Part shown: piece by piece, positions 1 to 43,272 of the stretch
Layout of the letters: each line of letters starts with the position of its first letter
Position numbering within the stretch: the first letter of the stretch is position 1
From: Oscillospiraceae bacterium
GTDB taxonomy: Bacteria; Bacillota; Clostridia; Oscillospirales; Oscillospiraceae
Length of the DNA: 43,272 nucleotides
Direction of reading: 5' to 3'
NCBI GenBank assembly: GCA_902775985.1
Contig: CACYOR010000005.1
Location: 1 to 43,272, forward strand
Notes under the pieces: generated by a model
Told to the model about the DNA's origin: nothing
The model's database searches: none
The model's input: only the letters and a program-made list of their open reading frames with translations
Position numbers and translations under genes: made by a program

Positions 1-132
1 AACTTCGAGTTCATGTTCTATTTCGATCTGGAGACCTCGGTCTATTCCCCGGAGTTCAGGCAGCTCATGGCGGAACTGCCGAGCCTCTGCGATTCTTTCT
101 CCTATCTTGGAAGCTACAGCGAGGTGATATAG
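1..132 (+). CDS. pheA: C-terminal fragment of prephenate dehydratase (P-protein), ACT domain end
   Basis: Only the last 43 codons are present; the gene runs off the left edge in frame and stops with TAG directly before the next ATG. The readable end contains FMFYFDLETSVYSPEF and later FSYLGSYSE. These resemble the last strand and helix of the ACT regulatory domain of prephenate dehydratase, where a phenylalanine-binding family usually ends with a phrase like FLGNYSE. The enzyme turns prephenate into phenylpyruvate for phenylalanine synthesis. The shikimate genes that follow without a gap support this pathway assignment. The catalytic part cannot be seen, so I cannot tell whether a chorismate mutase domain is fused to it. 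Confidence 0.75.
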   Translation, partial: NFEFMFYFDLETSVYSPEFRQLMAELPSLCDSFSYLGSYSEVI

Positions 133-1353
133 ATGAAATGCGGACTGCTGGGCCGGAAACTGGGCCACAGCTATTCCCCCCAGATCCACGGCCTCTTTGC
201 CGATTACAGCTATGAGCTGTTCGAGCGGGAGCCGGAGGCGCTGGAGAGCTTTGTCAGGCAGGGGAATTGGAGCGGTCTGAACGTGACCATCCCCTATAAG
301 AAAACGGTTTTGCCGCTCTGCGACGAGCTCTCGCCCCGGGCCAGGCGGATCGGCGCGGTGAATACCCTGGTCCGCCGTCCGGACGGGACGCTCTTCGGGG
401 ACAACACCGACGCCTACGGCTTTGAGAAACTGATCGAAACAAACGGCATTGCGGTCGCCGGACGCAAGTGCCTGGTCTTCGGCAGCGGCGGGGCCTCGGT
501 TATGGCCTGCGCCGTGCTGGAAGAGCTGGGCGCGGCGAGCGTTACGGTCATCTCCCGGCAGGGGGAGGACAACTACGGGAATCTCCACCGGCATGCCGAT
601 GCGCAGCTGATCGTGAACACCACGCCGCTGGGCATGTTTCCCCATAACGGCGAGGCGGCGGCGGATTTGCGGCTTTTCCCGGCCTGCGAAGCGGTGCTGG
701 ACGTGGTCTATAACCCCTATCGCACTAAACTGCTTCTGCAGGCGGAACGTTTGGGAATTCCCTGCGCGGGCGGGCTGTATATGCTGGTGGCCCAGGCCAA
801 GCGGGCGGCCGAACTCTTTACGGGTACGCCCATTGAGGACGCGGCCATCGACCGGGTGGAAGCACGTATGCGTCGGGATATGCTGAACCTGATCCTGGTG
901 GGGATGCCCGGCTGCGGCAAGAGCACTGTGGCCAAAGCGCTGGGCGCAGCGCTCGGCCGGGAGGTACAGGAGGCTGACGCCCTCATCGAGGCGGAGGCCG
1001 GACAGCCCATTCCGGCGATCTTTGCCGCGGAGGGTGAAGAAGGCTTCCGGAAGCGGGAGAGCGCGGTTCTGCGGGAACTGGGAAAGCGCTCCGGCTTGAT
1101 CCTCTCCACCGGGGGCGGCTGCGTTACCCGGGAGGAGAACTACGAGCCGCTGCACCAAAACGGTGTGATCGTCTGGCTGCAGCGGGAGATCGACCGTCTG
1201 CCCAAGGAGGGGCGCCCCATCTCTCTGCGCAGCGATCTGCACGAACTGTATGAAAAACGCCGCCCCTGCTACGAGCGCTTTGCCGATGTGGTGATCGACA
1301 ATAACGGCAGCCTTGAGGCGACGGTAAAGGCCATTTTGGAGGTGCTGGGATGA
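133..1353 (+). CDS. aroE-aroK: Bifunctional shikimate dehydrogenase / shikimate kinase fusion
   Basis: A single 406-residue protein joins two consecutive shikimate-pathway enzymes. Residues 1 to about 245 are AroE: LGHSYSPQIHG near the N-terminus for shikimate binding, NVTIPYKK with the catalytic lysine, the GDNTDAYGF motif, a Rossmann VFGSGGAS nucleotide loop, NTTPLGMFP, and a closing GGLYMLVAQA helix. Residues from about 250 are AroK: LVGMPGCGKSTVAK is the Walker A P-loop, EADALIE holds the shikimate-binding aspartate, FRKRES and STGGGCV are standard AroK motifs, and EGRPIS with YEKRRPCYERFAD form the lid and adenine region. Each half is near the normal length for its stand-alone family. 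It should reduce 3-dehydroshikimate to shikimate and phosphorylate that to shikimate 3-phosphate in the cytoplasm. The ATG directly follows the upstream stop; the end overlaps aroQ by 4 bp. Confidence 0.95.
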   Translation: MKCGLLGRKLGHSYSPQIHGLFADYSYELFEREPEALESFVRQGNWSGLNVTIPYKKTVLPLCDELSPRARRIGAVNTLVRRPDGTLFGDNTDAYGFEKLIETNGIAVAGRKCLVFGSGGASVMACAVLEELGAASVTVISRQGEDNYGNLHRHADAQLIVNTTPLGMFPHNGEAAADLRLFPACEAVLDVVYNPYRTKLLLQAERLGIPCAGGLYMLVAQAKRAAELFTGTPIEDAAIDRVEARMRRDMLNLILVGMPGCGKSTVAKALGAALGREVQEADALIEAEAGQPIPAIFAAEGEEGFRKRESAVLRELGKRSGLILSTGGGCVTREENYEPLHQNGVIVWLQREIDRLPKEGRPISLRSDLHELYEKRRPCYERFADVVIDNNGSLEATVKAILEVLG

Positions 1354-1796
1354 AACTGCTGGTCATCAACGGACCGAATCTGAATCTGCTGGGCCTGCGC
1401 GAACCGGCCATCTACGGCAGGCAGAGCTTCAAAGCGCTGGAGAACTTTATCTGGGAGACCTGTCAACAGGAGGGCATCGAGGTCGAACTCTTCCAGTCCA
1501 ACCACGAGGGGAACATCGTCGATCGGATCCAGGAAGCCTACGGCGTCTTTGACGGCATCGTCATCAATCCCGCCGCCTATACCCACACCAGTGTGGCCAT
1601 CCTGGACGCGCTCAAAGCGGTGGCGCTGCCCGCGGTGGAGGTGCATCTCTCCGATGTGAGCAGCCGGGAGAGCTTCCGGCAGATCTCCTATGCCGGCATG
1701 GCCTGCGTCAAGACTTATATGGGGCTGGGCTTTGAGGGCTACCGACAGGCGATTTTGTATCTCAAAGCGCTGCTGGGAGGGATCATCTCAGAATGA
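1350..1796 (+). CDS. aroQ: Type II 3-dehydroquinate dehydratase
   Basis: This 148-residue protein has the length of the small type II dehydroquinase, which forms dodecamers and makes 3-dehydroshikimate, the substrate of the AroE half encoded just upstream. Visible motifs are NGPNLNLLGLREPAIYG (flexible active-site loop with arginine and tyrosine), QSNHEGNIVDRIQEA, INPAAYTHTSVAI with the catalytic histidine region, and VEVHLSDVSSRESFR. Its ATG overlaps the aroE-aroK stop as ATGA, and its own stop overlaps the start of the following membrane protein as ATGA, so translation is probably coupled along the operon. I see nothing missing. Confidence 0.96.
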   Translation: MKLLVINGPNLNLLGLREPAIYGRQSFKALENFIWETCQQEGIEVELFQSNHEGNIVDRIQEAYGVFDGIVINPAAYTHTSVAILDALKAVALPAVEVHLSDVSSRESFRQISYAGMACVKTYMGLGFEGYRQAILYLKALLGGIISE

Positions 1797-2503
1797 TTGC
1801 GGTATTCGTGAATATGGCGACGGTCATCGCCGGCAGCCTTCTGGGCATCCTCCTGCGCAATCGCCTGAAGGAGAGCCTGCAGCATGCGCTGATGAAGGCT
1901 CTCGGCCTCTGCACGGCGCTGATCGGCGTCTCCAGCGCCATCGGCACGGGGAACGTTCTCTGCGTCATTGTCTGCATGGTGATCGGCGCGGCCCTGGGTG
2001 AGGCGCTGCGCATCGACGACGGCATTGAGCACGCCGGGGATTTCATCAAGGACAAGCTCTTCCGGGGAAAGGTGGGGGAGAACCGCTTTACCGAGGGCTT
2101 TGTCTCCGCCTGCATCCTCTTCTGCATCGGTTCCATGACCATTGTGGGCTCGCTGGAGGCGGGCATCAACCACAATTACAGCATCATCTACGCCAAGAGT
2201 ACGCTGGACTTCGTCTCCTCCATGGCTTTCGGCGCGGCGATGGGCCTGGGCGTGACCTGCTCGGCGGCCTTTATCCTGCTTTTCCAGGGCGGGCTGACGC
2301 TGTTGGCCGGCTGGATCGGTCCGGCGCTCAGCAATCAGGTGGTGACCGAGATGAGCGCCGTGGGCGGTGTGATCCTCATCGGCATGGCCATCAACATGCT
2401 GGAACTGGGCAAGGAGCGCATCAAGGTCTCCAACATGCTTCCGGCCATCTTCCTGCCGATCCTGTATTTCCCTCTGGCCAACTGGCTGGGCGGATTGTTC
2501 TGA
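1793..2503 (+). CDS. DUF554 family integral membrane protein
   Basis: A 236-residue very hydrophobic protein whose start MIAVFVNMATVIAGSLLGILLRNRL and later GIDDGIEHAGDFI-like segment (here RIDDGIEHAGDFIKDKLF) match the DUF554 family (Bacillus YdfK, E. coli YqgA). The family is a membrane protein with about six or seven helices, possibly a transporter; its substrate is not established. Helices can be seen around residues 3-20, 35-60, 100-120, 140-185 and 200-235. The ATG overlaps the aroQ stop, which makes it the last gene of the aromatic operon, although nothing in the sequence ties it to aromatic metabolism. A strong terminator follows 9 bp after the stop. Confidence 0.85.
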   Translation: MIAVFVNMATVIAGSLLGILLRNRLKESLQHALMKALGLCTALIGVSSAIGTGNVLCVIVCMVIGAALGEALRIDDGIEHAGDFIKDKLFRGKVGENRFTEGFVSACILFCIGSMTIVGSLEAGINHNYSIIYAKSTLDFVSSMAFGAAMGLGVTCSAAFILLFQGGLTLLAGWIGPALSNQVVTEMSAVGGVILIGMAINMLELGKERIKVSNMLPAIFLPILYFPLANWLGGLF

Positions 2504-2511
2504 ATATCAAT

Positions 2512-2553
2512 AAGAGAAGCGCTTCGGATGTGAACCGAGGCGCTTTTCTTATC
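2512..2553. terminator. Bidirectional terminator between convergent operons
   Basis: The sequence from 2512 to 2527 pairs with 2535 to 2550 (AAGAGAAGCGC and CGG arms, loop ATGTGAA, one mismatch bulge). There are A and T tracts on both sides, so it can stop the rightward aromatic operon and the leftward pcrA-eamA transcript. It lies between two convergent genes and touches the eamA stop codon. Confidence 0.85.
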
Positions 2554-3445
2554 ATGTATGCGATGTTTTTCGCTTGTTCAGCCATTCCTCTCCGGCTTCC
2601 GAGAGCAGGACCGAGAGGAAAATCAATACAAAGCCGACGGCCAGCTTCACCGTCATTCTCTCCCCGTAAAAGAGCAGGGAGGTCAGCACTCCGAACACCG
2701 ATTCAAACACCAGAATGACCGAAGCGGTAGCCGAGGGCGTGTGCTCCAGGCCGACCGCCTGCAGAAAAAAGCACAGACCCGTGACCACGGCGCTGAGATA
2801 GGCGATGTTCAGCCAGGCGGAGAGGGAGAGCCCGACCGGGAAGGACTCAAACAGCAGCGCGCCCGCGAGACACACGAGGGCGGAAGTGCCAAACTGCACG
2901 GCGGAGATGGAGACGGCGTTACCCTGCCCGTTGCCCACGTAGTGCTCCATGATGATGATCTGCATCGCATAAAAAAAGCCGCAGATCAGGGTCAGCAGAT
3001 CCCCAATGTTAAAGCCGCTGTCCAGGCTGTCCAGGGAGACAAAGCCGATGCCAATGAGGCACAGCACGGCGGCAAGCACGTGGACGGCCTTGGGACGGCG
3101 CTTATAGACCAGCCAGGCCAGAAAAGGCACCAGCACGCAGTAGACGGCCGTGAGGAAGGCGTTTTTCCCTGGCGTGGTATGGGCGAGACCGTAGGTCTGG
3201 AAGATGTAGGCCGCGGCCAGGGAGAGACCCATCAGAACGCTGCCGATGAAGCTGCGCCGGTCCAGGGTGGAGAGCTTTTTCCCCGCCGCCAGGGCGAGAA
3301 GAAGGGCGGCCCCGAGAAAGCGCAGCGCCAGGATCCAGAGAACCCCGATGCTGTCGAGGGTATTTTTGACGATGACAAAAGAGGTACCCCAGAGAAAGGC
3401 GGTGCCCCAGAGGGCCAGGCGGCCCCCAATGTATTTCCGGTTCAT
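2552..3445 (-). CDS. EamA/DMT-family transporter
   Basis: A 297-residue protein with about ten hydrophobic segments arranged as two repeated EamA halves, typical of the drug/metabolite transporter superfamily. Typical phrases are ALWGTAFLWGTSFVIVKNTL in the first helix, RFLGAALLLALA in the second, and ASVILVFESVFGVLTSLLFYGERM in the second repeat, the last being the usual end of EamA where the glutamate-phenylalanine-glycine stretch lies. The substrate cannot be deduced; family members export amino acids, purines or drugs. Its ATG is one base after the pcrA stop, so the two are co-transcribed leftward and end at the shared terminator at 2512-2553. The C-terminal tail is short and basic. Confidence 0.9.
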   Translation of the reverse strand: MNRKYIGGRLALWGTAFLWGTSFVIVKNTLDSIGVLWILALRFLGAALLLALAAGKKLSTLDRRSFIGSVLMGLSLAAAYIFQTYGLAHTTPGKNAFLTAVYCVLVPFLAWLVYKRRPKAVHVLAAVLCLIGIGFVSLDSLDSGFNIGDLLTLICGFFYAMQIIIMEHYVGNGQGNAVSISAVQFGTSALVCLAGALLFESFPVGLSLSAWLNIAYLSAVVTGLCFFLQAVGLEHTPSATASVILVFESVFGVLTSLLFYGERMTVKLAVGFVLIFLSVLLSEAGEEWLNKRKTSHT

Positions 3446-3446
3446 G

Positions 3447-5807
3447 TTATCGCTTGGTCATCTGCAGTGCGGCGGCCCGCAGCATGAGCTTCTTCGGGCC
3501 TGTTTTCTCAAAGTTGATCTCGATCAGGAAGTCCCCGCCCATGGGGACCATCTTGGTGATCACACCGGGGCCGAAGGCCTTGTGGCTGATCGCGTCGCCC
3601 AGGGCAAAGTTGGGCGCGGCGGCTTTCGGTGCCGCGTGGGGCGCGGGAATGGCATGGGCTTTTGTCTCCTGCCGGGGATGGGAATACATCAGATTCGGAT
3701 TCCGGTCCCGGTGGGCGTAGCCCTTGGGAATGTGTTTTTCGATGTGCTCTTCGGGAATCTCGTCGATAAAGCGGGAGGACCGGTTGGCGGTGGTGCGGCC
3801 GAAGAGCATGCGCTGTCGGGCACAGAGCAGATAGAGCTGGCGCTTGGCCCGGGTGATGGCCACATAGCAGAGGCGCCGCTCCTCCTCCATCTCGCCCGGT
3901 TCCCCGATGGCGCGCATGCCGGGGAAGATGCCCTCCTCCATGCCGACAAGATACACGTTGGAGAACTCCAGACCCTTGGCGCTGTGCATGGTCATCATCA
4001 CCACGGCGTCGGTGTCCTTGTCGTAGTTGTCCAGATCTGTGTAGAGAGCCACATTGGCCAGATAGCCGTCCAGCGTGTCGTCCCCGGAATCCTGCATGTA
4101 GCCGAGTATACTGCTCTTGAGCTCCCTGACGTTCTCGGCCCGGGTCTCGTCCTTGCTGTCGTCGCTCTCCTCCAAAAGGCGGAGATAGCCGGTCTTTTCC
4201 AGTACCTCGTCATACAGCGCGTCGGGCGTATTGTTTTCCGCAAAGGCGCGCAGATCCCGGATCAGCATGGCAAACTGCCGCATCTTGATGGCCGGGCGGC
4301 TGAGCTCGGGGTATTGATCCGCCTCGCGGATGATCTCAAAGAGACTGGTCCGATTTTCCGCCGCCAGCTGCCGGGCGGCCTCCACGCTCCGCTCGCCGAT
4401 GCCCCGGGGCGGGACATTGATGATGCGGCTGAGACGCAGGTCGTCGGAGGGGGAGGCGATCACATTCAGATAGGCCAGCATGTCCTTGATCTCGGCGTGG
4501 TCGAAAAAGCGGGTGCCGCCGACGATCCGATAGGGAATGCCGTTGCGCTTGAAGGCAAATTCCAGCTGGCTGGACTGGGCGTTCATGCGGTAGAGCACGG
4601 CATTTTCCCGCCAGTTGACACCCTGGCTGAACGCGGCCAGCACGTGAGAGGCCACATACTGGGCCTCCTCGTTCTCATTGTCGGCGGTATATTGCTGGAT
4701 CTTGTTCCCACTGCCCTGGTCGGTCCAGAGCTCCTTGCCCTTGCGGCCCAGGTTGTTGCGGATGACGGCGTTGGCCGCGTCCAGAATGTGGGAGGTGCTG
4801 CGGTAGTTTTGCTCCAGACGGATGGTGCGGCAGCCGGGATACTGCTCCTCAAAGGAGAGGATGTTCTCGATGGTGGCGCCGCGGAACTTATAGATGCTCT
4901 GGTCGTCGTCGCCCACCACGCAGATGTTGCCCCAATACCCGGCCAGTGTGGAAGCCAGCAGGTATTGCAGGTGGTTGGTGTCCTGGTATTCGTCGATGAG
5001 CACGTAGCGGAAGCGGCGCTGCCAGTAATCCCGGGCGTCCTCGTGTTCCTGCAGGAGTTTGACGGTAAAGTAGATCAGATCGTCAAAATCCATGGCGTTG
5101 GCGGCGAACATCCGGCGCATGTACTCGGCATAGATCTGCCCGATCTTGGCCAGACGGAAGTCACTGGAGGCGGCCGCCTGCCGCTGATAGGCCTCGGGGC
5201 TGAGCTGCTGATCCTTGGCACGGCTGATCTCCCCCAGCACCGTGCGCGGGGGATAGGTCTTGTCGTCCAGGTTCATGTCCTTCAGGATTCGCTTGACGAG
5301 GGCCTGGCTGTCCGCCGTGTCATAGATCGTGAAAGAGTCGCTGAAGCCCAGCTTTTCCGCGTCCCGGCGCAGAATGCGCACGCAGGCGGAGTGAAAGGTG
5401 AGGGCCCAGATGTCCCGTGCCTCCTCACCCAGCATCCGCTCCAGGCGGTCCTTGAGCTCGCCGGCGGCCTTGTTGGTGAAGGTGATGGCGAGGATGCGCC
5501 AGGGCTCCACCGGATGGAGGGCGGCCAAACGCCGGGCCTCCGGACCGTTTTGCTCCAGTTCCCGGAGCATGGCCTCGTCGACCTGGGGCGGCAGTTCCTC
5601 GCTGTCCGAGGCGCAGCCGTATTGGAGCAGATTGGCGATACGGTGAATCAATACGGTGGTCTTGCCGCTTCCGGCACCGGCCAGTATCAGCAGCGGCCCC
5701 TCCGTGGCCAGCACCGCCTCCTGCTGCCTGTCGTTCAGAGTGTGAAAATCGGCGCGGATCAGCTCTCGCCGCGCGCGAAGAAATCGGGTTTCAAAATCAG
5801 TCATCAT
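3447..5807 (-). CDS. pcrA: PcrA/UvrD-type ATP-dependent DNA helicase
   Basis: From the chosen start (MMTDFETRFLRARREL) the protein has 786 residues, close to the usual PcrA length. All SF1A motifs are readable: ILAGAGSGKTTVLI (Walker A), LIDEYQDTNHLQY (motif II), VVGDDDQSIYKFRGA (III), EQNYRST (IV), TMHSAKGLEF (V) and YVAITRAK (VI). The C-terminal part FALGDAISHKAFGPGVI is the Tudor-like domain that contacts RNA polymerase in Firmicute PcrA. It unwinds DNA 3' to 5' for repair, for removing RecA from DNA and for plasmid-type replication. Upstream codons (to 5927) are open but would cover the promoter and lack family similarity. The start carries no Shine-Dalgarno site; the ATG at 5804 is an alternative. 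It is followed by eamA after one base. Confidence 0.95.
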   Translation of the reverse strand: MMTDFETRFLRARRELIRADFHTLNDRQQEAVLATEGPLLILAGAGSGKTTVLIHRIANLLQYGCASDSEELPPQVDEAMLRELEQNGPEARRLAALHPVEPWRILAITFTNKAAGELKDRLERMLGEEARDIWALTFHSACVRILRRDAEKLGFSDSFTIYDTADSQALVKRILKDMNLDDKTYPPRTVLGEISRAKDQQLSPEAYQRQAAASSDFRLAKIGQIYAEYMRRMFAANAMDFDDLIYFTVKLLQEHEDARDYWQRRFRYVLIDEYQDTNHLQYLLASTLAGYWGNICVVGDDDQSIYKFRGATIENILSFEEQYPGCRTIRLEQNYRSTSHILDAANAVIRNNLGRKGKELWTDQGSGNKIQQYTADNENEEAQYVASHVLAAFSQGVNWRENAVLYRMNAQSSQLEFAFKRNGIPYRIVGGTRFFDHAEIKDMLAYLNVIASPSDDLRLSRIINVPPRGIGERSVEAARQLAAENRTSLFEIIREADQYPELSRPAIKMRQFAMLIRDLRAFAENNTPDALYDEVLEKTGYLRLLEESDDSKDETRAENVRELKSSILGYMQDSGDDTLDGYLANVALYTDLDNYDKDTDAVVMMTMHSAKGLEFSNVYLVGMEEGIFPGMRAIGEPGEMEEERRLCYVAITRAKRQLYLLCARQRMLFGRTTANRSSRFIDEIPEEHIEKHIPKGYAHRDRNPNLMYSHPRQETKAHAIPAPHAAPKAAAPNFALGDAISHKAFGPGVITKMVPMGGDFLIEINFEKTGPKKLMLRAAALQMTKR

Positions 5808-5814
5808 GCGCTCG

Positions 5815-5843
5815 ATTGTAACACAATCCGCTCCGGCGTACAA
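5815..5843 (-). promoter_or_regulatory. Putative promoter of pcrA, nearly leaderless
   Basis: Read leftward, TTGTAC (5843-5838) and TACAAT (5820-5815) are 17 bases apart. The -10 box matches 5 of 6 consensus bases, the -35 only 3. The first ATG is at 5807, only about 7 bases below the -10, so the transcript would start at or next to the start codon. Confidence 0.5.
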
Positions 5844-5858
5844 GTGCAAAAAAGCTGC

Positions 5859-5887
5859 TTGCATGGCGGGCGGAAAGCTGATACACT
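5859..5887 (+). promoter_or_regulatory. Putative sigma-A promoter of the GNAT gene
   Basis: TTGCAT (5859-5864) and TACACT (5882-5887) are separated by 17 bases. The start codon at 5911 is 23 bases further, preceded by an AAGGGGAG ribosome site. It is back to back with the leftward pcrA promoter. Confidence 0.55.
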
Positions 5888-5910
5888 CACTAAAAAGGGG
5901 AGAGAGAAGC

Positions 5911-6441
5911 ATGGCGTATAGCATCACAGCAGTGAAAGAGAGCCAGAGAGAACAGATACACCGCTTCTATGAGGAGCTCTGCCGACGCCTGGAAGGAGAG
6001 GACTACGGCCCGGGCTGGCATTATGGGATCTATCCCGCCGATGAGGATCTGGATGTGCATATCCGGGCCGGGGAGATGTTCTGCGCCCGGGCGGAAGAGC
6101 GCCTCGCCGCGGCCATGGTGATCGTGGGACGGGACGACCCGATCTATCGGGACGTAGCCTGGGAAATCCGGGAAGAGCCGATCCATGTGCTGCATCTGCT
6201 GGCGGTGCACCCCGATTTTCGCGGAAGCGGCCTGGCGCAGGCCATGCTGTCCTTCCTGCTGGAGCGGGCCAGGCGCATGGGGGCAAAGGCCGTCCATCTC
6301 GACGTGGTGACCGGAAATCTCCCGGCGGAGAAGCTGTACCGAAGCACGGGCTTTCACTTCGTGGAGGAGCGGGAGGTCTGGTACCCGGATACGGGTGCGA
6401 TCCGGGTGGCGCTCTACGAGTACCCGCTTGTCAATTCTTAA
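5911..6441 (+). CDS. GNAT family N-acetyltransferase
   Basis: A 176-residue protein with the GNAT fold. Motif A is VHPDFRGSGLAQAML, the acetyl-CoA pyrophosphate-binding loop. It is followed by AVHLDVVTGNLPAEKLYRSTGF, the usual motif B with the tyrosine that often serves as general acid. It should transfer an acetyl group from acetyl-CoA to an amine, but the substrate is not recognisable. The start was set at the ATG behind the AAGGGGAG site; an open frame extends 35 codons upstream but covers the promoter. It is monocistronic: its own promoter lies upstream, and another promoter lies behind its stop. Confidence 0.88.
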   Translation: MAYSITAVKESQREQIHRFYEELCRRLEGEDYGPGWHYGIYPADEDLDVHIRAGEMFCARAEERLAAAMVIVGRDDPIYRDVAWEIREEPIHVLHLLAVHPDFRGSGLAQAMLSFLLERARRMGAKAVHLDVVTGNLPAEKLYRSTGFHFVEEREVWYPDTGAIRVALYEYPLVNS

Positions 6442-6456
6442 ATTCCGCCGGAGCGA

Positions 6457-6485
6457 TTGCTTTTTCCAGCCCCCGGCGTTATGCT
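6457..6485 (+). promoter_or_regulatory. Putative promoter of the GH25 gene
   Basis: TTGCTT (6457-6462) and TATGCT (6480-6485) with a 17-base spacer, 35 bases before the ATG at 6521. Both boxes match 4 of 6 consensus bases. Confidence 0.45.
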
Positions 6486-6520
6486 AACGATATCTTATCC
6501 GGAAAGACGAGAGCCTTCCC

Positions 6521-7492
6521 ATGAAGACAGAGAAACGCGAAAAACTTAGCCTTCCCGCCTGGATGCTGGATCCGCGCTGGGATCGGCCGCTGCTGATCCT
6601 GGTCGTGCTGCTGAGCCTGCTGCTGGCGGCGCTGATCCTGCAGCCGCGTCTGGGACACCTTGTGACCGCCCCGGCGGAGGAAGCGCCGGAAGCGGAGGAG
6701 ATCCGCCTGCGGATTTTTCCGGCGGTGACGCCGGAGCCGCTGCGTCTCTCGGCGGACGCCTACGGCTGGCAGCAGAACGGGAGCGATTTATATTATGTAA
6801 ACCAGGACGGCGGCCTTGCCTATGGCCTGCAGCGCATCGACGGTCGGCTCCATTATTTTTTGCCGGACGGGCGCCGGGCCAGGGCTCTGGGCGTGGACGT
6901 GTCCTATTATAACGAGGATGTGGACTGGACGGCCGTCAAAGAGCAGGGGATCGACTTTGCCATCATCCGCCTGGGCGGCCGCGGCTGGACCTACGGGCGG
7001 ATCTATACCGACACCCGGCACGGGCAGTTTCTGCACAACGCCCGGGAAGCGGGCTTGAATCTGGGCGTGTATTTTTACTCCACCGCCGGCACCGAGGCTG
7101 AGGCGGCCCGGGAGGCCCGGGCGGTGCTCCGCTGGCTGGACGGACAGACGCTGCAGCTGCCGGTGTTCATCGACGTGGAGGAGTCGGGCGAATATCCCAA
7201 GGGTCGGGCCGATCTGCTCGGGCAGGCGCTGCGCACCCGGGTCGTCTCCTCCTTCTGCCGCGTGATCGAGGACGGAGGCTATGAGGCCGGTATCTATTCC
7301 GGGCACAGCTTTTTTAACACCGCCCTCTATTTTGACGTGGTGGGGGATCGCACGGTCTGGCTCGCCAACTACTCCGCCTCGGCGCGCAATCAGCTGCCCT
7401 CCTTCAATCGCCACTATGAGATCTGGCAGTTCACCGACCGGGGACAGGTCAAGGGCATCAAGGGCCCGGCGGATCTGGATGTTATCTTTTAA
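6521..7492 (+). CDS. Membrane-anchored GH25 muramidase (lysozyme)
   Basis: A 323-residue protein with a short positively charged cytoplasmic start and one membrane helix at about residues 23-42 (LLILVVLLSLLLAALILQ). After a Glu/Pro/Ala-rich linker comes a short segment resembling one cell-wall-binding repeat (WQQNGSDLYYVNQDGG and FLPDGRRA), then a GH25 barrel from about residue 123 to the end. GH25 marks are LGVDVSYYNEDVDWTAVKEQGIDFAIIR split over two strands, GVYFYSTAGTEAEA, and FIDVEE with the catalytic Asp and Glu. The barrel closes with YEIWQFTDRGQVKGI. The family cuts the beta-1,4 bond of N-acetylmuramic acid in peptidoglycan. The anchor suggests a role in wall growth outside the membrane rather than phage lysis. 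A terminator follows directly. Confidence 0.92.
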   Translation: MKTEKREKLSLPAWMLDPRWDRPLLILVVLLSLLLAALILQPRLGHLVTAPAEEAPEAEEIRLRIFPAVTPEPLRLSADAYGWQQNGSDLYYVNQDGGLAYGLQRIDGRLHYFLPDGRRARALGVDVSYYNEDVDWTAVKEQGIDFAIIRLGGRGWTYGRIYTDTRHGQFLHNAREAGLNLGVYFYSTAGTEAEAAREARAVLRWLDGQTLQLPVFIDVEESGEYPKGRADLLGQALRTRVVSSFCRVIEDGGYEAGIYSGHSFFNTALYFDVVGDRTVWLANYSASARNQLPSFNRHYEIWQFTDRGQVKGIKGPADLDVIF

Positions 7493-7530
7493 GAGAGGAT
7501 GCGTGAAAATTTACGCATCCTCTTTACTTT
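7493..7530 (+). terminator. Intrinsic terminator after GH25 gene
   Basis: AGAGGATGCGT pairs with ACGCATCCTCT around a short AAAATTT-containing loop, followed by a T-rich tract. It starts right behind the stop codon. Confidence 0.85.
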
Positions 7531-7659
7531 TGCGTACATCCTATGGTAAAGTAAGATGCTAATTTTTGAACAAGGGAATAGAAGATGAAAAGAAAACTCC
7601 TGACTCCCCCTTGACAGACGATTGCACAGCGAAGCAATTATCTGAAGAAGGAGATTATT

Positions 7660-9252
7660 ATGTCTGAACTGAAAAAGGAAATCGAACGGCGCCGGACCTT
7701 TGCGATCATTTCGCACCCGGACGCCGGTAAAACCACCCTCACGGAAAAACTGCTGCTCTACGGCGGAGCGATCCAGCTGGCCGGCTCCGTCAAGGGCAAG
7801 GCCACGGCCCGCCACGCGGTGTCGGACTGGATGGAGCTGGAGAAGCAGCGCGGCATCTCCATCACCTCCTCCGTCATGCAGTTTGAGTATGAGGGCTACT
7901 GCATCAACATCCTGGATACCCCGGGCCACCAGGACTTCTCCGAGGACACCTACCGTACGCTGATGGCGGCGGACTCGGCCGTCATGGTGATCGACGCGGC
8001 CAAGGGCATCGAGCCCCAGACCCGCAAGCTCTTCAAAATCTGCGCCATGCGGCACATCCCCATCTTCACCTTCATCAACAAGCTGGACCGGGAGGCCCGC
8101 AGCCCTTATGAGCTGATGGAGGAGCTGGAGAAGGAATTCGGCATCGGCACCTATCCCATGAACTGGCCCATCGGCTGCGGCCGTGAGTTCAAGGGCGTCT
8201 ACGATCGGGAGAAGCAGGAGATCCTGGCCTTTAACGAGTTTCACCGGGGCCAGAACAAGATCCGTGCTATCGAGTGCCGCCTGGACGAGACAGAAAAGCT
8301 GGACGAGCTGATCGGCTCCCGCCTGCGCCAGAGCCTCGCGGACGATATCGAACTGCTGGACGGCGCGGGCTTTGACTTCGATATCGAGCAGGTGCGCCGC
8401 GGCCGCCTGAGCCCGGTGTTCTTCGGCTCGGCCCTCAATAACTTCGGCGTAGAGCCCTTCCTGGAGAGTTTCCTGCGCATGACCATGCCGCCGCTGCCCC
8501 GCATCTCCGGGGAGGATATCATCGATCCCTTTGACCCGGGCTTCTCGGCCTTCGTCTTTAAGATCCAGGCCAACATGAACAAGGCCCACCGGGACCGCAT
8601 CGCTTTTATGCGTATCTGCTCGGGCAAGTTCGAGCGGGACAAGGAGTATTTCCATGTGCAGGCGGGCAAGGCCCTGCGCCTGGCCCAGCCCCAGCAGCTC
8701 ATGGCCCAGGACCGCGCCATCATCGACGAGGCCTACGCCGGGGATATCATCGGCGTCTTTGACCCGGGCATCTTCTCCATCGGCGACACGATCTGCGAAA
8801 AGGGGAAGAACATCTGCTTTGAGGGCATCCCCACCTTCGCGCCGGAGCATTTCGCCGGGGTGGAGCGTGTGGACACCATGAAGCGCAAGCAGTTTGAAAA
8901 GGGCATCCAGCAGATCGCCCAGGAGGGCGCCATCCAGATCTTCCATGAGCCGAACACCGGCGTGGAGGAGGTCATCGTGGGCGTTGTGGGCGTGTTGCAG
9001 TTTGAGGTGCTGGAATACCGGCTCAAGACCGAATACGGCGTGGATATCCGCCGCCGCGCCCTGCCCTACGAGCTGGTGCGCTGGGTGGAGAACGAGGATA
9101 TCCGCATTCCCGATCTGAACCTCACCAGCGACACCAAATGGGTACAGGACTTCAAGGGCAACAATCTGCTGCTCTTCACCTCGTCCTGGTGCATCAACTG
9201 GGCGCTGCAGAAAAACGAGGGCCTGGAGCTGCGGGAATTCAACCGAGACTGA
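7660..9252 (+). CDS. prfC: Peptide chain release factor 3 (RF3)
   Basis: A 530-residue translational GTPase. The G domain shows FAIISHPDAGKTTLTEKLL (G1), RGISITSSVMQF (G2), DTPGHQDFSEDTYRTL (G3) and TFINKLDRE (G4). Domain II follows at about residue 300 with VFKIQANMNKAHRDRIAFMR, and the C-terminal domain ends in a WVQDFKGNNLLLF stretch typical of RF3 rather than EF-G or LepA. RF3 removes RF1 and RF2 from the ribosome after peptide release. The AAGGAG site lies 7 bases before the ATG. The next gene starts 13 bases after its stop and is probably co-transcribed. A TTGACA at about 7611 lacks a well-spaced -10 box, so I do not call a promoter. Confidence 0.96.
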   Translation: MSELKKEIERRRTFAIISHPDAGKTTLTEKLLLYGGAIQLAGSVKGKATARHAVSDWMELEKQRGISITSSVMQFEYEGYCINILDTPGHQDFSEDTYRTLMAADSAVMVIDAAKGIEPQTRKLFKICAMRHIPIFTFINKLDREARSPYELMEELEKEFGIGTYPMNWPIGCGREFKGVYDREKQEILAFNEFHRGQNKIRAIECRLDETEKLDELIGSRLRQSLADDIELLDGAGFDFDIEQVRRGRLSPVFFGSALNNFGVEPFLESFLRMTMPPLPRISGEDIIDPFDPGFSAFVFKIQANMNKAHRDRIAFMRICSGKFERDKEYFHVQAGKALRLAQPQQLMAQDRAIIDEAYAGDIIGVFDPGIFSIGDTICEKGKNICFEGIPTFAPEHFAGVERVDTMKRKQFEKGIQQIAQEGAIQIFHEPNTGVEEVIVGVVGVLQFEVLEYRLKTEYGVDIRRRALPYELVRWVENEDIRIPDLNLTSDTKWVQDFKGNNLLLFTSSWCINWALQKNEGLELREFNRD

Positions 9253-9264
9253 GGAGGCAAAACC

Positions 9265-9861
9265 ATGGCAGAGAAATTGAGCATTGAGATCTTCCGCCGC
9301 AAGGACGCGGAGGACTTTACGAAATCCCTGGCCGATCCGGAGAGTCGGACGGCGGTGGGCAGCGGCGCGGCCATGACCGCGGCAGTGGCGGCGGCCTATC
9401 TGTATCGGGCGGCAGCCCTGTGCGCCAAGGATAAAGCGGAGGACGAGCGCCTTGCCTGGCTGGTGCGCAACAGCGAGATCCTGCGCACGTATATGGTGAA
9501 CCTGATCGACGAGGATGTGAAGTGCCGCGGCCCGCTGCGCCGGGCCATCAGCGAGGGCGATCCCCGCAAGATCGAGGCGGCACATCAGCCCGCGGCGGCC
9601 ATCGCCAATGAGATCGTGAACATGATGACCCAGTGCCTGGATCTGCTGGCGGAGCTGAAGGCCTCGGCTGACGGCGAGGCAATGGTCTATGTGCGCGCGG
9701 CGGCGGAGTTTGCCATGGCGGCGATCCGCGCCTGCATGCACTATACCGTGGCCATGAGCCTGGGCTGCGGGGACGAGACGTACCAATTCATCACCCGCCG
9801 GGAGAACGAGCTCACCCTGGAGCAGTACGGCAAGGTATACGAGGCCATCCTCGCGGAGTAA
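9265..9861 (+). CDS. Cyclodeaminase/cyclohydrolase family protein (FTCD_C-like)
   Basis: A 198-residue, largely helical protein. The N-terminal stretch with AVGSGAAMTAAVAAAYLYR and the later PRKIEAAHQPAAAIANEI fit the formimidotetrahydrofolate cyclodeaminase / methenyltetrahydrofolate cyclohydrolase family (FchA type), whose members normally read SGGGSVAAL and A at these places. The usual glycine-rich loop is altered here (GSGAAM), so activity on folate is uncertain. The gene lies 13 bases behind prfC with a GGAGG site and is likely in the same transcript; I know of no functional tie between the two. A hairpin follows. Confidence 0.7.
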   Translation: MAEKLSIEIFRRKDAEDFTKSLADPESRTAVGSGAAMTAAVAAAYLYRAAALCAKDKAEDERLAWLVRNSEILRTYMVNLIDEDVKCRGPLRRAISEGDPRKIEAAHQPAAAIANEIVNMMTQCLDLLAELKASADGEAMVYVRAAAEFAMAAIRACMHYTVAMSLGCGDETYQFITRRENELTLEQYGKVYEAILAE

Positions 9862-9878
9862 AAAGCAATAACAAGCGC

Positions 9879-9911
9879 TCGACAAGCCGCTCTGCAGGGG
9901 CGGCTTGTCGA
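9879..9911. terminator. Strong hairpin, possible terminator
   Basis: TCGACAAGCCGC (9879-9890) pairs perfectly over 12 bases with 9900-9911 around a 9-base loop. There is no good T tract on either strand, so it may be a weak terminator or an RNA-stabilising stem. Confidence 0.6.
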
Positions 9912-9939
9912 CGTTTAAGAAAGCTTAATGCTTGCCGGC

Positions 9940-9968
9940 TTGCCATTTGTCGGCCGGGCGTGTATAAT
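9940..9968 (+). promoter_or_regulatory. Sigma-A promoter of the sirtuin gene
   Basis: TTGCCA (9940-9945), a 17-base spacer, and a perfect TATAAT (9963-9968). The ATG at 10002 lies 33 bases further behind a GGGGCGGGGAG purine stretch. Confidence 0.8.
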
Positions 9969-10001
9969 ATTCCCATCTATGGCCGGAAAGGGGCGGGGAG
10001 T

Positions 10002-10718
10002 ATGAATGAGAACATTCAAACCCTGAAGAAATGGATCGACGAGAGCGATAACGTGGTTTTCTTCGGCGGGGCCGGCGTCAGCACCGAGAGCGGCATCCCC
10101 GACTTTCGCAGTGTGGACGGCCTGTACAACCAGAAATGGAAGTATCCGCCCGAGACGATCCTGTCCCACAGCTTTTTTGAGCGCAATCCCGAGGAGTATT
10201 ACCGCTTCCACCGGGAGAAACTGGTGATCGACGGCGTGCAGCCCAACCGGGCCCATAAGCGCCTGGCCGAGCTGGAACAGGAAGGAAAGCTCCGGGCGGT
10301 GATCACCCAGAACATCGACGGGCTCCACCAGGCGGCCGGAAGCAAGAAGGTGCTGGAGCTGCATGGCAGCATTCTGCGGGCCTACTGCTCCCGCTGCCGT
10401 CGGCCCTTCCCGGCGGAGAAGATGAACCACGGCACGGGCCTGCCCCGCTGCCGCTGCGGCGGGATCATCCGGCCGGACATCGTCCTCTATGAGGAACCGC
10501 TGGATCAGGACATCATGTCCGAGGCGGTCCATTATATCCGCAGCGCCGAGGTGCTGATCATTGGCGGCACGAGTTTGAATGTCTACCCGGCGGCGGGCCT
10601 CATCAACTATTACCGGGGAAATAAGCTGGCCTTGGTGAACCTGAGCCAGACGCCCTATGACAGCTATGCCGATCTGGTGATCCACGAGAAGATCGGCGAG
10701 GTATTCAGCCAGATTTGA
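10002..10718 (+). CDS. cobB: NAD-dependent protein deacylase, Sir2 family
   Basis: A 238-residue sirtuin of normal bacterial length. It shows GAGVSTESGIPDFRS (NAD-binding), TQNIDGLHQAAG with the Asn-Ile-Asp motif, ELHGS with the catalytic histidine, and a zinc module made of AYCSRC and later CRCGG (four cysteines). It then reads IRPDIVLYEE and GGTSLNVYPAAGL. The enzyme removes acetyl or longer acyl groups from lysine using NAD and releases nicotinamide. The ATG at 10002 was chosen over the in-frame GTG at 9960, because that codon overlaps the -10 box. The gene has its own promoter and is followed by the stem-loop region. Confidence 0.94.
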   Translation: MNENIQTLKKWIDESDNVVFFGGAGVSTESGIPDFRSVDGLYNQKWKYPPETILSHSFFERNPEEYYRFHREKLVIDGVQPNRAHKRLAELEQEGKLRAVITQNIDGLHQAAGSKKVLELHGSILRAYCSRCRRPFPAEKMNHGTGLPRCRCGGIIRPDIVLYEEPLDQDIMSEAVHYIRSAEVLIIGGTSLNVYPAAGLINYYRGNKLALVNLSQTPYDSYADLVIHEKIGEVFSQI

Positions 10719-10722
10719 TACT

Positions 10723-10922
10723 AGAACCTCATAAAAACCTTTAATCCCTTAAAGGTTTTTATAGCGCCGTAAGGCGCGTAGAGGTTCTGCATGATAAGTG
10801 AGGCTCGAAATCTCCGATTTCGCTAAGCCGAACTTATACACTGTAGACGGATTTTCAGCGCCTTCGCGCTGAAAATGCCACGGGAACCGTGGCTTATCTG
10901 ATTAAAGTATTTAATCAGATAA
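10723..10922. repeat. Cluster of consecutive perfect stem-loops (structured intergenic element)
   Basis: The 228-base gap between the sirtuin and thymidylate kinase genes is almost fully occupied by paired sequence. An outer stem 10723-10730/10781-10788 (8 bp) encloses a 14-bp hairpin 10731-10744/10749-10762 and a 5-bp hairpin 10764-10768/10773-10777. Next come 10794-10799/10832-10837 enclosing 10806-10812/10816-10822, then hairpins 10851-10861/10866-10876 (11 bp), 10877-10883/10887-10893 (7 bp) and 10894-10905/10911-10922 (12 bp). The last three abut each other. It resembles clustered palindromic repeats (REP/BIME-like) or a structured RNA. No known RNA family is recognised, and no T tract shows it to be a simple terminator. 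Confidence 0.8.
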
Positions 10923-10946
10923 TAGTATGAACGGAGATAAAAGAGA

Positions 10947-11621
10947 ATGCCACACGGAAAACTGATCGTGCTGGAGGGCATCGACGGCAGCGGCAAATCC
11001 GCCCAGTACCGCCGCCTCTGCGCGCGAATGGAAAACGATGGAATTGCGTATAATCATATTGTTTTTCCCCGCTACGATAAGGAGAGCAGCGCCCTGATCC
11101 GGATGTATCTCTCCGGCCAGTTCGGGGAGAACCCGGGGGATGTAAACGCCTACGCCGCCTCCACCTTCTATGCGGTGGACCGCTACGCCTCCTATCGCAC
11201 CGACTGGGGGGAGCTCTACGAGAAGGGAGGGATCATCCTCTCCGACCGCTACACCACCTCCAACGCGGTGCACCAGGGCTCCAAGCTCCCGGACGACCAA
11301 CTGCCCGCCTTTTTTGATTGGCTGCAGGATCTGGAATACGAAAAGCTGGGCCTGCCGAAGCCGGATCTGGTGATCTATCTGGACGTGGATCTGGAGACCT
11401 CTCTGGCCCGGATGCGCCGCCGCCAGCAGAAGACCCACACCAGCGCCGATATCCACGAGAAAGACAAGGACTATCTCTCCCGCTGCCTCCACACCGCCGA
11501 GATGGCCGCCGAGCACTACGGCTGGACACGCATTCCCTTCCTCAAGGACGGGAAGGAGCGGGACGTGGACGAGAAAAACCGGGAGATCTATTCCATCCTG
11601 CTGGATGCCATAAACGAGTAA
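10947..11621 (+). CDS. tmk: Thymidylate kinase family protein (dTMP kinase)
   Basis: A 224-residue P-loop kinase. VLEGIDGSGKSAQYRRL is the thymidylate-kinase P-loop, FPRYDKESSALI is the segment with the conserved Asp/Arg, YAVDRYASYR and ILSDRYTTSNAVHQG are the DR(Y/H) motifs that bind the nucleotide, and LVIYLDVDLETSLARM is the usual strand before the LID. The LID region continues with RMRRRQQ. It should phosphorylate dTMP to dTDP. It is slightly longer than many bacterial Tmk proteins and has the human-like FPRY motif, so it may belong to a divergent branch. A GGAGATAAAAGAG stretch precedes the ATG; the last palindrome of the upstream cluster ends 24 bases before the start. Confidence 0.88.
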   Translation: MPHGKLIVLEGIDGSGKSAQYRRLCARMENDGIAYNHIVFPRYDKESSALIRMYLSGQFGENPGDVNAYAASTFYAVDRYASYRTDWGELYEKGGIILSDRYTTSNAVHQGSKLPDDQLPAFFDWLQDLEYEKLGLPKPDLVIYLDVDLETSLARMRRRQQKTHTSADIHEKDKDYLSRCLHTAEMAAEHYGWTRIPFLKDGKERDVDEKNREIYSILLDAINE

Positions 11622-11627
11622 AAGAAA

Positions 11628-11651
11628 TAAAAAGTGGGCCCCGAAGGGCCC
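11628..11651 (-). terminator. Terminator of the leftward Cys-rich gene
   Basis: GGGCCC (11636-11641) and GGGCCC (11646-11651) form a self-complementary hairpin with a CGAA loop. The A-rich sequence at 11622-11633 becomes a T tract on the leftward strand; there is no T tract rightward. Confidence 0.75.
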
Positions 11652-11670
11652 GGAGATTGCTGTTTGCTTT

Positions 11671-11811
11671 TCAGTTGCAGCCACAGCCGCAGCCGTTGTT
11701 GTTGTCGCAGCCACAGCCGCAGCCACCGAAGTTGTTGCCGCAACTGAAGAGAATGATGATGAGGATGATGAGCCAGAGGCCGTTATTGTTGTTGCAGCCG
11801 TTGCAGAACAT
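11671..11811 (-). CDS. Small Cys/Gly/Asn-rich membrane peptide (46 residues)
   Basis: The peptide begins MFCNGCNNNNG, has one hydrophobic stretch at about residues 12-23 (LWLIILIIILF), and ends in two Cys-Gly repeats (GGCGCGC and NNNGCGCGCN). Eleven of 46 residues are cysteine. Two exact 18-base copies of the Cys-Gly coding repeat lie at 11677-11694 and 11707-11724. A ribosome site AGAAAGGGA precedes the ATG on the leftward strand and a terminator follows, so it looks like a real single-gene unit on the opposite strand to its neighbours. Similar short Cys-rich membrane peptides occur in Firmicutes without known function. The frame also stays open upstream, but the part beyond 11811 has no ribosome site and a different composition. 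Confidence 0.7.
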   Translation of the reverse strand: MFCNGCNNNNGLWLIILIIILFSCGNNFGGCGCGCDNNNGCGCGCN

Positions 11812-11986
11812 AATGCTGTCCCTTTCTCCGCGCTGAGAGAGATGAGACTCGGCAGCCGCCGCGCGGAAAGCGGCCGCTGTTTCGGAAGGGGAGACGGTCT
11901 GACCCGACCGCTCATGCCATCCTATGCCGCTTGTCGGAAAGCGGTTACCGGCGCTTGAGTAAAGCGCCTTTGCCAAGGAGGATTCC

Positions 11987-13348
11987 ATGTCAGACAAACA
12001 CGACGAGATCGACGAAGTATTTGAACGCCACGAACAGCAGCAGAAGGAAAACCGCGCCAAACGCGCGGCCCGTTCCGCCGCCTCCGAGGGCGATGATCGC
12101 CTGGAGGAGAGCCGCTGGGAGAAGGTCTCGGTCAAAAAAGCGGTGGACAAGCTGCTGATCGATGAGACCGGGGATGAGGCCTTTAACTATACCGGCGATG
12201 AGGAATCGGAGCGGGACTACCGTCCGGTCCGCCAGAGCCATGAGTATAAGTCCGGCTGCCTGGGCGGCCTGATGTATTTTGTGTTTATCTTCTGTGTGAG
12301 CATCATTCTGGCCTGCCTGGCCTGGATGGCCTCCAGCGATATGCTGGCCCTCAACAAGCGGGAGTTCGCCGCCAACGTCACCCTGCCGATGAGCATGTTC
12401 GAGTCTGAGACGGTGGATACCCTGGACGAAAACGGCGTCAAGACCGGCACAAAGCGCGTCACCCACGCGGATATTGACGAATTGGCCGACACGCTGAAGG
12501 AAGCGGGCCTGATCGAATACAAATGGCTCTTCAAGGCTTTCTGCCGGGTGTCCAATGCGGAGACCAAGGTGAGCCCGGGCGAGTACGAGCTCAAATCCAG
12601 CTACGACTACCGCGCGCTGATCCAGAATATGCGCCCCGGCGCCAAGGGGGCCGTCACGGCGAAGGTCACGCTGCCCGAGGGCTTTACCATGCGGCAGATC
12701 TTCCTGCGCCTGGAGGAGAAGGGCGTGGCGAGCTACGACGATCTGATGGAGGCCGCGGCCAACTACAGCTTCAATTACAGCTTTCTGGAGGGGCTGCCTG
12801 CGGGCGACGCCAGCCGGCTGGAGGGTTATCTCTTCCCGGACACCTATGAATTCTATATCGGCATGCAGGCCTCCAGCGCCATCAACAAGTTCCTGGAGAA
12901 CTTCCACTATATGCTCAAGGCGGACATGCTGCAGCAGGCGGAAAACCTGGGCATGAGCATGCACGATATCATCAAGCTTGCCTCCCTGATCGAGAAGGAG
13001 GCCGCCAACGACGGTGAGCGCGCCCGCATCGCCGCGGTCATCTATAACCGTCTCCACGCGGGCATGCCGCTGGGCATCGACTCGACCGTTCTCTATCTCT
13101 ATCCCGACCACGAGGGCGCACCCACCGGCACCATGCTGGAGGAGGACACGCCTTATAACTCCCGTCTGTACACGGGCCTGCCTCCCACGCCGATCTGCAA
13201 TCCGGGCCTCATGTCCATCCAGGCGGCCTTGAACCCGAGCCATACCAACGAGTTCTATTACGCCCTGGATACCGAGACCGGCGAGCACCGCTTCTTCACC
13301 AACGCGGGCGAGTTTGACGCCTTCGTTGCCACGCAGAACTATGGCTGA
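11987..13348 (+). CDS. mltG: Endolytic transglycosylase MltG (YceG family)
   Basis: A 453-residue protein with a charged cytoplasmic part of about 85 residues, one membrane helix (about 92-115, GLMYFVFIFCVSIILACLAW) and an outer YceG domain. Key phrases are EGFTMRQIFLRLEEKG (LysM-like part), EGYLFPDTYEF, ASLIEKEA with the catalytic glutamate, IAAVIYNRL, PLGIDSTVLY, YNSRLYTGLPPTPICNPG and AALNPSHTNEFYYALD. It cuts nascent glycan strands at the membrane and helps end peptidoglycan polymerisation. The AAGGAGG site is strong. A short hairpin at 11951-11968 (GGCGCTT with AAAGCGCC) lies just before it; the remaining 11812-11986 spacer shows no clear promoter. It overlaps the next start by 8 bases. 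Confidence 0.95.
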   Translation: MSDKHDEIDEVFERHEQQQKENRAKRAARSAASEGDDRLEESRWEKVSVKKAVDKLLIDETGDEAFNYTGDEESERDYRPVRQSHEYKSGCLGGLMYFVFIFCVSIILACLAWMASSDMLALNKREFAANVTLPMSMFESETVDTLDENGVKTGTKRVTHADIDELADTLKEAGLIEYKWLFKAFCRVSNAETKVSPGEYELKSSYDYRALIQNMRPGAKGAVTAKVTLPEGFTMRQIFLRLEEKGVASYDDLMEAAANYSFNYSFLEGLPAGDASRLEGYLFPDTYEFYIGMQASSAINKFLENFHYMLKADMLQQAENLGMSMHDIIKLASLIEKEAANDGERARIAAVIYNRLHAGMPLGIDSTVLYLYPDHEGAPTGTMLEEDTPYNSRLYTGLPPTPICNPGLMSIQAALNPSHTNEFYYALDTETGEHRFFTNAGEFDAFVATQNYG

Positions 13349-14552
13349 GAAGCCGGAACTGCTGTCCCCGGCCGGGGACCGGGAGCGCCTGCTCATGGCG
13401 CTGCGCTACGGGGCGGACGCGGTGTATCTGGCGGGGCGTCAGTTCGGCATGCGCTCCGCCGCGGTGAACTTCACGGATGAGGGCCTGCGCGAGGCAGTGA
13501 AGCTCTCCCATGCGCGGGGCGCCAAGGTCTATGTGACCTGCAACACTCTGCCCCGGGAGGAGGAGCTGAAAGCCCTGCCGCCCTATCTGGAGTTTTTGCA
13601 GGACGCGGGGGTGGATGGACTCATCATCGCAGATCTGGGTGTGATGGAGCTGGCCAAGCGCCATGCGCCCCGTGTCGCCCGCCATGTGAGCACCCAGCTG
13701 GGGGTCATCAACAGCGCCACGGCCAATGTCCTCTTCGACATGGGGGCGGACACGGTGGTGCTCGCGCGGGAGACGCCGCTGGAGGACATCCGAAAGATCC
13801 GCGCCAATACGCCAAAGGAGCTGCGCATCGAGGCCTTTGTCCACGGGGCCATGTGCGTGTCCTTCTCGGGGCGCTGCCTGCTGTCCAATTATCTCACCGG
13901 CCGGGACGCCAACCGGGGCCAGTGCGCTCAGCCCTGCCGCTGGAAATACCATCTGGTGGAGGAAAAGCGCCCCGGACAGTATTTCGAGATCAGCGAGGAC
14001 GGCGGCACACACATTCTAAACTCCCATGACATGTGCATGATCGAGCATCTGCCGGAACTCATCGAGGCGGGCGTGAGCAGCTTCAAGATCGAGGGACGAA
14101 TGAAATCGGCCTATTATACCGCGGTGGTGACCAACGCCTATCGTCACGCGCTGGACGCGGCCATACACGGCGAAGCCCTGGATCCCATCTGGGTGGAGGA
14201 GACCGACAAGCTCAGCCACCGGCCCTACAGCACCGGTTTCTATTTTGGCCAGCCCGGCGAATACTACGGCGAGGAGAGCTATTTTACCCGGACCGATGTG
14301 GCCGCCGTGGTGGAGCGCTGCGACGATGAAGGCAATGCCGTTTTGACCCAGCGGAACAAATTCTACCGCGGGGATGAGCTGGAACTCCTGCCGCCTCAGG
14401 GAAGGCCGCTGAAGTTTCGTGTCGAACATATGACGGACGCCGAGGGCAACGAGATCGAGGATACGCGCCGGGCGATGATGGAGATCCACATGCGCCTGCC
14501 CGTCCCGGTTCCCGAACTTACGGTGGTGAGAAAATATCGAGAGACGCCTTGA
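13341..14552 (+). CDS. U32 peptidase-family protein, probable tRNA U34 hydroxylation factor (TrhP type)
   Basis: A 403-residue U32-family protein. It starts KPELLSPAGDRERL, the usual opening, and carries the family signature EAFVHGAMCVSFSGRCLLS followed by GRDANRGQCAQPCRW with conserved cysteines, and FKIEGRMKSAYY. In Bacillus the YrrN/YrrO (TrhP) members hydroxylate uridine 34 of tRNA using prephenate-derived chemistry, and they are encoded close to mltG (yrrL). The same neighbourhood here supports TrhP rather than a collagenase, but the activity is inferred. The ATG at 13341 was chosen because family similarity begins there; it overlaps the mltG stop by 8 bases. The -35 box of the alaS leader overlaps its stop codon. 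Confidence 0.88.
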   Translation: MAEKPELLSPAGDRERLLMALRYGADAVYLAGRQFGMRSAAVNFTDEGLREAVKLSHARGAKVYVTCNTLPREEELKALPPYLEFLQDAGVDGLIIADLGVMELAKRHAPRVARHVSTQLGVINSATANVLFDMGADTVVLARETPLEDIRKIRANTPKELRIEAFVHGAMCVSFSGRCLLSNYLTGRDANRGQCAQPCRWKYHLVEEKRPGQYFEISEDGGTHILNSHDMCMIEHLPELIEAGVSSFKIEGRMKSAYYTAVVTNAYRHALDAAIHGEALDPIWVEETDKLSHRPYSTGFYFGQPGEYYGEESYFTRTDVAAVVERCDDEGNAVLTQRNKFYRGDELELLPPQGRPLKFRVEHMTDAEGNEIEDTRRAMMEIHMRLPVPVPELTVVRKYRETP

Positions 14553-14577
14553 CAAATCGGGGAAAAGTGGGTAAACT
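14549..14577 (+). promoter_or_regulatory. Sigma-A promoter of the T-box/alaS operon
   Basis: A perfect TTGACA (14549-14554) overlaps the stop codon of the U32 gene; TAAACT (14572-14577) follows after 17 bases. The T-box leader starts directly behind it. Confidence 0.75.
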
Positions 14578-14579
14578 GT

Positions 14580-14806
14580 TCCCCGTTATCAGGCTGTGAC
14601 GAAACGAGCCGAAGCGAAGCTTTTCAGAGAGAGGTCGGATGGTGCGAGACCTCAGGGGACGCGGCGGCAGCCACTTCCGAGCCTCCCCGGGAGAACCGGG
14701 GCGCCGGCCCTCGTTACGGGCGCTTGAGATGCCGCGCAAGCGGCAATCAGGGTGGTACCGCGAATTGACCTTCGCCCCTGTCCGGGGCGGAGGTTTATTG
14801 TTTTTT
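14580..14806 (+). promoter_or_regulatory. T-box riboswitch (probable Ala specifier) with terminator
   Basis: The leader has the hallmark T-box AGGGTGGTACCGCG at 14749-14762, which forms the antiterminator and pairs with the tRNA end. A G+C-rich terminator follows (arms at 14769-14778 and 14784-14793, then a T tract to 14806). Upstream, CAGAGAGAGGTCGGATGGTG at about 14625-14644 is the typical Stem I distal sequence. GCC at 14670-14672, followed by ACTTCCGAGC, sits where the specifier codon normally lies and would read tRNA-Ala, matching the downstream alaS. Uncharged tRNA-Ala should favour readthrough. Confidence 0.92.
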
Positions 14807-14816
14807 GGAGGACGAT

Positions 14817-15047
14817 ATGAACTGTCTGCGCTGCGGAGAGGCGATGGAAGATCTCGGCTGCGAGGAAATCCAGCTCGGCCATTACGGCATCTTCTCCGGG
14901 CATCTGAGCAATCTGTTCTCAGGGGCCATGGAGGTCAGAATCTTCTCCTGCCCAGGCTGCGGCAAGCTTGAATTCTTCAAGGCCGGGCTTGAGAAAGAGG
15001 AGAGCTTTTCAGAGCGAGTAAAGAAAAACAAAATGGAGGACGAATAA
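14817..15047 (+). CDS. Small zinc-ribbon protein under T-box control
   Basis: A 76-residue protein with two Cys pairs: MNCLRCGEAMEDLG at the start and FSCPGCGKLEFF about 37 residues later. Together they form a plausible zinc ribbon of the kind found in short Firmicute nucleic-acid-binding-like proteins (DUF6487-like). The C-terminus is charged. The ATG at 14817 stands 5 bases behind GGAGG. The stop codon is directly followed by the alaS ATG, so both genes share the T-box leader and are probably translated in coupling. Its function is unknown. Its place between an alanine-sensing leader and alaS suggests, but does not prove, a link to tRNA-Ala or translation. Confidence 0.8.
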   Translation: MNCLRCGEAMEDLGCEEIQLGHYGIFSGHLSNLFSGAMEVRIFSCPGCGKLEFFKAGLEKEESFSERVKKNKMEDE

Positions 15048-17684
15048 ATGGAAAAATACGGACTGAACCAACTGCGGGAGATGTTTCTCTCGTTCTTTGA
15101 GAGCAAGGGCCATCTGCGCCTGCCCAGCTTCTCGCTGATCCCCCAGGACGATGCGAGCCTTCTGCTCATTAACTCCGGCATGGCGCCCATGAAGCCCTAT
15201 TTCAAGGGCGAGAAGGAGCCCCCGCGCCACAGGGTCTGCACCTGCCAGAAGTGCATCCGTACCGGCGATATCGAGAACATCGGCAAGACCGACCGCCACG
15301 GCACCTATTTTGAGATGCTGGGCAACTTCTCCTTTGGCGACTACTTTAAGCACGAGGCCATCGCCTGGAGCTGGGAGTTCCTGACCTCGCCCGAGTGGGT
15401 GGGCCTGGATCCCGACCGGCTCTATCCCTCCGTCTATGTGGACGACGATGAGGCCTGGGAGATCTGGAACAAGGAGATCGGCATCGCCCCGGAGCGCATC
15501 TTCCGCTTCGGCAAGGAGGACAACTTCTGGGAGCATGGCGCCGGTCCCTGCGGCCCCTGCTCCGAGATCTATTATGACCGCGGCGAGAAGTACGGCTGCG
15601 GCAAGCCGACCTGTACGGTGGGCTGCGACTGCGACCGCTATATCGAGGTGTGGAACAACGTCTTCTCCCAGTTTGACAACGACGGCCAGAACCACTATAC
15701 CGAACTCAAGCAGAAGAACATCGACACCGGCATGGGCCTGGAGCGCCTGGCCGTTGTCTGCCAGGATGTGCAGTCCCTCTTCGATGTGGACACGGTCATG
15801 AACATCACCCACAAGGTGAGCGAGCTGACCGGCGCCTACTACGGCAAGAGCCATAAGATGGACGTGTCCCTGCGCGTCATCACCGACCATATCCGCAGCG
15901 GCGTCTTCATGATCTGCGACGGCGTTCTGCCCTCCAACGAGGGCCGCGGCTACGTGCTGCGCCGCCTGCTGCGCCGCGCCGCCCGCCATGGCAAGCTCCT
16001 GGGCGTGAACGAGCCCTTCCTCTACAAGGTCGTGGAGACCGTTGTGCAGGAGAACGAGTGCCAGTATCCCGAGCTGCGGGAGAAGATGGCCTACATCGTG
16101 CGCGTCATCAAGACCGAGGAGGAGAACTTCGCCAAGACCATCGACGCCGGCATGAAGATTTTTGCCGATCTGCTGGCTGAGCACAAGGCGAAAGGGGAGA
16201 GCACCTTCTCCGGCGCCGACGCCTTCAAGCTCTATGACACCTACGGCTTCCCCGTGGATCTGACCGTGGAGATGTGTGCCGACGAGGGCATGGGTGTGGA
16301 CGAGGCCGGCTTCAAGCAGCTCATGGAGGAGCAGCGTGTGCGCGCCCGCAAGGCCCGCGAGGCCCTGGGCGATCTGGGCTGGGCCGGCATCGAGTTCGGC
16401 AAGGACATGCCCGAGACCGAATTTGTGGGCTATGACAATGCCTCCTGCGAGGCGAAGGTCCTGGCCATCGTGGCCGACGGCGAGTTCCGGGAGGAGATCC
16501 CCGCCGGGACCGAGGCCATCGTCGTACTGGACAAGACCGTTCTCTACGCCGAGATGGGCGGCCAGGTGGGTGACCACGGCACGCTGAGCATCGGCGAGAC
16601 CCGTTTCGAGGTCAACAACGTCCTGAAAAACAAGGGCGGCAAGTTCATGCACTACGGCAAGCTCCTCTCCGGGGACCTGAAGCTGGGCGACACGGTCACT
16701 GCCGTCTATGACGAGACCCGCCGCGCCGCCATCCGGCGTGCCCACAGCGCCACCCATCTGCTGCAAAAGGCCCTGCGCGACGTGCTGGGCGATCATGTGC
16801 ATCAGGCCGGATCTCTGGTGGAGCCGGACTTCCTGCGCTTTGACTTTACCCATTTCTCCGCCGTCACGGCCGAGGAGCTGCAGAAGGTGGAGAACGCGGT
16901 CAACGAGGCCATTCTGAAGGGCCTGCCCGTTGAGACAAAGGAAATGCCCATCGACGAGGCCCGCAAGGCCGGCGCCACCGCCCTCTTTGGAGAAAAATAC
17001 GGCGATATCGTGCGCGTGGTGAACATGGGCGGCTACAGTGTGGAGCTCTGCGGCGGCACCCATTTGGACAACACCGCCAAGGCCGGTGCCTTCCACATCA
17101 GCTCTGAGGGCTCTGTGGCCTCCGGCGTGCGCCGTATCGAGGCGACCACCGGCCTGCGCACCCTGCAGGAGCTGAGCGACACGCTGCGCATGGTCAATAC
17201 CCTGGCGGCCGGCTACAAGGCCAGTCCCGCCGACCTGCCCGCCCGTCTGGAGCAGCAGGCCAACGAGCTCAAGGAGGCCAAGCGCGTCATTGAGCAGTAC
17301 AAGGCCAAGGAATCCGCCGGCGGCGCCGACGCCATGCTGAAAAACGCGGTGGAAGTGGGCGGACTGCATGTGGTCACCTGCAGCCAGACCGACTGCGACG
17401 CGGCAAAGCTGCGGCAGATCGGTGATGTGCTGCGGGATAAGGACAGCGCGGTGGTCGCGGTCGTGGCCGCGGTCAACGGGGAGAAGATCACCTTCCAGTG
17501 CGTCTGCGGAAAGGACGCCGTGGCCAAGGGCGTCAAGGCCGGCGATATCATCCGCGCCATCACCGCCATCGCCGGCGGCAAGGGCGGCGGCAAGCCGGAC
17601 TCCGCCATGGGCGGCGGCAACGACGTGAGCAAGCTGGACGAGGCCCTGGCCGCGGTCAAGGGTCTGGTCGCGGAGAAAGTCTGA
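15048..17684 (+). CDS. alaS: Alanyl-tRNA synthetase
   Basis: An 878-residue protein of normal length. The class II catalytic core shows LRLPSFSLIP, NSGMAPMKPYF, and CQKCIRTGDIENIGKTDRHGTYFEMLGNFS across motif 2, and NEGRGYVLRRLLRRAARHG in motif 3. The editing domain has the zinc set: RRAHSATHLLQKALR (HxxxH) and ELCGGTHLDNT (Cys and His). The C-Ala region ends with GGKGGGKPDSAMGGG, the usual glycine-rich DHHA1 end. It charges tRNA-Ala and hydrolyses mischarged Ser- and Gly-tRNA-Ala. It is expressed through the T-box. The HIT gene follows after 27 bases. Confidence 0.98.
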   Translation: MEKYGLNQLREMFLSFFESKGHLRLPSFSLIPQDDASLLLINSGMAPMKPYFKGEKEPPRHRVCTCQKCIRTGDIENIGKTDRHGTYFEMLGNFSFGDYFKHEAIAWSWEFLTSPEWVGLDPDRLYPSVYVDDDEAWEIWNKEIGIAPERIFRFGKEDNFWEHGAGPCGPCSEIYYDRGEKYGCGKPTCTVGCDCDRYIEVWNNVFSQFDNDGQNHYTELKQKNIDTGMGLERLAVVCQDVQSLFDVDTVMNITHKVSELTGAYYGKSHKMDVSLRVITDHIRSGVFMICDGVLPSNEGRGYVLRRLLRRAARHGKLLGVNEPFLYKVVETVVQENECQYPELREKMAYIVRVIKTEEENFAKTIDAGMKIFADLLAEHKAKGESTFSGADAFKLYDTYGFPVDLTVEMCADEGMGVDEAGFKQLMEEQRVRARKAREALGDLGWAGIEFGKDMPETEFVGYDNASCEAKVLAIVADGEFREEIPAGTEAIVVLDKTVLYAEMGGQVGDHGTLSIGETRFEVNNVLKNKGGKFMHYGKLLSGDLKLGDTVTAVYDETRRAAIRRAHSATHLLQKALRDVLGDHVHQAGSLVEPDFLRFDFTHFSAVTAEELQKVENAVNEAILKGLPVETKEMPIDEARKAGATALFGEKYGDIVRVVNMGGYSVELCGGTHLDNTAKAGAFHISSEGSVASGVRRIEATTGLRTLQELSDTLRMVNTLAAGYKASPADLPARLEQQANELKEAKRVIEQYKAKESAGGADAMLKNAVEVGGLHVVTCSQTDCDAAKLRQIGDVLRDKDSAVVAVVAAVNGEKITFQCVCGKDAVAKGVKAGDIIRAITAIAGGKGGGKPDSAMGGGNDVSKLDEALAAVKGLVAEKV

Positions 17685-17711
17685 TTGAATTTCAACAAGG
17701 AGGAAAACGCC

Positions 17712-18059
17712 ATGAAAGACGAAAGCTGCCTGTTTTGCAAGATCCTGGCGGGGGAGATCCCCAGCGCGAAGGTATACGAAGACGAATATGTCTTTGCCTT
17801 CCGGGACATCAATCCCCAGGCCCCGGTCCATGTTCTGGTTGTCCCGAAAGAGCACATCCCCTGCGCCGACGCCATCGATGAGAGCAACTCCCTGTATGTG
17901 GCCAAGTGCTTTGAGGCCATCGCCAAGATCGCCAAAGCGGAGGGCCTGGAGACGGGCTACCGCGTCATCAACAACTGCGGCGAGGACGGCGGCCAGAGTG
18001 TCCAGCACCTGCACTTCCACCTGATCGGCGGCGTCAAGCTGTCGGAGAAAATCATCTGA
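17712..18059 (+). CDS. HIT-family nucleotide-binding hydrolase (HINT-like)
   Basis: A 115-residue protein beginning ESCLFCKILAGEIPSAKVYED, the standard HINT opening, with PVHVLVVPKEHI in the middle and QSVQHLHFHLIGG, which contains the histidine triad HxHxH. HINT proteins hydrolyse AMP from aminoacyl- or lysyl-adenylates and phosphoramidates. The ATG is preceded by AAGGAGGAA and was preferred over an in-frame upstream non-ATG codon at 17685. It follows alaS by 27 bases and may be co-transcribed, which fits a role in clearing adenylates made by tRNA synthetases (inference). Confidence 0.93.
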   Translation: MKDESCLFCKILAGEIPSAKVYEDEYVFAFRDINPQAPVHVLVVPKEHIPCADAIDESNSLYVAKCFEAIAKIAKAEGLETGYRVINNCGEDGGQSVQHLHFHLIGGVKLSEKII

Positions 18060-18067
18060 TCAATCAG

Positions 18068-18102
18068 AAAAACAGCCTCGGAGCGATCTGAGGCTGTTTT
18101 TT
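18068..18102 (+). terminator. Intrinsic terminator after HIT gene
   Basis: AAAAACAGCCTC (18068-18079) pairs with GAGGCTGTTTTT (18090-18101) around GGAGCGATCT. The T tract is long, so it is strong rightward, and the A tract makes it usable leftward as well. Confidence 0.9.
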
Positions 18103-18115
18103 GCGGAGGAGAGAC

Positions 18116-18931
18116 ATGCGGAAGCTTGCCATTATGGGCCTGTCCTTTTCCGGGGCGATCCTGCTTGCCTGTTATCTGCTGCCGGGAAACTGGCTGCCCA
18201 CCGCGGCGCTTATCTGCGTCGGGGCGGGCGTAGCGCTGCTTTTGCTGCGCCGAAACTGGCTGCGCGGCTTCGCCCTCGCGGCCCTGAGCTGTGCTGTGGG
18301 CCTGGGCTGCTTTGCGCTTCACGCCCGCGTCACCGCGCTGCCGGCGCGGCAGCTGGACGGACAGACCCGGACGATCCGTGCCCAATTGCTGCGCTATCCC
18401 GAGGATTACGGCCGCTATGTCCAGGCGGAGATCCGGCTGAGTACCGAAGGCCTCCCGGAACTGCATGCATTCCTCTATGACAACAGCGGCACGCTCCGCG
18501 GCGCCGAGCCGGGACAGTGGCTGGAGACGGAGGTGAAGCTTGCCCGCGCCGACCGCAAATACGGCGAGAGCTACCGGGCCAATGCAGCGCGGAACATCTA
18601 CCTGCTGGCCACGGCAAAAGGAGAGATGAGCTTCGGCGTGCGGGAAAAAGGCCCGCGCTTCTGGCCGACGGAGCTGAACCATCATCTGGTCGGCCTTGTG
18701 CGGAAACTCTTTCCCAGGGACACAGCGGCTTTCATGCGCTCCCTGCTCCTGGGCGATAAGACGGAACTCTATCAGGATACGGAGCAGGAACTGGCCATGA
18801 GCCGTGCGGGGCTGATGCATGTGGTGGCGGTCTCGGGCGTTCAGTATCTATTCTTCGGCTTTTACAGAATCGCCAGAAAGCCCGTAAACTCGGGCTTTTT
18901 TTGCACCCGACCCTCCGAATGTAGAGAATAA
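18116..18931 (+). pseudogene. comEC: 5' part of comEC, cut by the mobile element
   Basis: The first 241 residues match the N-terminal part of the ComEC/Rec2 competence channel: two or three early membrane helices, the DUF4131-like beta domain, then FPRDTAAFMRSLLLGDKTEL and AMSRAGLMHVVAVSG, the conserved lead-in to the Competence domain that normally continues with M-H. After G241 (base 18838) the reading changes to VQYLFFGFYRI and a basic tail unrelated to ComEC, and ends at 18931. A complete ComEC has about 700-800 residues, so the membrane channel and the metallo-hydrolase part are missing here and probably lie behind the right end of the element. The ATG at 18116 has a GGAGGAG site. The truncated product cannot take up DNA. 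Confidence 0.88.
18878..18903 (+). terminator. Terminator at the left edge of the element
   Basis: AAGCCCG (18879-18884 with flanking A) pairs with CGGGCTT around TAAACT, followed by seven or more T. It lies inside the out-of-frame tail of the cut comEC and would stop transcription coming from the chromosome before the cargo operon. Confidence 0.8.
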
Positions 18932-18984
18932 TTTCGCTTCACTTAACTAAAGTTTTATTTAATAATGCAGAAATGGCCTGTATT

Positions 18985-19001
18985 TTTACCCCGGGGGTAA
19001 A
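18985..19001. repeat. 17-base perfect palindrome with an extra half-site copy
   Basis: TTTACCCC and GGGGTAAA flank a single central G. The half-site GGGGTAAAC occurs again at 19025-19033 in the same orientation. Position near the element edge suggests binding by a recombinase, directionality factor or regulator. Confidence 0.6.
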
Positions 19002-19045
19002 CTTTTCAGGCAAGCTCCGAGGGTGGGGTAAACATGATAAGTGTA

Positions 19046-19088
19046 GCAGATCGGAACGGCTTAAATAGCCTGTCTGGTCTGCCGCTTT
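19046..19088 (+). terminator. Hairpin with T tract upstream of the cargo promoter
   Basis: GCAGATC (19046-19052) pairs with GGTCTGC (19076-19082), one G-T pair included, around a smaller GGCT/AGCC stem; five T follow. It would shield the cargo operon from transcription entering from the left. Confidence 0.5.
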
Positions 19089-19136
19089 TTGTGCCTAGAT
19101 CCAAAGGCAAAAAAACTCGATTTAGCTAAGATATAC

Positions 19137-19165
19137 GTGACAAGTCTAGGGTTTTCGTATATAAT
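19137..19165 (+). promoter_or_regulatory. Promoter of the AT-rich cargo operon
   Basis: GTGACA (19137-19142), a 17-base spacer and a perfect TATAAT (19160-19165). The first gene starts 163 bases further, so the transcript has a long 5' leader. Confidence 0.7.
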
Positions 19166-19327
19166 ATAAATTCGAACGAATGCACTCAGACATTAGTTTT
19201 TGTTACAAACGAATTCACCAGATCGACGAATAAATACGTAGACTTTCTATTGTCAACCGCATTTGTACAAACAGTTAGTTGTGGCGCATTTATTGTTTTG
19301 CCACTCCGGATGTAGACGAGAGTAAAC

Positions 19328-20503
19328 ATGAAAATTGCCATTTTAGATGCAGATTTGATAGGGCGTCAAAAGCACCGTTTTCCTAATCTCGTTTGTGAGA
19401 AGATTTCGGCCTACTGGAAAGAAAAAGGGGCTGAAGTTGTACTTAAGCTCGATTATGAAAACTTGGATGATTACGACCAAGTATATATATCTAAAGTTTT
19501 TACAGATACTCCTGTGCCAGAAGGATTATGTGAAACGGATCGTATTCACATAGGAGGAACCGGCTTCTATTTTGACAAGGCCCCAAATCTGCCTGATGAA
19601 ATAGAGCATCATATGCCGGATTATGATTTATACAATGAGTGGATTGAAAGTGAGGTTTCTAAAGCAGAAAAAGTAGCAATAGCAGAAAAAAGGGCCTTTA
19701 ATAGAGATAACTTTTTGCTGCAATTTAAAGAATATACGGATTACAGCATCGGATTTATGACTAGAGGCTGCTTCCGGAAATGTCCGTTCTGTGTAAATCA
19801 GAAATATGATCATGTTTTCAGGCACAGTCCCCTCGAAGAGTTTTATGATCCAAAACGAAAAAAGATATGCCTTCTCGATGATAATGTGCTCGGCTGTGGA
19901 CAATGGCGCTCTATCTTGGAAGAGTTGATAGCAACAGGCCGTCCATTCAAATTTAAACAAGGCATGGATGAGAGACTTTTGACAGATGAAAAGTGCCACA
20001 TGCTTTTTACTGCTAATTACGATGGTGACTATACCTTCGCGTTTGATAATATCTCTGACTATGACTTGATCCACAAAAAGCTTCATTTGATCAGAAAGTA
20101 TACAAATGTGACATGCCTAAAATTTTATGTGCTGGTCGCATTTGAAAGCACCGATGCTGATGATATCGAAAACGCATTTAAGAGAATTGAATTGTTAATG
20201 CGATATCGATGCCTCCCGTATCTGATGCGTTATCAGAATAAAAATGATACCCCTTGGAAGCGTTCAGAGTATCGCGAAATGTATATCACAATGGCAAGGT
20301 GGTGCAATCAGCCAAGTTTTTATAAGAAAATGACTTTCAGGGAGTTCTGCCTTGCTAACCAAGATCGAATTAAGACAGAAGGAAAGCTTTGCACGGCAAT
20401 GAGAGCAATGACCAGCTTTGAAGAAAAGCATCCCGAGATAGCGCAAAGATATTTTGACCTAAGGTTTCCGAAAAAAGTTGAGGATAATTGGGTGGAGAAA
20501 TGA
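19328..20503 (+). CDS. Radical SAM protein, first gene of the putative defence operon
   Basis: A 391-residue protein. RGCFRKCPFC places C148, C152 and C155 in the CxxxCxxC pattern that binds the 4Fe-4S cluster of radical SAM enzymes. The first 110 residues (MKIAILDADLIG, then alternating strands and YDQVYISKVF) look like the Rossmann-type domain of B12-binding or MiaB-like radical SAM proteins, but no DxHxxG cobalamin motif is visible. Downstream KICLLDDNVLG and FKFKQGMDERLL are typical barrel strands. The substrate is unknown; nucleic acid is a possibility given the helicase and ATPase encoded next. The ATG has only a weak ribosome site (GAG). The stop overlaps the next ATG. Codon use is AT-rich, unlike the flanking genes. 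Confidence 0.8.
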   Translation: MKIAILDADLIGRQKHRFPNLVCEKISAYWKEKGAEVVLKLDYENLDDYDQVYISKVFTDTPVPEGLCETDRIHIGGTGFYFDKAPNLPDEIEHHMPDYDLYNEWIESEVSKAEKVAIAEKRAFNRDNFLLQFKEYTDYSIGFMTRGCFRKCPFCVNQKYDHVFRHSPLEEFYDPKRKKICLLDDNVLGCGQWRSILEELIATGRPFKFKQGMDERLLTDEKCHMLFTANYDGDYTFAFDNISDYDLIHKKLHLIRKYTNVTCLKFYVLVAFESTDADDIENAFKRIELLMRYRCLPYLMRYQNKNDTPWKRSEYREMYITMARWCNQPSFYKKMTFREFCLANQDRIKTEGKLCTAMRAMTSFEEKHPEIAQRYFDLRFPKKVEDNWVEK

Positions 20504-21195
20504 GCTTTTATAGTGAGTGGCTGACTGATTACGACAGCAGAAGCTGTAACAGTTATATAATTCAGTTTCTGAAAAAAGAGCCTCAAACAACTGCAGCATT
20601 GCTCAATGGCAGCAATGAGGATCTGGAGTCTGCATTTTCTGTTTTAAATCGCGTACCACTTAAAGCATTTTTAGATGTGATTCTTACACTTCGTCTTGAT
20701 CGAACTATGAAGACCTCAGAGGTACTCCAGTATAGTTCTTTTTATGACGGAGCAAATCGAATCCCTGAGCTGCTGGAGTTCTTTCCTAACGGTGAGAGCT
20801 TTGTGAACTTGGGATATCAACTTGTTGGCGCTTCAAATGAGGCTGCAAATCGGAAATATGGTGAAAACCATTCAAGACTTGCTGAAACACTCAACCTTGT
20901 CAGTATATCGGAGTCCAAGCCCCGCTATGCAAAGAATACAGCTTGGGGACGATATTTGGTGCAGTTTTCTTTTGAGGAAAAACAAGAGCTCTTTAAGAGA
21001 TTTCTTCTTCGTGAATACTATCTTCAGGTTATATTGCAACAAGCATTTCAGGGCCCTGTATCGTACTTTAAGACGGTTTCTTTTTTGGCGGAATCAACAG
21101 CAACACGGCGTAGATCCAATACACATCACGTCTTAAATTTCATTCTTGCTGGTACCGATTGGGAACGCTATTTAGAAAACATCGAATGGAACTAA
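20500..21195 (+). CDS. Unknown protein of the cargo operon (231 residues)
   Basis: I do not recognise this protein. From the ATG at 20500 it has 231 residues, is soluble, and seems mostly helical, with many Phe/Leu/Tyr at helix spacing (SFYSEWLTDYDSRSC at the start, VLQYSSFYDGANRI in the middle, RFLLREYYLQVILQQAF near the end). No Cys cluster, P-loop or catalytic signature is visible. It overlaps the radical SAM stop as ATGA with a GGTGGAG site, so its synthesis is coupled to that protein and it may be a partner or substrate-binding subunit (inference). The helicase gene starts 17 bases later. Confidence 0.75.
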   Translation: MSFYSEWLTDYDSRSCNSYIIQFLKKEPQTTAALLNGSNEDLESAFSVLNRVPLKAFLDVILTLRLDRTMKTSEVLQYSSFYDGANRIPELLEFFPNGESFVNLGYQLVGASNEAANRKYGENHSRLAETLNLVSISESKPRYAKNTAWGRYLVQFSFEEKQELFKRFLLREYYLQVILQQAFQGPVSYFKTVSFLAESTATRRRSNTHHVLNFILAGTDWERYLENIEWN

Positions 21196-21212
21196 TATTC
21201 AGGTGAATCAAT

Positions 21213-23285
21213 ATGGCATTACGAGATCTGAAACTTGAAACAAGCTATGAATCTGATGAGAGCAGGGGACAGTTACTTGACAGCTTTTATATCCCTGTAC
21301 TCGAATGCGCCAATAGATATTATAGAATAGCCGGTTTTTTCAGCTCGTCGAGTCTGATTGTAGCGGCAAAAGGCATAGCAGGCTTGATACATAATGGTGG
21401 CAAAATGTATTTACTTGTATCGCCGGAGCTGTCAGATGAGGACTATAAGACAATCGTTGAACATGATCAAATCACAGCAAGCAATAAAATGTTTGACGAT
21501 TTAGATTTTGATTCTCTACCACATGAAAACATCCAAGCTCTCGCCTGGCTTCTTGATGCGGGGCGCCTCGATATAAAAATTGTGGTCGGTTTAAAGTCTA
21601 AGAATAGCCTGTTCCATCAGAAAGTCGGAATTGTTTTTGATAGTAATGGTGATGTCCTCTCGTTTTCTGGGTCAATTAATGAATCTGCGCAAGCATGGAT
21701 CAATAACATAGAAGAGTTTAAAGTTTTTCGTTCATGGGAACCAGGTCAGATAGATTACCTTCAGTCTGACCTAAATAAGTTCTTGTCATACTGGAAGGGT
21801 GAGCGGCCTAACGTTGCACATGTTTATGATATCCCTGAAGCCATAAGAGAAAAAATAATTCGCGTGCGACCGAGAGATATTGGTGATCTCCAAATAATGC
21901 GAAGATACAGAAGGGATAGCAAGGCAAAAGAAAACTTGTTGTCCTTATATCCTCATCAGAAGGAAGCCGTAAAGAGATGGATCAGCAATAACCATTCACT
22001 GTTAATGGAAATGGCAACTGGGACAGGTAAAACCCGAACAGCGATTGGTTGTGTGGCTGAGATGCTAAAAACAGGAGAGAAGCTCTGTATTATAATTGCG
22101 ACTCCACAGCTTACACTGACTCAACAGTGGGAGAAGGATATTATTGAACTTAATGTAAGCGTTGATAAAAGAATTACTGTACCTGGCTCATTTACGAGTG
22201 CGCAATGGAAGAAGCAGATGGAGCTCCTGCTTCTTGATATGAGCGATGACAAAATCAATACCGCGATCATCTTTACTACCCATACTACGGCATCAACAGA
22301 CCGATTTATTGATATTATTAGGAGAAATAAGTATACAACAAAAATACTATTTATTTGTGACGAAGTACATGCGATAGGTTCTGCTCAGCAAAGGAAGGCA
22401 ATGTTGCCTGAATATGATTATCGAATCGGATTAAGCGCTACTCCTGAACGGATGTTTGATGATGGAGGGACTCATCTGATCCGCTCCTATTTTGGAAACG
22501 ATTCATTTGAGTTTACCATTGCAGATGCTTTACACACGATTAATCCTGACACAAAGCAGCCGTTCCTTAATCAGTTTTACTATTTCCCTATCTTCGTGCA
22601 GCTTACACCGGCTGAAACAAAAAAATATGCGAACTATACTCGTCAAATCGCAAGGCTTCTGCAACAGGAAGAGATTGATGAAGAAGAGTTACAGCGTTTA
22701 TATGATAGACGGGCTGAAATAGGGAAAAACGCAGAAAATAAATACGAGGCTTTTAGTCAATTGCTGGACAGGATGGATCCTCCTGAAATACATGATACAA
22801 TAGTATTTGTGTCTGATCAGCAAATAACTCGATGCTTTGATATAATGAGTGAAAAGAGAATTCGCCGCGCTAAAATCACAGAAAGTGAATCAGCAAATAA
22901 AATCGTGAATGAAGAGGGAGAATCAGAGCGGCAAGAAATCATTTCTCAGTTTAAGCGTCGGGATTTGCAAGTACTTGTTGGTATTAAGTGTTTGGATGAG
23001 GGAATTGATATTAAAAATGCCCGAGTCGCGATCCTAATGGCTAACAGCACTAATCCTCGCGAATACGTTCAAAGAGTCGGACGTGTTATTCGCACCCAGC
23101 CCGGAAAAGGGCCTTCGGAAATATATGATTTAATAATCACTCCAGCCAAAGGAGCATCCTCCGGAATGGGTATTTTGGAGAAAGAATCACGCAGAGCACA
23201 ACAAATTGCAATTAATGCACTTAATTATGATGAAGTAAGAAGTGCATTTGAAGAAAGAGGTGTAATCCTGGATGCCGATCAGTAA
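21213..23285 (+). CDS. Phospholipase-D-like domain fused to SF2 (DEVH) helicase
   Basis: A 690-residue protein. Residues 20-175 form a PLD-like domain: YRIAGFFSSSSLIVAAKG, then SLFHQKVGIVFD with H135 and K137 and FSGSINES at about 152-158, a single HKD-type site as in phage-defence nucleases and DNA-binding PLD domains. The helicase part has LYPHQKEAVKRW (Q-like), EMATGTGKTRTA (Walker A, about 267-276), ICDEVHAIGS (motif II, DEVH 383-386), GLSATPERM (III), IKCLDEGIDIKNARVAIL (V) and YVQRVGRVIRTQPGKG (VI). It should use ATP to move on nucleic acid; the PLD part may cut DNA or only bind it. Such fusions occur in several restriction-like systems. Its end overlaps the next small gene by 14 bases. 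Confidence 0.9.
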   Translation: MALRDLKLETSYESDESRGQLLDSFYIPVLECANRYYRIAGFFSSSSLIVAAKGIAGLIHNGGKMYLLVSPELSDEDYKTIVEHDQITASNKMFDDLDFDSLPHENIQALAWLLDAGRLDIKIVVGLKSKNSLFHQKVGIVFDSNGDVLSFSGSINESAQAWINNIEEFKVFRSWEPGQIDYLQSDLNKFLSYWKGERPNVAHVYDIPEAIREKIIRVRPRDIGDLQIMRRYRRDSKAKENLLSLYPHQKEAVKRWISNNHSLLMEMATGTGKTRTAIGCVAEMLKTGEKLCIIIATPQLTLTQQWEKDIIELNVSVDKRITVPGSFTSAQWKKQMELLLLDMSDDKINTAIIFTTHTTASTDRFIDIIRRNKYTTKILFICDEVHAIGSAQQRKAMLPEYDYRIGLSATPERMFDDGGTHLIRSYFGNDSFEFTIADALHTINPDTKQPFLNQFYYFPIFVQLTPAETKKYANYTRQIARLLQQEEIDEEELQRLYDRRAEIGKNAENKYEAFSQLLDRMDPPEIHDTIVFVSDQQITRCFDIMSEKRIRRAKITESESANKIVNEEGESERQEIISQFKRRDLQVLVGIKCLDEGIDIKNARVAILMANSTNPREYVQRVGRVIRTQPGKGPSEIYDLIITPAKGASSGMGILEKESRRAQQIAINALNYDEVRSAFEERGVILDADQ

Positions 23286-23454
23286 AAAGATAGTAAAAGA
23301 AATTGAAAAGCTTGATGCATCTGAAAAGGAAAAAAAGCTTTTGCAGACAATTCTTGAACTAGAAGACGGGGGATTAAGGAATTACACCGTTCCATATGAA
23401 AGAGAGATAAACAACTTCATCAATGAAACGAAGGATGGAGGCGATCGCTCTTGA
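23272..23454 (+). CDS. Small charged protein between helicase and ATPase (60 residues)
   Basis: A 60-residue lysine- and glutamate-rich protein, predicted mostly helical (KKIVKEIEKLDASEKEKKLL). The ATG lies inside the helicase gene (14-base overlap) and its TGA overlaps the TTG start of the ATPase gene. Such tight packing makes it a real gene rather than chance. I do not recognise a family; a small subunit or an adaptor of the ATPase is possible. Confidence 0.65.
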   Translation: MPISKKIVKEIEKLDASEKEKKLLQTILELEDGGLRNYTVPYEREINNFINETKDGGDRS

Positions 23455-25466
23455 ACGGCATTAAGATTGATGAAATACGGTTTGAAAACTATCGCCAATA
23501 TGGGACGGGTTCTATTAGCTTCCCTGGCGGGAGTAGTCACAATTTGTCTATTCTGATCGCGCAGAATGGCACAGGGAAAACCACACTCCTTAATGCAATT
23601 ACATGGTGCTTGTATGGGAAAGAGCCGCAGCTAGCAGATAAAGATAAGGCACTTCCTGTGTTAAACACTCAGGTTCTCAAAGATGCTGCAGAAAACGAAA
23701 TAAAAGACGTCCAGGTGACTTTGACTGTCTCTGATGGTGACAAAGTGATCGAGTTTAGTCGGAAACACAGTTTTATTCCTCGGACTGGGCGTGACGGCAT
23801 CAAACGAGCGGTGGATGGTCCCGATACCTTTACTGTTTCTACAACTGTACAGCGTGACTTTTCCAACACGAAAATTGTTACCGGGATTGATGCTGAGTTC
23901 CTTAGAAACCAGTATTTTCATGACGCCATCTATGATTTCTACTTCTTTGATGGTGAAAATCTGAAAATGTTTTTTACGCCAGGGCGAGAAAAAGATATAA
24001 AGAGATCGATCTATAATATATCTCAAGTTTCACTGCTTGAGAATGTTCTGGATCATGTACAGAAACTCTCGTCTCGGTATACGCATGAGCTAGGAAAAGC
24101 ATCACCTGACATTGAAAAAATCCAGACGGAGAAGGAAGAACAAGAAAAAGCGCTCCAGCGCCATCGGGATTCACTTTCGGATGCAAAGCGCGCAATCTCA
24201 AAACTGTCACTTGAACAGACTGAAATCGACGATGCTTTGACACGCTATAAACCTATCACTGATCTTCAATCAGAGAGAGCAGCTTTAGAAACGGAATCAG
24301 AAAATATCAAGATTAGGCGAGAAACGCTTTCAACAGAGAGATCCGCCTTTATTCGTAGATATACTGTGCTGATTAAACTGTATCCTCGTATGCAGTCCAT
24401 CCTGAGATACATCTCAGAGAAAGAAGTAAACGGGGAACTCCCGCCGTCCATTGATATCGCTCAAGTCAAAGAGCTCCTAGATCTCCTTAACGGAAATCTT
24501 GATCAGCCGTGTCCGATGTGTAATCATGAAATTGGCGAAACCGGTAGAGAACATCTTGAGCGTCTCTTGGCTAAGGCGTCCGTTTCATCAAAGACCTCGA
24601 ACTTCTTAAAGGAAATAAAAGGAACACTGCAGGATGCAGTTGATGAAGTTAAACAGTATCGCACGAAAAGAGCAAAGATAACGCAAACGGAAAGCGCTAT
24701 TGAAGAAGATGATAGAAGAGTAACTAAGCGGCTTGCTGAAATTGCCAAAATCCTAATCAATTATGAGAATAGTGGTGAGGAGAAAGTCAATGTGCCCAAG
24801 CTTGAGGCACGGAGAAATGATATTAAGCAAAATATAGCTACACATAATCAGACAATTGGAGCTGCGGAAAGTGGTATAAAGCTCTGCGAAAAAGAGATTG
24901 AGAGGCTAGATAAAAAACTGGAAGAAGCCAAATCAAAGCTTGAACAGTCCGGTAAAACACAACGTCAGCTTGCGGTTGTCAACATGCTGAAAGGCTATTA
25001 CACTCAAATCCTCAACGATATTACTGGCGGTATGCGCGATGAGATTGAAGGAACAACACGGCAGATTTTTGAAACAATGAACTGGAAAACCAAGTCTTTC
25101 GGGAGTATGGAAATTGATGATGATTATTCTGTTTCCATTTGCGATCCTGATGGGCTTGTGATGACCGCGTCTCTGAGTGCTACCGAGCAGATGGCTTTGG
25201 CCTACGCTTTTATCCTTGCCATTCATAATGCATCAGGACGGAACTGTCCTCTCGTTATTGACTCGCCTATTGGCAGGTCGTCAGACAAGAATAGAGAATG
25301 TATAGCCGAAGCGCTCCTGGAAATCAGCGAGGAAAAACAGATCATTATGTTGTTTACTCCTGATGACTACACCCTGCCAGTCCAAGAAATGTATGCTGAT
25401 AAAGCCTATATTAAAAAATTGCAGTTGAGCGAAAATGAAAAATTTGTTGAAGGGATTGAGAGATAA
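23451..25466 (+). CDS. DndD/Rad50-like SMC-type ATPase with zinc hook
   Basis: A 671-residue ABC/SMC ATPase. DEIRFENYRQYG followed by LIAQNGTGKTTLLNAITWCLYG (split over 35-55) gives the N-terminal Walker A; FYFFDGENL at about 163-171 is a phrase typical of DndD proteins of DNA phosphorothioation systems. Long coiled coils run from about 195 to 345 and 365 to 515, with CPMC at 354-357 at the turn, a Rad50-type zinc hook. The C-terminal lobe has SLSATEQMALAYAF (signature), PLVIDSPIGRSSDKN (Walker B) and IIMLFTPDDY. It starts with TTG at 23451, behind GGAGG, and the TTG overlaps the previous stop. DndC, DndB, DndE and DptFGH are absent, so it is DndD-like rather than part of a known Dnd set. Confidence 0.88.
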   Translation: MNGIKIDEIRFENYRQYGTGSISFPGGSSHNLSILIAQNGTGKTTLLNAITWCLYGKEPQLADKDKALPVLNTQVLKDAAENEIKDVQVTLTVSDGDKVIEFSRKHSFIPRTGRDGIKRAVDGPDTFTVSTTVQRDFSNTKIVTGIDAEFLRNQYFHDAIYDFYFFDGENLKMFFTPGREKDIKRSIYNISQVSLLENVLDHVQKLSSRYTHELGKASPDIEKIQTEKEEQEKALQRHRDSLSDAKRAISKLSLEQTEIDDALTRYKPITDLQSERAALETESENIKIRRETLSTERSAFIRRYTVLIKLYPRMQSILRYISEKEVNGELPPSIDIAQVKELLDLLNGNLDQPCPMCNHEIGETGREHLERLLAKASVSSKTSNFLKEIKGTLQDAVDEVKQYRTKRAKITQTESAIEEDDRRVTKRLAEIAKILINYENSGEEKVNVPKLEARRNDIKQNIATHNQTIGAAESGIKLCEKEIERLDKKLEEAKSKLEQSGKTQRQLAVVNMLKGYYTQILNDITGGMRDEIEGTTRQIFETMNWKTKSFGSMEIDDDYSVSICDPDGLVMTASLSATEQMALAYAFILAIHNASGRNCPLVIDSPIGRSSDKNRECIAEALLEISEEKQIIMLFTPDDYTLPVQEMYADKAYIKKLQLSENEKFVEGIER

Positions 25467-25912
25467 TGGCCAAGAATATTGTTGACTACAGTAAAGGTCG
25501 CCGTGAATATCTCGATTACTTACATACAAAAGGGATATTCGGATTGAGCAGGTCAATTGACAATAAAGAGCAAGCACTCTTCCTCGCAGCTTTAGGGTGT
25601 GATCATCCTGTGCCACTGTCTAGTAAAAAAGATGAAGGCGGTTGGTTCCGCACAGAGAGCGTCACAAAGTATTCCAAGGATGTCGCTATGATGAGCTGCT
25701 TGCTGCTTGGAACTGCAAAGACAGACGATGATTTTGACAAGTTCTCGCAGTTAGAAGCTTATATGGACTATGTCGAACAATGTGCAGAAAGCGGATTTAG
25801 GGTAATTGAAAGAAAGCTTGAAGAATGTGGTGATGACAACGATTTACTTGAAAGACGAATGCTAAAAGAGTTAGACTTGCTCTATACATCGGTTGTCGAG
25901 AACGACATCTAA
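25466..25912 (+). CDS. Unknown protein, last gene of the cargo operon (148 residues)
   Basis: A 148-residue protein that I do not recognise. It is acidic toward the C-terminus (LEECGDDNDLLERRMLKELD) and predicted helical, with SIDNKEQALFLAALGCDHP in the first third. It is not similar to DndE, which normally takes the place behind DndD. The ATG overlaps the ATPase stop as TAATG, so it is translationally coupled to it; a strong terminator follows after 6 bases. Being coupled, it is probably a subunit that works with the ATPase (inference). Confidence 0.75.
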   Translation: MAKNIVDYSKGRREYLDYLHTKGIFGLSRSIDNKEQALFLAALGCDHPVPLSSKKDEGGWFRTESVTKYSKDVAMMSCLLLGTAKTDDDFDKFSQLEAYMDYVEQCAESGFRVIERKLEECGDDNDLLERRMLKELDLLYTSVVENDI

Positions 25913-25918
25913 ATACTT

Positions 25919-25955
25919 AAAAGCCGCTGCAGTTTATTCGCAGCGGCTTTAGCTT
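25919..25955 (+). terminator. Terminator ending the cargo operon
   Basis: AAGCCGCTGC (25921-25930 with preceding A) pairs with GCAGCGGCTT (25940-25949) around AGTTTATTC. The T tract is broken (TTTAGCTTTG), and an A-rich left arm could serve leftward transcripts from the next gene as well. Confidence 0.8.
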
Positions 25956-25967
25956 TGTCTTACTATC

Positions 25968-26264
25968 TTATAACGATCCTGCCCGCGGCCTGTTCATTAG
26001 CTCTGATGGGACTAGCAGATGGATTGGTTTAGCCCAATACAGTACCTTCCAGTTCTCGTCATCCTGCCACCATTCACCATCGAGCCAGCGCTCCGTGGTA
26101 TCGATAGAGATGGTTCCCTTGGGATAAGCAGGGAAGTCCTTCTGGGCCTCTGTAATAGTGTAGTAATTGCCATCATGGTCCGGGAGCCGGTCATCAACGC
26201 TGATCCATTCCGGTTGACCGGCCATGCGACCGGCGGCGAAGCCGCAATTGTATTCACTGGTCAT
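25968..26264 (-). CDS. DUF551-like phage protein
   Basis: A 98-residue protein containing WISVDDRLPDHDGNYYTI, the start of the DUF551 domain (usually WISVKDRLPE..GYYLV), then DGEWWQDDENWKVLYWAKPI, the usual WYWMPLP-like end. DUF551 proteins are common small phage products without known function. The start has a clean GGAGAAG site. It follows recA by 11 bases, so it is likely in the recA transcript. GC content is again high here, unlike the cargo operon. Confidence 0.8.
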   Translation of the reverse strand: MTSEYNCGFAAGRMAGQPEWISVDDRLPDHDGNYYTITEAQKDFPAYPKGTISIDTTERWLDGEWWQDDENWKVLYWAKPIHLLVPSELMNRPRAGSL

Positions 26265-26275
26265 TGTTCTTCTCC

Positions 26276-27403
26276 TTAACCTTCATCGAAATCGTCAGCG
26301 CTCACATTAACAGGAGCTACATCATCTGTACCGGTAGCCTGTCTGCGCTGAACAGGGGAGAGCTGAGCGGCGTTCTCCCGGATCTGGGCTTCTACGCGAT
26401 CGGCAACATCGGGGTTATCAATGAGGAACTGCTTCACGCCATCGCGGCCCTGAATTCGATTATCCTCAACAGTAAACCAGGCACCAGCCTTTTCGATGAT
26501 CTCCAGCTTTACGGCTAGGTCGACGATCTCGCCGATGCGGGAGATGCCTTCACCATACATGATGTCGAACTCGGCTTCTTTGAACGGAGGAGCCACCTTG
26601 TTCTTCACAACCTTGGCTCTGGTGCGGGCACCGACATATTCACCGTTGATCTTGAGGGATTCAATACGGCGGACATCAATACGCACGCTGGCATAGTATT
26701 TCAACGCAAGACCGCCGGAGGTTGTTTCCGGATTGCCGTAAGGATTGCCGATCTTCTGACGGAGCTGGTTGATAAAGATCACGGTGCAGTTGTTCTTGGA
26801 AATGGCACCAGCAAGGCGGCGCATAGCCTGCGACATCAGGCGGGCAAGAACACCAACGACAGAATCACCAATTTCTCCTTCCAGCTCAGAGCGGGGGATA
26901 AGGGCGGCGACGGAGTCCACGACAACAATATCCACAGCGCCGGAGCGGACGAGGGACTCACAGATATCCAGCGCCTGTTCACCGGTATCCGGTTGGGAAA
27001 TCAGGAGCTCATCAATGTTGACGCCGAGTGCATGCGCGTATGCAGGTTCCAGTGCGTGCTCTACGTCGATATAGGCGGCGGTCCCGTTGGCCTTCTGTGC
27101 TGATGCGACGACGTGCAGGGCCAGGGTAGTCTTGCCGGAAGCTTCCGGACCGTAGATCTCCACGATGCGGCCCTTCGGTACGCCTCCGATACCGAGCGCC
27201 AGATCCAGGGAAAGGGAACCGGTCGACAGTGCCTCGACATTTACAGGAATATCGTCACCCAGACGCATGATGGTGCCCTTGCCATAGTCGCGCTCAATAC
27301 GCTTGAGCGCCTCTTCCAGGGCCTTCTTTTTATCTTCCGGCGTACCCTTTGCCGCAGAGATAGGGACAACCTTCGTGTTCTTCTTTTCTTTTGCAGCAGC
27401 CAT
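26276..27403 (-). CDS. recA: RecA recombinase encoded by the element
   Basis: A full-length RecA (375-377 residues). [32 protein letters not shown] (Walker A), [57 protein letters not shown] (L2 loop region) and [15 protein letters not shown] are all present and unbroken. It polymerises on single-stranded DNA, pairs homologous strands and stimulates self-cleavage of LexA-type repressors. ATG at 27403 was chosen because AGGAG sits 9 bases before it; an ATG at 27409 is only 3 bases from the same site. It lies between phage-like genes, next to the element's own repressor. It could in principle be a host recA picked up with the element. Confidence 0.95.
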
Positions 27404-27494
27404 TTTCATCTTCTCCTCTCATGTGTATCAGGGCGGATTTCTCCTCTTACGGTTACAAGTCTACCATAAGAGGTGTCCAATAAAACTCCCAGTG

Positions 27495-27776
27495 CTATTT
27501 TCTTTCCACAAACCATCGGCCGAGATTCCGGCCCGTCAGGTTGGTGCTCCGTTCAAAGTACAGGTAGCTTTCCCGTCCTCCAATCATGATTGTATATCTG
27601 TCACCCTGACCGCCAGACCGCATCGCCGCGGCTTGGCGGACTTTTAATACCTTATCTATCGGATACCGCCTGCCGTCCTCCCACAGGATCTCAGTCGGGA
27701 GGATATTTCCGTCCGCGTCAAAGCTGGCCTTGACCGGGACATATACTTTCGGCAGCACTGTGCCGTCCTTATTCAT
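27495..27776 (-). CDS. Conserved small protein of Firmicute elements (93 residues)
   Basis: A 93-residue protein with PKVYVPVKASFDADGNILP, an EDGRRYPIDKVLKVRQAAAM middle part and a GRWFVERK end, a pattern I recall from small genes accompanying Y-polymerases and repressors in Firmicute phages. No function is established; the strand-rich YTIMIGGRESYLYF part suggests a small beta fold. Its ATG overlaps the stop of the upstream XRE gene as ATGA. It is separated from recA by 91 bases in which I see no clear terminator. Confidence 0.72.
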   Translation of the reverse strand: MNKDGTVLPKVYVPVKASFDADGNILPTEILWEDGRRYPIDKVLKVRQAAAMRSGGQGDRYTIMIGGRESYLYFERSTNLTGRNLGRWFVERK

Positions 27777-27988
27777 CGCATGTTCCTCCTTTCCGAAACT
27801 GCAAAGAAAGCGCTCATGGGCATGTGCAAGCCATTGCAGATCCGCTCGATCGTATCAACATTCAGCTGGCCGTGCCGATCTTCCGCGTTTTTCAAAGTGC
27901 TGTAGTTCACCCGGCAAAGCTGTGCCAGTTGAAACAGCGTCAGGTCGCGTTCATCGGCTAAAACCTTCACTACTGCCATTGTATCCAA
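27773..27988 (-). CDS. Small XRE-type helix-turn-helix regulator (71 residues)
   Basis: The protein consists of little more than one Cro/C1-type domain: DLTLFQLAQLCRVNYSTLKNAEDRHG holds the turn and recognition helix, followed by LNVDTIERICNGLHMPMSAFFA. The usual next domain is missing. It probably tunes the repressor circuit. It overlaps the following gene by 4 bases and lies 118 bases behind the repressor gene. ATG at 27979 (MAVVK) is a possible alternative start. Confidence 0.8.
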   Translation of the reverse strand: MDTMAVVKVLADERDLTLFQLAQLCRVNYSTLKNAEDRHGQLNVDTIERICNGLHMPMSAFFAVSERRNMR

Positions 27989-28106
27989 TTCTCATGCTCC
28001 TCCTTAACCGGCAAAATGTAGATGCGCAGGGAAAAAAGAGTATAACAATACCGACCCACCGATTGATAGGCCGGTGCATCATAAAAGATGTTCAATTGTT
28101 ATGGGC

Positions 28107-28922
28107 TTACTTCAGAACCCGTCCGAAAATCTTAAATGAGTTATAGGGGTTGATCTCAATGGGATCGTACTTGTCACTGTTGTAGGAGATCAGGACGGGC
28201 TGCTGGTGAACAGTGCCATAGCTGTCGCTGTACTCGTCCAAGAAAGCCTCGTCGGGCTCCTGCTCGCCATAGACTTTGATGTAGGCTTTGCCGTCGTAGA
28301 TGAAGATGCCGACTTCACCCTCATTCAGAGTAGTGCACTTTTCAACCCAGACAGTCTGCCCGTCATGGAACACAGGCTCCATAGAGTCACCGGAAACCCG
28401 GATGCCGACATCGGCGCGGGGATGAACCTGGTCCTCGGGGTAACTGACCATTTCGTAATGCTCACTGTCGTCGAGCAGGTTGCCGTTACCGGCAGCGGCG
28501 GGCATATCGGCAATAGGCATGTCAATATAGCGAATCAGCCTGGAGACCTTCCTGACCGGCTTGTAATTGCCGCTGCTGATCAGGTCGTGCTTGTACTGGT
28601 CGACTTTCCGGAGACCTTCTTCATTCAGTTCCGGCACGTAGTTCTTTCTATAAAAGGAAAGGTGCTCATCCATATCCAGCGCCGAGCATACTGCCAGGAA
28701 CTGATAGGCATTGGGGACCGTCTCGCCGGTTTCCCATTTGCTGATGGCTCCCTTGGTCAGCTCAACACCGTGCTCCCGCAGGGAATCGGCGAAAGCAGTA
28801 AGGTTCCACCCGCGGGTCTTCCGCGCGGCAGCGATCTTAGCGCCGATTACATTTTCAGAGCGTTCTGTGCCTGCATTGTACTTTGTTCCGATCGATACGA
28901 CCTTTCCGTCCTTCGCCTTCAT
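28107..28922 (-). CDS. LexA-like self-cleaving repressor (XRE + S24 peptidase)
   Basis: A 271-residue two-domain protein. Residues 25-85 form an XRE domain (KIAAARKTRGWNLTAFADSL, then KGAISKWETGETVPNAYQFL). From about 150 it is an S24/LexA peptidase: AAAGNG is a plausible Ala-Gly cleavage site, RVSGDSMEPVFHDGQ contains the catalytic serine, and FIYDGKAYIKVY the catalytic lysine. On DNA damage, RecA filaments should trigger self-cleavage and lift repression, as for lambda CI or LexA. It starts with ATG at 28922 behind AAAGGACGG and is read leftward from a consensus promoter, divergent from the Y-polymerase. It is the likely lysogeny switch of the element. Confidence 0.9.
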   Translation of the reverse strand: MKAKDGKVVSIGTKYNAGTERSENVIGAKIAAARKTRGWNLTAFADSLREHGVELTKGAISKWETGETVPNAYQFLAVCSALDMDEHLSFYRKNYVPELNEEGLRKVDQYKHDLISSGNYKPVRKVSRLIRYIDMPIADMPAAAGNGNLLDDSEHYEMVSYPEDQVHPRADVGIRVSGDSMEPVFHDGQTVWVEKCTTLNEGEVGIFIYDGKAYIKVYGEQEPDEAFLDEYSDSYGTVHQQPVLISYNSDKYDPIEINPYNSFKIFGRVLK

Positions 28923-29002
28923 GAGGATACCGTCCTTTCGCTTATCATTTGAATATGTCCTCTGGCGCGATGTGATGTTTCGTGTTTTCCTCTGTGTCTC
29001 GA

Positions 29003-29031
29003 ATTATATATCGGGAAAATACATCTGTCAA
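29003..29031 (-). promoter_or_regulatory. Perfect-consensus promoter of the repressor
   Basis: Read leftward: TTGACA (29031-29026), a 17-base spacer, TATAAT (29008-29003). Both boxes match all six consensus bases. The repressor ATG at 28922 lies about 80 bases further. Confidence 0.9.
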
Positions 29032-29050
29032 GAGAAAAATATAGTTTCAC

Positions 29051-29095
29051 TCTACAAATGCAAACTTGACGTGTAGAATTAAGAGATGCTATTAT
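29051..29095 (+). promoter_or_regulatory. Divergent promoter of the Y-polymerase with inverted-repeat operator
   Basis: TTGACG (29066-29071) and TATTAT (29090-29095), 18-base spacer. A perfect inverted repeat TCTACA (29051-29056) / TGTAGA (29072-29077) brackets the -35 box, with 15 bases between arms. This is the expected position for a repressor operator; the XRE-S24 protein encoded next door is the natural candidate. Confidence 0.7.
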
Positions 29096-29134
29096 TTGGG
29101 CCACATAGGAAAACGGATACCCGGAGGTGGTTCG

Positions 29135-30373
29135 ATGAACAGCAGAGCTATCCTGCACAGCGACCTGAACAGCTTTTATGCCAGCGTCGAAATGATGTTG
29201 GACCCGCGGCTGAAGGGAAAGGCTGTGGCCGTGTGCGGTGCGACAGAGGACAGGCACGGGATTGTGCTGGCTAAGTCCGAGATGGCCAAGAAGGCCGGGG
29301 TCAAGACCGGTATGGTCAATTGGGAAGCAAAGCAGAAGTGCAAGGATTTAATTCTTGTGCCTCCACAATATGATCAGTATTTGAAATACAGCAAGCTGAC
29401 CCGCGCGATCTATAATCGCTACACGGATATGGTGGAGCCCTTCGGCATGGACGAGTGCTGGATAGATGTGACGCAGAGCTCCGTCTATGGCTCTCCGATG
29501 GAGATTGCCGAAGAGATCCGCCAGAGCGTCCGGGAGGAGCTGGGCATGACCGTCAGCGTCGGTGTGTCGTTTAACAAGATTTTCGCCAAGCTGGGTAGCG
29601 ACATGAAGAAGCCGGACGCCATTACGGAGATTACTCGGGAGAACTTCCGGGATAAGGTCTGGCCGCTGCACTGCTCGGAAATGATCTACTGCGGCCCGGC
29701 CACCACTCGAAAGCTGGAGAACTATGGCTATCACACGATCGGTGACGTGGCTCATGCTGACCCGGCCTTCCTGAAGCGTTTGCTGGGGATCAACGGCGTA
29801 GCGCTGTGGCAGTTTGCGGCTGGGCAGGACATGAGCCGGGTGGCGCATAAGGATTATGTCTCACCGATCAAGAGCGTCGGGCACGGCATCACCTGCGTGG
29901 CGGACCTAGAAAACGAAGAGGAGGTCTTTCGGGTCATGCTCGAGCTGGCCCAGGACGTCGGCCATCGCCTCCGCGTGCATGAGCTGACCGCAAGGGGAGT
30001 GCAGATCTATGTCCGGACCAATGATTTATATGGGGCTCAGTTTCAGTGCAAGCTCCCGGTACGGACGCAGCTTCCCTCAGAGATCGCAGCCGCTGGCTTC
30101 CAGCTCTTTCAAGAGCGGTATAAGTGGAATAATCATGTCCGGGCTGTTTGTATCCGTGCTATCGACCTGGCTCCGAAAGCTCTGCCTGATCAACTGACGC
30201 TATTCGATGACGCCGAGAGGCGTGCCAAGATGGAACGCCTGCAGGACGCGATCGAGGATGTCCGCAGCCGATACGGAAAAAGGGCGCTGACCTATGCAAC
30301 GTTGCTGAAGGAGCTGAAAATGCCCGATGACGGCAGGGACAGCGTCAAGATGCCGGGGCTGATGTACAGCTGA
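29135..30373 (+). CDS. Y-family (DinB/UmuC-type) DNA polymerase
   Basis: A 412-residue polymerase. AILHSDLNSFYASVEMMLDP is the Y-family opening with the first metal-binding Asp, MDECWIDVT holds the second Asp and Glu of the active site, and VSVGVSFNKIFAKLGSDMKKPD is the characteristic finger/palm segment. The helix-hairpin-helix GYHTIGDVAHADPAFLKRLLG and the little-finger part follow. It carries out error-prone bypass of damaged DNA. Start at ATG 29135 with GGAGG 7 bases before it; an open frame to 29066 overlaps the promoter. Its divergent arrangement with the repressor predicts induction after DNA damage. Many Firmicute phages carry this gene. Confidence 0.93.
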   Translation: MNSRAILHSDLNSFYASVEMMLDPRLKGKAVAVCGATEDRHGIVLAKSEMAKKAGVKTGMVNWEAKQKCKDLILVPPQYDQYLKYSKLTRAIYNRYTDMVEPFGMDECWIDVTQSSVYGSPMEIAEEIRQSVREELGMTVSVGVSFNKIFAKLGSDMKKPDAITEITRENFRDKVWPLHCSEMIYCGPATTRKLENYGYHTIGDVAHADPAFLKRLLGINGVALWQFAAGQDMSRVAHKDYVSPIKSVGHGITCVADLENEEEVFRVMLELAQDVGHRLRVHELTARGVQIYVRTNDLYGAQFQCKLPVRTQLPSEIAAAGFQLFQERYKWNNHVRAVCIRAIDLAPKALPDQLTLFDDAERRAKMERLQDAIEDVRSRYGKRALTYATLLKELKMPDDGRDSVKMPGLMYS

Positions 30374-30462
30374 GAAGCTGTCAAAGGAAATGAATCTCTT
30401 CGAAAAGGCAAGATAATTTTCAAAAAAGTAGATTTAAGTTCAAATTAATATTTTCGCTTCAA

Positions 30463-30497
30463 AAGTCCTTGACAACTACGAGGACTTCAAGTATAAT
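30463..30497 (+). promoter_or_regulatory. Perfect-consensus promoter overlapped by an operator-like inverted repeat
   Basis: TTGACA (30469-30474), 17 bases, TATAAT (30492-30497). A perfect 7-bp inverted repeat, AAGTCCT (30463-30469) and AGGACTT (30481-30487), spans the -35 box and spacer with 11 bases between arms. A protein bound there would block polymerase; the XRE gene just downstream is the likely autoregulator. Confidence 0.85.
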
Positions 30498-30527
30498 ACA
30501 GGCATCTCAACAAGAGAGGTGTTTGCT

Positions 30528-31292
30528 ATGAGCAAGGTTTATGATAAGAAGCTCTGCCTGAAGAACATGGGCATTCTGATCGATAGAAAGAAAATCAAGA
30601 TCGGGCAGCTTGAGCAGACCGTCGGAGTCAGCCCGGGGTATCTGTCTAGGCTGGCGAAAGATGATAATACGACGAAGATCAGCATCGAACTGCTGGCGGC
30701 TTTGTCGGAGCAGCTTGACGTTTCGATGGACACCCTGGCCTGCACGGATCTTGAGGCCATGACGCCTACGGAGCAGTACATCTTCCTGTTCTTAGAGAAG
30801 CTCATGCAGGAAACGCAGTTTTCCAATAGGAGCTGGGAAAAGGAGACGCAAGGAGCGCTGGCAACGGTAAAAGCGTATGGTGGCGGAGAAACGTCACATC
30901 CGCTTTTCCGGTATGAGGATGGAGATATCTACTTCAATTCCTTTTTCAATCCCGACGGACCTTACTGCAGCATCGGCGGAGACATGTTCCATACCAGAAT
31001 CTCGGAAGACACGATGATTTATCTCGCGAACGTGAAGTACAACAGCTACAGCAACAATGACTACGAGCTGTATATCGTCGAGGAAAACCAGTACAACAAC
31101 GACACGAGCGCCAACCCGGTATGTGCAACGAACCCGAAGAGCAATTCCGCCTTTGACGGCAAGCTGAGGCTTCTGTACAGTGTTGTTGCCGACTCCTGCA
31201 AGCATGTCTCCGTCAGCCCGTATGTGCGTGGCGTGATCGACAGATTTATGTCTCCGCCGGCTGATATCGATGATGGAGAGCTGCCGTTCTGA
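30528..31292 (+). CDS. XRE-family regulator with a large unknown C-terminal domain
   Basis: A 254-residue protein. Residues 10-65 are a helix-turn-helix (GILIDRKKIKIGQLEQTVGV, SPGYLSRLAKDDNT, ISIELLAALSEQLDVSMDTL). The remaining 170 residues contain HPLFRYEDGDIYFNSFFNPDG and YELYIVEENQYNND; I recognise no S24 or other known effector domain there, so it may bind a ligand or another protein. It has its own consensus promoter with an inverted repeat. ATG 30528 follows GAGAGGTG. It ends 27 bases before the next small gene, which is likely co-transcribed. Confidence 0.82.
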   Translation: MSKVYDKKLCLKNMGILIDRKKIKIGQLEQTVGVSPGYLSRLAKDDNTTKISIELLAALSEQLDVSMDTLACTDLEAMTPTEQYIFLFLEKLMQETQFSNRSWEKETQGALATVKAYGGGETSHPLFRYEDGDIYFNSFFNPDGPYCSIGGDMFHTRISEDTMIYLANVKYNSYSNNDYELYIVEENQYNNDTSANPVCATNPKSNSAFDGKLRLLYSVVADSCKHVSVSPYVRGVIDRFMSPPADIDDGELPF

Positions 31293-31319
31293 ACCGTATT
31301 CTAAATTTGGAGGATATAG

Positions 31320-31502
31320 ATGGACAAGCGTGAAAACAAGAGTAAGAATCAGCCAAGGGGCCTGCTGCCTGGGGTGGATGACGAGAAGATCATCAGCCAA
31401 CTTGTGGAGATCACGTCAAAGTCGGAGAACCACGCCAAGGTCAGGCGAACGAAGGACGGCAGGTTGAGCATCAGCGCCGTCAGCGAGAGAATGGTAAGTT
31501 GA
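31320..31502 (+). CDS. Small basic protein (60 residues), unknown
   Basis: A 60-residue, strongly charged protein (MDKRENKSKNQPRGLLPGVDD at the start, split here from a Ser/Arg-rich end). A good GGAGG site stands 6 bases before the ATG, which supports translation. I see no domain. It follows the XRE regulator closely and lies before a long terminator, so it belongs to the same short operon. Confidence 0.6.
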   Translation: MDKRENKSKNQPRGLLPGVDDEKIISQLVEITSKSENHAKVRRTKDGRLSISAVSERMVS

Positions 31503-31540
31503 ATATCGTGCCGTCAGCGAATTGGCGTTGACGAAGGACC

Positions 31541-31603
31541 AATCGGGGTCGACAGACATAGTTCTGCTTCAAGCAGAGCATAGTCTGTTGGCCCCGATTT
31601 TTT
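31541..31603 (+). terminator. Long, two-part hairpin terminator (possible small RNA 3' end)
   Basis: AATCGGGG (31541-31548) pairs with CCCCGATT (31592-31599), continued by GACAGAC (31551-31557) with GTCTGTT (31583-31589). An inner TCTGC/GCAGA hairpin lies around 31563-31577, and six or more T follow. The stem is much longer than a normal terminator. It separates the XRE operon from the next regulator. Confidence 0.8.
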
Positions 31604-31639
31604 GTTTTCATCGGATTTCATGCGGAGGAGGTGACAGAG

Positions 31640-31996
31640 ATGAGCGCAATTTCAAAGGACCATCAGGCCGTGGGCCTGGAAATATCAAAGCTGCGGGAGC
31701 AGCAGGGCCTGTCCCAGATCGATCTGGCGACGGACACCGGACTGAACAAAAACACCATCGGCGCGATGGAGCGCGGCGAGTCCGACTTCGGCATCAGCAA
31801 GCTCATCTCTGTTTGCGAGGCGCTGCAGGCGTCACCCAACGACCTCCTCCCGGACAGGCTGAGCCGGAACGACACCCTGAGCAGCGACATGCAGAAGCTG
31901 CAGGACCGGCTTGGGAAGCTGTCGGCGTACCAGCGGGCGCAGTGCATGACCATGATCAACGCCATGCTCGACGGCGTCACCAACATTCTGTCCTGA
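31640..31996 (+). CDS. XRE-family helix-turn-helix regulator (118 residues)
   Basis: A complete Cro/C1-type domain at residues 10-65: GLEISKLREQQGLSQIDLATDTGLNKNTIGAMERGESDF is spread over two helices, then KLISVCEALQASPNDLLP. The rest is a short helical tail (LQDRLGKLSAYQRAQCMTMI) that may dimerise. The ATG at 31640 has GGAGGAGGTG before it; GTG at 31631 is possible but lies in that site. It comes 37 bases behind the long terminator, so it probably has its own promoter, which I cannot locate with confidence. A small hairpin AACCAG/CTGGTT follows the stop. Confidence 0.85.
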   Translation: MSAISKDHQAVGLEISKLREQQGLSQIDLATDTGLNKNTIGAMERGESDFGISKLISVCEALQASPNDLLPDRLSRNDTLSSDMQKLQDRLGKLSAYQRAQCMTMINAMLDGVTNILS

Positions 31997-32169
31997 AAAC
32001 CAGTATTCTGGTTCGTTGGCCGGAAAGCAGCCCAGCAGGCTGGGTAAACATTTTCAGAATCTATGGGAGAATGAAAGCGTCCCGAGGACAAGCCTTTATG
32101 CCGCTGCAGGGCAGGCAGCTCCGAGGGCAACGGAGACGCGTCTTACAACAAAGATATGGAGATTTTACG

Positions 32170-33612
32170 ATGTACGAGAACGATGCACAACTTCTGGCCC
32201 CGGTCAGGGCCAACCTGTATAAGCACCAGAGCGAAGCCTTCCTGTTTGTGCTGAATCTCTACGGCGCACTCGACGGCACCCCGCCGGAAAGCAACGGAGC
32301 GGGCCTGCTTTTTGAGATGGGCTGCGGCAAGACGATCACGTCGATCGCCATTGCCGGGTTTATGTATCAGATGGGCCTGGTCAAGCGGCTCCTGATTGTG
32401 GCCCCGCTGTCGGTGCTGTCGGTGTGGCAGGAGGAATTCGCCCGGTTTGCTTCCTTCCCATTCTCTCTGACGGTGCTGTCAGGACCAGCGCAGCGGAAGA
32501 AGCAGCTCCTGCGAACGGTTACCACCGACCGGCTGGATATCAAGGTCATCAATTATGAATCGGCATGGCGGCTGAAGCCGGAGCTTCTGGCCTATAACGC
32601 CGACATGATTATCGGGGACGAGCTGCACAAGACCAAGGACGGCCAGACAGCGCAGAGCAAAGGCATGCACGAGCTGGGCGACAAAGCCCGGTACAAGCTC
32701 GGGCTGACCGGCACCCTGATCACTGGCTCCGAAATTGACGTGTGGTCTCAATTCCGCTTCATGAACCCGGATGTCTTCGGAAAGAGCTTCTATCGCTTCC
32801 GGAACCGGTATTTCTGGATGGGCGGCTTCGAGCAGCATGTGCCGTATTTCCGCAAGGAGACCGGCGGCGAGTTTCTCAGTCTGATGCACAGCATCACCTA
32901 CCGCGTCACGAAGGCGGAGGCGCTTGACCTGCCGGAAGTTACCGAGGAGATCCGAAATGTAGATCTGGAGCCGGAGGCCATGAAGCTGTACACACAGCTG
33001 CGCAATGCCAGCTATGCCGAAATCCTGAACAGTGAAGTGACCGCGGCCAATATCCTGACCCGGCTGCTGCGGCTCTCGCAGATCTGCGGCGGACATGTCA
33101 CGGACGACGATGGCACAACGCGCTGCGTCTCAACGGCAAAGCTGGATGCGCTGGGGGACATCTTGGATTCGGCTCAGGCAGGCGGCCAAAAGATCGTGGT
33201 CATGGCCAGATTTACTGCAGAGCTTGATGCCATTGAAGATCTCCTGACCAAAAAGAGGATCGGCTACGGTGTGATCCGCGGCGGCGTGAAGAACCGCGAC
33301 GAAGAGATCCGGCGCTTCCAGAACGAGCCCGACTGCATGGTGTTCGTCGGGCAGATCCAGGCCGCAGGCGTCGGCATCACCTTGACCGCTGCGTCGACGA
33401 TGGTGTTTTTCTCCCTAGATTACAGCATGGCCAATCACACCCAGGCGATGGCCCGTATCCACCGCGTTGGCCAGCGGAACGCCTGCACCTATATTTATCT
33501 GTGCGCCAGAAACACGGTCGACGGCAAGGTGATTCAGGCGCTGCAGAACAAGCAGGATCTGGCCCGGGCGCTGATTGATGACTACCGAGCGGGTATCAAC
33601 CCGTTCGCATGA
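32170..33612 (+). CDS. SNF2-family DNA helicase/translocase of phage type
   Basis: A 480-residue protein starting MYENDAQLLAPVRANLYKHQ. SF2/SNF2 motifs: LLFEMGCGKTITSIAIAG (Walker A), LIVAPLSVLSVWQEEF (Ia), IIGDELHKTKDG (II, DELH), LGLTGTLITGSEID (III), FVGQIQAAGVGITLTAA (V) and MARIHRVGQRNACTYIYL (VI with the SNF2-type HRxGQ). The family moves along double-stranded DNA. This helicase is standard in the replication block of Firmicute siphophages. Codons upstream of 32170 in this frame are open back to 31522 but run over the XRE gene in another frame and lack similarity. GGAG sits 9 bases before the ATG. Confidence 0.92.
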   Translation: MYENDAQLLAPVRANLYKHQSEAFLFVLNLYGALDGTPPESNGAGLLFEMGCGKTITSIAIAGFMYQMGLVKRLLIVAPLSVLSVWQEEFARFASFPFSLTVLSGPAQRKKQLLRTVTTDRLDIKVINYESAWRLKPELLAYNADMIIGDELHKTKDGQTAQSKGMHELGDKARYKLGLTGTLITGSEIDVWSQFRFMNPDVFGKSFYRFRNRYFWMGGFEQHVPYFRKETGGEFLSLMHSITYRVTKAEALDLPEVTEEIRNVDLEPEAMKLYTQLRNASYAEILNSEVTAANILTRLLRLSQICGGHVTDDDGTTRCVSTAKLDALGDILDSAQAGGQKIVVMARFTAELDAIEDLLTKKRIGYGVIRGGVKNRDEEIRRFQNEPDCMVFVGQIQAAGVGITLTAASTMVFFSLDYSMANHTQAMARIHRVGQRNACTYIYLCARNTVDGKVIQALQNKQDLARALIDDYRAGINPFA

Positions 33613-33627
33613 GGGGAGGGAAACAAA

Positions 33628-34044
33628 ATGGGCAATGACCAGATTTTCTCGCTGGCAGACAAGCTGCGTGAGCTCCGGGACCGGAAAGCCGAGCTGGAGG
33701 ATGAGCTGAAAGCACTGACTGCGGAGATCGATGCGACAGATAAAGCGCTCTCCGATCAGATGGCTGAGGCCGAGGTGCCGAAGTTCAGCCACAGCGGCAT
33801 GACCTTCTACCTGAAGAGCAGACTCTTTGCCTCGCCGCAGGCAGGACGGAAAGAGGACCTGTTTGCTGCGCTCCGTGCACACGGCTTCGGTGACCTGATT
33901 ACCGAGAACGTGAATGCGAATACGCTCAGCTCCTTCTGCAAAGAGCAGATCGCCCAGAGCGGCGAGGCCGAGACACTGCCGGAGTGGCTGTCGCAGGTGG
34001 TCTCGACTTATGAGAAAACCAGCGTCGGCGTCAGAAAGTCCTGA
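33628..34044 (+). CDS. Conserved phage protein with N-terminal coiled coil (138 residues)
   Basis: A 138-residue protein. The first 45 residues are a heptad-like coiled coil (LADKLRELRDRKAELEDELK), then a compact domain with FYLKSRLFASPQAGRKEDLF and ITENVNANTLSSF. The same architecture is frequent between the SNF2 helicase and DNA polymerase genes of Firmicute phages; the function is not known and a DNA-replication or recombination accessory role is only suggested by place. It starts 15 bases behind the helicase stop with GGGAGGG. Confidence 0.78.
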   Translation: MGNDQIFSLADKLRELRDRKAELEDELKALTAEIDATDKALSDQMAEAEVPKFSHSGMTFYLKSRLFASPQAGRKEDLFAALRAHGFGDLITENVNANTLSSFCKEQIAQSGEAETLPEWLSQVVSTYEKTSVGVRKS

Positions 34045-34056
34045 GCAGCCGCGCTT

Positions 34057-34084
34057 CAAAGATACAAAGATGCAAAGATACAAG
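34057..34084. repeat. Short tandem iterons (8 bp, about 3.5 copies)
   Basis: CAAAGATA, CAAAGATG, CAAAGATA and a partial CAAG follow each other at 34057-34084, in the 92-base gap between two phage genes. They may be protein-binding iterons or slippage repeats. Confidence 0.65.
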
Positions 34085-34136
34085 GACCCGGCAGGTGCCG
34101 ACAACAAAAATCTTTATTTTAAGGAGAATTACTACA

Positions 34137-34886
34137 ATGGCTAAGACTGAAACGATGGAAAACACTGCGATGGTGAAGAGCGGCTATGCAGCGCTGGCAA
34201 ACAACGATCTGATGGCGGAGCTGGCCGAGGACTTGACCGGCCTGACCCTGCGGTATGACCGCGTGAAGATCCCGTCTGCGGCAAGCCCGGTGTTTGAGGT
34301 CCCCGGCGAGAACGGGGAGAGCGAGATGGTGAAGGAGCTCCGCGGGGTAATCGTCCTGCAGCATCCGGCGAACAGCTACTACAAGGACGCCTACGTCGGC
34401 GGGCAGAATCCTCCCGACTGCGGCAGCTACGACGGCGTGACCGGCAGCACCGGCCAGGAATGCGCTACCTGCCCGTATAACCAGTTTGGCTCGGGCGGCG
34501 GTCAGGCGAAGGCGTGCAAAAACAAGCGCCTGCTTTACATCCTTCCCGAAGGGGAACTGCTCCCGCAGCTCTTTGCGCTGCCGACCGGCAGCCTGAAGCC
34601 TTTCACAGATTACCTGAAGCGTAACCTGTCCAAGGGCCGCAGGCTCTCCAGTGTGGTGACAAAGATCACCCTGAAAAAGGCCACCAATGCTGGCGGCATC
34701 GGCTACAGCCAGTGCGTGTTCTCTTGTGAGCGCACGCTTGACCCTGCGGAGCAGGCGGCAATCGCGCCGGTTATCGAGCAGGCGAAGACCTACGCGTCCG
34801 GCCTGACCGTGGCGCAGATGCAGCAGTACGACGATCTTCCGATGGCCGATCCTGAGACCGGCGAAGTGATCGAAGCCCTGACCTGA
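34137..34886 (+). CDS. Conserved phage protein with Cys cluster, possible ssDNA-binding protein
   Basis: A 249-residue protein. A Cys-rich middle part, DCGSYDGVTG then QECATCPYNQFGSGGG and KACKNKRLLYILPEG, provides four or five cysteines for a zinc site. Strands before and after it give an OB-fold-like pattern. Proteins like this lie directly before the family A polymerase in many Firmicute phages and are often considered single-strand DNA-binding proteins; I infer that role from place and fold pattern only. ATG 34137 follows AAGGAG; the C-terminus is acidic, as in many SSB proteins (DLPMADPETGEVIEAL). Confidence 0.72.
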   Translation: MAKTETMENTAMVKSGYAALANNDLMAELAEDLTGLTLRYDRVKIPSAASPVFEVPGENGESEMVKELRGVIVLQHPANSYYKDAYVGGQNPPDCGSYDGVTGSTGQECATCPYNQFGSGGGQAKACKNKRLLYILPEGELLPQLFALPTGSLKPFTDYLKRNLSKGRRLSSVVTKITLKKATNAGGIGYSQCVFSCERTLDPAEQAAIAPVIEQAKTYASGLTVAQMQQYDDLPMADPETGEVIEALT

Positions 34887-34951
34887 TAAAAAAGGCAAAG
34901 CGGAGGGCGGGACCATCCCGTCCTCCGGCAGAGCCGGAAAAGGACATCAAT

Positions 34952-36865
34952 ATGAATACAGAATATCGTGTTGTGAAGACCCTCGCGGAGATCCAGGCAT
35001 ATATCGGTGACCACAAGATCGTAGCTTTCGACTACGAGACCGCGCCCGACCTGGACTATCGCAATGAGGACCGCGCAGCCCTTGATCCTGCCAAATCCCA
35101 TATCTGCACCATGTCTCTATCGGTTGAGCCGTTCACCGGCATCATGATTCCCGTGCAGCATTTGATCGGGGAGAACATGCCGAAAGAAGAATTCTACAGC
35201 TTTCTTCACCGCTTCCTGACAGACAGCAGCATAACCAAGATCGCCCACAATCTGGCCTTTGAGGCGATGTTCAGCTACAAGCAGGGGATCGTCGTGCAGC
35301 CGCCTGTGTATGACACCATCGCGGCCAGCCAGCTTACCTTGAAAGCGCCGATGGAGTTTCGCACTCTGTCGGATTCGGGCCTGAAGACGCTGGCGCTGAA
35401 CCTCTGCCATGAGCCGCTGCCGTCTTTCACTGCAGTGACCGCGGGCAGGCACTTTGACGAGCTGGACCCGGCCGACCCGGAGACGATCCGCTACTCCTGC
35501 GCCGACAGTGATTTTGCTCTGCGGCTGTATCACCGGTTCAATGAGTGGTTTGACCGCTATCTGCCGCGGCATCGCTGGATCGTGGAGAACCTCGAATCCC
35601 CGACAGCGGTCTTTGTCGGCATCATGAAATGCAGCGGCATCCCCGTGGACATCCCGGCTATGCAGGCTGCAAAGACAAATGCGGACAGCAATATCGATCG
35701 CCTGCGGGCGGAGATAGCAGAGATGATCGGCGGCGTTGAGATCGGCGACAACTGCAGCACCGGCGCATTCAAGAATTACCTGTACAACGTGCTGGAGCTC
35801 CCGGTTTTGAAAATGACCGAGAAATACTCCCCGTCGGTGGATGATGAAGCCATGCTGCTTCTGAAAGACCACTGCGCTGAGCACCGGCCGGAGCTGACGC
35901 CTCTCTTTGATAAAGTCCTCGAATACCGCAAGTGGCAGAAGCTGAGAAGTACCTACCTCGACGGCTATTTGGAGTTTATCAATTCGGCCACCAAGCGTAT
36001 CCACCCGGACCTGATGCCACTGGCAACGGAAACCGGCCGATTCGCCTGCCGAAAGCCCAATCTGCAGAATATGCCGCAGAAGGGGCAGGACCCGGTCGGC
36101 ATCCGCAATTTCATCACGGCACCGGCGGGCTGGACCCTGCTGGAGGCGGACTACTCCCAAGCTGAGATTCGTTTGTGTGCCTACCTGTCTCAGGATCAGG
36201 TGCTGCTGAATGCCTACCGACAGGGCGCGGACATCCATGCGATTACCACCTCCGCCGTCTTCAATATCCCGATGGAGCAGGCGACGGATCATACGGACCC
36301 GCAGTACAAGCACCGCCGCACGGTTGCGAAAGCGACTCTGTTTGGCATCATGTATGGCATCGGCGGGCCGGGTCTGTCCCGGAACCTTTACACAAATGCC
36401 GGGGTGACGCTCAGCAGGGAAGAGTGCGATCAGTATATTGCGGGCATCCTCGGGAAGTACACCGGTATGGCGGCATGGCAGAAGCAGATGAAGGCAACGG
36501 CGGAGCACGCCTGTTATATCGAGACGGCGCTTGGACGGCGGAGATATCTCCCCGGCATCCGTTCGGAGGACCGCAGGCAGAAGGCGACCGCACAGCGCAT
36601 GGCGATGAATACCCCAGTGCAGGGGCTTGGGGCAGATTGCCTGAAGTACGCAATGTCGCTGCTGGTTCAGGCCCTGAAGGACAAGCTGTATATCCAGCCG
36701 ATTCTCACGGTCCATGACAGCATCGTTTTTCTGGTACGCGAGGACAAGACAAAGGAAGCCGCAGCACTGGTGAAAAGCTGCATGGAGACCCCGCCTCCGC
36801 TACCGAATTTCATGCCGCTTGTGGCGGAGGTATCAGTCGGCAGGCGTTATGGTGAGATGGACTAA
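34952..36865 (+). CDS. Phage DNA polymerase, family A with 3'-5' exonuclease domain
   Basis: A 637-residue polymerase of the phage size class. The exonuclease part shows VAFDYETAP (Exo I), KIAHNLAFEAMF (Exo II, with Glu where Asp is usual) and YSCADSDFALRLY (Exo III). The polymerase part has LEADYSQAEIRLCAYLSQD (motif A), RRTVAKATLFGIMYGIGGPG (motif B) and ILTVHDSIVFLV (motif C), where Ser replaces the usual Glu of HDE. This is the replicative polymerase of the element. There is no 5'-nuclease domain. The ATG has AAAGGA before it; the next gene follows after 11 bases. Confidence 0.95.
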   Translation: MNTEYRVVKTLAEIQAYIGDHKIVAFDYETAPDLDYRNEDRAALDPAKSHICTMSLSVEPFTGIMIPVQHLIGENMPKEEFYSFLHRFLTDSSITKIAHNLAFEAMFSYKQGIVVQPPVYDTIAASQLTLKAPMEFRTLSDSGLKTLALNLCHEPLPSFTAVTAGRHFDELDPADPETIRYSCADSDFALRLYHRFNEWFDRYLPRHRWIVENLESPTAVFVGIMKCSGIPVDIPAMQAAKTNADSNIDRLRAEIAEMIGGVEIGDNCSTGAFKNYLYNVLELPVLKMTEKYSPSVDDEAMLLLKDHCAEHRPELTPLFDKVLEYRKWQKLRSTYLDGYLEFINSATKRIHPDLMPLATETGRFACRKPNLQNMPQKGQDPVGIRNFITAPAGWTLLEADYSQAEIRLCAYLSQDQVLLNAYRQGADIHAITTSAVFNIPMEQATDHTDPQYKHRRTVAKATLFGIMYGIGGPGLSRNLYTNAGVTLSREECDQYIAGILGKYTGMAAWQKQMKATAEHACYIETALGRRRYLPGIRSEDRRQKATAQRMAMNTPVQGLGADCLKYAMSLLVQALKDKLYIQPILTVHDSIVFLVREDKTKEAAALVKSCMETPPPLPNFMPLVAEVSVGRRYGEMD

Positions 36866-36876
36866 GGAGAAAAGAT

Positions 36877-37311
36877 ATGAGCTACAAAAATGCTGAAGGA
36901 TATAAGGACCCGACCGTCGGTGCTGTGCTGGCCAAGCAGATGAAAGAGTTCCGGCAGGCCCAGCGCCAGAAGTATCAGGATAAGAACCGCTGTAAGGTTT
37001 ACGTGGCGTCTGCCTATGCCGGTGACACTGCAGGGAATACAGCCCGCGCGGTGCAGTACTGCCGCTTTGCTATTGAGAAGGGCTATCTGCCGATCGCCAG
37101 CCACCTCCTGTATCCCCAGGTGCTCTCAGACGCCGTCCCGGCCGAGAGAGAGCTGGGTCTGCTTTTCGGATTGGCGCTTCTGGCCACTTGTCAGGAATGC
37201 TGGTTCTTCGGAGACATGTCGCCGGGGATGGAGCAGGAGATGCAGGAGGCAAAGCGGCTGAGAAAGAAGATCCGCCGCTTTGATCAGCAGATGATGGAGG
37301 TCTCGTCATGA
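36877..37311 (+). CDS. DUF4406/DUF7768-like nucleoside-deoxyribosyltransferase-fold protein
   Basis: A 144-residue protein. CKVYVASAYAGDTAGNTARA and FAIEKGYLPIASHLLYPQVL are the opening strands of the DUF4406/DUF7768 fold, which is related to nucleoside 2-deoxyribosyltransferases. CQECWFFGDMSPGMEQEMQEAK is the usual end, with the Gly and Glu that line the nucleotide site. The first 40 residues are charged and probably extended. Activity on nucleotides is suggested by the fold but not shown. It overlaps the primase gene start by 4 bases. Confidence 0.75.
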   Translation: MSYKNAEGYKDPTVGAVLAKQMKEFRQAQRQKYQDKNRCKVYVASAYAGDTAGNTARAVQYCRFAIEKGYLPIASHLLYPQVLSDAVPAERELGLLFGLALLATCQECWFFGDMSPGMEQEMQEAKRLRKKIRRFDQQMMEVSS

Positions 37312-39857
37312 ACGGTTTTCCTGAAGAACTGAAAAAGCTCCGGCGCTGGGTTGGCTACCGCCTGGTACCGGTCGAGGACGGCGGGAAGCCGAAGAAGGTG
37401 CCCATCAATGCCGTGAACGGGAAAAACGCTCAGTCCAACAACCCGGCCTCATGGTGTGATTACGAGACCGCCCGCGCAGCCGCTGACCAATATGGCTACA
37501 ACGGCATCGGCTTCATGTTTCTCCCGGAGGACGGCTATGTCGGCGTCGATGTGGACCACTGCTATGATCCGGAAACCGGTGCTTTCAATGAGACCGCGCA
37601 GGCGATCATGGCGAGGCAGTCGACATACATGGAGTTCTCGCCCTCCGGCGATGGGATTCACCTGTGGTTCAAAGGGACCAAGCCGAAGGGCAGCAGCAAG
37701 AACACCAAGTCCGGCGTTGAGATGTATGACCGGACCCGGTATTTCACGGTGACGGAGAAGCCGATACCCGGCTGCATGGATTCTGTGGCCGAGGCCCTGC
37801 CGGATACGCTGACGTGGATTCAGGAGACCTTTATCACGCCCAAGAAAGCTGAGAAGAAGCGCAAGAAAAAGCGCGGTGCCGTCGAGAAGCTCAGTGACGA
37901 GGAGATCTTGGAAAAGGCCAACACCACGGGCAATACGGAGCTCTTTGCTGATCTGTGGGCCGGTAACTGGCAGGAGCATTACCCCTCGCAGTCGGAAGCA
38001 GATATGGCGCTGGCGATGAAGCTGGCGTTCTGGTCCGGTAAAGACAAAGCGCAAATGGACAGACTCTTCCGAGCCTCCGGCCTGTTCCGGGACAAGTGGG
38101 ATACCAAGCATCATGCTGACGGTACTACCTACGGCGAGGAGACCCTGAACCGCGCGATCGAGTCGACGGATTCTGTGTACACCAGCGGCGGAGATAATTC
38201 CATCTTCGAATATGAGGGAAAGTATTTCCGGTCCAAGGGCGATGCTGTCTACGCCATTACGAATTTCATCTTTGAGCCGATCGAGATGCTGATCCTTGAG
38301 GATGAGATGCAGATGACGGCGGATCTGGTGACGGCAGGCGGGGAGACCTTCCGGCTGACCTTTATGACCTCAGATTTCTCCAATACGCAGAAGTTCAAAA
38401 ACCTGCTGACCAAGCGCACCATCGCGCTGGCATACTTCGGCGGTGACGGCGACCTGGAGCTCCTGAAGATCCATGTGGCCAGCCTCGACTGGGATCGGAA
38501 GACCGGAGTCAAGGCGCTCGGCATATACGAGCATGCTGGCAGGGCGGTGTATGCCTCCTCGGTCGGCTCCATCGAAGCGGGCGGCACGGAGGTCTTGGAT
38601 ATCGTGCAGCTTGAGAAGTATGTCGGTATCCAGAGCGGAATCCTCAATACAGAGCCCCTCGGCGCAGAGCAGCTCCGGGACCTTGGCACATATCTCCTTG
38701 ACTACAACACCCCGGAGAAAACCGTCTCGATTATGGCGTGGGCTGCAGGCTGCTTTCTAAAGCCCTATCTCAGGATGGCAGGCATCAAGTTCCCGCATCT
38801 GTTCCTGATCGGTGAGGCTGGCAGCGGCAAGAGCACTACCTTGGAAAAAGTGGTGCTGCCGATCTTCTCTACGAGCAGGGTGACCGCGGCAACCCAGGTG
38901 ACGCAGTTTACGCTGATGAAGGAGAGCGCTTCCTCTAATCTGGTGCCTATGGCGCTGGACGAGTTCAAGCCGTCCAAGATCGACCGGCTGAAGATCAATG
39001 CGCTGTATAACCATTTCCGCGACAGCTATGACGGCCATGACGGCGTGCGCGGCCGGGCTGATCAGACCATGATCGTTTATCACCTGCTGGCTCCGCTGGT
39101 AACGGCAGGGGAGGAGTCGCCGGACGAGGCGGCAATCCGAGAACGCAGCGTGGAGCTCCTGTTTTCGAAGAAGGATCTGAAAAGACCCGATCAGGCAGCA
39201 TGCTTTCGCCGCGTTGAGGCAAACGAAAAGACGCTGCAGGATCTTGGCCGGACGCTGCTGGATACAGCGCTGCGCATACAGCCCGCGGAGGCGGAGTCCT
39301 GGTATAAGGGCGGTCTCGGCGTCTTTACAAAGGAGATGCCCAGCAGGGTGATCAGCAACCTGGCCTGCTGCCATGCAGGGCTGAAGCTGGTCGAGGCTAT
39401 GTGTACGCGGGCAGGGCTGCCATGGTCCGACGTGTTCCCGTACAGCTTTGACGCCTGCATCCGCTACTTGGAGTACGGCGCGAAGGAATATCTGCTGGAC
39501 GGCGGCATCAACAACACCAGCGTGGTGGAGCAGACCTTCGAGATTATGAGCCGCATGGGCCTGGACCCGAAGGTGGACTACTGCCTGAGTGACGATCGCA
39601 CGCAGCTTTTTATCCGGCTGTCCTCGGTCTACGACAAGTACACGAAGTACCGGAAAGACTATGCAATCGTCGGGGAAGTGCTGACCTACGCCCAATTCAA
39701 GAAGCAGCTCAGCCACTCTGACATCTTCATTCAGGCAAACGTGCAGAAGAAGCTGAACGGGGTCAACGCCAAGTTCTGGGTGATCAACTACGGCCTGCTG
39801 CTGGAGCGCTGCGACGTCACAGGCTTTGATACCGACGATGCCGTTCCGCTGTTATGA
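37308..39857 (+). CDS. Phage primase-helicase (prim-pol/VirE-like, D5-type ATPase)
   Basis: An 849-residue protein. The N-terminal 160 residues (RRWVGYRLVPVEDGGKPKK, GYVGVDVDHCYDPETG, ARQSTYMEFSPSGDGIHLW) fit the DNA primase/polymerase domain of phage NrS-1-type and related prim-pols, with the metal-binding Asp-x-Asp in VDVDHC. A basic linker (KKAEKKRKKKRG) follows. The C-terminal half is an SF3/AAA-like helicase: FLIGEAGSGKSTTLEKV (Walker A at about 500), VPMALDEFKPSK (Walker B) and a sensor-like segment. It should open the origin and prime replication. ATG overlaps the previous stop as ATGA. A non-coding region with origin-like features follows. Confidence 0.9.
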   Translation: MNGFPEELKKLRRWVGYRLVPVEDGGKPKKVPINAVNGKNAQSNNPASWCDYETARAAADQYGYNGIGFMFLPEDGYVGVDVDHCYDPETGAFNETAQAIMARQSTYMEFSPSGDGIHLWFKGTKPKGSSKNTKSGVEMYDRTRYFTVTEKPIPGCMDSVAEALPDTLTWIQETFITPKKAEKKRKKKRGAVEKLSDEEILEKANTTGNTELFADLWAGNWQEHYPSQSEADMALAMKLAFWSGKDKAQMDRLFRASGLFRDKWDTKHHADGTTYGEETLNRAIESTDSVYTSGGDNSIFEYEGKYFRSKGDAVYAITNFIFEPIEMLILEDEMQMTADLVTAGGETFRLTFMTSDFSNTQKFKNLLTKRTIALAYFGGDGDLELLKIHVASLDWDRKTGVKALGIYEHAGRAVYASSVGSIEAGGTEVLDIVQLEKYVGIQSGILNTEPLGAEQLRDLGTYLLDYNTPEKTVSIMAWAAGCFLKPYLRMAGIKFPHLFLIGEAGSGKSTTLEKVVLPIFSTSRVTAATQVTQFTLMKESASSNLVPMALDEFKPSKIDRLKINALYNHFRDSYDGHDGVRGRADQTMIVYHLLAPLVTAGEESPDEAAIRERSVELLFSKKDLKRPDQAACFRRVEANEKTLQDLGRTLLDTALRIQPAEAESWYKGGLGVFTKEMPSRVISNLACCHAGLKLVEAMCTRAGLPWSDVFPYSFDACIRYLEYGAKEYLLDGGINNTSVVEQTFEIMSRMGLDPKVDYCLSDDRTQLFIRLSSVYDKYTKYRKDYAIVGEVLTYAQFKKQLSHSDIFIQANVQKKLNGVNAKFWVINYGLLLERCDVTGFDTDDAVPLL

Positions 39858-40039
39858 GAAACACAACGGTTAAGGTAACCTTTTTAAGAAGGTAACCGCA
39901 GAAACCTCTATTTTAGAGCTTTCACGCGAGAGCAATTTTTTCATTCGCGTGCGTGCGCGCGTGCGCGCGTGAATATATATGAACCTCTATTTTTGGAGGT
40001 TACGCGGTTACTGGTTACCCGTTGTGGAAGAAAGGCGGC
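39858..40039. other. Non-coding region with origin-like repeats and alternating Pu/Py tract
   Basis: This 182-base region contains two GGTAACC copies (39874-39880, 39891-39897), a direct repeat AACCTCTATTTT (39903-39914, 39982-39993) and a hairpin CACGCGA/TCGCGTG (39923-39929/39945-39951). It also has a 26-base strictly alternating pyrimidine-purine tract (39946-39971), an AT stretch (39972-39980) and a hairpin AACCTC/GAGGTT (39982-39987/39996-40001). It directly follows the primase-helicase gene. A replication origin is the best guess. Confidence 0.6.
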
Positions 40040-40333
40040 ATGAAAATGCTGGAAAAAGACATTGTTGCAAAGATCAGGAATTACCTGAAAACTGTGCCCA
40101 ACTGCTTCTTCTGGAAAGAGCACGGCGGGCAGTACGGGACCGCAGGCATCCCGGACATCATCGCCTGCATTGACGGTCACTTCTTCGGTTTTGAAGTGAA
40201 GACCGATAAAGGGAAGCCGACAGCCCTTCAGACTGTGACGATCCGAAAAATCCTCGCTGCAGGCGGGACCGCGGCAGTTGTCCGCTCCGTCGATGAGGTG
40301 CGTGCCCTGATTGAGGGTGCCCTGCAAAGATAA
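40040..40333 (+). CDS. VRR-NUC domain nuclease
   Basis: A 97-residue protein with the complete small VRR-NUC fold: the helix EKDIVAKIRNYLKTVPNCF, GTAGIPDIIACIDG with the metal-binding Asp, FFGFEVKTDKGKPTALQ with the catalytic Glu-x-Lys, and a final LAAGGTAAVVRSVDE strand-helix. It is a PD-(D/E)XK nuclease, stand-alone in phages, thought to act on branched DNA such as Holliday junctions. ATG 40040 with AAAGGCGG; the TTG at 40022 is less likely. Confidence 0.93.
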   Translation: MKMLEKDIVAKIRNYLKTVPNCFFWKEHGGQYGTAGIPDIIACIDGHFFGFEVKTDKGKPTALQTVTIRKILAAGGTAAVVRSVDEVRALIEGALQR

Positions 40334-40416
40334 CGAAGAACACAACGAGTCCAGGACTCTGAGATATAAAGATGCGAAGCGGGAAAAGAAATACCTGTGA
40401 AAGTGAGGACTAAGGT

Positions 40417-40656
40417 ATGGCCCGTGAAACGACAATCCCGCCGGAGCAGATGCTTGCCAACGCAATCATTATCCAGGCGGCAGACGATTACAGGACGTCG
40501 CTGCGGCGGCTCAAGCTGAACCGCATGAGCCGGGAGTATCTGGGAGTGAAGGAAGAATGCGAGAAGTTTTTCCTCTCCCAATGGTTCGAGCAGCTGACGA
40601 ATGTTGACGGCAAAGCGATCATGATGCGAATCCAGAAGGAGGAACTGGGAATATGA
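40417..40656 (+). CDS. Small phage protein before the DUF1492-type regulator (79 residues)
   Basis: A 79-residue, mostly helical charged protein (MARETTIPPEQMLANAIIIQA, EYLGVKEECEKFFLSQWFEQ). I recognise no catalytic motif. Its stop overlaps the start of the next gene as ATGA, so both are translated together. Similar short genes occur before ArpU/DUF1492-type regulators in Firmicute phages; the function is unknown. A moderate ribosome site lies before the ATG (GTGAGGA). Confidence 0.72.
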   Translation: MARETTIPPEQMLANAIIIQAADDYRTSLRRLKLNRMSREYLGVKEECEKFFLSQWFEQLTNVDGKAIMMRIQKEELGI

Positions 40657-41072
40657 CAGCAAGAGAGTATTTGAGTCAGGCTTATCGGCTGGATCAGAGG
40701 ATCAACAGCAAAATAGAGCAGCTGTCCACCCTGAACGATCTGGCCACCAAAGCCACGTCGGTGATGTCCGGCATGCCGCACAACCCGAATAAGGGCACGT
40801 CGTCCTTTGAGAACATCATCGCAAAGATCGTGGATCTGCAGAATGAGATCAACAGCGACATCGACTCGCTGGTGGATCTGAAAGCAGAGATCACGGCGAG
40901 AATCAATGCAGTGGAGAATACGGACTATCGCCTGATACTGGAGCGCCGGTACCTTTGCTGGGCAACATGGCCGGAGATCGCTGTGGAACTGAACTTTTCC
41001 ACCCGGCGCATGTTCCAGCTCCATGATCTGGCTCTTGAGGAGATCCAGAAGGATCTGGAAAGAGTGCAGTGA
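40653..41072 (+). CDS. DUF1492/ArpU-like phage transcription regulator
   Basis: A 139-residue protein. The first 100 residues form a long helical part (LSQAYRLDQRINSKIEQLS, then DLQNEINSDIDSLVDLKAEI); the C-terminal part RYLCWATWPEIAVELNFSTRRMFQLHDLALEEI is a sigma-70 region 4-like helix-turn-helix. This layout matches DUF1492/ArpU-type proteins, thought to switch on late phage genes. A conserved-looking intergenic sequence and a terminator follow, before metK. This may be where late transcription is regulated. Confidence 0.82.
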   Translation: MTAREYLSQAYRLDQRINSKIEQLSTLNDLATKATSVMSGMPHNPNKGTSSFENIIAKIVDLQNEINSDIDSLVDLKAEITARINAVENTDYRLILERRYLCWATWPEIAVELNFSTRRMFQLHDLALEEIQKDLERVQ

Positions 41073-41128
41073 ATTTCACTATTTTTCATATGGCTTATGT
41101 GATAGTATTAAACTGCGAAAAACGAAAC

Positions 41129-41163
41129 GCCTCACGGGGAGCAATCCCTGTGGGGCCTTTTTC
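41129..41163 (+). terminator. Terminator between regulator and metK
   Basis: GCCTCACGGG (41129-41138) pairs with CCCTGTGGGGC (41146-41156) around GAGCAAT, followed by five T. It ends the early operon. The sequence 41090-41115 between the regulator stop and this hairpin may hold a late promoter, but I cannot define one. Confidence 0.75.
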
Positions 41164-41179
41164 ATGAGGAGCGATATTA

Positions 41180-42238
41180 ATGAGAATTCTTACCTGTGAG
41201 CAGGTGTCGGACGGACACCCGGATAAAATCTGCGATCAGATCAGCGATGCCGTCGTGACAGACTGCCTGCAGCATGATCCCGATTCCCGCGTTGCGGTGG
41301 AGTGCCTCCTGAAGGATAATCACCTGATTATTGCCGGGGAGCTCACCAGCAAGCATGAGCCGGATTACAAGGCGCTGGTCGATCAGGTCTTTGACAGGAT
41401 CGGCAGGGAACGCCTCGGCTACCCGCCTGACATGGATATTCAGGTGCTGGTGAAGAAGCAGTCCCCGGATATCGCTATGGGCGTTGATACCGGCGGAGCA
41501 GGGGACCAAGGCGTCATGTTCGGCTACGCCAGTCTGGAAACGCCGGAGATGCTGCCGATTCCGTTTGCGGTGGCGACTCGTTTCCTGCAGAAGCTGAGAA
41601 AGCTCCCATACACGATCTTCAAAGCAGACGCCAAGAGCCAGGTCTCCTTCGATTACGATACCGGCGAGATTACCGCCTTCCTCTGCAGCGTGCAGCACAG
41701 CCCGGATGTTGAGATCGAGGAGTTTCGGCCGATTCTCGAGGAGCTCATGGTTGAGACCGCAGACGAGTATATGCTTGGCGGCGACTTCCTGAAGCTGGTC
41801 AATCCGACTGGCAGATTTGTTATCGGCGGCAGCTTTGCTGACTGCGGCGTCACCGGCAGGAAGATCTGCTGCGATTCCTATGGCTCCCTTGCCCATGTTG
41901 GTGGAGGTGCCTTCTCCGGGAAAGACCCGAGCAAGGTCGACCGTAGCGCAGCTTACATGCTGCGGCAGATCGCGCGGGACCTGGTGCATGCTGGTTTCGC
42001 CGAGAAGGTGGAGCTGCAGGCCGCGTATGCGATCGGAATTCCGGAGCCGGTTTCCATCCATGTGGATTGCTTCGGCACGAGCCGGAAAACCGAGGAGTTT
42101 ATCGAGAACTGCGTCCGCAATGGTTATGATCTCACTCCGCGCGGCATCAACAAGTACCTGGGCCTCAACCGGGTGGACTACAACAAGGTCTCCAGCTACG
42201 GACACTTCGGTAAGCAGGGCCTGCCCTGGGAGATGTGA
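41180..42238 (+). CDS. metK: Phage-encoded S-adenosylmethionine synthetase
   Basis: A 352-residue MetK, somewhat shorter than the roughly 390-residue host enzyme. Motifs are intact: SDGHPDKICDQISDAV (ATP and Mg site), DTGGAGDQGVMFGYA (the GAGDQG loop), KADAKSQVSFDYD and GGGAFSGKDPSKVDRSAAYM (the P-loop-like signature with the two catalytic lysines). It makes SAM from methionine and ATP. Firmicute phages carry metK before the packaging genes, commonly with DNA methyltransferases; no methyltransferase is seen in this window. A radical SAM enzyme elsewhere in the element also consumes SAM. ATG 41180 follows GAGGAGCG. The HNH gene starts 3 bases behind its stop. Confidence 0.93.
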   Translation: MRILTCEQVSDGHPDKICDQISDAVVTDCLQHDPDSRVAVECLLKDNHLIIAGELTSKHEPDYKALVDQVFDRIGRERLGYPPDMDIQVLVKKQSPDIAMGVDTGGAGDQGVMFGYASLETPEMLPIPFAVATRFLQKLRKLPYTIFKADAKSQVSFDYDTGEITAFLCSVQHSPDVEIEEFRPILEELMVETADEYMLGGDFLKLVNPTGRFVIGGSFADCGVTGRKICCDSYGSLAHVGGGAFSGKDPSKVDRSAAYMLRQIARDLVHAGFAEKVELQAAYAIGIPEPVSIHVDCFGTSRKTEEFIENCVRNGYDLTPRGINKYLGLNRVDYNKVSSYGHFGKQGLPWEM

Positions 42239-42241
42239 CGT

Positions 42242-42601
42242 ATGCCGCGCCGACCAGACACACCCTGCAAGCATCCCGGCTGCCCTCGGCTGGTTCCTTA
42301 CGGGAAGCAATACTGTGAAGAGCACGCGCTTGTCCACAGCGGTGACCGTCCCAGCGCAGCCAGCCGTGGGTACGGTGCAGCATGGCGCAGAGCCCGGAAG
42401 CATTACTTCGAAGCGCACCCGCTCTGTGTAGAGTGCATGAAGGAAGGAAAATACGTGCAGGCCACCGATGTTGACCACATCGTGCCGCACCGCGGTGACC
42501 CTGTTCTCTTCTGGGATAGGGGTAACTGGCAGGCCCTTTGCCATCGTCATCACAGCATCAAGACCCGTACTCAGGACATGCATCCGGAGTACCATTTTTA
42601 A
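42242..42601 (+). CDS. HNH endonuclease of phage type
   Basis: A 119-residue protein. CKHPGCPRLVPYGKQYCEEH is a zinc site at the start, CVECMKEGKYVQATDVDHIVPHRGD holds the first HNH His with a CxxC pair, and NWQALCHRHHSIKTRTQD ends the HNH site with the remaining His residues. The gene lies 3 bases behind metK. Such HNH proteins sit just before terminase genes in many phages and are needed, with terminase, for cutting DNA at cos sites. A terminase is not in view here. Confidence 0.92.
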   Translation: MPRRPDTPCKHPGCPRLVPYGKQYCEEHALVHSGDRPSAASRGYGAAWRRARKHYFEAHPLCVECMKEGKYVQATDVDHIVPHRGDPVLFWDRGNWQALCHRHHSIKTRTQDMHPEYHF

Positions 42602-42826
42602 TGTCGAATCGTGTCGAATTTTACCCCACCGGGGGCGGGTCAAAACCTCTACAGCCCTTGGCCCAAGGGACCGCCGCCCCCTCTCGCGTTGATTTTCGCG
42701 AAATTGTAAAGGGGTATTACTTGACACTGGCGCGAAATGCCACTATCCCGCTGGCTGTTCAGCAGACGGTGCCATGTTTGGCTTACCCTGCTTTTGCGCA
42801 ATTATTCAGGGCAGAAAGGAGAAAAC
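42602..42826. other. Non-coding GC-rich region behind the HNH gene
   Basis: No gene is apparent in these 225 bases. The first half is G+C-rich with a CCGGGGGCGGGTCAAAACC stretch and a CCCTTGG/CCAAGGG palindrome. A TTGACA at 42721-42726 is followed 17 bases later by a weak TATCCC. Sequence of this style directly behind a phage HNH gene could be a cos/packaging site; I cannot confirm that. Confidence 0.45.
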
Positions 42827-43272
42827 GTGGTAACTGTACTACAAGAAGAGCAGATCCGGCAACTCCGGTCTCAAGGGATCGGCTACCGGCAGATTGCAAA
42901 GCAGCTCGACCTGAGCCGTGATGATGTCCGGAACTACTGCAAAAAGTATAACCTCAACGGATACAAGGATGCAGTCGCGGCCAATATGCAGATGATGCAG
43001 GAGAACGGCTGCATGTGCAGATACTGCGGCTCTTTTCTGAAACAGCCGAAAACCGGCCGGAAGCGGCACTTCTGCAATGATACCTGCCGCCGAAAATGGT
43101 GGAACGATAATCGAGATAAGATCCGGCAGAGCGCCGGGTCCATCTATGGTTTCACCTGCAAACGCTGCGGTAAACAATTTACTGCCTACGGGAATCCCCA
43201 TAGGCAGTATTGCAGTCACGAGTGTTATATAAGCGATCGTTTTTGGGAAGGGGAGCAGCCTGTGAAGGCAAT
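42827..43272 (+). CDS. HTH and double zinc-finger protein, truncated at the window edge
   Basis: Open from GTG at 42827 to the window end (148 codons) behind an AAAGGAG site. The start MVTVLQEEQIRQLRSQ and IGYRQIAKQLDLSRDDVRNY form a sigma-70 region 4-like or resolvase-like helix-turn-helix. Two zinc motifs follow: CRYCGSFLKQP with FCNDTCRRKWW, and CKRCGKQF with QYCSHECY. Proteins of this kind are found in Firmicute mobile elements, often close to recombinase genes. The C-terminus is not visible. It could be a regulator or a recombination helper. Confidence 0.75.
   Translation, partial: MVTVLQEEQIRQLRSQGIGYRQIAKQLDLSRDDVRNYCKKYNLNGYKDAVAANMQMMQENGCMCRYCGSFLKQPKTGRKRHFCNDTCRRKWWNDNRDKIRQSAGSIYGFTCKRCGKQFTAYGNPHRQYCSHECYISDRFWEGEQPVKA

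Follow-up and report, generated by a model that had tools for sequence, protein, structure and literature searches.

A six-gene operon at positions 19,137-25,955 of the window (the whole 43,272-nucleotide stretch that was analysed, from contig CACYOR010000005.1 of an Oscillospiraceae bacterium) is carried by a prophage as cargo and probably acts as a restriction-modification-like antiviral system, in which a radical SAM protein (rSAM) would mark DNA, the product of the second gene (g2) would act in recognition, and the PbeABCD cassette would serve as the effector. The part for which no published description was found is the pair of rSAM and g2, together with its exchange among restriction modules. 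A report of rSAM with PbeABCD was likewise not found in the open PMC papers searched; Krishnan et al. 2020, which reportedly deals with CxC ABC-ATPases, lies outside this scope, and an earlier mention of radical SAM is possible there.

Organization and setting of the operon

The operon is real and intact over this span, comprising six complete open reading frames on the + strand, whose successive junctions (ATGA, a 17-base gap, a 14-base overlap, TTGA and TAATG) match those of an earlier note on this DNA. The single promoter claimed there is retained as the best upstream site, a probable promoter at 19,137-19,165 (+ strand; GTGACA-17-TATAAT, 11/12, a consensus match only), but such sites taken together show no excess over chance (19 vs. 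15.9 ± 4.2 in shuffles). Similarly, the claimed terminator corresponds to a hairpin at 25,920-25,950 (+ strand) with a stable fold (-19.6 kcal/mol, z = -3.5), but this hairpin, with its loop of 9 bases, is absent from the terminator pattern scan. With a G+C content of 39.6-43%, the operon is AT-rich unlike both the left flank (~60% or more) and the right flank (52-55%), as had been stated. When compared with the homologous operon L097, nonsynonymous difference amounts to 0.12-0.28, synonymous sites are saturated and internal stops are not seen; from this comparison of sequences, all six genes look to be under purifying selection.

Upstream of the operon lies a 5' fragment of comEC (18,101-18,931, + strand), indicated by sub-threshold Pfam matches to DUF4131 and Competence, and this part of the gene ends near 18,840; the remaining 3' part is located on another contig (C2), beside a large serine recombinase. 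The left part of a prophage extends over 18,840-43,272 (no strand assigned), with PHROGs matches to a repressor, DNA polymerases, a helicase, a primase and HNH, and the right end of the prophage, with the large serine recombinase, is on contig C2. The operon is the leftmost cargo of this prophage, which interrupts comEC, in agreement with its earlier placement at the edge of a phage-like element.

The PbeABCD cassette

Genes 3-6, which had been thought to belong to no named system, are the named cassette PbeABCD, in the order A-B-C-D. Gene 3 (21,213-23,285, + strand; 690 aa) is PbeA, a PLD (HKD) nuclease-like domain fused to an SF2 helicase (PADLOC PbeA, E = 7.7e-196), in which H135, K137, D143 and G153-S154-N156, as well as the helicase motifs, are kept across five aligned PbeA. 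Gene 5 (23,451-25,466, + strand; 671 aa, TTG start) is PbeC, an ABC ATPase with a coiled coil and a zinc-hook motif (PADLOC PbeC, E = 5.2e-85; DndD, E = 1.6e-34). The first reading of the DNA as a defence-type operon, with a radical SAM protein, an SF2 helicase fused to PLD and an ATPase resembling DndD, is supported. Gene 4 (23,272-23,454, + strand; 60 aa) gave no family match in profile searches, and its homologues occupy the same place in related loci; gene 6 (25,466-25,912, + strand; 148 aa) matches, at the profile level, PbeD from further Pbe loci (prob 94, E = 1.2e-7). These two are assigned as PbeB-like and PbeD-like because their place (for gene 4, between PbeA and PbeC), the size of PbeB and the profile of PbeD fit. 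As a PbeD, gene 6 would be expected to be a DndE relative with two ribbon-helix-helix domains; a profile comparison with three Dnd-type DndE-like proteins gave no match. PbeD is assigned as a DndE cognate by Rakesh et al. 2024 (PMC10853773), contrary to the earlier claim that DndE is missing.

The zinc hook of the window's PbeC reads CPMC, i.e., CxxC, rather than the CxC after which Rakesh et al. named their systems. CxxC is found in 20 of the 20 distinct PbeC examined from the window's branch (two also with an overlapping CxC string), whereas, of 17 other PbeC, 16 have CxC alone and one is ambiguous; these counts exclude the PbeC of L083, L095, L112, L133, L136 and L213-L217, and the truncated L110 was unusable. 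Moreover, the PbeA of rSAM-g2 loci form one well-supported branch of a quick SH-aLRT tree, in a set part of which was found via rSAM.

The radical SAM protein and g2

Gene 1 (19,328-20,503, + strand; 391 aa) is assigned to the radical SAM superfamily from its CxxxCxxC motif and the barrel fold of its model, and is the proposed modification enzyme. The cluster motif C148-x3-C152-x2-C155 is invariant in 70 of 70 aligned relatives, only 4 of which are matched by Pfam Radical_SAM at E up to 0.01; the window's protein also matches the profile of the phage family phrog_9298 (E = 1.5e-52), for which PHROGs gives as function a domain name only, 'radical SAM domain protein'. Its AlphaFold2 model (pLDDT 95.5) finds MtaB (an integrative-model entry), MiaB, AprD4, TokK and RimO as the nearest folds in a PDB library, with a TMq of 0.42-0.53 among the top ten that denotes distant similarity; the likeness to the MtaB/MiaB/RimO and AprD4/TokK-type enzymes lies in the Rossmann-like N-terminal domain and the radical SAM core. 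In the methylthiotransferases MiaB, MtaB and RimO, a second 4Fe-4S cluster is bound by three cysteines of the N-terminal part. The window's rSAM gave no match to PDB sequences at E up to 1, and its N-terminal cysteines are not conserved: outside the cluster motif, C23 is kept in 47 of 70 relatives and C68 is not the prevailing residue at its position, while C295 (66 of 70) belongs to the C-terminal half. A methylthiotransferase reading was therefore rejected, only C148, C152 and C155 being invariant. No B12-binding Pfam domain was matched in the window's rSAM; it profile-aligns from residue 1 (prob 96) with the rSAM of L087, which has PF02310 (E = 1.2e-12). Radical SAM proteins act on many substrates, and MtaB and MiaB are tRNA base modifiers. 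The mark would most likely be placed on a nucleobase carbon; methylation via a cobalamin-type mechanism may be taken as the first guess among the chemistries, somewhat short of even confidence.

Gene 2 (20,500-21,195, + strand; 231 aa) encodes a helical, winged-helix-like protein that is proposed as a DNA-recognition or mark-reading subunit. Its model (pLDDT 96.9) has no match at E<0.001 in the fold search and a local winged-helix match to 3f6v (prob 0.98, E 0.69), and no match better than E 0.95 was obtained against PDB sequences; an assignment to AAA_assoc_C (Pfam) was rejected, with sub-threshold matches in only 2 of 26 members. In other loci g2 is fused to rSAM (L116, L118 and L153) or to a PLD nuclease (L117 and L126).

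Recurrence with different nuclease modules

The survey of rSAM returned 45 cellular loci. Its query was an alignment built from three rSAMs of Pbe loci, for which reason the Pbe share among the 45 is inflated. A nuclease module stands beside rSAM in 33 of these loci, comprising Pbe (20), SNF2/ParB/small nuclease (7), PLD and/or PD-(D/E)XK (4) and GmrSD-like modules (2; Pfam GmrSD_N in L103), while 10 of the 45, five of them cut or split, have no assigned module. The same-strand order rSAM-g2-PbeA-(B)-C-(D) is kept in 17 of the 20 Pbe-linked loci, two of the 17 being rSAM-g2 fusions, and is also seen in the window, L031 and L213; as a result, the idea that the operon recurs elsewhere as a unit is borne out, and the rSAM-g2-PbeABCD order occurs in several phyla. 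In L125, rSAM and Pbe are present and g2 was not found, and in L132 and L133 the orientation differs, L132 being the same locus as L032, from Mitsuokella jalaludinii DSM 13811 (100% identity, contigs of equal length).

The rSAM tree was built from 70 rows out of 105 (without near-copies, fragments and fusions, and with module-less viral loci labelled phage) and the g2 tree from 32 rows (fused g2 parts excised by position), both being quick searches with SH-aLRT support only. The g2 protein tracks the nuclease module, and the SNF2/ParB-linked rSAMs are scattered among other rSAMs; the SNF2/ParB label requires one change for 6 rows in the g2 tree (shuffles 5.7) and seven changes for 7 rows in the rSAM tree (shuffles 6.8). 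The exchange of rSAM is not free, however, since the Pbe and phage labels are clustered in the rSAM tree, with nine changes each against 16.8 and 23.4 in shuffles, 0 of 500 of which are as low.

Relatives of rSAM, 36-83% identical, also occur in IMG/VR contigs. Of 59 viral loci, 30 viral records were searched whole, and 29 of these gave no g2 or PbeA match; furthermore, among 43 viral loci left after dereplication, a DNA methyltransferase is the immediate neighbour of rSAM in 9, compared with 17 of the 540 other genes in these loci (p = 3.4e-5).

Radical SAM in place of phosphorothioate genes

Viewed from PbeA, 29 loci were examined, namely the best 24 of 48 matches in a 398-genome sample and 5 from a 391-genome sample; the 24 weaker PbeA-profile matches (ORFs of 262-1381 aa, one of them interrupted by an in-frame stop; E of 4.6e-71 or worse) had been set aside prior to the count. 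Among these 29 loci, phosphorothioate (PT)-type Ssp/Dnd genes are present in 17, rSAM in 8, neither in 4 and both in 0, an exclusion with p = 1.2e-4 if the loci are independent; Ssp-like genes stand beside PbeABCD in 12 of the 29. Half of the eight rSAMs (L046, L079, L087 and L092) come from rSAM families that are further removed, and are without g2. The exclusion holds by locus and not by genome: in G456, rSAM-g2 accompanies one Pbe locus and Dnd genes a second, and G274 carries a DUF4007 gene away from the Pbe locus at which its rSAM lies. In the window's genome (94% complete, 212 contigs), DndC and DUF4007 gave no match, on which ground phosphorothioation in this host was rejected, as far as this incomplete assembly goes, and no phosphorothioate-type (DndC/DUF4007) genes occur among the ORFs around the operon; DUF4007 was matched in 2 of 10 genomes of a separate check. 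The finding of rSAM in place of phosphorothioate genes, and beside other nuclease modules, is comparative evidence for the suggestion that rSAM is the modification component.

Proposed mechanism and alternatives

In the proposed system, rSAM, guided by or acting with g2, would put a covalent mark on self DNA, and PbeC (the ABC ATPase with its zinc hook), PbeD and PbeB would scan DNA; where the mark is absent, PbeA (SF2 translocase and PLD nuclease) would be licensed to block or cut that DNA. As a common recognition subunit, g2 may target rSAM or read the mark, thereby coupling modification to restriction. We infer from sequence comparison that DNA is the substrate, and likewise the chemistry, the self/non-self marking and the restriction of phages. 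With a confidence slightly better than even, we further propose that the rSAM family is a hitherto unrecognised class of enzymes modifying DNA by radical chemistry. In this proposal it would supply the 'M' half, in an exchangeable manner, to four or more nuclease modules (PbeABCD, SNF2/ParB/small nuclease, PLD/PD-(D/E)XK and GmrSD-like), g2 would be the recognition subunit common to them, the phage copies would serve in anti-restriction, and a new modified base would be expected in the DNA of such bacteria and phages.

Alternatively, rSAM could make a small molecule or a modified nucleotide that acts as a poison on phage polymerases or as an activator of the nuclease module. Viperin makes ddhNTPs, and viperin rSAM enzymes act in antiviral immunity, which offers a precedent; effector modules that vary while rSAM stays would also be in line with a shared signal. 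This reading is nevertheless rather unlikely, given that a DNA-binding-like g2 is fused to rSAM in the three loci named above, that gene 1 had no PADLOC match (E up to 0.1), and that phages keep rSAM without PbeA or g2 and, in some loci, immediately next to a DNA methyltransferase, for which self-protection is a better fit than poisoning.

It is improbable that rSAM, in the manner of a RiPP maturase, has a protein or peptide from within the system (e.g., PbeB or another small component) as its substrate. The NCBIfam peptide maturase match pointing that way is weak (E = 0.0073, 15 bits vs. a cut-off of 600), and an eLife 2020 paper (PMC7159879) proposes that a different rSAM, belonging to a conflict system, acts in this way; on the other hand, PbeB-like matches, for a 60-aa protein that is easily missed, occur in Pbe loci and at none of the other modules or phage loci. 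No better are the prospects of a modification-dependent system, in which rSAM would alter or erase foreign DNA marks or make the mark that the nuclease attacks: one partner module is related to GmrSD, described in PMC4619093 as a modification-dependent restriction enzyme, but phages with rSAM would mark themselves for attack, unless the enzyme erases, and at Pbe loci rSAM replaces protective PT genes. Finally, that PbeABCD is the defence and rSAM-g2 unrelated prophage cargo, lying upstream by chance, agrees with the prophage location and with phages that bear related rSAM genes alone, but is very improbable in view of the gene order recurring in several phyla, the overlapping genes, the rSAM-g2 fusions and the single PbeA branch, the set behind which was partly found via rSAM.

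Relation to known systems

Among the systems closest to the operon is the combination of PbeABCD and DndCDEA described by Xiong et al. (2019; PMC6459918), which shares PbeA (PLD and SF2), a small PbeB, the PbeC ATPase and PbeD in the same order, with PbeB and PbeD of 66 and 152 aa there vs. 60 and 148 aa in the window. The window differs in that dndCDEA is not at the locus and rSAM-g2 stands in front, that its PbeC hook is CxxC where most other Pbe examined have CxC, and that its PbeA lies on a separate branch. The same source reports neither viral DNA cleavage for PbeABCD with DndCDEA nor a growth defect upon loss of the modification genes, so the 2019 Pbe system is not classic restriction-modification. 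In its survey, dndCD lie near 233 of 553 PbeAC pairs, which leaves 58% without dndCD nearby, and some such systems may, according to Rakesh et al. (PMC10853773), mediate entirely different modifications; rSAM-g2 is a candidate for one of these. If so, restriction-modification would include a radical-SAM marker that in principle reaches positions ordinary methyltransferases do not, phages would bear a related enzyme as camouflage, and a new DNA nucleoside would be expected in carrier bacteria and phages.

The systems of Rakesh et al. 2024 (PMC10853773), in which a CxC ABC-ATPase and DndE go with cytosine methylases and MTaX1, likewise join a Pbe core to a non-phosphorothioate modification and an extra putative DNA-discriminating protein, but have a methylase where the window has a radical SAM protein, and the window has a CxxC hook. 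The phosphorothioate system SspABCD, as described in PMC10853773, resembles the window's operon in that its modification genes include a recognition protein of winged-helix type, SspB, and differs in having no rSAM and, as its DndC equivalent, the PP-loop protein SspD. A weaker g2-like domain is also seen at the end of a DUF6997 protein, probably an endonuclease, that adjoins a D12-class adenine methyltransferase.

Identity of the Operon

The six-gene operon is a variant of PbeABCD and not an unnamed system, as the earlier note had supposed, since gene 3 and gene 5 match PbeA and PbeC in PADLOC; genes 4 and 6 occupy the PbeB and PbeD places, and gene 6 gives a profile match to PbeD from other loci. 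In the available text of the sources, pbeABCD is a four-gene antiviral cassette working with DndCDEA phosphorothioation (PT) (Xiong et al. 2019, PMC6459918), in which Rakesh et al. 2024 (PMC10853773) see an HKD nuclease-helicase (PbeA), a small protein (PbeB), a CxC ABC ATPase (PbeC), and a DndE cognate (PbeD); some such systems have cytosine methylases instead of PT genes, and entirely different modifications have been suggested for some of them (PMC10853773). The term "radical SAM" is absent from the main text of PMC6459918 and is mentioned twice in PMC10853773, both times about DndC. In the open papers searched, no earlier description was found for the present variant, in which the cassette follows a radical SAM protein (rSAM, gene 1, 391 aa) and gene 2 (g2, 231 aa), and the operon probably belongs to a broader family of restriction systems that use an rSAM as marker.

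Gene 1 is nearly missed by curated libraries, with Pfam Radical_SAM being matched by 4 of 70 relatives (E up to 0.01); its three cysteines are invariant in all 70. The structure model is confident (pLDDT 95.5) and is closest in fold to MtaB, MiaB, AprD4, TokK, and RimO. A Rossmann-like N-terminal domain, together with the B12-binding domain present in the rSAM of locus L087, suggests cobalamin use, and cysteine-relay chemistry may be possible via C295, which is kept in 66 of 70 relatives. The g2 model is confident (96.9) and helical, with one winged-helix-like part, and no significant solved-structure relative of it was found. PADLOC gives no matching model for rSAM or g2; the latter is the least conserved operon protein in comparison with locus L097 (60% identity; 69–84% for the others).

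Neighbors of PbeA

A PbeA profile search of a 398-genome sample of the phylum (E up to 1e-40) matched 48 genomes, and the best 24 of these 48 places had as neighbors rSAM (7), Ssp-like genes (10), Dnd-like genes (3), or neither (4, one being a short contig). Five more loci came from 391 genomes sampled within the class, with rSAM at one, Ssp-like genes at two, and Dnd-like genes at two. rSAM and PT genes occur together at none of 29 PbeA loci (p = 1.2e-4 under independence). Four of the eight rSAMs at these loci (window, L031, L032, L213) fall in the window's family and come with g2; the remaining four (L046, L079, L087, L092) are related more distantly, with no g2 match in their genomes. Among the distant four, those of L079 and L087 align by profile to the window family, those of L046 (E 1e-14) and L092 (E 3e-5) are related to it by BLAST only, and that of L092 has no Pfam match. 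Matches to g2 were found in 4 of the 398 genomes, three being those with a window-type rSAM and the fourth having a D12 adenine methyltransferase whose neighbor, a DUF6997 protein, has a g2-like domain at its C-terminal end. At L207:7685–9852, a D12 adenine methyltransferase is followed by a DUF6996-DUF6997-DUF7226 protein with a g2-like C-terminus.

In the PbeA tree, the rSAM-linked loci and L087 fall on a single branch of 24 rows (SH-aLRT 100), separate from the Ssp one, with L133, L046, L079, and L092 outside it; the purity of this branch is partly built in, because much of the set was found through rSAM. The PbeA proteins of the window, L031, L032, and L087 were also recovered by the PbeA-led search, and that of L213, outside the tree sample, is 55% identical to the window's, compared with 31–32% for the four PT-linked places that the same search returned. 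The PbeC hook is CxxC in the rSAM-linked branch (20 distinct) versus CxC in 16 of 17 other Pbe proteins examined.

Other arrangements were also observed. Ssp-like PT genes adjoin PbeABCD in 12 of the 29 loci (L077, L080, L081, L083, L085, L086, L088–L090, L093, L214, L215), with DUF4007 and an ATPase of about 1200 aa in 12, a PP-loop gene in 11, and a cysteine desulfurase in 8; no name for this combination was found in the available text of PMC10853773. A protein of 1,100–1,330 aa lies directly upstream of PbeA at L046:9638–13045, L079:5532–9002, L092:11258–14623, and L216:5945–9949, with a distant rSAM in three of the four loci and a Sigma-70 region 4 domain in both proteins tested (L046, L079). 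Genome G456 has two PbeABCD loci, one with rSAM-g2 (L213), where PbeC is split into two frames, and one with Dnd genes (L217).

Recurrence and Exchange of the rSAM

GTDB contigs were scanned with an alignment of three rSAMs, a query blind to neighbors, yet one in which all three are Pbe-linked, and 45 loci were obtained. By local comparison, PbeABCD was assigned to 20, a module combining an SNF2 helicase gene with one small nuclease-like and two ParB-like genes to 7, PLD and/or PD-(D/E)XK nuclease genes to 4, GmrSD-like genes to 2, and phage-like surroundings to 2; no module was assigned to 10, five of them cut or split. The one-strand order rSAM, g2, PbeA, (B), C, (D) is found at 17 of the 20 Pbe loci, including two rSAM-g2 fusions and several loci ending at a contig edge, while g2 was not found at L125, and L132 and L133 deviate by orientation. 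Going by record titles, these 17 loci span Bacillota groups, one MAG each from Verrucomicrobiota and Kiritimatiellia, a complete Lentisphaerae genome, and a MAG that is labelled Nanoarchaeia, possibly through a binning error.

The SNF2, PLD, PDDEXK_11, and GmrSD_N domains are backed by Pfam in one example each, and PADLOC matches the SNF2 protein to ZorD (E=1.3e-47), also to DpdE, and the PLD protein to DrmC (E=6.9e-12). The names "small nuclease" and "ParB-like" rest on motifs, because Pfam matches neither the 135-aa protein nor one of the two ParB-like proteins, and the other ParB-like protein matches below cut-off. A conserved cassette of rSAM, ParB-like, 135-aa GEAK-motif protein, SNF2 helicase, ParB-like, and g2 recurs in L099, L102, L104, L107, L108, L135, and L137 (g2 not found in the last), and may constitute a separate defence system.

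Seven rows of the rSAM tree carry the SNF2/ParB label; they require 7 changes, of which supported branches force at least 3, and are scattered like shuffled labels. The Pbe label (9 changes, 6 forced; shuffles 16.8) and the phage label (9; shuffles 23.4) are clustered. In the g2 tree, the six SNF2/ParB rows group together (1 change, support 89), and so do the PLD rows (support 82). Therefore, rSAM has passed from one nuclease module to another, if not freely, and g2 stays with its module; g2 also occurs fused to rSAM or to a nuclease. Such patterns and fusions would be expected if rSAM were an exchangeable marking enzyme and g2 a subunit that recognizes DNA or reads the mark.

The simplest account of the operon is a restriction-modification-like system with rSAM as the putative marker, which would mark DNA, with base, sugar, or backbone as candidate targets. 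Alternatively, rSAM could yield a small-molecule product, act on a protein substrate, or serve as an eraser; lastly, rSAM-g2 might be unrelated cargo.

Phage Copies and the Prophage Setting

Among 59 viral rSAM loci, only L153 carries the complete operon, with rSAM and g2 fused and PbeABCD present, and g2 and PbeA are both absent from the other 29 of 30 viral records searched whole, which are possibly fragments. In 9 of 43 dereplicated viral loci, rSAM directly abuts a DNA methyltransferase (other genes of the same loci, 17/540), and in 15 of 43 one lies within 4 kb; the pair is also annotated in the record of Oscillospiraceae phage NatCom_21982. The rSAM of viral contig L142 is 83% identical to that of the window. 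Two viral frames, L193:8001–9983 and L194:8001–10250, encode 660 and 749 aa and therefore have extra C-terminal parts.

The operon layout described in the earlier note was borne out, with six complete genes on the + strand at 19,328–25,912, junctions as given there, a promoter-like site of good quality at 19,137, and, 3' of the last gene, a hairpin that folds stably; the operon is also AT-rich, as claimed (G+C 39.6–43%; left flank about 60% or more, right flank 52–55%). Its placement at the edge of a phage element likewise holds, the operon being the cargo farthest to the left in a prophage that interrupts comEC; the right end of this prophage, which bears a large serine recombinase, lies on a separate contig. 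The prophage (window 18840–43272 plus L212:2194–8702) sits within comEC at the conserved HVVAVSG-MH stretch, and its other end carries a two-gene cargo of 370 and 208 aa, neither with a Pfam match. A RecA-like gene on the opposite strand (26276–27409) adjoins the operon and matches a phage UvsX-like family, and an Rfam gut-2 RNA (31509–31556) lies where the prophage helicase gene begins. A tRNA-Leu call by ARAGORN (15050–15133), on the strand opposite the alaS start, is probably false.
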